The position numbers were made by a program, and so were the translations under genes. A stretch of DNA of 64,000 bases from Favolaschia claudopus. Taxonomy: Eukaryota; Basidiomycota; Agaricomycetes; Agaricales; Mycenaceae. Under the pieces are notes generated by a model that saw only the letters and a list, made by a program, of their open reading frames with translations, made no database searches and had not been told where the DNA came from. Below are positions 1 through 64,000 of this stretch, piece after piece. Positions within the stretch are counted from its first letter, which is position 1. Every line of letters begins with the position of its first letter. The stretch is from NCBI GenBank assembly GCA_037176885.1, contig JAWWNJ010000065.1, forward strand, positions 372,001 through 436,000, in the 5' to 3' direction.

Positions 1-808
1 CGTTGTCGCGTTAGAGGATACTGTAGAACCATTGCTGAGGTTGGTACTCCGGACGAGATCAAGACGAGATTATCCGCGCCAAATCCGATTTATTGGCGTA
101 TAGCTCGGAGGACTTGTATACAACTGGACATTATGCAAATGAGGATCCGTATAACAGGCTGGAAGCGAAAGAGACTCAGCTCATCAAGGGGGTACCGATC
201 CGCGAATTCTGCACTAGGGGTCGAAGTTTTTTTCTCAGCGATTTCGGGGACCCCTCCCCTCCTCTAAATGGGGGAATTTCCTTTTGGGGAAGCAATCAAT
301 CACTCACACGCTGTCGCAAGCGCATCTCCGCGTCTTTCTCAAGTCTTTCCCACTCCTTCTCCCCTCTCTCTGCGCCCGTCCAACCCCGTGTGCCACAGAA
401 ATTTCATATAACATTGTGCTACGTGCAACAAACACTTTCTACTGGCCTATCTTCGCCTTTTTCGCCCCTGTACAAGACTCGCATACCTATCCCTGATTCA
501 ATATTAGAACTCAAACCCGAACACTTTCTAGTACTCACCGAAAAACTCATAGACGATCTGTGCGCGTCAGAGATGATTAGCGGTGTCTTGATTTTCTTCT
601 TTTTTAGGACGCGAGTGGCCGGGTAGCTCTGTCAAACGACGCGAGACAGTTGTGCCAGCGAAAACTATCATCAGCAATTTGCACATAGAAGGTTGAATTT
701 GATTGGCATATGGCGTTCCTCATTCGAATGTCTGGGACGAACACGAGGCGATTGCGGTGTGAAAAAACGGACGTGCCAGCATCGATCACCACGAACAAAT
801 ATCAACAG
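1..808. other. No recognisable gene
   Basis: Reading frames of up to 177 codons exist on both strands but show no domain, low-complexity pattern or splice layout that I recognise. A pyrimidine-rich stretch (about 330-400) and a T-rich acceptor-like site near 600 could belong to a decayed fungal gene. No function is proposed. Confidence 0.4.
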
Positions 809-810
809 TA

Positions 811-1188
811 CAGTTGCGTCGAAATTAAAGGCATTACCTAAAAGGGAAATTCCCATCAATCTGCCTCCATTTTGCCCTTGTTGTACTGGGACAAGGAGTT
901 TCAAGGTTGAATATTATTTTGGGAGATGTGTAGTGCTCAGAGACGTGGGTGAACCGTGTCATTTGGTACAGATTTGCGCAAGAAATGACTTGGTCACTAC
1001 AATCAAAACTGGACAATTGTGAAGAATATGCCCCTCCACTGGGCAGCTGAGCCATACCTAGCGCTTGCAATTAACCCTTGATTATCAAATATGCACCATA
1101 TGCCCATGATTGGGCAGTTGTGCGCTCTCGAGGGTGGGATTGATGGGAATTTCCTTTTTAGGTAATGCATTTAATTTCGCCGCAACTG
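811..1188. mobile_element. 378-bp MITE with ~51-bp TIRs and TA duplication
   Basis: The first ~51 bases from 811 (CAGTTGCG...) recur as a near-perfect reverse complement ending at 1188, with about three mismatches. A TA lies just outside each end (809-810 and 1189-1190). There is no coding capacity. TIRs plus a TA duplication are the layout of Tc1/mariner-type non-autonomous elements; the family assignment is inference. Confidence 0.82.
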
Positions 1189-1257
1189 TATGCGTAAGCG
1201 CTGATCTGAGCCTACAAAATCGTTACAAAGTATTCTTAAAGTCGATAAGCAGCTGAG

Positions 1258-4200
1258 CTAAGGCTCCAACCGTTTTGTTTTAAAACGGGTTATAAACGGT
1301 TTAAAACCGTTTCCGTTTCCTTTTAGTTTGGTCGGAGGCCCAAACGGTTTAGAAACCGTTTAAAAGCGGTTCAAACGGTTCCTCCAGGCGCAGAATTCTA
1401 AGACGTGGAGGCGAGCGAAACAACAACTGTGCGCCGCAAGTTGAATAAGTTGAATGCCGTGTTGATGCCGTGTGTGATCCAGAATCTGATTGACAGCACA
1501 TCCGACACTTGCGGATCGTCTTTTTGTGCGCCACCTCAATGCCCGACCACAACAAGTTGACATTGGCGCGAGCCCGGAGCAACAACGACGCAACTAAACA
1601 ATCAGGCCCAGCCATAAAAGCGTGACCAGTAAGTGACTGGACGCGTTTTATCGTACCACCATGGCTAACAAGCCTGCTCCCTTAAAAGCCCCCAACTTGA
1701 AGCCGACTCGTGTCCGCACCGCGTCCAAACGCCTTGTCGATGACTCAAACAGCGAAGCTCCAAGTGCAGCACATCATTCTATTGTCGACCAGACCCAGGC
1801 GCGTCTTGACACGGGTAAGGCGCGTCTTCTTTTCTCACAGACTGACTCTTGACGCGTCTTCTTGATTCCTAGCTGCCACTATTGCCCATCTTATCCAGGA
1901 CATTGAAGATCTCGACGCTCTTCTCCCAGACACCATTGCCGAAGGAACCGAAGCCGACGAAAACGACTATCCAAGGCTTGGACTCCGGTTGTCCCGCGTC
2001 TACCTTTACTCGCCCCTTCGATATTCTATTCAAGGAAGACAACCAGTGCCGCGACGCGAATGGACGACTTCGTCACGTTCGACGCGGCGACCTGGGTATG
2101 CTGATGGTAGCCCAATATTTGCGAGACGTCAAATGGGGTGTTCCGGCCATGAATCTTCCAGGAGTGTTGTTGCAGTTAGAGCGAGTTGTGAAGGAAATGG
2201 AAATTCTTTCGTACGTCTCTTTAACCAGCGCCATCTAATTTCTCCAATTAATTTTTCGTAGTGGCGTGGATAGAGCAGAGGTCAGGAAGAAGCGGGGAGC
2301 GGCGGCTACCAAGTCCAAGCCAAGTGCGCGTAAGGCAGGCGGAGCGGCTGCTTCGCCTTCCGCTCCGGCTCCTCCAGGTCAAACCGACGCCTTTGAACAA
2401 TTATTTCAAGGTAAGTGACGGTCATGACTTATTAGCGACGCTTGGCGGTGAGACCAAGCGACACGACAAGAGCTACAAGCCCAAGAATACGGATCCGACA
2501 CTCTCAGAGGAGGAGGAAGACGATTTCATGGACGTCGATGGAGACGAACCACCCTCCAACGTAAGCCGAGATCGATTTGACATGGCGCTACTTTTTAACT
2601 TGCTTCAGGATTCCAAAAAGCGTAAAATTATCGTCGTGGACGGCGTCCCGCAAGCGCCGGGCCCTAAAAAGGTATGTGATTTATTTCTCTCCCAACCATT
2701 CAGCCGGATTCCGTTAACATTACAATGTTTTAAGAAAAAGAAAACAAAGAAAACCGCCCCTCCTGCCCCTCCTCCCGAAATCGAAGTAATCGAAGTCGAC
2801 GACGAATCGGAGGATGAAGTACGCGTCGGTGGTAAACGGGGCCCCGCCAGCAATACTCGCCTTCATTATTCCGAACCGACGGCTGTTAACAACGGTGGTG
2901 ATAAGAGGTGGTCGTTCAAATGTCAACACAAAGGCTGCACAAAGTATGTGTTCTCAAACGCGTTCAAGTAATTAGATGCTCACTTCTCGTTACGTAGAGT
3001 CATCACCTTCAAGCGCACCGTCAGCAAGACCCAGCACTTCAGCGAACAGAGACCCGCACCTAACCTCGGAAATCTAGCCACCCAACTCAAAGATGTGCAT
3101 GAGGGGGAGCCCCCTCCCTCTGGCGCGAAGCCTGGCGTAGTTCACGACGGTTCGTCTACCAGCAGCGCGTCGCTGATGGCAAAATACTTGGCCGAAGGCA
3201 AGCTCAATCCTGCCATCAATTCGACGTAGAAAAACTTTTTCAAGATTATCTCTGCTTGGATCATCGAAGACGACCTCCTACGGGTGAGACGCCGGGAATC
3301 CAGCGCCTATTTTCGTTCTTGCAGACTCGGTACTTGCTGCCGAGTGATACCACGGTGCGAAACACATTGGCGGAGATGTATATAGACATGTACAATCTTG
3401 TGAAGTCTGAACTCGCGGCAAGTGATTTTTATTGTTCTTGGGCGGCGTCTCAACTTCTTTTCAGGAGGTCAAGGCGAAAATTGCGGTCGCTACCGATACC
3501 TGGACTACCCGTGCGATGACGTACACATTCGCGGGTACGATTGGGTCTTGGATTTCGTCCGAGTGGGAACTCGTTCAGCGGGTCCTTGACTTCCATCCCA
3601 TCGAGGATAAGGAACACCAGGGTGAATATGCCGCTCTCGGTCTCGCTAAACAGCTCAACGAGTTGCAAGCTCTCGAAAAGATAAGTTTTCCCATCGACGG
3701 TCTGAATTACTTGGCTGAAGACTTCCTTTACCTTATAGCCGTGGCACTCGACAACGCTTCACCCAACACCGTGCTTGTCATGTCGCTGTCGAAGCTTTTG
3801 ATGAAGAAATTCGACATCCAATTTGTGCCCGCCAACTCTCAGATTCACTGTCTCGCGCACGTTGTCAATCTTGTAGTGCAGAAGATTTTGGCCGCCCTCG
3901 ACGCTACAGACGCTACAGACGAGTATCTCAATAATAAATATTTGCCGTTTCATTACGATCCGCAGGTAGATCCCGAGCAGATTAGATTGGAGGAGGAGGT
4001 GTTTACGAAGGAGGATGACGAGGGAGATGAAGAGGATGAGGCGGCCGAGTTGCTGGCAGGTATATTGGACGACGAATATGCGGAGATGTCTCCGTTACAA
4101 AAGGTAAGCTTCTCCTTGCTCTTTTTCTCATTTACCCGCCGATGCTACTCTTGATTTGTTTATAGTTGCGAACGGCGACTACCAAGATCTGTTCATCACC

Positions 4201-5564
4201 TCAGCGGCGAAAACGCTTCCGAGCGACGGCCGAGAGGATGTATGGTGACGAGAAGGCACCCTCGGGGCGCCCGTTAGCATCGCTCATGGTCGTCCGCGAT
4301 GTCAGGCATCGCTGGAACTACACGCATGCGATGATCAAACGCGGTCTTGTACTCCGAAAGGTGAGTTCAGTTAAATTCAATTGTTGAGTATCTGTTGGTT
4401 GAATCTTTACACAGGCTATCGATACCTGGGTCTTTGAGCGCGAGGAATTGAGAGGATTGGCTCTCCGTCTTGACGACTGGAAGCTCCTCGGAGCCCTCGG
4501 AAAATTACTTGAGGTGAGTGTTTCTATTTTGCGATGCGATACTCGTAGTAATTCTTTTCCAGCTATTCACCAACGTGACATTCTACATGTCTCAGGCGAA
4601 GACACCCACTCTTCCGTGGGTTCTTCCCATGTACGAGGCTATGCTTCGTCACCTGCGATCTTCGCGGGATAGTGTAACTCTTCCTCTCTTGTTGCGCGAT
4701 GCGGCCGCCGCCGGTCTCACCAAATTAGAAAGCTATTATTCGCTGGGATGTGAATCCCACTTGAATGTTATTGCGACGCGTGAGTTCCGATTTCTTTAGA
4801 TCTACGAGGTATTAATGCTTGTTAGTTCTTCATCCATCTCTGGGTATCTCCTGGTTCCGGAAGCTCGACCCAACAGTATCCAACTTGACGGCCGATAACG
4901 CTGAGATCGTTTTCACGCACGCTTACGAATCATATCAGCGCATTCACGGGACCCAGCCCGCTGTCTCCCAGCCTCCCCCAACCCGATCTCGCAGCAAACC
5001 CGGGGCCTTTCTAGATGACATTTGTATGACCGGTGTCACCGCCGCTGTCCCAGAATCTGCGGCAGAGCCTGTCAGTGAACTCACGCGGTTTTGGACGGCA
5101 GTTACGGGTTATATGGGTGAGGGCGACGGCGTTCTTGCTTGGTGGAAGGTTTGTTCGTGTTTGTCTCTCTGCGTCTCGATCTCTGACGATCTCCAGGCCC
5201 ATCAACACGAGTTCCCGATCGTCTCGAAGATGGCGCGCGATTTCCTAGCCATTCCGGGAACAAGTGTCTCCGTGGAGCGCCTGTTTTCCAGCGCACGCCA
5301 CCTCTGCCACGAGTCTCGGGCATCTCTACGGCCGAAGACAATATCGGAGGCGATGCTCACCAAAATGTGGATCAAGGATGGTTTATTGAAGGAAGCTACG
5401 TTGGACTGTGGGCGTGGCTAGCTACATTTGCTGTATTTTATTCAGATTTGGTCCAATTTACACTCCCGAGAACCGTTTATAAACTGTTTAAAACGGTTTC
5501 GTAATCGTTTTCGTTTGTTTTACCCCCACCGAGTAAACGGAAACTAAAAGGTTGGAGCCTTAAG
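1258..5564 (+). mobile_element. hAT DNA transposon, 4.3 kb, decayed
   Basis: The ends carry inverted repeats of 14-15 bp: CTAAGGCTCCAACC at 1258-1271 and its complement with one extra base at 5550-5564. They are flanked by an imperfect 8-bp duplication, CAGCTGAG (1250-1257) and CAGCTCAG (5565-5572), 7 of 8 matching. Both subterminal regions (1271-1380 and 5466-5530) are packed with AAACGG/CCGTTT motifs in both orientations, as expected of hAT transposase-binding clusters. An 8-bp duplication and an internal BED-RNase H-hAT_C gene define the superfamily. Confidence 0.9.
1661..5421 (+). pseudogene. hAT transposase with BED zinc finger, multi-exon, inactivated
   Basis: ATG at 1661 (MANKPAPLKAPN). 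Introns of about 45-65 bp are recognisable, for example 1815-1872 (GTAAGG...TAG), 3418-3464, and others near 4105, 4362, 4514 and 4779. Domain order: basic/acidic N-terminus; BED-type finger start at about 2905-2945 (RWSFKCQHKGC) continued after an intron; RNase H-like core at about 3464-3950 with VATDTWT as likely first catalytic Asp and an LDNASPN segment; hAT C-terminal dimerisation domain at 5218-5400 (PGTSVSVERLFSSA). The copy is broken: an in-frame TAG at 3227-3229 and a frame change near 3275, between the EDDL and TGETPG segments of the core entry. It therefore cannot make full-length transposase. The gene fills the hAT element described separately. Confidence 0.88.
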
Positions 5565-5627
5565 CAGCTCAGAAACCGTCCGGGAAGTGGTTCCAAAAAA
5601 CCATATAAAACTTTTCTTTGAGGCCAA

Positions 5628-6562
5628 GGGTATGGTTGCGGCCAAAACTTCATGACCAGTCGCAATTTTGCTCAAAATCCTTCGGGATTCGAGATTTAGC
5701 AGGAACTAGGGTATGGTTTATAGGTGAAATCTTTATTTCAGAGGAATCGGAGGTACTCCTAACTTAGGGTTACAAAACGCGAAATTTGAACAGCGAAAAA
5801 CCAAAATTAGAGCTTATTAGCAGCGACCTGAAAACATATTTCAGAGCCCCGAAATTTAGATTGAACCTGTAATTCACCTTATTTAATCAAGCGAGAAATT
5901 GTGAACGCGGTGGGGCCGTTTGCCCACGTCCTAAATTGGCGCGTCTCTGGCTCCAGTGGCCCCGCCCCACATAAATACGCAATGGTCTCGGGGGGTGGAT
6001 CTGTGCGTCATCGACCGCGTAGAAAGGTTTATTGAAAAGCAAGACAACGCGACCTCGTTCTCCCCAAATATCCGTATATCGGAGACTCATCAAAAAGTGG
6101 AGCACCGACTCTAAGCGAAAATAGTTTAACGAATTATTTTCTTTGATTAGGAAGGTGGGTTTCTGGCGGCTGCTAATAAGCTCTATTGTGTGTACTAAAC
6201 TCACGAATTTGAGGCAGCTAATCAAGTTTTTCTCTGCCATTCTGCCTCTGCAACTCCGAACCCCTTCTTCCGGACCCCACAGTGAAAGTGAAATCTCTTA
6301 ACCAAGAAATCGGGAATGACCAGGCGACATTGATGCTGCTGCACAGCCACCGGTCCGAGTGATCCGCAATCAAAAGCGCGAAATTGCCGTGCAAAACACG
6401 GAAACCCAATTTTTCGAAGTTTTGCTCCAGTCCGTTTGTAGTTTACCTTCTGGCAATGCTATTTACACAGTCCCAGGATGTCTCGATGAAAACTGACGTG
6501 ACAGTATCAATTACCAAATTGGGACTGCGACTTGTCACGAAGTTCGGTCCGCAACCATACCC
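5628..6562. mobile_element. ~935-bp TIR element, ends GGGTATGGTTGCGG
   Basis: GGGTATGGTTGCGG at 5628-5641 is exactly complementary to 6549-6562. Similarity continues inward for about 30 bases on each side with mismatches. The interior is AT-rich and non-coding. I could not define a clean target duplication. It begins 56 bp after the hAT duplication. It may be a MITE of the same family as the hairpin at its right edge. Confidence 0.55.
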
Positions 6563-6663
6563 CTCCCCTACATGATGTCATCAATTCTTATCGTTGGACC
6601 CCCTTGTAGCGGACCTAACTTCGTGACAAGTCATTTACCCAATTTGGAAATCGTTACTGTGAC
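6498..6663. repeat. Long imperfect palindrome, 54-bp arms
   Basis: Bases 6498-6551 and 6610-6663 are inverted copies, 44 of 54 positions matching, separated by a 58-bp spacer. The left arm overlaps the right TIR of the preceding element, so the right arm looks like a second, inverted terminal copy. Transcribed DNA here could fold into a strong hairpin. Confidence 0.75.
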
Positions 6664-7467
6664 CTCACATTTTACTTAGGTGAGTTGAAAACTATGCAGA
6701 AAGCACTCTAAGAAGGCCAGCTAAAGATCCCCCGGTTCAAAAGTCTGAAAAGTTGAAAAAAAGTTTTTCCTCCCCGGGTTTCGCGCTTTTGGTCCGGGCC
6801 GGTGGTTAACCGGTGGCTCTGTGATCCCATCAACGCATCAAATAGCTGCCGACCGCCCAAAAGAAAAGCCAACCATAATGTTGAACTAAAGATTCACAGT
6901 ATAAGGAGGATCTATTGTCATTGGGGACTCCCCCATGTGGCTTTGTAACTTGAAATTATAATTAGTTTCTAAACACAGAACTTATGTTCTCGACTCGTTC
7001 TTCTGAATATGGAGGAGGCAAGTCCTCTGAATGAAATGATGTGCCCCAAAATGGACAGAAAATCATCATTTTTAATTGTTTGCACGGGCCTGCACCTTTT
7101 AAAGGCCTTTCCATGTCAGATGTCACAGAAACAGTATGTAACTAAGTGCTTCATTATCTAAAAGAGATAAAAGAGAATACCTTAGGGGTTGTAAAGTTCT
7201 CTGGATTGGGCTTCACAATACTGTACCATTTCGACCGTAGATTCAGGTCACAGGTCACAGCGACTTTCGTTTGATCGAAATGGTAATCTAACTAGGGAGA
7301 CTGGAACTGGCATGTTTTCTTAGTTTACGATGTATGCATAATGACACAGGATGCTACTTGGTTTACGTACAAGTCTTCATAGTACACTAGTGATGCTAAG
7401 CGAGTTAGTAGTAAACACTACCGTCGTCAATGATATTTTGAGTCTTCAAATGCGCGACGTGTCAGTC
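6664..7467. other. Non-coding, small hairpin repeat near 7219-7295
   Basis: No gene is recognised. TACTGTACCATTTCGACCGT at 7219 is answered by a TCGAAATGGT-type complement near 7275-7284. These ends resemble the TIRs of the element at 60639-60891, so this is probably a short relic of that family. The rest is AT-rich sequence without visible structure. Confidence 0.4.
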
Positions 7468-7499
7468 ACGTGGTGCGCTCTTGATCCGGTACCACCACC

Positions 7500-8531
7500 T
7501 GCTCCGAGGGCACTTCCTAGTGCCACTATCCAGAACCTCCATAAACTCATCTACGCCGTTGCCCTCCCGAAGACTAAAAATGCCAGAACTTGCTCCGTCC
7601 CACTTGCTGACTGGAATAACATTCGAGCGCTCGCCGCCGCACTTGTACAGCAGCCTGCTGCCCACTCCAATACCTCCCGTATCGACTCTTTGACCACAAA
7701 ACTCGACACCATCATGACCAAACTAGAGTCCTTACCCAATCTGACCACCCAAATCACTCCCGCATCCACCACCTCTCCAGACAAATCCTATGCTTCTGTC
7801 GCTGCCAGCTCACCCGCCACGTCATTGGCCCCTTCCCACGCCACCCGTGATACATCACGTGATCTCATTTTGACCCCTAAAGACCGCCTTCATAAGGCAC
7901 GAGCTATGGGGCCCGTGCCTTCGCCACGCAAGAGTCCTGCACTCACCTTCAAGTTGCTGCTTTCCAAGCCGACGTGCACTCGCCGGCGCACGTCGCCGCG
8001 GGGATTCTCAGGCTTTGACAGAAAGTCACGGGGTGAATTTCCCTTTCTGGGCGCAATGCTGTGCCCGTTGTGTTTTAAAGTATAGGATTCGCCAACGAAA
8101 CCCACTTCGCAATCCAACAGCAGTTCAATGCACTGATGAATCGGATGGAGTTTGACTCCCATGTCCACCCATCTGCCCGCGCAGTTGCGAAATATCGCAA
8201 TGGTGACATTCGTCTCACCCTCACGGGAGTCGACGAGGTGAACGTCCTTCGGGACTTTCTCGACGACTGGCTGCCTGCATTCTCCAGCCTGCTTCAGCTT
8301 CGTTCCCTGTCCTTTGCAGTTGTCATGCATCGTGTGCCCACTGACTTTAATGTTGGTAATGGCACGGTGGATGCAGACAACGACTCATGGGAGAACGACA
8401 AATGCGCCCTCCGGGGATGCGGTGGGCAGCGTCGATCCACTGATCCTGCATGTCCCGTCCGTCAGTCGATTCTTCGTCGCATCGCAGCCGAGCACCATGC
8501 ATCGGGGCCGTTGTTCCCTAGTCCGGACTAA
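7500..8531 (+). pseudogene. LINE ORF1 (Gag-like) remnant
   Basis: A first block (about 7505-7970) has a Leu-rich helical stretch followed by a Ser/Thr/Ala linker containing SYASVAA, typical of the N-terminal part of fungal LINE ORF1. A second block (about 8095-8400; ARAVAKYRNGDIRLTLTG, LRDFLDDWLPAFSS) matches the RRM-like part of such proteins by pattern. The two blocks are separated by a GC-rich insertion (7971-8090) that breaks the frame. No zinc knuckle is visible. Family assignment is from general pattern memory, without a search. Confidence 0.6.
7971..8090. repeat. GC-rich cluster, copy 1 (GACAGAAAGTCACGGGG family)
   Basis: This island contains GCCGGCGCACGTCGCCGCGG followed by the diagnostic TTTGACAGAAAGTCACGGGG-type core. 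Similar cores lie at 53700-53725, 58785-58800 and 58998-59018. It interrupts the LINE ORF1 frame, so it moved or was inserted after the ORF1 evolved. Confidence 0.6.
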
Positions 8532-8769
8532 CTCTCCCGATGCCAATCCCTGCCCCCTCCCTCTTGCATTCACACCCTCATGCTTTCACAATCTTCCAGC
8601 TCTCCCTCACCCCCGGGATTACTCCTTATTAAACCCATGAAAACCACTCCCACCCATATACAATCAATAGTAGAAATCTTATGTTTAGAGTAGCATCATA
8701 CACCGTAAACGGTGTGCAGTTACTATAAAAATGGAAATTTATTATTATTATTACGTGGTGCGCTCCATC

Positions 8770-9160
8770 GTTGGGTCAGTTGTCTTCACCATTGAAACCC
8801 AAGTGGATTTTTGGCCAGTTGGGTATGTACATACAGACGGACTGGCACAGATTGTCAGCGTTGAGGCGGAGTATATCGCGATGACGCGAGCGGCGAAGGA
8901 GGCGATTTGGATCCGTCAGTTCATGGGGGAGTTATTTGGAATCCCTACAACCCTTCATGTCGACAATCAGTTGCGATGGCCAAGAACGACTCATTCCATT
9001 CACGCACCAAGCATATTGCCCTCCCGTACCATTTCATCCGTCGCTGCGTCGCTACCGCCGTCATCTCGCTCTCCTGGATTCCCTCCGACGCGAATCTCGC
9101 GGATTTGTTCACCAAAGCTCTTGATTCCGTGAGGACAGCCCGCCTCTCCAATGGTCTTGG
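8770..9160 (+). pseudogene. Copia retrotransposon RNase H remnant
   Basis: Translation gives VEAEYIAMTRAAKEAIWIRQ, then the TLHVDNQ motif, and in another frame AMAKNDSFHSRTKHIALPYH and SWIPSDANLADLFTKAL. These are the hallmark motifs of the Ty1/copia RNase H C-terminus. The change of frame directly after HVDNQ (about 8970) shows an indel. The upstream part is degenerate and is interrupted by the LINE that ends at 8752. No LTR was found next to it. Confidence 0.85.
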
Positions 9161-9309
9161 TCTGCCGGTCCTTAAAGCATCTCATTCATTGCCTTGGCCT
9201 CCAAAAACCCAAATATGCTCGTGCCGCTCTCGACAGCTCGTTCGAACTCTGTGCACTGAGCAAAAAAATCCTGGGCCAAGGATTTGATAAAAGCTGCGAC
9301 AAGGCTTCC

Positions 9310-9830
9310 ATTCGAATGCGAGGATATACCAAACTAGTACAGCACATACATTGACAAAGCAGTCACATTGAGGGCAAACCCGGCACATCAATGGGAATGT
9401 GCCTTGTTTTATAAACATTAATTCTTTCATGGCCATCATCCCATCATTCTGGCCATCCCGGCATCACCGAGCCGCTAACCAACTAACCTTAACCAACCCT
9501 AAGCAAACCCTAACCAACTAACCTTATATATGTCCCTCACCACACTAACCTTTTTTTCCTAACCCTAACCTCTAACCCTAACCAACTAACCTGTGGATTC
9601 CCGCAGCTAGGGCGCGCTCCGCTTGCCCTACCTGCTCGATAATGCATTTTTTGTGTCGGCATGACCTGATGTGATCAGAGGTACCAATTTACATTGTGAT
9701 TCAAAATGCCGGCAATGTGCCGTGTTTGTGGTGAGTTTCATTCAAATTCATTGAATGTGCCGTGTTTGATTGCTATGGACGGGTTTGATAATGTATGTGC
9801 GGTACTAGTTTGGTTTATCCCGTTCGAATG
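9310..9830. repeat. Inverted duplication flanking telomere-like repeats
   Basis: The stretch around 9310-9395, read on the minus strand, and 9757-9830 on the plus strand share the sequence around ATGTATGTGC, GTACTAGTTTGGT and TTCGAATG. Both encode a short NVCAVLVW(Y/F)I peptide preceded by MCRVC. Between them (about 9476-9600) lie degenerate CCCTAA/CTAACC units. The arrangement is a divergent inverted pair around an interstitial telomere-like tract. Confidence 0.65.
9476..9600. repeat. Interstitial telomere-like CCCTAA repeats
   Basis: Multiple CCCTAACC, CCTAACCCTAACC and AACCAACTAACC units, imperfect and interrupted by AT-rich DNA. TTAGGG is the usual telomere unit of filamentous fungi, so this may be a relic of a chromosome end, of break healing, or of a telomere-associated element. 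Confidence 0.7.
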
Positions 9831-10660
9831 CCCTCCTCTCGTTCTGAATAGTGATACGTCCATCCCTTATGCTGCGGACTACGCGAATAATGTCGAGAGG
9901 TTGATGCTAGAATGGCTTCAAAATGCGATCGACTCGTCAGATAAGCTCTACCTATTACACGGAAGACTAGAACCCCAAAAGGACAAGCGCCCGGCACAGG
10001 AAACGTTGAAAATGCGGCACTATTTGACAATGGTGAGTACTGTAGCGCTCTGTATGACTGAAACCAATTTTGGACCGTTACAGGCTGAAACGGCTGAAAC
10101 AGCTTACAAATCACCCTTTTAAGGAAGGTGACTTGCCATATATGGGTGATTTGTCAGCAGAAACAGGCCTCCGTTACGCGTTACGTTTCAGTCATGCAGA
10201 AGGCTACAGTACTCAAAAGCACCGTGATGCTCTGACCTCTCTTTTGTTGTCAACACATCAACTTGCTGTTGAAATTCTTCGTTATGTGGACCATGACCAC
10301 CATGCAGTCATCCGGTCGGAACGTCTCTGTAGGTGATGTAAATTGGATGTCGAAACTCCGGACCACGCGTTGATTACGTGCAAGTCTTCAGACGCACTGC
10401 TTCAACTCCGAGAGGCCTTCCTGGCTGGACTATTCCAAAACTCTCCCTACTTGAGAGCGGTTATGGCTCGAAGCTCTGCAACAGAGTTTCTCAAGGCTGT
10501 AATATATTCCCGGCCCAACATTGCTCTGCTGGCCAAATTTGCGCACGAAACCTTGGAAATATTTTATTCGGTTCCTGTTCTACGTCCTAGAGCTCATCAT
10601 GGTTCCCTAATTTCGTTAACTGCTTCTCCTTCTTCCTCTAGTTCTACCGCGACGCGTTGA
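9830..10660 (+). pseudogene. LINE ORF2 C-terminal remnant
   Basis: Fragments in three frames include QETLKMRHYLTM, ALRFSHAEGY, HALITCKSSDALLQLREAF and KFAHETLEIFYSVP. A segment after the reverse transcriptase with an RLCR...HALITC zinc-knuckle-like cluster is typical of the C-terminus of basidiomycete LINE ORF2 proteins. Frames switch near 10040-10110 and 10335. No catalytic RT or endonuclease motif is present, so only the last ~270 codons survive. Confidence 0.6.
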
Positions 10661-10744
10661 CGGAGTGCGATGTGTTCGTGAGCTCGGCTAATTTGGGGGA
10701 TCGAGAAGTCCAGGGACCGAATAGTACAGTATGTAGTGCCTCTG

Positions 10745-10815
10745 TATTATCAGTTACTCCCTGGGCCCGGCGTTCCTAAGCGGGACCGTGCCGTGTAATT
10801 CTACTACCTACCTAC
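10745..10815. repeat. Dispersed repeat shared with 46605-46660
   Basis: The block GCGGGACCGTGCCGTGTAAT followed by CCTACCTACC-type sequence recurs as the reverse complement at about 46605-46660. It is probably part of an LTR or MITE family. The rest of 10670-10870 shows nothing else. Confidence 0.5.
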
Positions 10816-10879
10816 CGTTAGACTATCTGTCCCTCCGTCTCACGCCCGCTTCTGGGACCAAGTTACAAAACCCTCTGCC

Positions 10880-10960
10880 CTGACAAGCACGTGACAAATT
10901 GCCGTTTTCGGGAGGCCGTCGGTTCGAACCTGGGAGGTGAATTACCTTTTTTTTTTGCGT
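10880..10960 (+). ncRNA. Possible Pol III-type relic (B-box-like plus T tract)
   Basis: GTCGGTTCGAACCTGGGAGG at 10919-10938 resembles a tRNA T-arm/B-box, and a run of ten T (about 10947-10956), a Pol III terminator, follows within 20 bp. I could not fold a full tRNA or find a convincing A-box, so a tRNA-derived SINE tail or chance are both possible. Confidence 0.25.
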
Positions 10961-10995
10961 ACTTCCAGTCAAGCACTTTGAATAAGCCTCGAATA

Positions 10996-11757
10996 CAGTA
11001 TAGTGCCGCTCCTTGGATCACTGCCCTTCCTTGGATCATCGATTTCTCCTGCCACAACTATTGAACCTGAGCTCAAATCCTCTTACACAGGACATACTGG
11101 ATGGGTTCTGCATCCACTGAATTAATTTTGAGGTGAAAGCTTGACCGCAGCGCGAGTGAGTCGAGGATTGGTGCAAATCAGCCACTGATCCCTTATCAAT
11201 CACCTTTCTGATTCGTGGATCTTGGTCCAATGTGTCAATGGAAGGCCCCGACCATTTTTGAGTATGATCTATGACCTCTTTTGGAGCACTTTTATCGAAA
11301 GGATCGGGCAAATCAGTGCAGAAATGGCCCCAATAAATTTGGGAATGGTGGGAACCGGTGGAAGTGTCACATAATGTCACAGACCTGCCTCAAAATCAGC
11401 GGTTGCGGGAGTCTCAAAAGTGCTCAAAACATGTCGAAGCACTGAGCATTCAACATAGATATAATAGAATATGCACTCCAGGCACAGTACCAGTGGTTAG
11501 GATAGGGACAGAGCAGGAGGAAAAGAGAAATCAGCGAGTGACGGCATGATCCAAGGAAGGTGAATCGTGACGTTTTGACAGGTCAGCGCAATATTTTTTG
11601 TGGGCTCACGCACAGTCTGAGGCACTCAAGCTGAAGCTGCAATTCAACCTATTTTGTCGTCTAGTATCTGCAGTTTTAAATTCAGGAGTTAATTGTATGA
11701 CGTTGAAGAGTTATAAGCAAAGATCAAAGTGGTGATCCAAGGAGCGGCACTATACTG
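10996..11757. mobile_element. 762-bp MITE, copy 1
   Basis: The TIRs begin CAGTATAGTGCCGCTCCTTG; the reverse complement ends at 11757; TA lies on both sides (10994-10995, 11758-11759). It is an inverted copy of 31433-32194: both are 762 bp, the segments I compared showed no difference, and short reading frames on both strands translate identically. It encodes no transposase. Two near-identical copies 20 kb apart mean recent activity. It ends one base before the target duplication of the next element. Confidence 0.93.
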
Positions 11758-11766
11758 TACTTTGAA

Positions 11767-14700
11767 TGGGAACGGGCACCGCCTATGATCTCCGTGGCAG
11801 CTTTGTCCTTGTTTGGTTCGCTGGGGACCTTGGTTCCGATTTTGTAAACCCTAAGGCTTTTTATCTAGCAGCTTTTGCCCCATACTCCCAAGGAATAATT
11901 CATAGGGAATTGACTTCAGATTTGTGCTATCAGAGCAGATTTCTCAAAAGCAGATTATAATTTCTAATTGCAGCAACATTGCGGGAAACACGCCTATAGT
12001 CAAAGAAATTAATGAGAAAATAAAAAATCCGGTCTGATAGCCATGTTGCCGTACCTATTCGCTATGACTTTCCCTCTAAGTGTGAAACGATTGCATGAGA
12101 AATGAAAAAGCCTTAGGGTTTCGGGGAATCCGCCTTGAACGCGTCGGGTCACCTGTGTGACTGCGTGACAAAAAAATCAGGAGACGCGTCGCTTTTGCTA
12201 TCTCTCGAGCTTTCTTCGTGTCTTGACGCCTGAACTACAACCTAGCTTGCCTAATGCTGTCTTGGGACATTGCGCTACTTCTTCTCATCTATGCCGCGGC
12301 AGACTAGGCGGCAAACTGGCGTTGGTCAAGCTCGGGAGCACCGGCACAGTGGGCAGAACGCGGACGATGGAAGCGATGATGACGTCGAGATGGTGGATGG
12401 ATCACAGCCCGGAGGGAGTGGAACAGGCAAGCGAACAACGATGCGCGCACAACTTACGGAAAAAGAAGCTCAAATTGCCGACTTGGAAGCAACAGTCTTG
12501 GACTTGAGATCAACACTTTGCCAGCTACAGGAGGACTTTAATCGCTTACGTTGGGATCATACAACACTGGAGAATGACTTGGAACTCACCTCTGCCGCTA
12601 ACAAATCACTGAAATCCCTGAAACGAAAAGCCGACGCCGCCTTCCTGGAGGAGACTCGGAAACAACAAAAACGGTACAAACGACTGCAAACCACTCGGGA
12701 TAAAACGGCTGAAAGCACTGGCGACACAATCAGTACTCTGAACGAAACCATTGACGGACAATTTCTAGAGATAACCAACCTCTCCAGCGAACTTGCAGCC
12801 GCTCGGGAAAAGATCTTAGCACGCGACGAAGAAATCATCCAATTGCGTTCTCACCTCAAAGACCGTCAATCCACTATCACCGCTCTTCGAAATCGACTCT
12901 ATGCTTCGCAAAAACAAAATTCTCGTGCCCAAGTATCAATAAAAGAACTCCGAAAGCGGCTTCAGGTATTGCTTGTCTGGAATCCTCGGGAGAATGGACA
13001 GTATACTTAGTCTGGAATTTACCGCGTGGCAGGTCATAGGAGGGTCGCCTTATTATATAATCATCGTGTTTGGCAAGTTGTTCCCACGGCAGTTCCTGCC
13101 TCTTTCAACTGCGTGGTCGCTCATTTTCCCATAGTCTGAACGATAAGATGCATTAATAACAGTTTCTCTACACTCCCCGGAGGTCAGAACCTCTTATTTT
13201 CCATTTTGCAGTCCAAAGGCGAGTATTGTTTCTCTTCGCCGCCTTTGGCCGGCGGCGAACACCTCAAATTGAACTCATCCAAATCTCATCCGTTTCTCGA
13301 GCTTTTTTCTGGATTCAAGTGCCGATAATGCGTTTTGGATCATTTGAAAGCCTTTTGCGAGAATAAGGCGCGTAAATACGCGTTCTAGATGCCAGGATGG
13401 AACGTGAGAAATTTATGATTATATAATAAGGGGACCCGCCAATCACTAACCCCTTGGAAGTGACAGACTATTATAATACACCGCAGGTACGAGGAGTTTT
13501 GTATTCTAATGTCTGTTTATAAGAGACTACAGTATACTGCGGTTGCGCGAAGACTTGCTCGGGCGCTGATCAAAGCTGGATGTTCTGCAGGCAAGGTGGA
13601 GTTCGCTGTTACAAGCTGCGCAGAGGCATTCGGCATCACAATCAAGCGTCGATTCATGAGTCGTCGTACAGTTAGCCGGGCCATAGACGAAGGAGGAAAA
13701 TATGGTGAAATTCAGTTGGCTCGCGAGATCATGGAGGCGCCTGGTATTTCATCTGAATTTCACTTAATCACTGTATATCTAATGGCACCTTCAGGATTCA
13801 TCGAAAGCTCAGACGGAACGACGCACCGCGGAATCACAGTCGAGTCCAGCCATGTTACTCTCCTTGCCCCAACATACGAGCCTGGTGTCGACGATTCCGA
13901 CCAAACAACATGGCGACATCGTACCCGATTTATCGAGGTTGCTCCCGCGTTGGATCATACAGCGGAGCGCCAGGTCGAGGGCACCAAGGAGGTGGCGAAC
14001 CGGATAGCTGATGTGTACAATCGGAGTCCGCTGGCTGTTTTGGAGCAGAGGGTGATGCACAGGAATGAGTATTGGCGGAAGAAGCTTGGGGAGAACAAGG
14101 ATCACGCAGCCGATGGGAAGAAGGGTTTCAATATCTCTGCCGAGTATAAGAAGACCGTCGTATTGGAGGACTTGGGCCACGAAGCGATGGAGAGCTCAGA
14201 TATTGCAACGGGTCAGATACTCTCCACCATGGCGTCAATAACCGAAGACGATTTAGCGGCAGTTGCAAACGTACCAAAAGCGGAGCTAGCGAAATTGTCA
14301 GTCGAGCTCTGCAATCATTTTCATCCCATATTTTTGTAGGTCAAAGGAATCACGCACCGAACTCTCGGTCCAAACACTCGAACGCAAACTTGGAGAGCTT
14401 CAATACGAATTACTGACACCCGAGCGACAACAAGATCTCTGCACTCACGTCTTCGGAGGCTGCTGTTGCCATAAAGACCTCAACGTCCTCGGCTATGGTT
14501 ACACTGCAATCCAACGTCTCTACACCACCCACGATATCCCACCTCCTGTTCTTCTTGCCAACTTGGCCAATGCAACGACAATTAAGTTAGGCTCTGGCGA
14601 CGCGGACAACGCCGCAGTGCAGGCTGCCATCGAGTCGAGTTCAGGCGGCGCTATCAAGCTCCTGCAGTTGATGGGCGCACTGTTCCGGCACAAGGACGGA

Positions 14701-16233
14701 GAACGTGGATACCAGGACAAAGGTGTCATCGGCATCCAACAGCTCAAACTCCAAAAGTGCGGTCTTGACGAGTCCTCCAAATTTCCGGACATTTCCAACA
14801 CACGCTATGGCTGCTATTCGTATGCTGCCGCCGAAGTTATCTCCTTCCACGAACTCTATCGCGAATTCATCGAGACAACGATCAACTCAAAAACCAAGTC
14901 CGGCTCTGCCAACAACGTCGAGCGGAACATTCTCGAGGGCCTCAAATGCGATGTTACGAGGACGGAGCTGGTGGCCTTAGCGTTGTACGGTGTGTCGGTT
15001 TCGTGGCCTTACATGGCAATTGTGCGCAGTCGGGGAGCGGATGGGGAGCCGATTAATTTGCTTTCGCTCACAGACCTTCACCGCAAGCTACCAGTGTTCT
15101 GCGCGCACATCTCAGCCAACCCCCACATCTTGCTGGATCCGACAACCCCGCAGGAGCAACTCACCATTGATGGAAAACGCTTCCTGAACGGCCGCTTGTT
15201 TGACGCCATTGATGACCTCCGCTCTAAGAAAAAACTCCCGAATCTGTTCCTCGTCATCTCGGCTATGTTTTCCGGTACTGAGACTGGCTGGATACGCTTC
15301 ACTCCGGAATTCCACGTTGGCGGCACATTCGACCGGCTCACTCCTTGGCAACTTGCTGCTCTTCACATTCCCACAACCAACGACGCAAATGAAAGCAAAC
15401 TCGGTTCATACCGTGGACACATGAAATACCACCCCAACAGTACCGCAGCGACTTTCTCAAATCAAACCCGACTGGAATTCAATAACACGGAGGCATTTGT
15501 CGCCAAACACTTCAGCAAAGTGCTCGAGAAGTTTGTTATGCGGGAGGTGCGGAAAGACGGGAAGAGTCAACGACGAGCGAAATTTCGCAAGGCGTTGGCG
15601 GCGTTGCATATGGAGAAGGCAGAGAAGGCGCTGGCGCGGCGGAAGAAAACGGCTGAGCGAAAGAAAGCCATGGCAGATCGCTTGGCGGGGACGGCTCTCG
15701 AGCTTGACGTCGGCAAGATTCAATTGATGACCTCGGCTGTACTGAAGGACCAGCTCCACGTTTACAAAGATGTTCTGAAGGACGAAGAACTCTCAGCTAT
15801 GCTGTGGAAGAACATGTCAACAGTCGCTGTTCGTCGCAAATTAGTTCTGGAGGCTCGTGAACGGGAACTCTCTCGGCGGTAATCAAAGTTGGCACTCGAA
15901 AAATGATTTCTTACCCATTTCAGGCTATTATCTCAACCTACTGGTCCTACTCCTACCACACCGGCTCCCGAGGAGGAGGACGACAGCATGGTGGTTGAGG
16001 AATTTGGGTTTGGTGCAGACGAAGATGGGGAATGGGAAGATGTCGTTTGAAAACAAATTTTTTTTTTGTGCGAGCCGTGTAGAAAAGCATGTAACTAACA
16101 TATTTCTACGCCAAACCTAGGCGATGCGATATGTGTAGCGCGGGGAACACGCAGGAACATGGATTCGGAGGATTTGATAGGGAACAAACAAGGACAAAGC
16201 TGCCACGGAGATCATAGGCGGTGCCCATTCCCA
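11767..16233 (+). mobile_element. 4.47-kb TIR transposon of an unnamed type
   Basis: The terminal inverted repeats are 49 bp, 11767-11815 and 16185-16233, with one mismatch (TGGGAA, C or T, GGGCACCGCC...). The flanks carry CTTTGAA at 11760-11766 and 16234-16240; if the adjacent A is counted the duplication is ACTTTGAA, 8 bp. A subterminal inverted pair AAACCCTAAGGCTTTTT / AAAAAGCCTTAGGGTTT lies at 11845-11863 and 12104-12121. One intron-containing gene (12291-16050) fills it. The near-perfect TIRs and duplication indicate a young insertion. Confidence 0.9.
12291..16050 (+). CDS. Putative transposase, coiled-coil plus RNase H-like core
   Basis: ATG at 12291 (MPRQTRRQTGVGQ). Exon 1 (12291-12966) encodes a basic/acidic head and a long coiled coil (LTEKEAQIADLEATVLDL...). 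Further coding blocks: about 13490-13742, 13796-14291 and 14339-15878, each joined by a plausible GT-AG intron (for example 13743-13795 and 14292-14338). A last intron at 15879-15923 leads to an acidic tail ending at TGA 16048-16050 (EEDDSMVVEEFGFG). Only 12967-13490 is unresolved. The core has conserved-looking acidic motifs: SSDGTTHRG (~13812), GGCCCHKDLN (~14465) and TTNDANES (~15375), which could be a DDE/D-type triad. I recall similar uncharacterised proteins being common in agaricomycete annotations, but I cannot name a Pfam family. Exact TIRs and a duplication around it support a transposase role. It appears intact. Confidence 0.75.
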
Positions 16234-16240
16234 CTTTGAA

Positions 16241-16613
16241 CAAGTTTCGGATACTTTGAGCAAGTGTCTGCTGTACTCATTGTATCCTGGTTAGCATTAG
16301 AGGGTTTGCGAAGAGCCATTGGAGCCATTGAATGGCTACCGATTTCCGCATTAGGAAACTTTGATGGGCCAAACTTTCATGTAGAAGTTCAGAAGAGCTG
16401 CCTGGAATGAAGTTCGAGTACTCGGACTGGGGGTACCTTTTATCAATACGCCGGAATTTGGACACTTGTTTAGCCATTGGCCATTCAATGGCTGCATCGC
16501 AAACAGGCTATTGTCGAATGAGCGGACCCCTACTCGCGCAACTGCTGATAGGGAGAAATCGCGCTGCCGCCGTCAGACGCGTCCTAATGGCTGCCCAGAT
16601 CACTGTAGGTATT
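16241..16613. other. Non-coding, inverted GCCATTG motifs
   Basis: An inverted pair around GTTTGCGA..AGCCATTG (about 16304-16348 versus 16468-16506) suggests a degraded MITE. No gene is visible. Confidence 0.35.
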
Positions 16614-16814
16614 TGTGACGAAAGCGAGGGGAGCTCGAGTTCCGGCACAAGGGGATCAACAAGAGAACTGGTGTAAGTACTAAATTGACCAAGAGAAAGC
16701 TATCTACGACAAGAGCTAACTACTTATACAGGAAAATAGAGGCTGTGTGGGGGGAGTCATGGGGACGACATACGGGCAGATCTCGCCGGTGGATGCGAAC
16801 GCCGATCCGTCACA
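16614..16814 (-). repeat. Ty3-like LTR, copy 1
   Basis: TGTGACG...CGTCACA, 201 bp, TG...CA ends with a 7-bp terminal inverted repeat. Most of it recurs at about 40910-41115. On the minus strand it is preceded by a purine-rich tract (GGAGGGCGGA at 16815-16824), as expected of a polypurine tract in front of a 3' LTR. The adjacent gag (17100-18208, minus) fits this orientation. Confidence 0.75.
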
Positions 16815-17099
16815 TCCGCCCTCCAGATCGTCGACCACGACGAGCTCAATCTTCATACGAAAATAAATAAATCTTGTTCAAAATTCAACATGTCCGAATA
16901 AATCCGAAATGGTCTTCGAAAAATCAAATTCAAACCATTCTGCCCTCCTCGACGACCATTTCGATGTCGGAGGAGGAAATCATGCGAATTCAGAAGTGTT
17001 CAAGGACTTCTGTGCTCTCCAACAGAGCATCGCGATCAACGGTCGTATCAAAATGAATGCCATGCGCTGCAAAACCGGGCGGACCTTTCCCTTTGGAAG

Positions 17100-18208
17100 C
17101 CATTGAGTTCAACTCAGGACAGTTCCGTGAAAGGTTCCGTGAACGCCACAGTCGAAGCACAAGCCGGCGGCAAAATATTCATTTCGTTTCTTAACCGAAA
17201 GGTTTCTGCCGCGGTCGTGAGACTTTGGCGTAGTCGTGGTAGGTTCAATTTTAACATTGGAAACCGAGAGAACGCGCCCTCCATTACGACGTTTCTCGTT
17301 CGAATCTGAATCCAGTTTTCGGTCATCGGGCTTGGATCGAGTTTTCGGTTGACTCGGTTCAGCCATATCAAGTTCATCGTTATCGTCGTCGACCTTGACG
17401 ATAAATTCGGCGCTTTCCGCACCAGTGGTGACTTCAGCCCAGGAAGAGGTTTCAGGATCACGCTTATCTCGGAAACATTTCCTTGCGAATGTCGGCGTTG
17501 AGGCTCCGCCAGAACATAACAACCTTTTCTTGGTTGGCTTCAAGACCAATGGTATTGAAAATTCTTTCCCATTCTGCCTTGGGAATCAAGACAGATTTTG
17601 AGCCTTGGACGCACTGGCGCAACCGAGTGCGTTGCTTCTCCCGGTAGTTCACGGGGAAACAGAAGTTGAACAACTCCCAAAAAAAATCAGTCAAGATCCA
17701 GGAATATTCGTCATTTTCAACCTTGCTGTTGTAAAATTCAAGTGCACGACCCGTCAGGTAATAAAACCAGTAGAACACACGTTGGTTGGCAGGAACTTTG
17801 CCAACTTGAACGTAATTCGATCCTTCCTTGACAAATCGGTGGAAGGCAATAGCATCGGGTGAGCCGTCGTATTCCTTTGGAGGTATAGGTTTCAAAATCA
17901 TTTTATCTTTCCGGTCAGAATCCCGTTTCTTCTTCGAGGAACGGCGGCGCTTGCGACGATTTCTTGAAGGGTGTGACTTCCCGGAATCTGAATCATCTGA
18001 GGACTCAGAGTTGGAGTCTCAGGAATCAGATGGATCGGACGGGGTAGGTAAACCATCTACACGTTCGGCATTGCGCAACGTGCGCTCGACGAAGCTGCCT
18101 GGCGCAATGCGCGCAGGAGGTGTCGGTTCGGGACGGGATCCGCGGGTCTCGGAACGGATCTGCCGAACGCTGTCTTTGACAGCTGTCTGCGCCTTCGTTA
18201 AATTAACT
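17100..18208 (-). pseudogene. Ty3-like gag fragment, copy 1
   Basis: The minus strand encodes PKEYDGSPDAIAFHRFVKEG, a retrotransposon gag core (QRVFYWFYYLTGRALEFYNS), then a basic Ser/Asp linker and a zinc-knuckle start (GLCFDCGVHG). Several frame changes separate core, linker and knuckle. There is no protease, RT or integrase between gag and the LTR at 16614, so the copy was either internally deleted or belongs to a gag-only family. The 5' end is cut at about 18208, where DUF4419 sequence begins; copy 2 at 38367-40652 shows the missing N-terminus. Confidence 0.8.
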
Positions 18209-18214
18209 TTCCCC

Positions 18215-18598
18215 CCTCCGACATCTTCTCCCCCTTGTCATTACTATCCCCCACTCGAGTACCCACCATCCCTGCTATCATCACACTAGGGAACGTGTCC
18301 CTTGTTTCAGCTTGAATCAGCGGTACATCGACCTCGCCGTAGCCTGGGGCGACGTCCGCGGTGTACATGCGGTGGTAAGGGGTACCGTCGAGGACGAAAT
18401 TATTGTTAGGGTTGAAGGAGTGATGACTAGTTGAGGGAGCTTGCTCCCCCCTTTTGTCTGAGGATCCCGAAAAGTGTATGGCTGTGCAAAGTGCCTGGGA
18501 AGTTCGGGTTGATCTCCCACGGGCACGCCATCTGATGGTCTACCCGTGAAAGATCGGACTGCGCGACGGCAATGAGTGGCTTCTGCTAGAAAATCACA

Positions 18599-18634
<36 letters not shown>

Positions 18635-19640
18635 AATAAGTTGAGGCTTGTCGATTTTTTTCCCTAAACAAACTGATATTCGTCTGCATAAGGCTTGAAT
18701 CACCTCACGTTCAAAATCCTGTTGACATCGATGTTCGCACGGGTACGCCATCAGCTGTGATGTCTCACGGCACAACCAAGTTCGAAGGTGCACAACCAAA
18801 AGAAAATAGAAATGCGAAGTTCAAGGTAGTGTACGGACCACTCGCAACTTAGCATACTAAGAAACATCGACAGAAATGCTCAAATTGACGTTGGCACGGA
18901 ATTTCCAAAATTCAAGTTCTGAGTGCCTCAAAAAATGCCGCGAACTCAACGACCGATCCAGATGCAGAATTTTGCTGAAGCTTCACGGAGTTTCCCAAGC
19001 TCCCCCTTCTCTGTAAGGCGGGAACCAGCATTACAATACACAGTTAGTAGAACGATAGTGTTCCCAGAACTGTTCCGCACTGAGGGATGCGGGGTCCGTG
19101 TTGCGCGGGAGGGGGGCGTTCTGTGCGGATATGTGCTTGAGTAATCGTAGCGACAGAGCAATAATCCCGAAGCGAACCAGATTCAAACTGTTCCCCACCC
19201 ACTTTCCCTTCTTGTTAAACACGGAAAAAGCACTGACCCACCCGGAGTAAAACTCCCCTCCGCCACTCCCACCCGGCGTATAATGTGCAATGCACTGCCA
19301 GAAATTCTCCGCTTCGTTCGTTCCGTCAAACGCTGCGAGGAAGCGGGATATGATTGGGCGCGGCAAGTGATACCAAGCTATGGTCTCGATACCGTACTCC
19401 TTCAGCTTCTCCAACCTCTGCAAGATATTCTCCCAGTCCCTCTTCTCGCCTTCGAGCGTCACGCGCGGGATACGACCGTGATGGCGGCGTACGTGAGATA
19501 TTACTTCAGCGTCGCCATGAGCAGAACCGCCGCCACCGTCTTGTCATGAATCGTGGTTGTGCTGAATGTCGGCGCCGCCCATTCCCTCAGCATTGAGTCG
19601 ACAACATTCCTATCGACAAGCCCAGTAAACTGGCTTGCAA
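18215..19640 (-). pseudogene. DUF4419 family pseudogene
   Basis: The middle block (19462-19031) reads VTLEGEKRDWENILQRLEKL, FLAAFDG..NEAENFWQ, HYTPGGSGGGEFYSGW, the DUF4419 signature. Further upstream (about 19640-19500) TFSTTTIHDKT continues the domain but contains a TAA and a frame change near 19490. The C-terminal block (about 18420-18225; LDGTPYHRMY, GYGEVDVPL) is separated by some 600 bp of unrelated DNA with a GA microsatellite. The function of DUF4419 proteins is unknown; they are abundant in agaricomycetes. The 3' side runs directly into truncated Ty3 gag. Confidence 0.75.
18600..18633. repeat. (GA)n microsatellite
   Basis: About 16 uninterrupted GA units, within the spacer of the DUF4419 pseudogene. 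Confidence 0.95.
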
Positions 19641-19851
19641 TCCGGCGAATTCACTTGCGCGTGCCTTGAATGCCTGAATGACTTAGAGGGATGGTACTCA
19701 CATCCCAATTTTCAGCTCTTTGAAAACTCAATTTTTGGCTACAAACGTAGCGACCTGGGATTAGCGGAGCAACCCAGCTCCACATGCCAGCTAAGCGGCC
19801 CGGGTCGCTTCGCACAAACTCGCTATTAAATGTCATAGGCATCCACAAGTA

Positions 19852-20274
19852 TGGTGCGGTTCACTTCGTCACCACCAACCTTGTGACAACCGTTATTACC
19901 CACCCAAAAAAAAACCTGATTTCTTATTCCTCTTGCCAAAATGCTCATTTCAGTAAGAGAAACACTTTCCCAAGAGGGATTTTAAATTAGAGCAGATCTG
20001 ACTGGGTAATAGATTTTTCATGGTGTTAAATTGGGACTGCACACCACATATGCCTCACAAAGCTGGTAGAAGTGGGTTGGGAGGATTTCTTACCTTCAAT
20101 ATGCTGTGCAGAAAGCACGTTGTAAGTCCTTTACATTGAAACTGAGTATTTGCTCACAGATTTGACTGTTCTGAAGGCCAAAAATAGGTAACAAAGTGCA
20201 TTTTTGTTAAAATTTTTGCCTTCGGCGGATTTGGGACTTGCACAAATGTGGTGGTGACTAAGTGATCCGCACCA
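19852..20274. mobile_element. 423-bp MITE with TA duplication
   Basis: TGGTGCGG..TCACTT..GTCACCACCA at 19852 is answered by its complement ending at 20274 (about 26 bp, two mismatches), with TA at 19850-19851 and 20275-20276. Non-coding. The TIR start TGGTGCG and the CACCACCAA block resemble the TIR of the element at 31305-32502, so they may share a transposase. Confidence 0.82.
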
Positions 20275-20454
20275 TAGGCTAAGGAAGGGAGGGGTCGGCC
20301 GGGATAATTCTATTGCGAAACCCCGGTTTCCTCACTCTTGCGCGGAAACCCGGGGTGCAGACCCTTGTCCGAAACATCCTATTTTGGGAAGTGAGGTGCA
20401 CTACATGCACTTTGAATCCTTATGATAACTTTACTCGATGTGTGTATGTCCCAA

Positions 20455-20600
20455 ACCGCCTATATTGGCTGACAAGCCGATATAAGCCGATATAAGCCCA
20501 TAATCCATAAGGGGATTATATCGCATAGGTGCTAACCACGTATTAATCCCTCATAATCCGGCTGAGGATTATATCGGATTACTGAGAACAAGTAATTGGA
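20455..20600. repeat. Fragment of the 48426-49578 MITE family
   Basis: AGCCCATAATC, AAGGGGATTATA and CATAGGTG blocks match the reverse complement of the right part of the element at 48426-49578 (about 49430-49550). The terminal TATGTCGG end is missing, so it is a truncated copy. Confidence 0.6.
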
Positions 20601-21096
20601 TCTTCATGGATTACTTGGCTTACGCGCAATTACGCACTATTACACCGGATTGAGGCTACTTGTTCACCCAAATGATAGTCGATTCATTCAACTACGACAC
20701 TCCGTACGGCCACTACACCCACGCGCAACCAGTGACCGTCCGAAGGGATAAGGCCTATAGTGCTATAGCCCTGCTATAGGGCTATAATCAGGCCTCTAGC
20801 AATCCTCGGACAGTGTTCAAGGCCAGAAGGGCTATAGAGTCACATGTTCTCACCCCAATCAAGGAGGTCTACCAGAGGAGGAATTGGCATTGGTTGACGT
20901 GCCGAACAGTAATTCACGAGATATGAAGGTAAATTTTGACGATTTTTCAAGGGTTTTCTGCCCCAAAAAAATACGCCTGAGTTCGCGCTTCGTCCGCATA
21001 ATGTATCGAACCTTTTCTGCAGCCAGCTCCGTCCGCATAACGTGGCTAATACTAGTGGGATTCGTTAAGTGAGCATACTACGATGTAAAATATGTA
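20600..21096. other. Non-coding spacer with TATAGC palindromes
   Basis: TATAGTGCTATAGCCCTGCT followed by ATAGGGCTATA (about 20754-20791) is palindromic. No gene is recognised. It lies downstream of the minus-strand transposase gene and might hold its 3' UTR. Confidence 0.35.
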
Positions 21097-23588
21097 CTAA
21101 GAACTATTTTCTGCCTCAGATTCGGACTCTACAGGTAAATCTACAGTAATGGTAAGAGGCGCTTTGGCCTTTTTGGATTGAAGCTTCTTTAAAGCCTCGA
21201 CTGCGGCATGCAATGCATCCGCACGCCGCTGGAATGTCTGCAGCAATGTAAATGAGTCCTTGCTAAGAGTCAACAAGGTGTGGGGGTTGCCCCCCGGAGT
21301 GGCAGTTTCGAGCCGCTCAACTGGGAAGCGCGCCAAGGAAAACAAGATGTGGGTGCGAGGAATTTGAAGGACGGTGGGACAAGCAAGCACTGGGCAAGCC
21401 AGCGAGCTGAAGATTTGGCCCGCGAGCTGTCGATAGGCCGTAACATAGACATATGACGGTTTCCCGACACTGCTCGTCTCCGGTATCCAGTTGTGATTGG
21501 TGTTTTTTGCGTACATCGTGAACACTACAAATCGTCAGTATTGGCCCATGACCGTCATCAGTAGTTTGCCTGACCTTCCCCCAAAACGACCTCATGAGGA
21601 TCGGCTCCGGTTGCCTGCTTGAGAGCCAGGACAAGGTGACCTGGTTTGAGAGGATACACATCACTGATGTTGGGTGTATAAACGTTCTCGTGGAAAGACT
21701 GGAAGCCCGCGAACGCTGTAGCTCGAAGCTGGACAAATTTCTGGCATGTCATTAGCAAAGGACCAACAAATAACGGACGAGAAAAACGCACCGATGCGGC
21801 AACGGCTTGGACAGTGGCCTTGTTTTGAGCTCGTGTGGTACCCCCGGGTGCTCTGGTCCATTGAAGCTGCCTGTATGTCTTACAAAGCGATCCAGTCCTG
21901 TTGTTTTATTGAGTGTGTCGGAAGCAGGCACAGCGGCTGCCAGTCTCTTCAGGAGAGATTCCCGGAGAGTCTCGCGCTGCCATGGCGACAGATACTCGCC
22001 TGCGCTGTCGAACTGCCTTTGCCATTGACTGTGTCTGGTGGCGCAGTCGTTCGGAGACCATCAGGGGGTAATTCAGAGCCTGATTGTCGACGAGAGATAG
22101 CACTGATAAGTGTACTGGACAGCCTAATATGTATATGACTAGTGTTGGTCAATCGTAAACCACATTAATATTTTACCAGTTTAGGCGGCTCCAAATGGGT
22201 CCGAATCTCATCGCGTAAAGTTCCCGGAGATTCCTCTGTGGAATCGGGGAGGCTTGAACTGCAAGGGTTTAAGAGAGTGTCGGAATCGTGACAGAATTCA
22301 CTCACATCTGGAGGGAGAGGTCTAATGACTCGGAAACAAGTGCGAGTTCACACGTTTCAAATGTGTCCTCGTCTTTTGACGATTTGAATGAAACGGGCTG
22401 GTATAGGGCCAACAGTTCTGTGAGATTCTGCGGGGGCCGTGGCACTGGTTGGTGGAACTTCTTGCGTAAAGGTGCAGCATGGCATCAAAACTGGGGTCGA
22501 CATAGTCCTTGAGGACGACATCTGCATCAATATCAAGGAGACTCAGAAGTTGCTCAGCTTCGGCAAGAGCACGCTCCGAGGCTTGAGCAATCTCGTCGTC
22601 ACTTGAATAGCGCAGGAGTTCGGCCATATCGAGGTCATCGGCCTTGAAATAGGTGTGGTGATATCCCGCTGATGTTTGGTTTGCCTGCTCGTCAGGCGAG
22701 AGATTTCCGAATGCCCCGAGCATCATCGCACGAAGCTTGCGCTCGAAATTTAAGACATCGGTGTAATTGAAGTCCTTTTTAAGCTGTCGAAGCATTCCAA
22801 AGAGATGCTCGCAATGAAGCCAAGGAAGAAGAGGATATGTCGGAAAGTATTGTCGATAGATGATGATGAGGGAGATAAGGCTATCACAAAGGGTAAGGAA
22901 TATGTCGTAGGATTCTCGAGAGATGTATGCCGAGTTTGTGATCGGGATGGGCGTTGATATGCGACCGCCACGCCATGAGGAAGAAACGTGTACGAAGGAC
23001 CATCTTGATTCGATCGAGATGAGGGATGCTGCGATTCTGCCACGCATCAACCAGTTCACCGAGGACGAAGAGGTACACAGAAAGGCCTTTCTGGTCTGGG
23101 ATATTATCGGAGTGAAACTTGAGGGCCGCAGCGGAAAACAATCGCGCAGCTGCTCGGTCGTCCTGCTTCTTTGCATTTGAGATGTCATGCCAAAAAGGCG
23201 GCCCCAACACATGCTCCGCCAAAGCATGGAGCATGGAAAAACACATCAAGAAAAAGCCGATGACGAGCATGCGAGCACCGGTCATCAGCTGGTTGCGGGC
23301 AGTTTTCAAGCCATGCTTTGAGTCTTGCGTCATGGTAGCGGGATGTCCATCGAAATAGATGACCACTTTGAGGGAGACGACACAGCTGGGTTTTGAATTT
23401 GGAATAAGGAGCGACGGCGCATCATCAGCAATGATGCGCTGCGTAGCCCGCTCTACCTCAGCGCCATCTGAGGAAAAGGAGACGGGGTGGATGTCGTGTT
23501 CGTGCAGCAGCGTCGCAAGCTGGTGATGCATGCTTGCCAGCTCCTCGACCTTCGTAGTCGACCCGCGAGCTACGGCGGCAACAAGGAT

Positions 23589-23615
23589 GGGGGGGGGGGG
23601 GGGGGGGGGGGGGGG
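23589..23615 (+). repeat. 27-bp poly-G tract within a coding exon
   Basis: On the minus strand it is C27, encoding Pro. Upstream coding (LRVWMLTIPLPK) and downstream coding (ILVAAVARGS) are in different frames at length 27; 25 or 28 would join them. Such tracts are highly slippery and also prone to sequencing error. Confidence 0.8.
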
Positions 23616-24550
23616 ATTTTTGGTAGAGGGATGGTGAGCATCCAAACTCGAAGCTTTGAAACATATTGTTCAATAAGAGAATGGCGACGAGAGAAGAAAG
23701 ACGAACCTTGTCTGCCTTCTGCAGCTGCGCTTGTTCACATAATGTGTCCAGATCATCCTTTTCTTCGACTCGAATGGTACCGCTGGCTGCACCGAGAATC
23801 AGACAGACTTCTTTCAACTCCGCATGCACCGAGATGGCTTCTTCGAGTGCCGTATCATCCCAGGACAGAGCCAGCGACCCTGGTAGTCAAGTTTTGCTGA
23901 ACCTGCGGCAGCTCTAGCAACGTTGTGGGCGGAGATTCCTGGATGAAGGCTAGGAAGCTTTGCCCGCAGCTGCCTATACCCAGTCACAGTATATTAGAAA
24001 AGGAATAGGATAGGGTATATACACAAGGACTCACCGCATACTACGAAGCCCACGCCCGCCAAAATGCTTCTGAAAGGTCTGGTAGGTTCGCTTGGAAGTT
24101 GACGCCAGGAGATCGCAAAACTGATCAAATACTGTATCATATTTCATGTTCCGCAAGCATTTGCCTTTCTCTAGCCGCGTCTGCTTGAGGACTATTGCTT
24201 TAACCATCCCTGTGAACGTCTCCGACTTGTAGGAGCCATCAGGACAGCCAACAGCAAACTTGAGGAACGGGGAGCGGCCATCTTCCTGCGAACGAAATCT
24301 GTGTCAGCAAAAGAGTCTTCAAGCCCATGTTCACAACGCACCTTTCAACTAACTCACGGACTCCATGATACTGCAAGTATATCCGCGAAAGGTCTTTATC
24401 TCGGTGCGCTTTGGGAACAAACTTCATGTTGGGTTCATCAGGCATGGGTCGATTAAGAGCAACCTGGAAAGCATGAGTTTGAGGTAGTCTCTCGTAGACA
24501 GACGCTCTATATAAATTGTCTCGTACCTCACCATATATAGAGTCTGTTAC

Positions 24551-24999
24551 TTACCGCGGGGGTGAAACCGGAGTGCGATCTTATTACATAATCTGTCAAA
24601 GCTCGGCCAAACCCGAATACGGCCGTTGTGCGGGTTATGTTCTGAATTTAGCCACAGAAAGTGAGCAATAGGCTCCAAATACCACATAAATAACTTGGAT
24701 ATTACTTCGAATCTCTTCCTGTATGTCGTGGCTGCTGTTGGATGATTGTGCTGAAAGTCGGGCTCAGCGGGTTTCGGCCGATCGGCCCAAAGTGCTTATC
24801 GCAAGGTCTGAGTTTTGCTCTTTGATTCTTCGTTAGCAAACATTCCAAGTACATAGAACTCTAGATAATGCCTTTGGGAAGGGATATGTTTAAAAAAAAA
24901 TATGAAAAACGCGTCGCCTGGTGGGGATTTTCGCGACTCGGAATCCGATTATCTAAGATTATGTAATAAGACTGCACTCCGGTCGGACCCCCGCGGTAA
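24551..24999. mobile_element. 449-bp MITE inside the transposase gene
   Basis: TTACCGCGGGGGT (24551) and its complement ending 24999 start TIRs of about 45 bp that include ACCGGAGTGC and TCTTATTACATAATCT. TA can be read as the duplication (TTA/TAA context at the ends). It separates the exon ending VKLLKL (about 25017) from the exon starting near 24475. Confidence 0.75.
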
Positions 25000-25394
25000 C
25001 TATAAGACTAAGTTTGAGGAGCTTCACGCAAGCGGAGCATGAATTCGGCTCCCGATCCGGTTCTGTAAGCACCTCGTGGAAACAATCCGTAGCAAAGATG
25101 GCGCCGACCGTTCTCCCCAATTTCCATTTCTGAAGAATGAGCTCTCGACGCAAAACCATACGTCGGTCAGACTCGTCAAGGTCAGCCCAGGTGATGTCAT
25201 CCGAGTTGAAGAGCTCCTGAGCAATGCGCTCTCGAGAAGGAGCCCCACCTCCAACAGCATTGGCTCGGGCCATATATCTGCTGATTTTTTCATTCATTTC
25301 ACGCGTAAGACCAGGACACGGAAGTGGGGATAACTGGGGTGGTGGTGGAGGAGGTGTGGATCTAGCGGCAAGTTTTTGAAACCGAGCGAGAATA

Positions 25395-26637
25395 CAGTGT
25401 AGTAGGGTTCCTTGGATAGCCACTTTCCATTTCCGCATTTTCTGTACAACAACAGAGTGTAGAGAATTACGTTTTTTCTAGTGTATACCGTAGAATTACG
25501 TTCAGGTCGACAGGGGGGGTGACGCGTGACCAAAAGAACCGATTCGGACGCTCGACAGAGGCTGGGGCAGAGCGTGACAAAGGGAAATTTTTCGACAACT
25601 TACAAAATGCACAGCGAGACTTTGAATATAAGATCAAGGACCATTCTGTATTTTTTGGTTGATGATTCAAAAGTCCGGTAGGAATTTTGGCGCCTTTTTC
25701 TGCTGGCCGGCTCAACGCAGCGTAGATGATGCCAAATTGAGCCGCATTCCGCGCAAAATGGTGGATAATCAAGCCTGTGGCTTAATTCAAGCCCAAATAT
25801 TTCCAGGAGGTATCAGGACTGCCTCTACCATGTTTTGAGGCAGGTTTTTAGTATTTTCAGCGATTTTTCGAACCGAATTGAACATTCGACAGTGGCCTGA
25901 GTGATGCGTGACCGACGACCAGAATTCGGACCGACCTGAGGGTGCGTGACGCGTGACGTCCGAACTGAATGAAATTGTACGGTACTAGAGCATGTAACAA
26001 TGTGTCTCCCCCTTTCAAATTTGGAATTCGACTGAAGATGAGGCAAGGAAAAAGATAGTGAAGTTTTGGTCACAAATGTCACGCGGAGGGTTCCTTGGTT
26101 ATCTCGCTTCTGCTCTGTCAGAAGCCAATTGACATTGAGTTTTTGAGCCATACTTGATCTAGTCTACTCATATGGCAGTAAAATGTCTATATGGCACATA
26201 TTTATACAATTTGGAAGCATAAGAATGGGCGAACTTCAGTGCAATTTCAAGGGTCATGTCACACTTTAGCCTGTGAAAAGGAACAATCAATTTATAGTCC
26301 GCCGTATTTTGTCCGTATCTGCTACAGTTTGGGTATAGAATCGTAGATACGATCCTCAACTATCTCATGAGAATTAGTTTCAGCCATAACACGGTAAAAG
26401 GAGACGAGAAGTGGACAAAAGAAAAGTGATCATTGCCGAATTAGGCAGCTGATGCACATTAAATAGTGTCTTGCTCGTACCACAGAGACACACTGGTGGG
26501 CTCAAACTTTTTGAGACTGTACATAGGCTCTATATCATTAGGCTGAGCAAAAAGAATCCAATTACAAGCTGTTGTGGATAGCCAGAAAACAAAAATAATC
26601 AAAGAACCCTCCCTATCCAAGGAACCCTACTACACTG
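25395..26637. mobile_element. 1.24-kb TIR element with TA duplication, in transposase gene
   Basis: CAGTGTAGTAGGGTTCCTTG at 25395 and its complement ending 26637, with TA at 25393-25394 and 26638-26639. The ends resemble those of the 762-bp MITE (CAGTATAGTGCCGCTCCTTG), so they may share a transposase. It carries a second nested element (25486-25984). No transposase reading frame is present. It splits the zinc-finger N-terminus from the rest of the P-like gene. Confidence 0.88.
25486..25984. mobile_element. Nested ~0.5-kb MITE (TACCGTA ends)
   Basis: TACCGTA.AATT.C.TTCAG..CG at 25486 is answered by the complement ending 25984 (GAAATTGTACGGTA). TGACGCGTGAC motifs lie subterminally at both ends. 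A related, truncated copy lies at 49824-50150. Confidence 0.7.
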
Positions 26638-26900
26638 TAATGACTGTGTCGAAAGACCACTGTTTCTGGCTTTGGTACATTTCGTCGTTTTACGATGTTC
26701 TGTCCAACGGCGAACCTCGTAGAGGGTTTGCATGACGACCCACTCGGCACAATGAGAGCACCGTACACACAGGACATTGCCGTCGTCGAATTCTGCCTTC
26801 GGATCGTCCTCCAAATTTTGCTTCGAAAGTTGTCTAGTCGACTGTGTTGTGGGACAAATGTCGGCTCCCGGGATGCGATGTCTGCCTGCCTTTGACGAGC

Positions 26901-29167
26901 CTAAGACGAATTTGGATTGGGTGCTTTTGTACGTCGTCGACAGCGAGGAGTCGCAGGGTCCAACTCCGAATCAGTATCATCCTCCTCATCTGACCCGTCA
27001 TAATATTCCGAGTCTTGAAGACGCTTGAGACCAGTCTCAGGGGAAGGGCTCTGGGGCAGAGGGATCGTTTCGGGGAACTCATTGTCGGATTCTTGCATGT
27101 CGACATCATCGCGAGATTGTTCACCGGCGTCATCAAGGAGAGGATCAACCTCCTCTAGACCGAGCGCACCATCCTCTGATGGAATTACGGGACCTTCTGA
27201 TGATGTGAAGGGGCTGGATGGGCAAGAGATGGACATGGGATCGTCCGGATAGTCGGACGAGGGTTTAGGCGTGGTCATCGGCACTGTTTCACCGTCTGTG
27301 TCGCAAGCTGCCTAGATACAACACTTAATGAAAAGGAAATGTAAATGTTTCCATTGACATACCTGATAACCGCCACATTCATCTGCAAACGCTTCCGAAA
27401 GACGAAGGAACCACGACATTCTCTGATCGGCCGCAGTTGCGGGTGTCCAGATATCGAAGTGGAGGAGGACAGACGCGAGGATACTGAGCACAATGCCGCC
27501 ACACGAGAAGGTGTCCCGTTGACGCGGGGATGGGAAGTTGGCGGGAATAAGAGGGAAATCATCAGGTTCATCCAGGAGAGACTTTAACCACCACCGAACA
27601 GGACCGAGCTGGTCGGGCGGTATGCTGCCATCCATGGAATCTGCGTATGCGAGGGTTTTCGTGACAAGGTTAATCTGCAGAAGCGTCCAGTGGTTGCCCG
27701 AAACATGGAGCGGGAACCAGACGACATCAACCGCTCCCGCCCGGATCGCTTTCTCGATGGGTGAAAATCTTGATGGAGTATAGCTGGAGCCTCTGGCACT
27801 AGCATTCTGCAAGGACTGCATAAAAAGACAATTAAGGATGCGCACACGAGTATTTTCGGCTCTCTGTAAGATGTAGTCGATACCAGCATTGAGCATATCA
27901 TCGTCAAGCCATTCATTGCTGAGAAAAGTTGTCAGACTTTCCGTCGTCAGTCGCACCGCAGGGCTCAACCCCGGCACAACAGTGTCCCATGGCAGGAATT
28001 CGAATGTATCGCGGCATTCATCCGCCGTGCCTACGCTGTCGGTCGGGACGCGCTTGAGCCAGAGTGCGGCGCGATCCCAATACCCTCGCTTTGTGACATA
28101 AAGCTGCATGTCGGAGAGCAGGTTCTCCACCCAGAGAGGATAGTGAAAAGTGAGATGGGGGAACTTGATCGATGTAGCGCCAGAAAGCCAGGCGTTGTTG
28201 AAGAATCGGCGAAGGTCGCGGGAAAAGGGTATTGCTGTGAATAGGCTGTCATGCCATTCTACAGCATCGAAGGATGGAGGCGCAGTGACCGGTTGGTTTG
28301 TAAAGACCGCGTCGCCCGCAGGCCGCGTGCTAGAAACCATGGGACCATCCTGTAGAAGAAGCTCGGCGACGGTGGTGGTCGAGCTTGGTATCAAAAGCGA
28401 ACGTGCTTCGAACGGAACATGGCGGGCAGCGTTACGGGCGTGCTTGACGGTGTCGGGTAAATCATCTGACCAGACGGCTCCGGCGTAAGGCGCTAAATCA
28501 AAGTCTGCGGGGACGGAACTGCAAGCCCGGTGGGATTCTGTATCCGACGAGACGTCTATGGTCGTCAGCTCGGGAGTGGCGTCCCCTCCACCTGCGTAGA
28601 TCGGGAGATGCGAACAATGGACAGGACGCCAGTTCGAACGACGTTTACGTTTACGCGGGCTGGGTGCCAGCGTGGTCCTCATAGCTTCCAATATTTTGCG
28701 TCGCCACAGTCGTTCTTCTTGCGTATCTGGTGGTAGCGGTTCCAGTGGCGGCATCGTGTCCCATTCGGGAAAGCCAGTGAAAATGGGAACGTCAGGAGGG
28801 TCGCAGGTTTGAGTAGGAGTCTTGCTCAAACCGAAAAACTTTGCAACGCGATCCAGACTAAGGTGGGATATATGGGTCCGGCGATATCGAGGCGATGCAT
28901 AGAGGTATCTTTGAAGCGGGAGTAGCTTGGGCCGTAGGTAATGGACTGAAGGACTGTTAGCACTGAGAGAGAGAGGGGTGCGTAATGACTCACGGAGGCA
29001 AAGGAACAGAACCTGTAATTCACAGGCATAGACTACAAGAGCTGCAGCCACATTGGCTACCCCCTTCTCCGACCCAATATGGCGAAGAGCCTCGAGTAGT
29101 GATAGACTTGTGAGACGAAGGGAGAGGGCGAGAGTATGGTATAACTTGCCTTTCTTTTTTACCATTC
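26901..29167 (-). CDS. Ulp1-like C48 cysteine protease, transposon-associated
   Basis: ATG at 29165-29167 (MVKKKGKLYHT). An intron at about 28950-28996 and one at about 27311-27370 (GTATGT...TAG) give an ORF of roughly 700 residues. The protease domain (about 27960-27390) has the C48 layout: LSNEWLDDDML entry, catalytic His in SGNHWTLLQ (~27690), Asp in YADSMDG, Gln in PRQRDTF and Cys in FSCGG (~27497). Family members cleave SUMO/ubiquitin-like proteins or process large proteins; Ulp1-type proteases are repeatedly captured by fungal transposons. After the second intron comes an acidic, Ser/Asp-rich tail (27284-26904) ending in a basic patch and TAG. It lies just upstream of, and co-oriented with, the P-like transposase gene; the small gap suggests one mobile unit or an ancestral fusion. 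Confidence 0.75.
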
Positions 29168-29304
29168 TGAAAATGAGACGACTGGTGGAGAGGGAGGGAT
29201 GGTGGGAGGTTGAGGGTGGGAATTGAAATTTTCCACCAGTCACACTAGACTGGGCACCAGACGCGTCAGTGACGCGTCAAATATAAGTGCAAGACGAGAC
29301 CAAC

Positions 29305-29876
29305 TTAACAACGTACGCGTCGGTAAGTTGATGTCGAGTATGAGCAATGGGTAAGCCTCCACGGGGCTGTGGGAACCCACCCTCCGGGGTAAACAATGTA
29401 GGTATATCCTTCGCCGGCTAGGGTCCACAGCTGTTCGCCGAAAGCATCGTCTTCACGACGAATATCATCTACTTCGATTTGTAGACCAGCCAGACGAGCT
29501 CGGACGGTTGTGATCTCGTTTTGAATGGCAACAATCTGGGAAGCTGAGGGAAAATCTCCGGCCTCGAGGAAGGCGTGAGGGTCTAAGGCAGTATTGTGGG
29601 ATTCGGCATAGAGAAAATAACGGGGTAGAGTGAAAGCTGAGAGCGAGGCGGAAGAAAGAGCGCAGCAAGGCGTAGCCGCGTAGTAAAGCCAGAATTTAGT
29701 ACCCAGAAGGCGGCGTGAAGACGGTCGAGTACGGAGATTATAGCCGATGGAAGTTGCGTGGCGATGTGTTCATCGGCCAATCCCCAATATCTCTCCTGAA
29801 GCAGACCGAAACGCCGCGACTGTACGCAGAAACCAGCTGTGTGTGTCGTGTTGCCGCTTGATTCGTAACGTTTCAC
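29305..29876 (-). CDS. Hypothetical protein with coiled-coil segment
   Basis: MKRYESSGNTTHTAGFCVQS (29876) runs on as RRFGLLQERYWGLADEHIAT; a second block ending at the TAA at 29305-29307 reads SQIVAIQNEITTVRARLAGL (coiled coil) and TLAGEGYTYIVYPGGWVPT. The frame changes between about 29660 and 29580, so an intron or indel is needed. I do not recognise the family. It is co-directional with the Ulp1-like gene about 140 bp downstream, which suggests a third component of the same element. Confidence 0.5.
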
Positions 29877-29884
29877 AGCGCTGA

Positions 29885-30414
29885 AGGGTCACACCAGATC
29901 ATTTTGGCCCTTCAACCAAGCGCGCGCTGCAGAAAAGACGAGGGGAAAGTCGGAGTTTGCCGAGAGCACGTGTCCGTGGTATCGATATGTCTGCGGTCAA
30001 ATCGGTGTCACACGCTCACTCTGTCCCACCACAACGAAAATGGCTTGCTGTAGGAACAGTATATGTGGGGAGCGTAATAACCGCGCGCAAGGAATGGCAG
30101 GCTCATCCGAGTTGTTGATAACATAGTTGTACCTCAGCCCCTCAACACTGCTGAGTCACAGATAGCTACATAGAGGCGGCGCAGGTAGCATAGGCTTTGA
30201 TCTGACTGCTCTGATTATCGAAACTCGCCACTTGTCAATTTCTGCGGAGCCTTGAGTCCAGATCGACATTTGAAGGCTCATGCCAAATACAAAAACACGA
30301 GGGCCGATAGGTAAGGCATATGCCGGGCCCAAAAAACACGCGAATGTCCCATCCGTAAATATCATGCGGACGAAATTGGGTCAAAAGGGCATTATGTCCG
30401 ATCCCGTGTGCACC
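29885..30414. other. Non-coding, possible 5' flank of the minus-strand cluster
   Basis: No gene, TIR or repeat identified. A promoter for the 29305-29876 gene would have to lie here. I looked for inverted copies of the 20880-21110 flank to bound an element and found none. Confidence 0.3.
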
Positions 30415-30419
30415 CGGAA

Positions 30420-30555
30420 TGTTGGAATGTAGGAGCACCAGATGGGAGGCGAAAAGCCCTGTCACATTGTCACGTAGTAACTATATACGTGACAGAGTAC
30501 AAAAAAGGAAAGCGACACCGTCTGTACCAACCCGCACCAAACACCACGTTCAACA
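30420..30555 (-). repeat. LTR (3' LTR of the minus-strand element)
   Basis: TGTTG...CAACA; lacks one of two ACCAGATGGGA-type repeats found in the other two copies (32843-33008 and the solo LTR 57354-57518). Confidence 0.88.
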
Positions 30556-31304
30556 CTCCCACCTGGGACAGACGGAAAGCGAGCACAAAGAAAAACCAAA
30601 TACTCCCACCGAATTCAAGAATCCAACTCCCACCAAATCCAACACAAATCCTGCTCCCACCAAATTCCATCAAGTCCGATGCGGAGGCCGCATGTGGGGG
30701 GGCAAATCGGAGGAAATTTCACCGTACTGCTCCCCAACATGCTTCCCCAAAAGCTCAAGGAAGGTCTCAGGGTCAAGACCAGCATCGAAGGCAGTTGTAA
30801 GACTGCGGAGCACGTACATTGGAATTGATCCAATCCTTGACAAAAGCCGGCATGGTGTGCATGCACTTGTGGGCGATGTGACCAGTGCGACCGCAGCGAT
30901 GGCAGTTTGAGCTAGTGGGATCGCACCACCAATAACCCTGTGAGTCCTGGGGAAAGCCGTCTGCGGAGATGGTGCCGGTGAGGGGAGAGGAGGATTTGGC
31001 GGCAAGGGCGGTACGAGGAGGAGGATGAGGAAGACCGCGAGCCAGGAAAGCGAGGGGGCTAAGGCCATCATCCTCCTGCTTAATCCCAGGGTCGCCGGAT
31101 GATGCGGTGAGAAGGTCAGTGACCTCCTTGAGTGTAGGCTCCGTAGCGCGAGCGAGAACAACAGTGTGAACAGCACTAAATGAGGGATGGAGGTTGATGA
31201 GAAGACGATCCTTGTGATAGGTCTCATCGATGGTGACGTTCATGGCGGTGAGCTTCTTAACAGCATCAGCCATGGCACGAATGTACACAGAGACCTCCTT
31301 GGTA

Positions 31305-32502
31305 TGGTGCGCGGCCTAAACACCACCAAACAGGAACGAAATCTATTGCACCTGATCAGAACCTTCCCATGACTGATCCTCTGGTGAAAACACTCCGATT
31401 AGGTAGCAGACTAATCCCTCTAAAGGGATTTACAGTATAGTGCCGCTCCTTGGATCACCACTTTGATCTTTGCTTATAACTCTTCAACGTCATACAATTA
31501 ACTCCTGAATTTAAAACTGCAGATACTAGACGACAAAATAGGTTGAATTGCAGCTTCAGCTTGAGTGCCTCAGACTGTGCGTGAGCCCACAAAAAATATT
31601 GCGCTGACCTGTCAAAACGTCACGATTCACCTTCCTTGGATCATGCCGTCACTCGCTGATTTCTCTTTTCCTCCTGCTCTGTCCCTATCCTAACCACTGG
31701 TACTGTGCCTGGAGTGCATATTCTATTATATCTATGTTGAATGCTCAGTGCTTCGACATGTTTTGAGCACTTTTGAGACTCCCGCAACCGCTGATTTTGA
31801 GGCAGGTCTGTGACATTATGTGACACTTCCACCGGTTCCCACCATTCCCAAATTTATTGGGGCCATTTCTGCACTGATTTGCCCGATCCTTTCGATAAAA
31901 GTGCTCCAAAAGAGGTCATAGATCATACTCAAAAATGGTCGGGGCCTTCCATTGACACATTGGACCAAGATCCACGAATCAGAAAGGTGATTGATAAGGG
32001 ATCAGTGGCTGATTTGCACCAATCCTCGACTCACTCGCGCTGCGGTCAAGCTTTCACCTCAAAATTAATTCAGTGGATGCAGAACCCATCCAGTATGTCC
32101 TGTGTAAGAGGATTTGAGCTCAGGTTCAATAGTTGTGGCAGGAGAAATCGATGATCCAAGGAAGGGCAGTGATCCAAGGAGCGGCACTATACTGTACTGT
32201 CCCCTCAAAACTCACAATAAATAATTTTTTCTCGAGGCGGATTTGAGACATCAGTGATGCGATCAATCAATCAGTCATGTGAGCTTACGAGATATGCCCA
32301 ATTTAGGTTACGACTCCGGCTTCATGAGCTACATACTACATACACTAATTATGGCTGGGTAGTATGTTCTGAGGCTGCTACAACCTTATTCTGCCGAAGA
32401 AAATGCAATATAAATTCGGAATTTTTCTGCCGGTCGATTTGAGACATCAATGATGCCATCAGTGATGGGACCTATTTGGTGGTGTTCAGGCGCAGTGCAC
32501 CA
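31305..32502. mobile_element. TA-inserted TIR element in gag, itself carrying the 762-bp MITE
   Basis: TGGTGCGCGGCCTAAACACC at 31305 and its imperfect complement ending 32502, TA at 31303-31304 and 32503-32504. Without the MITE it is about 434 bp. Another copy of this end, with about 110 bp of interior, lies at 46474-46590. Confidence 0.75.
31433..32194. mobile_element. 762-bp MITE, copy 2
   Basis: Inverted twin of 10996-11757, same length, TA at 31431-31432 and 32195-32196. Non-coding. It is the innermost and therefore youngest insertion of the nest. Confidence 0.93.
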
Positions 32503-32529
32503 TAGCAGTGAGGCCAGAGGTGATACGTA

Positions 32530-32653
32530 CAGTGGCGGCGGGATCTGATGCCACCCCCCAGAAATTGATGTGACCCCAATCGACTCCACTTGCATCAAAA
32601 GTTCCAGAAATGGGCTGTTCTATTTTTAGGGGTGGCATCAGATGGCGCCACTG
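32530..32653. mobile_element. 124-bp MITE in gag
   Basis: CAGTGGCG..ATCTGATGCCACCCC at 32530 and the complement ending 32653; TA at 32528-32529 and 32654-32655. Almost the whole element is TIR. Confidence 0.85.
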
Positions 32654-32828
32654 TAGCAGGGGGAGCCATGTGATCGTGGGGAAGTGCTACGTGTTACACG
32701 TGACGTGACAGGAATGCGCAACAGGAGAAAGGTATCCAGAAAGCTAGAGGTGAATCCAGCTCAAAAGAAGAGATTTCGAAGCAAAAAGTGGCAGAGGAAG
32801 AGGGAATGAGGTATGGGATGGTTCAAGG

Positions 32829-32842
32829 CGGGGCCCGTAACC
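32829..32842 (-). other. Primer-binding site resembling half-tRNA initiator Met
   Basis: Directly inside the 5' LTR the minus strand reads GGTTACGGGCCCC. The complement of the initiator-tRNA anticodon region used by Drosophila copia and yeast Ty5 is GGTTATGGGCCC, one base different. This points to priming from an internally cut tRNA. Confidence 0.65.
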
Positions 32843-33008
32843 TGTTGGAATGTAGACACCAGATGGAAGGCGAAAAGGCAATGGGAGCACCAGATGGGAG
32901 GCGAAAAGCCCTGTCACCTTGTCACATAGTAGCTATATACGTGACAGAGTACGAAAAAGGAAAGCGACACCGTCTGTACCAAAACCGCACCAAACACCAC
33001 GTTCAACA
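32843..33008 (-). repeat. LTR (5' LTR of the minus-strand element)
   Basis: 166 bp, TGTTG...CAACA; matches the solo LTR at 57354-57518 closely and contains two ACCAGATGG-type repeats. Confidence 0.88.
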
Positions 33009-33013
33009 CGGAA

Positions 33014-33228
33014 GTGCCCTGTCGGCGCCGATGTCTCATCCGATGTGCGGACGTTAAGGCCAGTCTGGAATAGGGATGATTTAAGGAATTAGTGGCAAAA
33101 TAGGGCGAACTGTGTCAGTATTCTCTCAAATAAACGTCGTATGCAGTACAAGGGCAGATTATTCGCCAAATATTCACCTGCTTGTTCACCCCAAACTTGG
33201 TGACCAAATGTCACAGAAGTAACTTGCG
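33014..33228. other. Spacer between copia-like and DIRS elements
   Basis: No gene. It may contain the terminal repeat of the DIRS element, but no matching repeat was found at the other side. Confidence 0.35.
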
Positions 33229-34656
33229 TCACACCAACTTGGTCTTCGCGTTCATCGATCGCTCGTCCTCTTTCACCGCGCCAGACACAGAACGTTCCAA
33301 TATGTAGAAGCTCAACGCCTTCTGAATGTACCTTTCAAATGTTAAACCTGAAGATGCCGCCCTCAAAATATTTGCAGTATTTGCATCCACATGAGAGGCA
33401 GCTGAACGTACTTTGATATTAGCTGCGTGGAGTGGAGCTAAGTCTTCGAGCGAGCGCCAGTAGCGAAGGAAAGCGTCTGACGACCAGCGCCCCATTGCTT
33501 TGACAACATCTGGAGGAACTCCCGCGAGGAGAAGTTCCGTGGTCCCACCGATTCGGAAGCTATGCCCGGTACTGCGCGGATATCCAACCAAGCGCCAAAT
33601 CTCATTGCAGCGCTGGAGAAATTTGTGTTTGGTCAACGCTCGGATGCGACCGTTGGAGGAGTAGCTGAAAAGCGGCTGCGAATCGGTGAAATTGTTGACT
33701 TTCATATGCATGTGAAGGGCAACACGTGGGTCTGGTGGTTTCGACTGGGACACGAGAACGACGTCTTCACCGGACTTCTTCGTTTTGGTGCGTGGGAGAT
33801 GAAGAACGGTGGCGTTTTTATGGCGGTTGGAAGAGGAGACATGAATGCGGAACGGTTTATAGGAAGTGTTGGCCGATTCCGACTCTACGAGCAGTTCTCC
33901 GAGGCGACATTGACCCCAGAAAGCCACACAAGCCGCCGCAAAAACGGCGAGGTCGAGGGATGAGGTAAAATTGAGGTGTTTATGAAGGGTAGATAGCATC
34001 GCCACGGTGATTGGGGGCCGCGGCGGGCGTTTCGATGCTTCGGGAGCAAGATTTTCCACACCGGCGAGGACATAGAGTAGACGAGGCCCGCCATTCCAAG
34101 GCTGATTCTGCGCAGCGTGCCAGGCTTTCACAGCAGCTATGTTATCTCGAGCGGTGGAACCTGAATGGGATCCTGCTCCGGCGGCGGCAAAAGCACATAG
34201 CACAAACTCGTTGGCGGGAAGCTGAAATTTGAGCGGGACTCGCTCGTGGACGCAGAATTTCAAGAATCTGGTGACAGCGTAATTATAATTTTGAAGTGTG
34301 CTAGGAGCCCAGCCGTTTTGTAAAGCCTTTTCTAGTTTAGCTCTAGCCGTGCGCGAAAGATAAGGGTGAGGGGAGGTGAGAGTTCCGGGGTGAATAAAGG
34401 GGCGGAAGAATCGGAGGCTTGGTTTTTGCGGATCAGGATGGCGTTTGTGAGTGGGACGAGTATCAGCCATGTCAGGATTACAAGCACGGAGATTCTTGTC
34501 TTTAGCTAGACGTGCTGGTGACCACGGCGCCATGAAAGTCGGGAAGAAAAGCTGACTCGGGAGATGGTCCTTGATCCGGGTCAGTCTGACAGGTATGACG
34601 TCAATGCTAAAGACTTCTTTTACTTTGCAGCAGAGGCTCATCGCCAAGAGTTTCAA
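33229..34656 (-). CDS. DIRS tyrosine recombinase
   Basis: 475 codons in one open frame. Catalytic layout: first Arg in GQCRLGELLV, the His-x-x-Arg box in TGHSFRIGGTTELLLAG, then GRWSSDAFLRYWRS with the candidate nucleophile Tyr. The N-terminal SAM-like part (SRTARAKLEKALQNGWAPST, LQNYNYAVTRFLKFC) is typical. The enzyme would insert the circular cDNA by site-specific recombination without a target duplication. The start is uncertain: the frame opens 41 bp after the RT-RNase H stop, so ribosomal coupling or splicing is possible. No break is visible in this gene. Confidence 0.85.
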   Translation of the reverse strand: MKLLAMSLCCKVKEVFSIDVIPVRLTRIKDHLPSQLFFPTFMAPWSPARLAKDKNLRACNPDMADTRPTHKRHPDPQKPSLRFFRPFIHPGTLTSPHPYLSRTARAKLEKALQNGWAPSTLQNYNYAVTRFLKFCVHERVPLKFQLPANEFVLCAFAAAGAGSHSGSTARDNIAAVKAWHAAQNQPWNGGPRLLYVLAGVENLAPEASKRPPRPPITVAMLSTLHKHLNFTSSLDLAVFAAACVAFWGQCRLGELLVESESANTSYKPFRIHVSSSNRHKNATVLHLPRTKTKKSGEDVVLVSQSKPPDPRVALHMHMKVNNFTDSQPLFSYSSNGRIRALTKHKFLQRCNEIWRLVGYPRSTGHSFRIGGTTELLLAGVPPDVVKAMGRWSSDAFLRYWRSLEDLAPLHAANIKVRSAASHVDANTANILRAASSGLTFERYIQKALSFYILERSVSGAVKEDERSMNAKTKLV

Positions 34657-34697
34657 AGCTGATAAGACGAGGAAAAAGAAGTAGAAACATCATCTAA

Positions 34698-36300
34698 TTA
34701 AGCCTCGGCCAGGAGGGTACGTAGACAGAAAGGTAGCTCAACGGTAGATTTAAGAGGCTGGATAGAAGTATCGGAAGGGGGAGATCCTCTAGAGGGCAGA
34801 TCAGCTAGGTTTTCGCTGGTAGGCACGTATGTAGTTGTAATCCAGATGGAGTGTGAACGCATGAGCGATACGATGCGCCGAAGAACTCGATTTTGCTCCA
34901 AACTGCGGGATTTTCCGCCGTCCAGAGCCCCAATTACGCCTGTATTGTCTGAGTAGATGTGGAAGTGGACGTCAGAGTGGCCGCGTGAGATTGCGACGAG
35001 CAAACCGAGCTCTATGGCAACCATCTCCGCCCATCCAATGCGACGAGGCTCTGAATCCCAGCCCGGAAGTAATTTCCACGACTTCCATTGGCCGTCAAAA
35101 ATGACACCGACACCAAAGTCAGTCGAGGCATCCACCCAGAATGAGATGGGAGACAACGTAGGAGGTCGAGTGAGTTTGGAGCCGCAGAACGGCTGCGAGA
35201 GAGTGGTCCTCCACCATGAGATGTCGTCGAGGACAGCGGCATTCGGTTCCCATCTCACAAAAGGGGATGATGCGTGATTGAAAGAGGAAGCGAATTTAGT
35301 GATCGGGGGTAAATGCGACCGACCCCCGGGAACAGCCATGGAACAGTGAACCAACGTTCTGAGGACTGATTCGGCGTCTTTGCGAGAGAATTTTGCGCCA
35401 CGAACCCAAGGAGCAAGCTTGGCAACGTAGCGTTCACGCTTATCGGCAGGCAGTTCCACGGTTTTTGCCGCGATGTCCCAAAGGAAACCAATATACTTGA
35501 ATATAGTGGCAAAGGGTCGAGTTTTAGAAGGCTTCCAAGGCCAACCGAGGAGCTTGGCGAAGCGTAGATGTCGTCGAGGGAGTAGTTGTAGGAATTTGTA
35601 TCGGGATTTAGATATCGGAAGAAAAGGAAATCATCGACCCATTTTTTCAACGGGCCAATGTCGTTAGCGAGATATAGGGCCGCCATGGCATCAGCAAGAC
35701 GTCCCCAGATCCCTGGAGAGCTGGAAGGGCCGAAGGGTGCGTTATGATCGACAAAGCACATCCCATTCCAATGAATAACGAAGTGGCGCTGCTGAGAGGG
35801 AAGGATCAGAACACGTCGAAATGCCGCGTCGACGTCGAGTGTGGCAGCTTCCGTTCCTGCCGGTGCATCGAGCACGAGGAGAACTATCTCGGAAGAAGTT
35901 CCCCACTCGCATGGGAAGTCATCAGAGTCAATTTCGGAATTTACCGATGCGTGAGTCGGATCGTCGTAAGGGAAAGAAAAATCTTCAACAATGCGCCATT
36001 AATCAGGACTTCCAGCCTTAGGAACGACACCGAGGGGAGAGGTGCGGAATGGACCAATTAAATGTTCGAGTCGAGAGGGAGAGAAAGGACCGGTGTAGTG
36101 GCGAGCTAAACGCTCGGAATTAATGTACTTCTGGATTACGTCGGGGTGATCAATGGCAGATTTACGATTAGGTGGGAGATAGGTAGAGGAGGGGATAGAA
36201 GAGATTCCAAAATCAAAACCTTCGCGAAGACCAATAGGAATGTCAAAGAAAATATCTAGTAAGCCCGCGCTTTGAAGCGCGAGTTCCCTCTTGTCCGGCA
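34698..36300 (-). pseudogene. DIRS reverse transcriptase-RNase H
   Basis: RT motifs: PFRTSPLGVVPKAGSPD (~36040), LDVDAAFRRVLI (~35830), HNAPFGPSSSPGIWGRL (~35740), KKWVDDFLFF (~35640, the catalytic VDD). RNase H: SFWVDASTDFGVG, VAIELGLL, HIYSDNTGVIGAL. A TAA at 35999-36001 follows GSPD where conserved VEDFSF coding continues, and a one-base deletion near 35556-35561 shifts the frame in the thumb region. The enzyme is therefore dead in this copy. Confidence 0.85.
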
Positions 36301-36319
36301 AGAGGGGAGTAACGATAGG

Positions 36320-38137
36320 TAAGATTTCACACAGCGCGGCATCTCTGGGCGGGATGAGAGCCATCCTGCGCGCCGCATAGCGAGCACCAATGATGGCCGA
36401 GGCGGCAGTATGCTCCAGACTGGCATCCGCGGCGGCCGTTCCAAGCGAAGCAATATCTATTCCCTTCGCTGTCCACCCTGGACCCGTCGTGGCTACGGGC
36501 ACCGAGGACCGTGGGGCGTCCATCGCCACGGTTTTGGGCGTCGCAGGAACGAGATTGATGGGAGGGGTCTCGGTTACCGCAGATGAAGCACCGAGGACCC
36601 GCAGGGTTTTCTCCGTTTGTAATCGCGAGCGGCGCTTGGTTTTGGTTCTTCCGAAAAAACTGGTTCTTCGAACGAGAATTGGAATTGGAATTAGAGTTGG
36701 AGTTGGAATCATTGTATGGGTGGAAACGAGTGGAGGAAGAGGAAGCATGAGTGGTGGATGAATTACGGAGCTCGGCGCGAAGTTCCTCGAGTGCCGAGGA
36801 TTTCCAGTCACGTTTCAACACGGCGTTGTAAATGACGTCGTGGAAGACGGCGGGGTCTAAGCTGGAAACGGTAGATCTGTAGCGAACTTCGGAATCATAC
36901 GCCGCCCAGACGGCCCAGTTGCTGTCCTCGCGATGGGCGCAGATGTAGGTGAAATGAGTCCGCCATTTCCCCAACTCCAGGGGGACGTACGTGCGAATCA
37001 GATCGAGCAAGCGCTGCCAGGCTCCCCACCAATCGGTAAATCCGAGAGCGCGTTCCTTGTCCATCGAGATTTCCTTTGGAACAGGAACAATGCCGCGTGT
37101 ACCGTCGAGAGCGTAAGTGTCGTCGAATTCTTTCGCAGCAGCGACGCGATTCAGGATGGAGCAAGCTTCGTCAGTCAGAAGATTGAGCGGGACATGCTTT
37201 CTCCACCCCTCTGCGAAGCGCTTCCGAGCAATTTCCGGTACAAGACTCGCTGCGGAGGTGGCTTGAAGACCATCGACACGCTCGGGGCGCTTCTGGGCGA
37301 GAAGAGCGGCGCTCGCTAAATCGGAAGGAGGCCCAGAAAGTGGCACATTTTCGGAACCATTAGCGGCATCTGGGCTCGCATTAGTGGCACATTCGTAAAC
37401 GGAAAGTAATATCATGACGTAGAGATAGGCGGATTTACGCCAGTACGCGTGTAAGCGTCGGAAAACGAAGTAGAATTTGAATATAATAATTACCGTGTTC
37501 GTAGACACGATTTGGAACGCAGTCATCGCAAACGAGCGCAATCGATGCGTTGTAGACGCAAGGTATAAGCCATAATGTGGCAAAATCACGGCCCGTAAAG
37601 CGGCAAAAATAAAGGGGAAGAAATGTCTCTGAAGTAGAGGCGGATATAACGCCGACGAGAACGTCCGCAAGTAAGGCAGCAGTATAGTAGGAGGTACAAA
37701 ACATAGGAGAGAGGAAGAGAAGAGAGATAGAACAGGAAGACTCACCTTTGGGAAAGAGCCATCGAAGCGCGCGCTCGAGTTGGTCCGGTGGAAGGCTTTC
37801 GAGGATCTGAATGTTCGCTTGGCGGTCCAAGTCGACAGGGGCGTCTCCGTTAGGAGCGCCGCCGCCGGGGGGGGGGGTTGGGTGGGGGAGGGTTCTGGGC
37901 GCCTTCAGGTTCGATACCACCCCATGGACTAGGATGGCGTGACGAGCCTGAGGAAGACGAGGAATCATCGTTCTGAGGGTAGTCCCGAAGGTAGTCGCTC
38001 CGCTGCTTCTTAGTGAAGAGAGCGGCGTAATTGTCATCCAAGCAGAGCTCGGGGTGAGCAGTAAGATGAGGCTTCACCAAGCCCTTGAGCACGGGCACAG
38101 TGTATGTAGCGGGTAGAGCGATCCCGAAGTCGACCAT
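36320..38137 (-). CDS. DIRS gag-like protein with zinc fingers
   Basis: Starts MVDFGIALPATYTVPVLKGL (38137). A likely intron of a few hundred bp (about 37745-37350) separates it from KRPERVDGLQATSAAS onward. The central helical part (LGFTDWWGAWQRLLDLIRTY) is followed by an Asn/Ser run and two Cys clusters: CFICGNRDPSHQSRSC and CFAWNGRRGCQSGAYCRLGH followed by HWCSLCG. Such CCHC plus CCCH-like C-termini occur in fungal DIRS gag. It overlaps the RT frame at its end. The exact intron borders are not resolved. Confidence 0.7.
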
Positions 38138-38366
38138 TGCGGCTTTGAGTTCAGCCGTATTAAATATATGAGAGTCTTGGTGAACTTGGTAGGCATGTTG
38201 AGCAAAGAATGAGGTCGAGAGTAGTCGATTCGAAAGGAAAGAGAAGCGTCGAGTGGGGGCTGCGACAAGTACAGAAGAGAGAGACGAAAGACAGGGGACT
38301 TGTCGCGGCCTCCTTTGTCACAAGATCAAGCACTTCATGCCGCACGCTCCTGAAGTGCGGCCATTT

Positions 38367-40652
38367 CAACCTTACTGTTGTAAAATTCGAGTGCGCGACC
38401 CGTCAAATAATAGGACAAGTAGAATACCCGTTGGTTGACGGGAACCTTGCCAACTTGAACATAATTCGAACCTTCCTTGACGAATCGGTGGAAAGCAATG
38501 GCATCGGGTGAACCGTCATATTCTTTGGAAGGTATGGGTTTCAAGATCATTTTATCTTTTCGGTCAGAATCCCGTTTCTTCTTCGATGAATGGCGGCGCT
38601 TGCGACGATTTTGTGTAGGGTGTGACTTCCCGGAGCCTGAACCGTCTGAGGACTCAGAGTTGGAATCTGGGAATTTGAACTCACGCCGCGAACTGTCACA
38701 GTGACAAGCGTGACGCGGCCCTTGCCATATCATATAGCTATCAAATCCTTACCTGATGTCTGTTCCTTGTTCTATGTGTAGTGGATGCGGCGTTGGGAGA
38801 GTTCTGTTTTGGCGGTGGTCGCAAGTTCGATTCTTACTCTCACCGTTTCTTTTTGTCACCAAACAACTGTAAATGACTCAAGCCTCGCGGCGAGCGCAAG
38901 CTCCACGCAGTGGGCCTCCGCGGCGAGCGGAAAGCGCCGCGCAGCGGTCGGGGTCCGGGGTGGAAAACCCCGGCCGTCCGGGCCGGCGCCCGAAACACAA
39001 CACCTCTCGCAAAAAAGGCAAGGAAATCATATTCAACACGAGCTACAGCAGCAAATACTCCGAGCTTTTGGAGCTGCTTCCGGCCAGTCAACAAGAAAAT
39101 TGCCATTCACGCCGCGCGGCAGCTCCACGCAGTGGTGCGCCGCAATTGTCGGTGGGGATGGCAATTTTTGCGTTGACTGGCCGGAAGCAGCGGAAAAAGG
39201 GAGGGAAAATAATATTTGTATGCTATAAACAGATGAGCACCGGCGGAAGAGCAGCACCAGCGAGAAAGTTGTGCCTGGGGAAGGAATGGGAATCCGCGTT
39301 CGCGAATGTGACACTGTGACTGTCACAGTTCGCGGCGTGGGTTTGGTCTTCTGGAATCTGAGGAATCAGATGGATCGGAAGGGGTGGGTGAACCATCTAC
39401 ACGTTCGGCATTGCGCAACGTGCGTTCGATGAAGCTGCCTGGCGCAATGCGCGCAGGAGGTTCGGGACGGGATCCGCGGGTCTCGGAACGGATCTGCCGA
39501 ACGATGCTGTCTTTGACAGCTGTCTGCGCCTTGGTTAAATTAGCTTCAGGCGTCGGTGTCGTCGTCCGAGAACGTTGCAAGCTACTAATCTGCGCCTGCA
39601 GATCAGCAATTTTCTCGTCTATGCTCTGGCCAGAGACAACGGCGTCATTCTTGAAGCTTCTGCTTCAGCAAAGGTCTCGGAGTTCGGGGTTCGGAAGAAG
39701 CCAAGTTGATTGGCGTCTGATCAAAGAACCCAGGTGGCGGTGAATGCCGTTCAGTTTTGACAGCACGGCGAAGTGCAGCATAATGTTCAAGAGCTGCTCT
39801 TTGCGCGTCGAAGTCGCGCTCAGAGAAATCTTCCGAAAAATTAGCAGCACCCCAATTGCGTGGGTCTGCGCTTTTACCCTTCAGGTGGGAGGGGCCAACA
39901 CCAGAAGGTCGGGCAGGACTGACAATTCTTTCAGGCACGTTCACTGCCGATCCATCATCAATATCAATCAGGTTCGTGTTCTCATCATCTGGCGGGATCT
40001 CACGCGGGATACTTAGCCCGCGCTCCGACGCGGCAGTCAACGCTTCCTGAGCCAGGGCCTTGTGGCGGCGAGCAACTCTAACAAGCTCATTAACACTCAT
40101 ATCACAAATCGCACGCGAAACGGTCGAAGTAGAACGGGAGATAACATTCTGAGAGTTAATTACGGTGAGTGAATCCACCGAAACCTGACGACCGGGCGTT
40201 GCCATGCGAGGCGTGGCAAGGCCTTCGTCAAGAACTCCCCAATCCACGGCGGAGGTCAAAGCGGGCTCAGAGAGCTCGGTATGCATCGAGGGTATCGACG
40301 ATGAGGTCTCGTTGCCCAAAGGCAACGGTTCGACGCCCGAAAGCGAAGCGGTCTCACCACCCGAAGGCGATGGGGTCTCGCCACCCAAAGGCAGCGGTGT
40401 ATCTACACGAGAGGAAGATCGTCCACCCGAGACCACCCGACTGTACAACAGGTCGGGAGAAACGGGGCGTGAATTTGTCGAGGAGGCACGACTCTCCGGT
40501 CGAGGAGTTCCAGAGCGGGAACTCGCAGTGCTGGTGGTACCAGCAGCTCTCCGATTCGACGCCAGCAGCCCAGTGACAGGAGCTTGAGGAGCATGAGAAC
40601 GGAGAGCGTAGCGAGCACGGCCAGCGGGATCAGTCATCGGGGTCGATGTCAA
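38367..40652 (-). pseudogene. Ty3-like gag, copy 2, interrupted
   Basis: MTSTPMTDPAGRARYALRSH opens a 335-codon frame rich in Ser/Pro/Glu with three repeats of PLPLGGETPS-type sequence (about 40390-40310 region), a coiled-coil start and an Asp/Glu segment. After a frame change near 39650 a second block follows (APGSFIERTLRNAERVDGS), then the inserted element 38670-39352, then the conserved gag core PSKEYDGSPDAIAFHRF ending where DIRS sequence starts. About 90 percent identity by eye to copy 1 in the shared part. At least one frameshift plus the insertion make it inactive. Confidence 0.78.
38670..39352. mobile_element. 683-bp element with 8-bp duplication in gag
   Basis: GGAATCTG occurs at 38662-38669 and 39353-39360, and copy 1 of gag (near 18013-18021) has a single, slightly diverged version, which proves insertion. 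The ends share CACGCCGCGAACTGT in inverted orientation near 38682 and 39325. A second inverted pair (GCTTCCGGCCAGTCAAC, 39076-39092 and 39177-39193) makes an internal hairpin. A GC-rich segment (38880-39000) resembles the GC clusters elsewhere. 8-bp duplications are typical of hAT-type elements. Confidence 0.75.
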
Positions 40653-40909
40653 GCTCAGAAGGTCAGAGAAGGTGGGGGGAAGGCGTAGTCAAGAGCGTCG
40701 ACAAGATCTAGGTCCTTGGTACAGTTCAAAAGATGTGACGGTGTATCCGCTGAGAATGGCTGAGTGGTGGTCCTGAAGCCGGAGATCCTGCAGTATCGCG
40801 GTGCAAAGGACTCGATGTGATAGCTACGGACAGGCTAGGAATGATCTACACTAGTGACTCGTGCCAAACAAGACCAAACTGATGGAGGCCAGGATCTCCT
40901 GGTACAACG

Positions 40910-41115
40910 GAAGCGAGGGGAAGTCGAGTTCCGGCACAAGGGGATCAAGAGAGAACTGGTGTAAGGACTAAATAGGACTAAATTGACCAAGGGAAAACTA
41001 TCTACGACAGAAGCTAACTACTTATACAGGGAAATCGAGGCTGTGTGGGGGGAGTCATGGGGACGACATACGGGCAGATCTCGCCGTGAGCGGATGCGAA
41101 CGCCGATCCGTCACA
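40910..41115 (-). repeat. Ty3-like LTR, copy 2
   Basis: Matches 16614-16814 over nearly its whole length and ends CGTCACA at 41115; the other end (about 40905) is less clear because the terminal bases differ from copy 1. Confidence 0.7.
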
Positions 41116-41480
41116 GAGCTGTCAAGGATCGGTGAAGGATCATCGATCAAGGAGAGTTCCGATTAAAGACCGCCGTCCGAAGATTACAATACCAAGAAAG
41201 AAAGAGTCTCCAAGTAAAAGAGACCGCAAACTGCCCCGGTATGGGTGTAGCTTAAATCAGAGTTTGCGGGGAGTCGATTTAGAGGGAGTTTGAATCAAAC
41301 AGAACAGGGGGGGAGGGGGATGTATTTCAATCCAAAACAATTTCGTATGCTAGACCTCAGGTCGACGTCCTCCTCGGGTTTCTGTTGGGTAACCTGGCCC
41401 GCTGCTCACATTGTCTGTTACTCAAGATAAATCTTGCTTTCGGCGAAACGGGGTGAACTGGATCGTACCTGCACGACTGC
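41116..41480. other. Non-coding flank
   Basis: No gene or repeat recognised. Confidence 0.3.
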
Positions 41481-41600
41481 TGTTCAAGGCATTCTGAATC
41501 ATGAACCCTGCTACAGGCAATCTTACGGCCACGGCAAAAATAGTAGGCAGGACGCTGTTTTGGACGCCGATTATGACTGTGTCCTGGCGAAGAAAGGAAG
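41480..41600 (-). pseudogene. Zn(2)Cys(6) transcription factor relic
   Basis: The minus strand reads RPAYYFCRGRKIACSRVHDS..CLEQQSCR, resembling the fungal binuclear-cluster signature (AC..CR.RKIAC..C...C). The first Cys is replaced by Tyr and the second half is scrambled. Only about 40 codons are recognisable. Confidence 0.4.
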
Positions 41601-41639
41601 GAAAGTGCGGCCGAATTGACCTGAGTCGGGTCCATCGGA

Positions 41640-42350
41640 TTATTTTTTGCAATGCCGATAATTGAACCAGTATGCCTACAAAAGTTCAACTCAAGCCTTA
41701 TTGGGGGCGTTGTATCTTACGTCAATGGTCTGGGGGAGGAAGTCGGCAGTTCCGGGTCCGGAGAGGAATTGAGTGGCCGAAGAGTTCACAGTTGGAACAC
41801 GAATATACGGTGGTTCGAGCATAATCTGAATCGAGATAGTCATGGACTGTCATGGAGTAGCTCGGAAAGAAAGACAAATGATGCGAACTTGTGAAAAGGG
41901 AGAGCTCCCAGTGTCGACGCGTGTGGGCAAATCAATCTGCACAGACAACGAATATAATCCCTCCGAGGAGCTACTTGTGGGCTGATGATAGGGAGGGGAC
42001 ATGAGGCAAGGCAGTCGGGCAGCTGGATGTCCACGGTAATAAGCATACTCGGCGTTCAAGTGTTTCACCGAATTCTTGCCGAATTCAAGGACACCAAATT
42101 GTAATGGGGCTGCGCTGTGAGCGTGGTTACGATGTCAAGTTGTGACCACACCAATAAATGGAACTCGTGCGCACGGCGAGCAGTTTTTTGGGGTCCTTGA
42201 TTTTACTGAGATCTTTCGGCACCGAGTCGGAGTCGGATTCGGAGGAACTCATGTCGTGGGGTGAGCCATGGGACTCAGAGTCGGATTCGTGGTGAGAGCG
42301 CTACATGGTAGAAGTAGAGAGAGAGAGAAAATTGTCCAGTGATCTTGTGG
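41640..42350. other. Non-coding, acidic-repeat-like GAGTCGGATTCG motifs
   Basis: Repeated GAGTCGGA/GATTCG near 42220-42295 could encode an Asp/Ser-rich tail on the minus strand, but no gene is identifiable. Confidence 0.3.
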
Positions 42351-42354
42351 TGGA

Positions 42355-43745
42355 TTTGATTTGATTTGATTTGAAGTTCTAATATATGCTGTACCTGGCT
42401 ACGGAAGAGCTATGCAGCAGTACGGTAAGGGTTGGCGGGGATTTTGTATAGTAGGTAGTTCGGAAACGGTAATATAGACTATAACAAAAGAGGAAAAGAA
42501 GTTTGAGTATCACACATGGGAATGAAAGCTTGAGGAGTAACGGTATCAGATATTTGAGACGGAAGGGGAAGGAAGGGGAAGAGGGAGACTTGGGGTGGGT
42601 ATGAATCAAGGTTCAAGAATAAAAAAGAAGAAGAAAAGAGAGCGGAGAGGATTAACGAGGGGATTGTATGTATGGGAGAGGGTGGACCGATGACTTATCC
42701 AAAGCCTGGTGAAGGTCCTTCATGCGCTCCGCCAGAGTTATGGCCAACTCCTTACGACATGGACAGGTATACGAATCTGCGGCAGTGCTTTCCACCACAA
42801 TTGAGGCATTCCACAGGGCCAGAACATTGAGAGGTGCCGGGCCGTGAGGATGGTCCGCCAAGGGCTTCGCACATACTCCACAAGATGGCTTCTTGACATT
42901 GCATCGAACCTTGGTGTGTCCATATTTGTGACATCCCCAGCACTGGGAGACGCGGAGATGAGGGAAGCCGCGAGCGACTGTGGGACTAGTGGAACACAGG
43001 ATGATGCGGCCGCGTGACAGAGCAAGATCAACCTTTTCTCGTGATTGGAGAAGGAAGTACACAGAACCGGCACGCTTTGGCTTACGCCTGCTGGCCACGA
43101 TGGCGGCTGTCTGCGATTCAGAAGGGGGGCGATTGACCCAGGTTGGGAGACCAGTGACCGGGCCCAGTTCTGGATTCTGGATCTCAAACTGGTGCTTCAA
43201 CTCTCCCATGTCTGCGACCCCATCAAACGGCACTCCGTTCACCTGAAGGTGCCCATGTAACGCTACCGGCGCAATGCGGCCGCCAGGCAAGATCACAGGA
43301 CCCCAGCGAGACCACTCCTTGCTGAGTACGTCAGTAGCTGCTGCAGATCCAGGTACAAGAAAGATGCTGGTGCTGCTTGCTTCTTCGCAAAGAGTAGGCT
43401 AGGGAGGGACAAGGAAGCGAGGTGTTTATTGAGAGTGGCAACGATTTCCGGGTAAGACGCGCCAAAGAGGGGCGGGACATCACCGCCAAAGCGAATCAGA
43501 AGAGCAGGAAGTGGAGGCGGCTTAGGTTTGGGAACGGGGGGAGCGGAGGGCTTGGCGGCAGCAGCAGTGACCGCAGCGTACGAAAGTGCTTTCTCCGCTT
43601 TGAAAGAGGCGACTTCCTTCGAGAGCGACGCAATGGCCTTGTTCTGAGCCTCGGATGTCGCGGACAGCTCCTTGAGCGATGGCGTAACTGCCTGGAGGAG
43701 GAGAGCGCTGAAGGAGGAGGTGGATTCCGACTCGCGCACAATCAC
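42355..43745 (-). mobile_element. ORF1-only LINE with AAATC-repeat tail
   Basis: The minus strand carries ORF1 (43745-42652), about 270 bp of T-rich 3' UTR and a tail of four AAATC units (42355-42375). There is no ORF2. This is the same compact layout as the two TSD-bounded LINE copies in this window, but I did not find its target duplication. Confidence 0.55.
42652..43745 (-). pseudogene. LINE ORF1 with zinc knuckles
   Basis: Two frames. First (43745-43293): MIVRESESTSSFSALLLQAV, a coiled-coil start, SYAAVTAAAAKPSAPPVPKP linker and LIRFGGDVPPL. Second (43296-42652): LPGGRIAPVALHGHLQVNGV, then CWGCHKYGHTKVRC, SCGVCAKPLADHPH, CCHC knuckles of the kind found at the C-terminus of Tad-like ORF1. 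The frames change near 43300-43380, so an indel breaks it. The protein would coat LINE RNA. Confidence 0.7.
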
Positions 43746-44270
43746 TGCATTCGGCGGCCTAGTAGCCGAACCGAGGCTACGTCAGGTTACGTCAGGCTAC
43801 TTCGGCCGACGCATAGAGGGACTTCGCCGACGCCAAGTCGACGAAATTTCGGCTACCTCCGCCTATCCTTCGGCTACGCTCAGTCTACCTGGGGCTCTTT
43901 TTGCGAGTTTTAGCCACACAGACGTCTTCATTGCTCAAGGTTTGAGCAATCCGGCCCTCCAGCATCGCTATCTAATACCCCCAGACCTTCTCCTCCAAAA
44001 TTTGAACGAAATTACCGCCTGCATCCAAAATTAGCCCGGTTCTTGATGAAGATGACGGAAATCGGCCGTTCCGGACCTGCCATCCCGAAAATAGTGTTTC
44101 CCTAACAGCGATGACTTGCGGGCCTAACTGCACCATTAAAAGGCCGAAATGGCACAGAAACCATACCGGAAGGGGGCAGACGAGGTGTGTTGGTTGAAAC
44201 TCCGTCTACCTCTGTCCACTGAAGTCGACGAAGAGTCCGTCTACGACCCCGCGGAATGCAGTGAATGGTC
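43746..44270. other. Non-coding, CGGCTAC and GTAGACGGA short motifs
   Basis: Repeated CGGCTAC-type and GTCTACC motifs around 43760-43890 and 44170-44250 suggest degraded TIR clusters. No gene. Confidence 0.35.
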
Positions 44271-44283
44271 ACGTGGTTAGCGA

Positions 44284-45769
44284 TTTTTTTTTTTTGTATC
44301 AGCATTTCTATACCGCAACAAGTAAACCAACTACTAAGACGCGGTGCCCGGAGGGCGATAAATAAGTAAGAAGTAATTCTAGTGAGGATTCGACCGTGGT
44401 TGGTAGAGTATAGTCTTGGAGTAGGTGGGTGAGCGCTTCCATCGACGGTGAGAACGATAACTCGACATAGGAACCATAGGTGAAGAAAAAAAAGGGGCAT
44501 AAGTGGCAGTCAGCCATTACCTCGGGGGGCGCCGTCCGCTTGGAGCCCGAGCTTTGTACGGGGTGGCCCGACAATGTGATCCATAGAGAAAGATGCCGTC
44601 ACGTAAGAAGCGACGCGCATCCTCCTCCTCGATGAAGTCCACGCGGACAGACACTTCCGACTGGGGGATACTATCCCGCTTGTGAAGGAAACGGACATTA
44701 CCAATTCGATACTGTGCACCTGGAAGTTGGTTGCGCTTCGCCAGCTCGCGCACAAAGTCGCGAGAGTGCGGAAGCCCTCCCTCCTCCAAGATTGGCACTC
44801 GGTGGAAAACCACCTTGTGCCATGGGTCTGCGGGGTAGATGGGTGGCTCAGCATCGGGGGCGCATCCCAGAAGTGGAGCAATGGTCCTCCATAGCAGCGA
44901 GCGGTGAGCTGCGAGCGCCTGGGCTGAGCAAGCTGGCGCAGTTCCGTGGAGAACGAGGTTGCCACTCTGGGACATGGAGGTGGCGCTAACCGCTAGCCGA
45001 CCATCTAGAACGCTGTTGACGGCCCTGCATAGTGAATCGGGGTGTGGTTTCTTCGTGGGGTGGGCGTTGGACAGGTCAATGATCAACCGAGTGGATGGAG
45101 TCGGCGGTTTGGGCGACACCGTTGGGCTCCGTTTAGGAGCGGGACGTGAGGGGCGCTTTGGCTGGGAGGTATGTGGGCGCGCAGGTTCGGCCTTGACGGC
45201 CTCTGCAAATGTGGTGGGGCTGGGTGGGCTAACAGGAGCCATGCTGGGTTCCGGGTCGGGTTCGGGAGCGACGAAGCGCTTGTACATTAATATCCAAGGT
45301 TCAAGAGTTTCAGTGATCTCGATAAACACGGGGAGGAGGGCTACAAGGTTGTCCTCCGTGCCTTGGGGAATCTCCTCAGGATTATCTCTGAAATTGTCGA
45401 TTGCGCATTGTTGGAAGTCACAAACTCGCTCCAGTAGAGCCTTTACTTCCGTTTTTAGCTTGGTAGACAGGTGGTCGATCGTTGTGTGGGACTGAGGGAC
45501 GGCGGCCTGCGGGGGCGCTGGGTTTGGGGCGTGGTCATGGCGAGGGGTGGGGTTGACTGGTTGGTTGGTCGTGGTGCCGCTGGAGACGGTGGCGGGTGTT
45601 GCGTCAGGACCATCAGCTCGGACTTTCTTGATTGAGCGGGACGAATGTGGGGACTTCGTGATTGAATTGTTTCGAGTTTTCGGGACGGAAGGGGGAGGGG
45701 AGTCCGGTGGCCTTGGGCGCCGAAGGCCCGTAGCTGGGGGGCGGGGAGGAGAACGCTCGCCTTGCATCG
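44284..45769 (-). mobile_element. ORF1-only LINE with poly-A tail and 13-bp duplication
   Basis: ACGTGGTTAGCGA at 44271-44283 and 45770-45782 is an exact 13-bp duplication. The minus-strand unit starts at 45769 immediately before an ATG, carries ORF1, a ~220-bp 3' UTR and a 12-A tail (44284-44295). It has no endonuclease or RT, so it is a non-autonomous LINE copied by another element's machinery. Confidence 0.85.
44517..45767 (-). CDS. LINE ORF1 protein without zinc knuckle
   Basis: ATG at 45765-45767 (MQGERSPPRPPATGLRRPRP), about 416 codons, no internal stop. Pro/Ser-rich head, a central helical part (LSTKLKTEVKALLERVCDFQ), a linker with TFAEAVKAEPARP, then the LINE ORF1 core RLIIDLSNAHPTKKPHPDSL, and a C-terminal RRM-like block ending in GSHCRATPYKARAPSG. 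Tad-like ORF1 usually continues with CCHC knuckles; here the frame ends before them. The frame is also open upstream of the insertion (to 46013) but that part belongs to the target DNA. Intact and possibly translatable. Confidence 0.7.
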   Translation of the reverse strand: MQGERSPPRPPATGLRRPRPPDSPPPSVPKTRNNSITKSPHSSRSIKKVRADGPDATPATVSSGTTTNQPVNPTPRHDHAPNPAPPQAAVPQSHTTIDHLSTKLKTEVKALLERVCDFQQCAIDNFRDNPEEIPQGTEDNLVALLPVFIEITETLEPWILMYKRFVAPEPDPEPSMAPVSPPSPTTFAEAVKAEPARPHTSQPKRPSRPAPKRSPTVSPKPPTPSTRLIIDLSNAHPTKKPHPDSLCRAVNSVLDGRLAVSATSMSQSGNLVLHGTAPACSAQALAAHRSLLWRTIAPLLGCAPDAEPPIYPADPWHKVVFHRVPILEEGGLPHSRDFVRELAKRNQLPGAQYRIGNVRFLHKRDSIPQSEVSVRVDFIEEEDARRFLRDGIFLYGSHCRATPYKARAPSGRRPPR

Positions 45770-45782
45770 ACGTGGTTAGCGA

Positions 45783-46473
45783 GGCGTTCCTGTATTGCGC
45801 TGAGGACCTTCCAGAACTCTTGCGTGATAGCACTAGTCCTCCGCCACCGCCCCACTCGTTCTCCGCCATGGCTCGCGGCGCCGTGAAGTCGAAAAAGAAG
45901 AAGAAACCTACAGTCCTTGGTGCAGTCCTTGGTGCAAAACCCACCGCGATGCTCGGCGGTTCGATAAGCATGTGCAATTCTGTAAAACCAACCATCTGCT
46001 TCGGAAAAACCATCCCACCTCGAATGGCGATGAACTTCCTGGACGCGAACCCTCTGGATTGGTTTTAAATCAATATTCTGTAACTCTACCGGCATGTATA
46101 CCCTTCCAGTCACTCGGAAGAAATTATATAGGATATCAATTGCAATATGCCTTTTTCGCCGGATGTCAATGTCGATGTCGACGCGAGAGCGGGATCGGAG
46201 CAGCATACAGAGGGATTTATTGGCCCTCTACTACCCGGCGTGTTTGGAGCTTTTCAGTTCCTGGATTTTGGATATGCACTTACTTAAGTCGCCCTGAGCG
46301 TGTTGTTCAAGTGTTGTTTAGTTTGTTTAGCTAGTCGGGGGCTGCCGAGGCCCCCTCCTCTTGTAGGGACACAGCGGGCTCGAGTCGAGCCATCTCCGCC
46401 AAGTTACATGTCAGAATATGTCATCTCTCTCTCTCTCTCTCCAGAGCCCGACGACCAATCCCAGGAAATTTTG
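45783..46473. other. Target DNA of the LINE; no gene recognised
   Basis: On the minus strand a Gly-rich frame (MAENEWGGGGG, 45869) runs into the LINE insertion point and may be a remnant gene. The remainder shows only a CT microsatellite near 46424-46441. Confidence 0.35.
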
Positions 46474-46660
46474 CTATGGTGCGCATCGCCTAAACACCAC
46501 CAAACAGGAGCAGAATTTATTACACCAGATCAGAGCCTTCCCACGCTTGATCCTCTGGCTAAAACACTCCGATTAGATACATAGTCATAGTAGTCTAAAA
46601 CCTCTAGAGGTAGGTAGGTAGGATTACACGGCACGGTCCCGCTAAGGAACCCCAGTGAGA
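46474..46660. repeat. End of the TGGTGCGC TIR family plus dispersed repeat
   Basis: TATGGTGCGC..CGCCTAAACACCACCAAACAGG and the following ~110 bp match the left part of the element at 31305; 46605-46660 matches the repeat at 10745-10815 inverted. It is a second, partial copy of the gag-inserted element. Confidence 0.65.
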
Positions 46661-46682
46661 ATCCCAGCTAAGAAAATCGAGC

Positions 46683-46735
46683 CAGATCGAGGCAAATCGA
46701 AGGATCGAGGAAAATCGAGGAAGATCGAGGTGGGA
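46683..46735. repeat. ATCGAGGAA minisatellite
   Basis: About five imperfect units of ATCGAGG(A/C)AA in tandem. Confidence 0.75.
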
Positions 46736-46739
46736 ATAC

Positions 46740-47500
46740 GACGTGACTGTGAGGGTGTCCGCCACTTTCGCTACACTTTCGTTGCTCGACGAGTCCTCGA
46801 CAGCTTTGCTCGATGCAACGCCGTCTGCTCGACGCCGTCGCATTGCGTCATCGCTGCGTAAATACTTAAATGAAAGTCGTACGATTTTTGACTTCGCTGT
46901 CTTTCTCCTCCCACCCCCATCCTCCCCCCGCCAGCACGCTCCCTCTCCCTCTCCGCCGCGCCTTCCGCCGCCCGCCTTTGTCACTCCGGCCATCCCTTTT
47001 GGCGGTGCCTGTGTGTTCCTCCATCGCAATGCCATACAGTGTTTTGACGTTCCTTTACACACCAAAAATGATTTCGAAATTCTTCTTGCTGTTATGGAGT
47101 ATCTGAGGTGAGTGTGGCAGACTTTATCCTAACCCTCTTGAGAGTATCACCCAATATTTTCAAGGATTTAGAGGAAGAGAGTGTATCGGTATTCACAGAT
47201 TTGTACTGTGTAAAGGACGGACGATGGGGACGGTAATGTGATGTTGCGCGGTTCAAGATCGTTGTGTTGAATCCCTGATCGGTGGATACGAGGCAGGTGA
47301 GAGAAGAGGGTCTGCCTAACCGGATTTACATTAGCATCAGTTGGATAAGAGCCCTATACCGAACCTTTGATCAAGAGTGAGATTTCCGAGGGCTGTTACT
47401 GTATTTACCGGTGGTTTTGTTGGTATATAGGTAGCTTAGTATATGTGTTTAAACACTCAAAGTATTGTACCGATGATGAGCGCGAGCAATATACTCAAAG
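46740..47500. other. No recognised gene
   Basis: One plus-strand frame (46743-47111, 122 codons) has an Arg/Ser-rich then Pro-rich composition without known motif. Pyrimidine-rich 46905-46975. Confidence 0.35.
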
Positions 47501-47509
47501 GAGCCGAAA

Positions 47510-47735
47510 CAGCCTGCTGTAGGTTGATAATCAACTGTATGAGCTGCCGAGGGATAGGTTGAAATTGTACCCTACTGGCTGATAAATAACCTATGGGAAT
47601 CAACCTATTGAGGGGGTGACTAACATACTAACGCGGCTGACTTTCAACCTATGTTGCGCTGATTATTAACCTATCATGGGTTGTTCATTATAACCCATAC
47701 AATTTTGTGAGGGTATAACCCAGGTTGATTTCCAA
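47510..47735. repeat. AGGTTGAT/ATCAACCT motif cluster
   Basis: At least eight copies of AACCTAT, AGGTTGA or their complements within 220 bp, in both orientations, ending GGTATAACCCAGGTTGATTT. This is typical of transposase-binding subterminal repeats of a MITE; the borders are unclear. Confidence 0.55.
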
Positions 47736-47977
47736 CCTTTGCCGCCGCCCCAGAGACTACATTCAAGTTCCTTTCCCCGCACTCCGATCCCTGTCTCACG
47801 AAGGTGGAACTCATTAGGCAGACCCAGTCTTGCAGTTTCTAAAACAAGTTACGACAGGAATTCAGCATACCCAGAAAAATATTTCCTGGGTCAGACTTTG
47901 AGTCGGAGAACAATAGGGCCCTCGGCCCCGAGTCAAGCTTTGCTCTGAATAAATCTCGGGGCATATTATCATTCGAT

Positions 47978-48175
47978 ATGTTTCAGCTTACTCCCTTCAT
48001 TACCTGTGTCGTATTTTTGTTGCTGCTGCTGGTCAGCTTATCCACTCCAATAATCAAGGGAATATTCTTTCTCAGACTCTCTGCGGCCTCCTCCTCCACC
48101 GTGTTAAACAGCTCTGCTAGGACTTCCGTCACCTTTGGGGTCTGGGGATACTGTGCGTCCGGTGAGGACATTCGG
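47978..48175 (+). pseudogene. Pali/SUR7-like membrane protein fragment
   Basis: MFQLTPFITCVVFLLLLLVS forms one transmembrane helix, followed by LSTPIIKGIFFL and TSVTFGVWGYCASG. A first helix, (S/T)xPxIKxIxxL and FGVWGxC are the pattern of fungal Pali/SUR7 proteins (pH sensing and eisosome membranes). The remaining three helices are absent and the sequence continues into unrelated DNA, then a MITE at 48426. Likely an N-terminal fragment. Confidence 0.5.
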
Positions 48176-48425
48176 TATGCATTCTATCTGTGTACCTATA
48201 TTTTATTCGGACCTTACTATCCTAGGCAAAGTCGGCAGGCATATCTGTTGCGCCTCCTAGGAACTCTTGTACATGCGGCGGAAGGTCTAGGGGTGGTGTG
48301 CTGGGGTTATAGCTCGACGTCTGGCGGTACGATGATTTCTTCTTTCAATTTGGCCGCGAGGCGCACAAAGGTCATAGCCTTTTCCATGCTGACATGTTCC
48401 ATGAGGCCAGGAACTTGACTGAGTA

Positions 48426-49578
48426 TGTCGGAAAAAAAGCTGTTTAGCTTATAACGGATTGAGCCGGCTTGTGACCTTATCACGGCTTGTGGGGGATTAC
48501 AAGCCGCCCCGCGGGGGATTATGATCCGTGATAAGCAGTTATGATCCGCCCGCCAAGTAAAAGCCCAGATAGCTATCGCAGTGAATGCGCTAACTCACAT
48601 AACCTACTAGAGTCTTCGTTTTCTCGCTTTCGCAACTCGAATCGCTCGTCGTTGTATCAATTTCAGGTGTTGCCGAATTTGCCGGGACCATTTACGACAT
48701 CTTCTGATTTTTCCCGGCTCCACAACTTGCCTCTCACAAATACGACGAGCGGCTGCGGAATGCCTCCCACGCCTCTTCTCTCCCAACCACCACCATGACC
48801 ATCCCCAAATCATGTATCCAGCTTACCTTCGTCGTTGCCGCCACCTCCCAGCCGCCTTGGACGGTCCACATCACAATGCTTCGTGGCTCAGGGATCGAGG
48901 AATCGCTTTCTCTACTGTAACAAGTCTTTTGCCCTGTTGGCTTGAAATAGGCGTGGCATACAACGTTTCCCCGCTGATAACCGCCGGTCATCTTGAGGCC
49001 TGAGGTGTGGAGGTGTTGGCATCTTTCTGGTGAGTTGTTATGGTCCACATCTAGTCTTGTCTGACTGCTCTTCGAATTGGTTCATTTAGTCTCTTCAAAC
49101 GGTTACAGTTCTTGTGGGGCGCCTTTGATTTACCTATGTGCATTCACTGGTGCGTCTTGTGTGTTCTTTGTTGCTAATGATTCGGGTACGGCTTCTATGG
49201 TACGTTCTATTCAAAGTCAAGTGCATCGTTGTCTCATGGATCTCCTAGACTTGATTTTGAATGGATTTGGCCAAGATTACCTTGTAGGCGATCGGCCTGG
49301 TGTCGAATAGCATTCAGCTGTTGTAGTAGCCTGTTAATATATGTTTCTACCACAACAAACGAGCCGTATGTAATCTAATTGTACCGTATTGCACCGTAAT
49401 GCACCGTAATGGCTTATATGAGCCTTAACCCATTATAATCCTAAGGGTGGATTATATGACTATTATACGCGCTTAAGTGGTCTACACCTATGTGCTATAA
49501 TCCCCTTAATGATTATGGGCTTACAACGGCTTGTACCGGCTTACGAGCCGGTATAAGCTGTCCAGGATTTTTCCGACA
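48426..49578. mobile_element. 1.15-kb TIR element (TATGTCGGAAAAA ends)
   Basis: TGTCGGAAAAA..CTG...AGCTTATA.CGG at 48426 is complementary to the end at 49578; TA at 48424-48425 and 49579-49580. Both subterminal regions hold many GGCTTGT/CGGCTTA and GGGGATTA motifs. No transposase; the longest minus-strand frame (49048-48734) has no known domain. A truncated relative lies at 20455-20600. Confidence 0.78.
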
Positions 49579-49823
49579 TATGTTGTGGACATTTTGTAGT
49601 GAAGCCATGATGCGGATGAGCGAGAAGGTAGCTGGATACGACGCGTAATATTGGAAAGACGCACCGAGGTTCACCAAGTTCACGAGGTTGACCAAGTTTT
49701 CCTCGACTTGGTGCACTTCCTGAGCCAGGGATTTTCTGGGCGGGGTTGCAGGTTCCTACACAGCCGCGGTTTCGAGGCTCACAATTAATCCTTTGGGGGA
49801 GGATTACAATGTGGACTCCGAAT

Positions 49824-50150
49824 ACCGTACAATTTCATTCAAATCGACAGGGGGTGACGCGTGACACCCTCGAACCGATTTGACAATTCGACACGAGAAA
49901 AATTTTGCGTGACGAACGGAAAATTTCGGAGGAACAACGCGAAATTGGGCTTTTTTTGCACATTTGGGCGCAGTTTCGAGGCGGGCTTTATTTCGATAGC
50001 TGGCAAAACGGTCCGGATTCCCACGGTGGGTCATTGTTCTCGCTTCCCCAAGGGGAAAACGCGTTTTCGGCACCCAGAAAAGCCTGGGAATGACCGATTT
50101 TTCGGCCGAGTGCCGCGGGAGAGCGACACGTGCACTAACACGTCCCACTC
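49824..50150. repeat. Truncated copy of the TACCGTA MITE
   Basis: TACCGTACAATTTCATTCAA at 49824 followed by CGACAGGGGGTGACGCGTGA matches the left end of 25486-25984. The right TIR is missing. It lies directly upstream of the HP1-like gene, so it may contribute to its 5' flank. Confidence 0.65.
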
Positions 50151-50165
50151 CTTAAAGTCCACCAT

Positions 50166-51772
50166 ATGGGTCGCCGACGAAAAACAAAGGACTACGAAAT
50201 TGAGGCTGTTGTGGGGGAAAAGGTTACATCCGGAGAAGTCAGTCTATACTATCCTACCTTTGCTTCAGTCCCTAACATCTCACGTAGAGGTGGTTCAAAG
50301 TCAGATGGAAAGGATGGAGTGAAGACTACGATGAATGGAAGCCGGAAGAAGATGTGTAAGTGAGCACATCTACAACGGTTTCCAATGGCCTGAGCAGGTG
50401 GGCAGGACTGCTCCGGAACTAATTGATCGCTTCCTGGCTGGCCAGCATGCTGCTCAAGCTGGCAACAGCGCCTCCGCATCGATTGCTCCTCCTTCAAAAT
50501 TCAAGCGGTCATCGAGAGTCACAACGCCCAAGGAAACATACCCCCAGAGTGAAGGCCAGTACTCCGTTACTCCTGTCTCCGCATCGGCAATGGCGGCCTT
50601 GGCTTCTCCGCTCTCCAATTTGAAACAGCTCCCACCCAGTTCCGTAATCTCCTCGAACCAACTCGAAGACCCAGGTGCGTCGGAGCCGTCGTCCAAGGCA
50701 TCTCCGGACCTTGCGAATGAGAACGATACCTCCGGCAAGCACTCTGCGATGGAGAACAGTTCTCTACCGACTATCACGCCTGTTTCCTTAGAGCCCGTAC
50801 TGCAGTCCGATGACGTTGCTGTGTTGAAGCCCTTGTCTCAGGCATCTCCTCTCCCTATTTTCTTACCGAGCGGAGCGGACAAGACTGCAGCACCGAAGCA
50901 TGCGGATGGGATCGCTGGCTCTGGCGAGCACTCTGGAATGGAGAACCGTCCCCTACCGACTATCACGCCTGTTTCTCCAAAGCTCGTTCTGCATCCCGAT
51001 GACATTGCTGCGTTGAAGCCGCCATCCGAGCCATCTCCAGTATGTGCCGGTCTTCGCTCCGAGTGGCACAGAGAGCTCACCTATATCCCAGGATGATAAT
51101 ATCCATGAGACCGCTACTCCTCGCGAACACTTATTGGCCACGACGGGTGTTTCCCCAAATCTGCTTGAAGACATGGTATCGAAACCGTCCTCCGACGCTT
51201 CAGAGGGACAGAGGGACAACCAGAATGCATCTACAGGGAACCGCGAAGACATCACCGTCAATGATGCAGAGCAGCCTAGAAATGACAGCAACGCCTCAAT
51301 GCAAGTTGTCCCTGAGCTGGCCGTGCATCCGAGCGATCCCGATGCCATGGCTCAAGCATCGGGTTCAGCCCGGGACGCGAACAAGCGGCCACGCAGCCCA
51401 TCATTGTTTTTGGCTGATACAGAGCCGCCCGCAAAACGCAAGGTGGCATCAGGTCTTGTGCGAGTCTCTGATATGTCCCAGTATCAGGATGAGCCGAGTT
51501 GGGAAGGTTTTGTACAGAAAATCGAAACTGTTGAGGATGTCAACGATGAAAGGTTTGTCCATCTGATATGGTGCGTCACTCTTCTAGTTCCATTCAGATG
51601 CAAGATTCACTCTGCTCAGGCACACGGGAGAGCATAAGATTGTTCGCTCTGAAACCTGTCATTCAAAACTCCCCTCTCAGGTAACTGTCGTCGCTGTTAC
51701 CACTTTCGTTTACTGATCTGTTGCCAGCTACTTCGGTTCTATGAAAGCAAGCTGCGCTGGAAAGAGGATTGA
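50166..51772 (+). CDS. HP1-like heterochromatin protein (chromo and chromo shadow domains)
   Basis: Six exons with consistent phases: 50166-50237, 50288-50353, 50398-51039, 51092-51570, 51620-51680, 51728-51772; 454 residues, stop TGA at 51770-51772. All five introns are 44-52 bp GT-AG. Residues about 8-55 form a chromodomain: KDYEIEAVVGEK, then RWFKVRWKGW and DEWKPEED, with the aromatic cage positions Tyr, Trp and Trp-equivalents visible, followed by APELIDRFLAGQ. A ~320-residue Ser/Pro-rich linker has two degenerate repeats (PTITPVS..VL..DD.A.LKP). The C-terminus is a chromo shadow domain (SWEGFVQKIETVEDV, FVHLIW, HKIVRSETCHSKLPSQLLRF). HP1/Swi6 proteins read methylated H3K9 and dimerise through the shadow domain to form heterochromatin. 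The linker is long for the family. No inactivating change was found. Confidence 0.85.
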
Positions 51773-52284
51773 CCCCCAACTTCAGCATGGTTTTTTCGGA
51801 TAGTAAATACGCAAGATAATTTCCTCACCTGTGTTCCTCTCCTTACTTCTACTTGACAATACACCATCAGTTCCGCGCATCTATGTTATGGAGGGCCAGC
51901 TGCATTTCGAGATGGAAATGCCAACTCGCCTCGCAAGGTAAAGTCGGTCAAACTGAAAAAACCCAATGTGATAAATCTTTTTTTTCGAATATCTGAGAAT
52001 ATCCGGGAGAGATGCCGAGGGACCCCATCGGGTTCAGATCTCATTTCTCTCACGATTACCGTGTAGTAAAGCTTGTTAAATGGTGATGGTCGGGGGGGAT
52101 GTGCAAACCCGCTAGGTTCATCGGACTCTTACATAAGCTAGATATTCTTTGCATCGTACCATCTTGTCGTCGTTACTGGCGTGCTCCCGCCCGCTCGCTC
52201 GCAGAATATACCGTGGTCTCGTTGACTCGCGCGTGATTCTAGCTTAGTGGTTTGTGTCTGGCCGACACCTTCACAGGACACGTA
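51773..52284. other. 3' flank of the HP1-like gene
   Basis: No gene recognised; T-rich stretch near 51980. Confidence 0.35.
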
Positions 52285-52380
52285 TGCGCGTCGGTGGTGT
52301 GGTACGCAGCGACCACCCACTGTGAAGGCTTCGCAAGCCTTGAGAAATTGACTGCCCAGCCCATAGATAGACATAATTCA
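52285..52380 (-). repeat. Repeat paired with 55000-55110 (inverted)
   Basis: GGCTTGCGAAGCCTTCACAG and GGTCGCTGCGTACCACA with ATGGGCTGGGCAGTC occur here on the minus strand and at 55000-55110 on the plus strand. Probably part of one retroelement family. Confidence 0.65.
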
Positions 52381-52445
52381 GTGCGAACGACCTGCGTTTA
52401 GTTTCGCACCAAAGTTGTGGACCTTGTAATTTTTCACCGAACACT

Positions 52446-52860
52446 ATGGTGGATAAGCCCAAGACGAAAGGCGCCCGCATGGCCACGATGCAGCAATTCA
52501 TCCCAGCCCTTCTGCGTTTTCGCTGCAAGCACCCGGACACGCGTCTTATAGTCTGGAACTCCGACGTATCTGAGGCGTTCCGTCTGCTTCCCGTTCATTC
52601 TCTCATGCAAATCAAACAAAGGCGACATCAAACTTACCAACCAGGTCCCAGCTCGGAACGTCGAGTGGGCCGGTTCAGCAAAACGTCGACTGGTGCTGCG
52701 CCTTTGGGAACTGTGGCTCTCCGCGAATTGGGGTGTCCTCGATGGGGTTGGTGGTATGGATCGCTTTGTTTGTCAAATACCTCGAAGACATCTTCGTACG
52801 GTTGCCATCAAGTCCACGCTTTGAATTTCGGCCAAAGGCAAGGGGGAATCGGCATTAAAA
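52446..52860 (+). pseudogene. Reverse transcriptase fragment
   Basis: RLIVWNSDVSEAFRLLPVHS (about 52540-52600) is an RT motif-A region; further on, in another frame, VVWIALFVKYLEDIFV (about 52748-52800) precedes where the catalytic box would be. At least two frame changes lie between. The family (DIRS-like or other retroelement) cannot be decided. Confidence 0.55.
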
Positions 52861-53454
52861 TTTCGTACCCGGGGTGGGGGGGAGGGGGGGTCTGAGGAGG
52901 TCCTTCAAATTTTTCATGTGTCTAGTACTCAAAACCTTTCTGGAGGTAAGGGACTGCTTTGTGAATGACAGTTAGCCTGTTTTTGAGAAGGACTTGAGTG
53001 TAAAAAGAGATCTCGGCGGCTGAAGTGACGACAACAGTATAAATTTCCTGATTTGGCGAGGTTTCGCACGCTACATCAGTAACGTCGCGGGCGTGGTTCA
53101 TTGTTGATTCCTCAAAGCACAGGAGATAGAGTATGAGACTGTCTCAAATTTTATTCTATATCTACTCAATGCCACCGTGAATTATATTTATGCAGTTATA
53201 TGTGCAGTGGGCTCAAGAGACTCGAAGAGAGATGCAATATGCACTCACTTGGCGACAAAACAGCTGTTACCCTTCTGAAGGGTCATGGAAAGGTCCTGGA
53301 AGAACTCTATGTACTCCATCACCATGTATCAAGCATGGATTATACTTTCTGCATCCCCAAACACACAGAAAATCCCGGGAGGCGAGCGTCGGACTTTGCC
53401 GCGGGTCCGGCAGGGCGGCTTGATGACAACAGTGGGAAATCATTACCCTATATA

Positions 53455-53475
53455 GGGGGGGGGGGGGGGGGGGGG
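53455..53475 (+). repeat. 21-bp poly-G tract
   Basis: Uninterrupted G run in non-coding DNA; the 52870-53590 interval otherwise shows no gene. Confidence 0.9.
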
Positions 53476-53594
53476 CACTGTGACGGGCTGGTATTATAGT
53501 CTATATTTACACGCTTGCCACCTTGACAATTACATAATCTTATCTTGCTTAACCTTGACCACCATGTCCTACGGAGCCAAATTCAGGGTACAAG

Positions 53595-53830
53595 CTTTAG
53601 CCCCCTGCCTTCCCCAAACCCCGCAGTGAATCGCTTGCCGACGGCGCCGCACCGCCGCTCGCTACGCTCGCGACTGGCGCGCGTCGCCGCGGGGAAGGTT
53701 TGACAGAAAGTCATATGACCAAAATTCCCTTTCCTGGACGGAGGCTGTGCCTCCTCTTGTTTTCATAGGATCAAAATCACGTCACGTGTAGAAACCCGCA
53801 TCTGTGGCGCTTGAAGCCTCGTACAGTAGA
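53595..53830. repeat. GC-rich cluster, copy 2
   Basis: AAGCTTTAGCCCCCTGCC to the TTTGACAGAAAGTCA core and ACGTCACGTG. It is inverted relative to the copies at 58742-59240, whose ends read AGCTAAAGCTTGT. Confidence 0.6.
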
Positions 53831-54127
53831 ACTAAACAATCCGCTGAATCATGTACGAGGATACGACGACACGAGGACTTTGGGGTTGAGTGAAGCTTCG
53901 CCGACGAGCACAAGGTGCTGCGATCACTGAGCGGTTCGGCTGTGTTGCATTGAGTCCAAGATCTTTTGCCTTCCCCAGCAACTTAGTGAGCTGGTGTCCA
54001 ATGGTTTGTCGGCACACACCAGGAGATCGTGCAAAATCTATTGCAAACGCATAAAGACTACGTAAGTATTACGAGAGTACAGTATGCTGGAAAGTAAACA
54101 GTGGTAAATAATTACCGCTAACACTCC

Positions 54128-54700
54128 CCCTCAGCGAGTGGACTCGAGTAAGGGATGGATGAGTACAGGGTGTGATGAAGAATATTTGAAATATATGGAA
54201 CAACATACTGTTGAGCGTAAGATGTGCCGAATAATTCCGTCCCAAGCATCCAGCATTCTCTCTGGTAAAGCGTCGACATTGCGTCGTACATTTCCAGCAC
54301 ACACTGTCGCGGGTCGGGACTGTTGTGGCGCTTGACCCCCTTCGGGTCTCTGTCCCAGTCGCTCCGTGTCCGCCGTTGCAGCTGGCTTGGTCCATCTTGT
54401 GGTGTCGGATTGTCGGCTCCATGGTCTCCGCTACCGCTCTGGATGTCGCCGATCAAGACCTCCGCCCGTCACATCGTGCACCTAGGCGGTCTAATCGAGT
54501 CGGCCCCCCATGGTGAGCGTGGTGGGCCTCCATACCCCTTATCTCCCCCTTCGAAAAATTCGTTTTTCGACTGCTCCGCATGCGCGATGGATGGAAGGGG
54601 AAAAGGTGAAAGAATGTGTAATGTCGGCGGTAGTCTCACCAAGTCAGACTCTACAAGATTTATGATAGTCGATAAATCTATTATATAGAGTCTGAACTTG
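54128..54700. other. Internal region near the left LTR-like repeat
   Basis: A minus-strand frame (54456-54118) ends exactly at the polypurine tract. A hairpin of AGACTCTA/TATAGAGTCT (54648-54691) resembles one at 24495-24545. Confidence 0.35.
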
Positions 54701-55199
54701 ATGGCGCCTGCCATCCAAGACCTCGGATTCTGTGACACACGTGCCAGTTCACACGGTCGGATAAGGAAATGACACGTCGTTCGGAAAACTTGGCGGTCCA
54801 ACTTGAGCCTTGGCTTGAGCCCAATATGGAGCTTGTTGGCTGTATGGAGGGCTTAAAACCCCACATTTACATTTGCCGGGGTTATATTTACCATTGTGAA
54901 GCATCTGGGACTTTTGGACGGGGCCGTAATCCCGAAGATAATATACTCATTCCATGAACATAATATTACTTGATGAATATGGTCCCAAAACGTGAAGTAG
55001 CACGGAGTTATGTGTATTTATGGGCTGGGCAGTCTTCCGATACTTCCCCAGGCTTGCGAAGCCTTCACAGTGGTGGTCGCTGCGTACCACAGCACCGACG
55101 CGCATACGTGTCATTCCCCATTGGGGCGTGGGGAAATGCACATGATGTTACAACTGTGACAAAACCGAGGTCCGGGTCGACCCCCGCCAACAATTTCAG

Positions 55200-55990
55200 A
55201 CTATGTCGGCGGCAGATGAGGCGCGACGGGGTGAACGAGAGTGAAATGCGCTTGTGCGCGTGTGACGCGAGTGTTGGTATACGGCGGCTGAGATGTGACA
55301 TAAATGAGGAAGTGGATGAGAAGCTCCCCCTGTCTTGGCCGTTTGCGTCGAAGTTGGCGGTATTGAAAGTCGCCGCGAGCGAGTCATCGTGTGAGGGGAT
55401 TGCGCTAGATTCTCCCCCTGTGCCGCTGGTGCATAGTACGCAGTTGGAAGAAGAAACTGAGGGATGAAAGCTCCCCCTGCCCGCATCAAAGTTGGCGGGG
55501 TAGAAAACCGCGGCGAGCAAGCATGAGATGCGAGGACTGCTCGAGATGCTCCCCCTGCGATGCCAGGATGTAGTGTGGAAAAGATTTGCCCCCCCTGGGC
55601 ATGCGAGGAAGGTGTGCGCGATGTCGCGCTGCCCGGAACGTCAGGACGAGCGTACTCGCGTCGTCTGAGTTGTCCGAGACGTGGTGACGGAGCAAAACTG
55701 CTCGTCGTTGGCGCTGCTGCTGCTCGGTGCGAGTGAGCGCCTGCGGCCCTCGTTGAGATGGATCCTGGGGCTCGCTGCCCCATTTTGCGGCCGTGGGATT
55801 GCGATACGTGCCAGAGCCAAGTTGACTGGCATACGTCCCCGCAAGCAATGCAGTCGGGTTGTGACGTACCATGTGGGACCCCTAAGGATGCGCCTTTCGT
55901 TCGCTTCGCCGAATCCAAACCCATTTCCTCCCCCTGGTCCTCGGTATGTAGCTGCCCGAGCCGTTCTGTGAATGCGTAGCGATGACGCGT
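55200..55990 (-). pseudogene. Degraded retroelement internal region
   Basis: The minus strand encodes His/Ser/Gly-rich fragments, including two related blocks LAAVFYPANFDAGRGSF and LAATFNTANFDANGQDRGSF. The motif AGGGGGAG recurs at least five times (plus-strand CTCCCCCT at 55325, 55412, 55471, 55549 and 55927). No protease, integrase or RT motif is legible, so assignment to copia rests on context. Confidence 0.35.
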
Positions 55991-57353
55991 GAATCACCGA
56001 GCTTGGTACAGTCGTCGAGCGGAGTGAGTAGAGGTTGTGCCGTTTGCCCGCGGCGATGGTGTGCAGCCGTGAGTTCCAAGGCTTGGCCGTTGGGAGTGCT
56101 GCACGCTCGAGCTTTGCTTGAAGCTATACTGCTGATGCCGAAAGTCGATACGGACTGGCGTTATTTACCAGGAGCCACCTGGGATGCGTTTGTGTCAGCG
56201 TTATTCGCTGTCGAGGGTCGCCCGTATCGAAATGGAAAGACGAGCAGTCGAAGAAATCTTGTGTTTGTCCAGGAACAAGGTGGTTCTATTGCAAACGCAT
56301 AAAGACTACGTAAGTATTACGAGAGTACAGTAGGCTGTAAACTAAATAGAGGTAAATAATTACCGCTAACACGTACCATTGACAATCAGGTCATTCCTGA
56401 CCCTGAACAACAGGATCCACTTTTCACTCGTGGTTTTGTCCCAAATGTGACCGCGGAGCAGACTGAAATGGAACGACTTCGGCAAGCAGCATTTGACACC
56501 GATCAGCCTATTATCCTCACTATGCCCAATGTACACGGAACTCTAATCAATGAACATTCTGGACAAAAGTGAATGCATTTCCCACGCTATTCCCTACAGG
56601 AAAAGCAGACTTTACTGAAACACGCGAGATTCCGGTGACCATGACTGGATGCGCAGCACATATGATGCGGTACGAGGACGGAAGATTTGCTCGTCATCCA
56701 CGCTTTCGTTACTGGGCACTGAACACCATTATGCGACACGAGGCTAAAAAAGCATCCAGGTGGTACACCACTACCCACAATGATGACCGCGACTTGACGG
56801 TGGAAGACACAAGACAGATGTTGGAGGAAAATGATGCTAAAGGCCATGCAGCAGAGGAGCTTCCGGGCTCACGGCCATTCTGGACAAGAACTCAGCGGGA
56901 TCTTATTGCACAAATTCGATCTCCAGAGTGTGGAACTCCACATGTATTTATGACCCTCTCGTCCGCCGACATTCAATGGCCGGACAATACCGATATGAAT
57001 GGCAGCATCGAGGCAGTAGCCATGTGCATGGCTTTGATTGGCTTGCGGATGCGCCATCTATTGGCTCGCTTACATAACACTTCGGATCCGGTGCAAATGC
57101 AACAGTTCATAAATTTCTGGGATCAACATATATCAACCTGGCACCCAAACAAAAGTACACCTCCAGCTGAGATTCATCCCTCAGCCCACTCTTCAGCACA
57201 CTCGAAGACACGAAACTCGAACTGGCCCAGACATTGAGCCGTTTTCAAAGGCACACGAGGTGCACTGCAGGCTATTGCCAGCGCAAAAAGAAGGACACTG
57301 GGGATGTCTTTTGCCGATTTGGATTTCCTAAGCAATGTCGTGAAGAGACTCAA

Positions 57354-57518
57354 TGTTGTGATGTAGACACCAGATGGGAGCCGAAAAGGCAATGGGAGCA
57401 CCAGATGGGAGGCGAAAAGCCCTGTCACATTGTCACGTAGTAACTATATACGTGACAGAGTACGAAAAAGGAAAGCGACACCGTCTGTACCAAACTGCAC
57501 CAAACACCACGTTCAACA
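57354..57518. repeat. Solo LTR in the Helitron gene
   Basis: 165 bp, TGTTG...CAACA, flanked by the 5-bp duplication CTCAA (57349-57353 and 57519-57523). Same family as the LTRs of 30420-33008. It arose by LTR-LTR recombination after insertion between codons of the Helitron gene. Confidence 0.92.
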
Positions 57519-58322
57519 CTCAACTCACCAAGGAACCTGGCCGGGAATTCCCTGAACTTCACACACGGCGCAATGATGAGATCTTGAATTCATACAATGC
57601 TGGTAAGACTTTGTTCATTGGTTGATTCCAACAAAGGTGTAATTTTGACTTGGCGGGCAAACATCGACTTCCGACCTGTGATCAACCGGGAGACAGTGAT
57701 TGCATATGTTGCCAAATATGCAAGCAAGGCAGGTACCAAGTCATCCTCCTACACATCACTCCTTCAGACCGCTATTTCCCACCTGAAAGACACAGATCGT
57801 GGGGGAATTGCTTATCAAAAAAATGTTGTCCAAATTTGTAGCTGAACGTGATATCTCAGCTCAAGAGAAATGCCACATTCTTCTTGGCTGTAAACTTGTC
57901 CGCAACTCGCGTCAGCCACCAAGAAGCCTTTGCATTGATCCTGACATTAAGAGTGCAATTCTCAACTTCGAAAACAGCCGAGTGGAAAGACGGGATCTGA
58001 TTGCTAATTATGAAAGATTTGCAGCAACTGTCCCTGAATTGAAGGACGTCACACTATTGGAGTTTGTCAGGCACTGGGACTGGGATTTCACTTCAGCTCG
58101 TAGACCAGGAGCAAGGCACACATCCGCCTTGCCATATGTGGTCAGGATAGAGTATGGCCCCGATTCCAGCCAGATCCAACCAATGATGAGCAGTATGGGA
58201 AGTACTGCTACGCTCGAATGATCCTGAACCATCCATTCAAAATCGAAAAGAACTTCTTGAAGACGAGTCTTTGCCCCCAGTCAATGGTCAGCCTGGCCAA
58301 TTTGCTGACTGGACTACAGCAT

Positions 58323-59549
58323 ACACTGTGCAAAGGAAGGGTCATGAAATTCATGATGTTGTTGGCCATGAAAATCCCAACATTATGTCCAGGAATTCAT
58401 GATGAATCGCCTGGAAATTGCTAACGTTAACGCAACATCATGAATTGAAAGTATGTTTTCATGATGATTATGGGGCTCTTCATGACGTTTTTTCATGATG
58501 TTTTATCAAGTATTTCAGAGCAAGATATCATGAAACGAGAGCGCTGCAAACAAATAACTAACAACCAAACTCAGGTGACACCACCCGGAATCGAACTCAA
58601 AACCACCGTATGACGCACTACGTCAGGGTAACATTACTACACATAGACTAAGTGGGAATTATAAACTGCGTTATCTTGGCCAATATATGGATGTCATGCG
58701 GCACAGTCTCAAGTTTTTCATCCCCATTAACCTCCTCATCCTATACTTGAAAACAGGGCCAGGCCATCAGTCGCGTGACTTTTGACAGAAAGTCACGGGG
58801 TCTTTGTCGAGATGTTGAGATCGTACGAGACGTCGCGAGCGGAGCGAGCGCAGCGGGGTTTGGGGCGGCCAGCCCCAACAAGCTGTGTGACCGAACGGAG
58901 GAAGGCCGGCGAGCGCAGCGAGTCGGCCGTGCCGGAGGCAGGGAGCTAAAGCTTGTCTTATACTTGAAAAGAGGGCCAGGCCATCAGTCGCGTGACTTTT
59001 GACAGAAAATCACGGGGTTTTGTCAACATCCTACAACACAACCGGCTGTCGAGATGTTGAAACTCACACGCGGTCCCCGGCGCCGCGCGCCGGCGAGTGC
59101 AGCGAGCGGCAGTGCGGCGCCGCGGGCAAGGAATCCAGCAAAGAAAATTCAGGCGGGGTTTGGGGCGGAGCCCCGACAAGCTGTGTACCCCCCGTAGGCG
59201 AGCCGGCCCTGCCGAAGGCGGGGGTGCTTAAGCTTGTTTAGTTAACTAATTTTCAACAGTGTGCACTTGATAGAGACCAGAGACCGACTGATACCATTTA
59301 TTGGCTTTATCATTGATATTAGCACACTACCCACTTAACCCTTGGTGGACTTAGCCAGAAAAAATCGCTCGGTTCTTTCATGACGAAAATTCATGATGTT
59401 TGTCATGAATTCATAATCTTGCAAAAATGAGCTTCTGAGCATCATGAAACTCCCCTTGAAATTCATGGTGTGCTTCATGACAAAACATCATGAAACCTGA
59501 AATTCATGACAGTTTGCATGAATTTCATGATGTATACTTTGCACAGTGA
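58323..59549. mobile_element. 1.23-kb TA-inserted element with TCATGA clusters
   Basis: CACTGTGCAAAGG at 58323 is complementary to CTTTGCACAGTG near 59537-59548. TA at 58321-58322 and 59550-59551; joining the flanks over one TA restores the Helitron frame (TTAYHAKCWAHH). Both subterminal 150-bp regions are full of TCATGA/TTCATGA palindromes. The centre contains two GC-rich clusters in tandem and a tRNA-like B-box motif near 58575. No transposase. Confidence 0.82.
58742..59240 (+). repeat. Two tandem GC-rich clusters (copies 3 and 4)
   Basis: TATACTTGAAAA.AGGGCCAGGCCATCAGTCGCGTGACTTTTGACAGAAA..TCACGGGG occurs at 58743 and again at 58961. Each unit continues with GAGCGCAGCG-type repeats, GGGGTTTGGGGCGG palindromes and ends in AGCTTGT. 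Confidence 0.75.
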
Positions 59550-60011
59550 TATCATGCAAAATGTTGGGCCCATCACCATGTCCATCTCGACGACACCCTC
59601 CCAACGGCGTTGAGTGTCTCAGATCTAGAACAAGATGCGGAGAGTGATTCAGAGTCAATTGCTGATGACAGAGACGATGAAATATATCAAGCGGACTGGA
59701 TGCGAGAGGCAGGTCGTGCACCTGATGCACTCGCCCATTCAGATCTCAACAATCTTGGGAAAGCGCGACTTCGTTCTGGAATATGACTGGGTTCAGAACT
59801 CGCCTAACCAGGCGACAGTGACTGCTGCTGCAGAGCGGCTTTCGAATCGTGTAAAAGAGTCTCCAAACGATGAACTACAATTTCTACCTGACCATGACTA
59901 CTGGAAGTTGAAGGGTGCCCAACGAGATGTGTTTCTGCAAGTCATGGCCAATATCACGGAGCAGGGAGCCAAAGATCCAGTAGTCTGTCTCACTCCAACT
60001 GGAATAAGATA

Positions 60012-60973
60012 GGCGTCACGCCGATGCGGCACCCTTATATAAGCATTACGTTTGCACAGCCACCCGCCAAATCTCGAGGTTCAAAAAAACCAAGTTGCTC
60101 TTTTTCTTGGTTGGGTGGCCCGTAGAGTTTTCTTGAGGGTCGGAAAGTGACTTTGCTCACTGTTTCTGCAAGAACAAAAAGAAATCTTCACCTCTTTGGC
60201 TCCAAACAGTACTTCTCATCAAAATTCCACTCCAATGCATCCAAAGGCAGTCACTTTGTGCTTCAATTTAGATGGGGCCTCAGGGTCATTTTAAATACAT
60301 TGAAGACGCAAAGACCTGCCCAATACACAATACTAAGCCCTAAAACACACAAAACATGGTGCTCTGTGGTATTTTTGACGCGTCGCGTCGCGTCAATGGT
60401 CACGGAATTATCACGTGAGGCGAGTACGTAATATTATGTAATCCGCCAAATCTCCAGCAGATTTTTCGCAAGATGTGGCCAAACGCGTCGAAAATGAGTT
60501 TGGGAGCTTTTCGAAATGGATTGCCTTTTTGGGAAAGATACCCTTATATCTTTTTTACCAGGAATTATTGGGCAAATCCCCTACGTCATATTGTAGAGAT
60601 GCCTCTTAGCTACAGTTTGGTGGGCTCGGAATTGGCACTACTGTACCATTACGATCGATTGTTCACTGGGTGTCACCCGTCACCCAAATCGTTCACCGAG
60701 CGGCAATCACGTCAAAATTACCATATATGGGAGCCCGGCATCTGGCGGCAAATGCCGGCCGGGAAAATTTTGCGATTTTCTGCCCTTTTTCCGCCCAAAA
60801 AGTCGCCGTCACGCGTCACCAGGTTCAAAATTGTTCAGTTCACGACCGGTCGTCACGCATAACGTGAACGACCGATCGTAATGGTACAGTATGTATCTGT
60901 GCCCCGACTTGTGGAGGTTTCCGTGACGTGATGTTATGGCTTATGTAACCACGTGCCGGATTGGGGTGACGCC
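60012..60973. mobile_element. 962-bp TA-inserted element in the Helitron gene
   Basis: GGCGTCACGCCGAT at 60012 is complementary to the end at 60973 over about 45 bp with several mismatches. TA at 60010-60011 and 60974-60975; joining over one TA restores the frame (TPTGIRYLTAFGIRGW). It carries a nested 253-bp element and no transposase. Confidence 0.85.
60639..60891. mobile_element. 253-bp nested MITE
   Basis: TACTGTACCATTACGATCG at 60639 and the complement ending 60891 (TIRs ~30 bp), with CACCCGTCAC/GTCACGCAT inside. Related to the relic at 7219-7295. Confidence 0.78.
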
Positions 60974-61032
60974 TATCTTACGGCATTTGGCATTCGCGGC
61001 TGGACAATCAACTTCTCCGCCTGCAATACCAG

Positions 61033-61127
61033 TTAGTGTTGCCGCGGCTCGGCTACGGCTGCCTCGCGAGCCGAGCCGACCTGAGCCGGCTCTCCGCGGC
61101 TCAGCCACGGCTAGCCAACGGCTCAGA
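61033..61127. repeat. GC-rich CGGCTC repeat
   Basis: At least eight GGCT(C/A) units such as CGCGGCTC and GAGCCGAG in both orientations. It replaces the continuation of the Helitron helicase. Confidence 0.6.
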
Positions 61128-61564
61128 CCACTTTTTGCTTTCCCATCCTTCCATCCACAATAAGTAGGTGTGCTCAGAGGACGAAGATTCTGCCATTTGG
61201 GAATGAAAGCAGGTAGTATTGTGGAAGAAACAGGAGCGATGGATGACGACAAAGTGCCTACTTAGTAGCATTCGACAGCTCCGTGACTGATGTGACCATA
61301 TGGGGGGTGTTGCTATACCAAACGCCCCAGACGTTCGGATGTGATCGCGAGCCAACTTTTCTTATCATTTATTGAAACTCCGCCGGATCAGTCCCGAGAG
61401 AGATAAAATAGGATTCCGCAGGAATCCGTGGCCCGTCACTCCGAACGTCTGGGTTACCGAGACAGGGGATGTCATGAGAGTCTGGTCAGGACACCCCAAT
61501 AAATTTGACATGCCACGTGACACCAGCACATGCTCAATACGTGCTCCCTCCCTTCCTTTCCCCA
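61128..61564. other. Non-coding with small inverted repeat
   Basis: CCAGACGTTCGGA at 61327-61339 is complementary to TCCGAACGTCTGG near 61439-61451, possibly a ~125-bp hairpin MITE. It lies just before the F-box pseudogene. Confidence 0.4.
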
Positions 61565-62240
61565 TGTCCTCACTAAGGCCCTTGGTATCATTGACACGGT
61601 GCAATCCGTTGGGAATTCCAGAGCTAGTCGACCTGTGCATCGACTGCCATGACGGATCTCCGACTGATCTGCTCAATTGTGCACTGGTGGCTCGTTCTTG
61701 GGTGGACAGAGCGCAGTTCCTTCTGTTCAAGCGACCATGCGCTGTGACAACTGAAGTTATGTTCTCTGACTCTTGCGCACGCAAGCTGTACAACAGTTTG
61801 CACTCTAGCGCACGATTGAGGGATTGCGTACGAGGGCTCGATTTTGTTTATTGGACTCACAAAGGAGTTTCGAATGCGACCATTGAGCAGATCTGTCGCT
61901 TAGGTTATACGCATCTTTCGACTCTCAAGGTGGACTTGCGCCATCGGGAACATGATCCATGCCCCCTCAAACAATCTCCGTCTTTGATGACGGCATCACG
62001 AATGATTCTCAACTCGCCCACTCTGACGTCCTTGCATTTCTCCGATGGCAGCTGCCCATTCGAGTTCATGCGCCTGTGTGGAAACATTGCGCTCCCGCGA
62101 TACGACATCTACGTGTAGACTGTGCGGAGGCATTGAAACAAAATCCGGTCACCGTTTCAACAATCCCACTCAAAAGTCTTCGTCTCCAGGCTTGTCAGAC
62201 CGGACCGTATCGACATGCAAATGCGGGAAATATTTCCGCT
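61565..62240 (+). pseudogene. F-box protein pseudogene
   Basis: ATG at 61565 (MSSLRPLVSL) is followed by an F-box: NPLGIPELVDLCIDC, DLLNCALVARSWVDRAQFLL. Downstream Leu-rich blocks (LHSSARLRDCVRGLDFVYWT, LSTLKVDLRHREHD, LTSLHFSDGSCPFEF) fit the C-terminal half of agaricomycete F-box proteins. A frame change near 62095 (GNIALP to IRHLRVDC) suggests a one-base deletion, and the end is replaced by the Tc1/mariner fragment. F-box proteins recruit targets to SCF ubiquitin ligases. Confidence 0.65.
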
Positions 62241-62312
62241 GCAGGTCAGATGCATTCTTGGCTTTGCCGGAAGAGAGCGATTGGAGGGCTCCACGGATGT
62301 TTCGCTCTCCCC

Positions 62313-62498
62313 TCATTGGCGTGGGAGACTCGGCCTAGGTGCTTTCTCATCGAAGCCGCGCGTTGGACCATAGCGGGCATTGATTTGGGAGACCGTAGAG
62401 GGCGCAACATTCTCTTTTTCGGCTACATCTCTATTTGAGATGCCTGCCTTCTTAAGGGCGTCTATGGCGGCCTTGTTTGCGGCAGTGATGTTGAACAT
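62313..62498 (-). pseudogene. Tc1/mariner transposase N-terminus
   Basis: Homeodomain-like HTH: AIDALKKAGISNRDVAEKEN, then VAPSTVSQINARYG. It would bind the TIRs. Truncated before the DDE domain, where F-box-related sequence begins. A full-length relative elsewhere in the genome would be a candidate to move the TA-flanked MITEs of this window. Confidence 0.65.
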
Positions 62499-62801
62499 GA
62501 TGTGGAGAATGAGTCACAAGAGGTCTGGGGTGAATCGAGCGCGTCGTTGTGGTGGTTCAGAGTGAAAAGTCTTGGGCTGCCAAATGCGGAAAAAGTATTG
62601 GATCACGTGTACGCGATAATCACGCTCTCTGACGACAACGCGCGCACATTGGACGTCGAGTTAATACATGTAGAAAGGGTAGTCTTAGAGGTATACGCAG
62701 CACTATATATCACCCCCAAAATTTTCTCACTCGCGCCGCAGTTCAAGCCGAAAGTTTGAAAACCAGGTGATCCCATACTTTTTCCGAGTCAGTGTACCAT
62801 C
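62313..62801 (-). mobile_element. Tc1/mariner transposon fragment
   Basis: Minus strand from the TIR: a terminus with TCGGAAAAAGTATGGGATCA ends at 62801 (TA at 62802-62803), an inner inverted copy of this motif lies at 62584-62603, and at 62498 an ATG opens MFNITAANKAAIDALKKAGI.. followed by VAPSTVSQINARYG, the N-terminal helix-turn-helix of Tc1-type transposases. Only about 60 residues remain; the catalytic DDE part is missing. Confidence 0.7.
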
Positions 62802-62803
62802 AA

Positions 62804-63413
62804 ACTAGCTTTTCCGAGAGTCAGGTAACTTATGTCTGGCATCGTTTTTCTCCATCATTTTGGATCAAGTCGACGATTTGTCTAGTGCAGTTTTTCAACT
62901 TCTGGATTTTCAAGGAGGCACTGGCGGGATTCCCAAGGGAAAGTCAAATTCAATAAACTGGGTCTGGACTCTGAATCAGTGGGTATTATCCGAGACTTCA
63001 TATCTAGGCTCATTGAGTTCGATTTTCGAATCTTGGCATCTGTTAGCTCCCGAATGTTGGCCTCGAAACAAAAGCATCCTTAGTGTGCTGAACCGTTTGT
63101 AGAATCCACGCGCATGGCCAACGCATGGCACAGACCGCTGGCATATATTACCAAACCACGGCTGTCGTGAAGGCACGCGATGATAAAAGGACTTGAATGT
63201 ATTCGTCAAGCTATTCCTTGTTCTAAGCTCGCAGGAGTAGAAGAAGTCTACAATCTGGGAGAAATCTTGAATTAACTTGGAAGTTGAACGTCGAACCGTG
63301 AGCAAATTCGGTTCAGCCCGATGATGGCATCCGTTGTGTACGGTTGGGGAATCCTTCATTGCTTAGCAAATGGCTCTCAATATTAAATATGCATGGGCCA
63401 TACTAAACAAGTG
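62804..63413. other. No recognised gene
   Basis: A 127-codon minus-strand frame (63359-62976) shows no known motif. No repeat identified. Confidence 0.35.
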
Positions 63414-63449
63414 TTAGCGGTAATATTTACCGCTATTTAGTTTACAGTG
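63414..63449 (+). repeat. Fragment of the TGTTAGCGG LTR-like repeat
   Basis: TGTTAGCGGTAAT.TTTACC and TATTTAGTTTACAG match the minus strand of 56290-56373. Confidence 0.7.
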
Positions 63450-63970
63450 TCGATGTGTCCCTGGTCCAGGTTTTGGGTCGCCGTTTCCCATGGCATGCCG
63501 AGGGTGGGGAGGTCGCCGGTATTTAGGGTGAAGGCGCCGATGACGACGTCGTCGGGTCCCTCTGGTTCGTATGCGGCGTGTTTTTTGGTGTGGCACTTCA
63601 CTCAAGCCCTCGTCCCCATTACTGGCAAGCGCGGGGCCCTAGTCAACCCTCCGAAGGCCGCAAAAGTGCTGAAAGGTTCTGGCAAGGATGCCATGTACCT
63701 CGTCGCTCTCCGCCCACATCTACCCTATAGGCAAAGGCTCACTATCATGGGTGCTGGGTCACTTCAAATGCCGTGCGGATGGGAGTGAATGCTGAGGCCT
63801 ATGTGCAACAGCTCCGGAGGCAGCAAAGGTAGAGGTATGAGACGCGGAACAAAGAAAACGGAGGCGCGAGATGGTGGTGGTCGGTGACGAACGCGTAAAA
63901 GTGACGTGTTACGCCGCGACGCGTCGTGTCACACTATCTCGCGCCTGATCTTAGCTTATTTTCTGACAAG
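63450..63970. other. No recognised gene; inverted GGCGCGAGAT motif
   Basis: GGCGCGAGAT near 63854 and ATCTCGCGCC near 63936 could form a hairpin. A minus-strand frame (63608-63440) encodes GPDDVVIGAFTLNTGDLPTL, which I do not recognise. Confidence 0.35.
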
Positions 63971-64000
63971 CTTGACTGACTGACTGACTGACTGACTGAA
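63971..64000. repeat. (GACT)n microsatellite at the window edge
   Basis: Six to seven GACT units up to the end of the window. Confidence 0.95.

Follow-up and report, generated by a model that had tools for sequence, protein, structure and literature searches.

According to PMC3706591, a C/DxxH motif is given for the transposases of hAT, P, MuDR, Kolobok, IS256 and Dada elements, and the target-site duplications (TSDs) of the C/DxxH group are 4-10 bp long. In the hAT transposase Hermes the histidine of the motif (H268) sits in the active site and efficient hairpin formation needs both W182 and W319, while a CxxH mutant of Kat1 makes nicks and no hairpins, and the Kat1 counterpart of W319 is dispensable for hairpins, as reported in PMC4763223. 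Groups of hAT elements with TSDs of 5, 6 and 7 bp are described in PMC12730594. Here we report a transposon of the mushroom Favolaschia claudopus whose predicted transposase resembles Hermes in its catalytic fold and CxxH motif, and in which several of the hAT hallmarks were not found.

The window (the whole stretch of DNA analysed, 64,000 nucleotides of F. claudopus contig JAWWNJ010000065.1) contains a transposon of 4467 bp at 11767-16233 on the forward strand, delimited by its terminal inverted repeats (TIRs) and a 7-bp TSD. The left TIR (11767-11815, forward strand) and the right TIR (16185-16233, reverse strand) are 49 bp long and identical at 48 of 49 positions, as described in the earlier note made from the letters of this DNA. 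They open with TGGG, and the ends of the family read TGGG(A/G)AC... in the F. claudopus genome. The sequence CTTTGAA stands at 11760-11766 and, as an exact copy, at 16234-16240. The earlier note had given a duplication of 7-8 bp; a flanking duplication is present, and its length is exactly 7 bp and not 8, since what would be the eighth base belongs to the right TIR, as its last A, and the 8-mers differ. The single gene between the TIRs and the young age of the element also stood, the latter from aligned pieces 98.2-99.8% identical to the sister copies L009-L011; the observation as a whole was confirmed in part.

The genome (264.6 Mb in 460 contigs) was searched with a 71-base TIR query, which gave 30 scored matches genome-wide; 29 of these, the window included, and five relatives of the exon were examined. 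Twelve distinct two-ended insertions could be delimited among these loci: the window, L009 (which shares its site with L010, the flanks being identical over 500 bases per side), L011, L012, L013, L014, L016, L029, L030, L055, L058 and L059. One-ended loci were excluded from this count, as were L024 and L025, whose second arm does not have the form of a normal end. Five insertions are 3.9-4.6 kb long, six of 0.9-1.5 kb share their ends, and L011 (2.8 kb) is a deletion derivative. Exact duplications of 7 bp were observed in 10 of the 12 insertions and duplications of 8 bp in none; all ten exact duplications being 7 bp long, the 8-bp TSD was rejected. The two others, L014 and L030, have intact TIRs and no exact 7-bp duplication; L014 has a 10-bp repeat, CTCCCAGTGG, shifted by one base on the left. 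An end-plus-TSD scan gave no partner TIR for the one-ended or truncated loci L015, L017-L028 and L031, and none was seen for L056, L057 and L018 in the stretch examined.

When the third exon was used as a DNA query, the best 40 of 53 places, partial and allelic ones included, had identities from 100% to 64%. The earlier note had asked whether homologues sit between matching TIRs with 8-bp duplications. This was the case for three of five diverged paralogues, with TSDs of 7 bp instead of 8: L055 (85% protein identity, TSD CATATAG), L058 (61%, TATGTAT) and L059 (61%, CTTCTAG) each have their own TIRs. An empty site was also found, the joined flanks of L011 being present at C21:1634100-1634339 (240/240 bp) with a single CAAGGTG. 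L055 and L012 lie inside dispersed repeats, 40/40 and 39/40 of the matches listed crossing the junction, where the one exception is the locus itself. The same outer flank was seen in the contig pairs L009/L010, L017/L018, L019/L020, L021/L022 and L026/L027 (over 500 bases for the first pair and 12 bases for the other four). Because contig pairs share insertion flanks, it seems that both haplotypes, or else large duplications of recent date, are present in the assembly.

The gene is read from the forward strand. The 5' part of the first coding exon (12291-13007) encodes a long predicted coiled coil in an open frame which is unbroken in L009, and its 3' part (13529-13743) runs on from it in that copy. 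The 521 bp between them (13008-13528) are flanked by copies of ACAGTATACT at 12998-13007 and 13529-13538. The earlier note had treated 12967-13490 as an intron; this did not hold, since that stretch spans a nested insertion in the coding sequence, the segment being missing in L009, L010, L011, L018, L019 and L020 and ACAGTATACT being duplicated. L009 reads straight through the site, its first exon lying within a single open frame of 517 codons from stop to stop; the frame of L009 is broken farther downstream. The nested insertion is bordered by a 10-bp duplication, and its inner inverted repeats (13033-13064 and 13415-13446) lie some way in from its ends; a relative occurs in L015, and the insertion is possibly a MULE-like miniature element. 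A 51-bp in-frame intron, GTATTT...TTCAG, at 13744-13794 had been overlooked in the first gene model; it is suggested by the joined exons, which read REIMEAPGFIESSDGTTHR as in the homologues, and a similar exon break occurs in L058 and L059. The second coding exon (13795-14296), a predicted intron GTCAGT...TTGTAG (14297-14339, placed by splice-site frame check and homologue alignment), the third coding exon (14340-15878), a further intron predicted from splice sites and frame (15879-15923) and the last coding exon with its acidic tail (15924-16050, stop at 16048-16050) complete the gene. The window copy would be an interrupted one whose ends are intact and which could move, if at all, only in trans.

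With the spliced protein as query, 65 homologues were obtained at E<=0.001, 63 of them from named fungi, including Mycena, Roridomyces, Hypsizygus, Gymnopus, Hymenopellis and Dendrothele; identities did not exceed 67%, and nearly all matches were from Mycena and other gilled mushrooms. An alignment search found 61 proteins and added Cylindrobasidium and Crassisporium. A distant-branch search found 261 proteins, overlapping the 65, and the 120 listed were mostly metagenome proteins besides entries from Pholiota, Laccaria, Hypholoma, Phlegmacium and Candolleomyces. All the genera named are, we presume, Agaricales. The suggestion that such proteins are annotated only as hypothetical agreed well with the names listed, nearly all of which were hypothetical or uncharacterized protein; the exception was a glutamic acid-rich protein of Laccaria.

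The absence of known-superfamily hallmarks claimed at first was upheld by the profile searches, no transposase profile being found in the Pfam results among the matches listed. No Pfam domain was listed for the 65 and the 61 homologues. PF14916, PF16808 or PF25764 occurred in 20 of the 120 listed distant-branch proteins, and we know of none of the three as a transposase domain. The only Pfam family for the third exon of the window at E<=10 was PGBA_C (1.7), and the family protein P0006 (a run covering 35 members, with 25 of 60 families listed) gave three families at E<=1, none of them a transposase; a match confined to one other member could escape such a listing. Likewise no transposase was obtained in an NCBIfam search with three proteins, among the three matches of the exon sequence to the PDB, or among the best 60 of 126 matches of profile A3 to PDB sequences, which were N-terminal coiled-coil matches only. 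A scan of viral contigs with A2 gave 29 pattern matches and no relatives, and hhalign comparison of single sequences with the hAT ORFs of the window itself gave no signal. No name for the family was found in literature titles, abstract openings and term counts, a search with Repbase and most subscription journals outside its scope; the strings HKDLN and HKELN did not occur in what the literature matches listed contained.

The transposase is predicted to have an RNase H fold, as the earlier note had anticipated, in which D, D and E stand where they would be expected. The codons, placed by alignment A3 and the model, are those of D1 (13812-13814, motif SSDGTTHRG) and D2 (14100-14102, KDHAADG) in the second exon and of CxxH (14461-14472), the R of the TRY motif (14803-14805) and the catalytic E (15391-15393, TNDANES) in the third. 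The motifs first noticed (DG, HKDLN and TNDxxE) are real; however, the His of HKDLN is part of CxxH and not a catalytic acid, and the second catalytic Asp is that of KDHAADG, which was not among them. In the rows of A3, D1 is kept in 103/104, D2 in 103/105, C516 in 103/103 and H519 in 103/104 (P0006 numbering), and the catalytic E is likewise near-invariant. Two residues after D1, Thr stands in 103 of the 105 covered rows and Trp in none, and TR(Y/F) has Tyr or Phe in all 105. Hermes was the closest fold by a wide margin for two models (Foldseek, VIA), and a fold match in the viral library was a Pandoravirus protein named hAT_C. As in Hermes, a large, mostly helical insertion is predicted to follow the fifth strand and precede the glutamate helix. 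In place of a BED zinc finger the N-terminus is modelled as a long coiled coil. Cysteines conserved at 80% or more were only C254 and C516 in A3, and C194, C347, C450, C452 and C571 in A4; no N-terminal zinc-finger cysteine cluster was found in the conserved columns of either alignment.

The TIRs, the 7-bp duplication, the many copies, the empty site, the predicted RNase H domain and the CxxH motif together make it very probable that the family consists of DNA transposons which move by cut-and-paste and use a DDE transposase. The enzyme would bind the 49-bp TIRs and assemble through its N-terminal coiled coil; both ends would then be cut by two metal ions held on D314, D410 and E821 (P0006 numbering), and the cut ends joined to target DNA over a 7-bp stagger. 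CxxH is kept, but Thr stands in place of W182 and TR(Y/F) has Tyr or Phe. The family most probably moves by the cut-and-paste route of hAT, with a hairpin step that may differ.

How the family should be classified is a separate matter. The claim that its superfamily could not be named was supported in part, as was the earlier interpretation as a whole: no kinship to hAT was detected by sequence, but the predicted structure is nearest to Hermes and C/DxxH is shared. The lineage would belong to the wide C/DxxH group (hAT, P, MuDR, Kolobok, Dada), with hAT nearest in structure, and has probably drifted past sequence recognition, with several hAT hallmarks gone. A bolder reading, held at slightly less than an even chance, is a eukaryotic cut-and-paste lineage of superfamily level that would be the sister of hAT in the C/DxxH group, found across gilled mushrooms and hidden as hypothetical proteins. 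Such a lineage would have lost the equivalent of W182 and perhaps that of W319, might excise with no flanking hairpin of the hAT type or stabilise the hairpin otherwise, and would recognise DNA without BED.

A divergent member of hAT, comparable to the 7-bp-TSD hAT7 of rust fungi, is a serious competitor, though we hold it somewhat short of even; it implies the same mechanism and differs in classification. The Hermes-like core and the CxxH after D2 speak for it, as does the existence of hAT groups with other TSD lengths. However, neither Dimer_Tnp_hAT (PF05699, the C-terminal dimerisation profile) nor BED was found for the third exon of the window or P0006 among the Pfam matches listed, whereas the window's own hAT (4816-5418) gave Dimer_Tnp_hAT at 1.1e-14 as positive control. 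The N-terminal zinc-finger cysteines are not conserved, Thr stands where Hermes has W182 (two residues after D180, which we take to be its D1), and the 7-bp TSD and the 49-bp TIR beginning with TGGG also speak against it. Where the family has the Tyr or Phe of TR(Y/F), hAT presumably has Trp, the equivalence with W319 being putative. The distance from D2 to the Cys of CxxH is about 105 residues in the family and about 20 from D248, which we assume to be D2 of Hermes, to H268. The hAT7 of Puccinia has the 7-bp TSD in common with the family; according to PMC12730594 it was assigned by transposase similarity, and by that description it is set apart from the family, for which none was detected. 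Because the PF05699 profile, BED, the 8-bp TSD and W182 were not found, the family is not filed in hAT, and hAT-like is the best short label.

An element of MuDR, P or Kolobok type within the C/DxxH group is unlikely. Hermes was ahead of ISCth4 by about 6 Z units in the model comparisons, and no MULE or P profile appeared in the Pfam matches listed. P-element structures were absent among the Foldseek matches listed, which says nothing for or against P. The TSDs of MuDR, P and Kolobok, depending on the family, are 8-10 bp or TTAA, against 7 bp here.

We consider a Dada transposon very improbable. Dada shares with the family a TSD of 6-7 bp, C/DxxH, a distant kinship with hAT, P and MuDR and occurrence in Laccaria (PMC3706591). 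It is otherwise marked by insertion into snRNA or tRNA genes and by CCCC and CCHC fingers, whereas tRNA was found in 0 of 11 loci and Rfam RNA in 0 of 12 at the gathering score (a run without positive control), and neither finger pattern was present among the Cys and His columns conserved in A3 and A4. A DnaQ-like exonuclease is not predicted between D2 and CxxH, where the model has helices until the strand 512-515. The contig of the Laccaria homologue P0148 (1.05 Mb) is too short for the coordinates that PMC3706591 lists for the two Laccaria Dada elements. Dada was set aside on its targets and zinc fingers. A KDZ element (Kyakuja/Dileera/Zisupton) is hardly credible, since Kyakuja, which PMC12730594 describes as making 7-bp TSDs in Agaricomycetes, has by the same description 5'-CA..TG-3' ends without TIRs, on which it was set aside, and no KDZ transposase profile matched the window exon or P0006 among the Pfam matches listed.

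A large number of hypothetical proteins from Agaricales would be explained as transposases, and genomes can be properly masked and annotated because the elements gain ends that are diagnostic in the F. claudopus genome (TGGG(A/G)AC... and the 7-bp TSD). A hAT-like enzyme with neither the W182 tryptophan nor BED would also offer a natural test of the hAT parts needed for hairpin-based excision.

Other mobile sequences lie in the window. A hAT remnant of several ORFs (2252-5421, forward strand) shows TDTWTT, LDNASPN and CLAH by eye, and no clear pair of TIRs with an 8-bp TSD was found for it. A short element (10996-11757), whose inverted ends read CAGTATAGTGCCGCTCCTTGGATCAC and which has TA on either side, stands directly beside the target site of the transposon, and close copies of the right part of this short element occur elsewhere in the genome. 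The right flank contains a high-copy repeat (16295-16510), the best 40 of 984 candidates matching at 94% or more. ORFs resembling reverse transcriptase, RNase H and tyrosine recombinase by eye stand in a row at 33229-37904 (reverse strand), suggestive of a DIRS/Ngaro-type retroelement, with a weak Phage_integrase match (0.0038) below the cut-off. An ORF with a Ulp1 protease domain was seen at 27312-29276 (reverse strand) and one with a Helitron-like N-terminal domain at 56554-57237 (forward strand).
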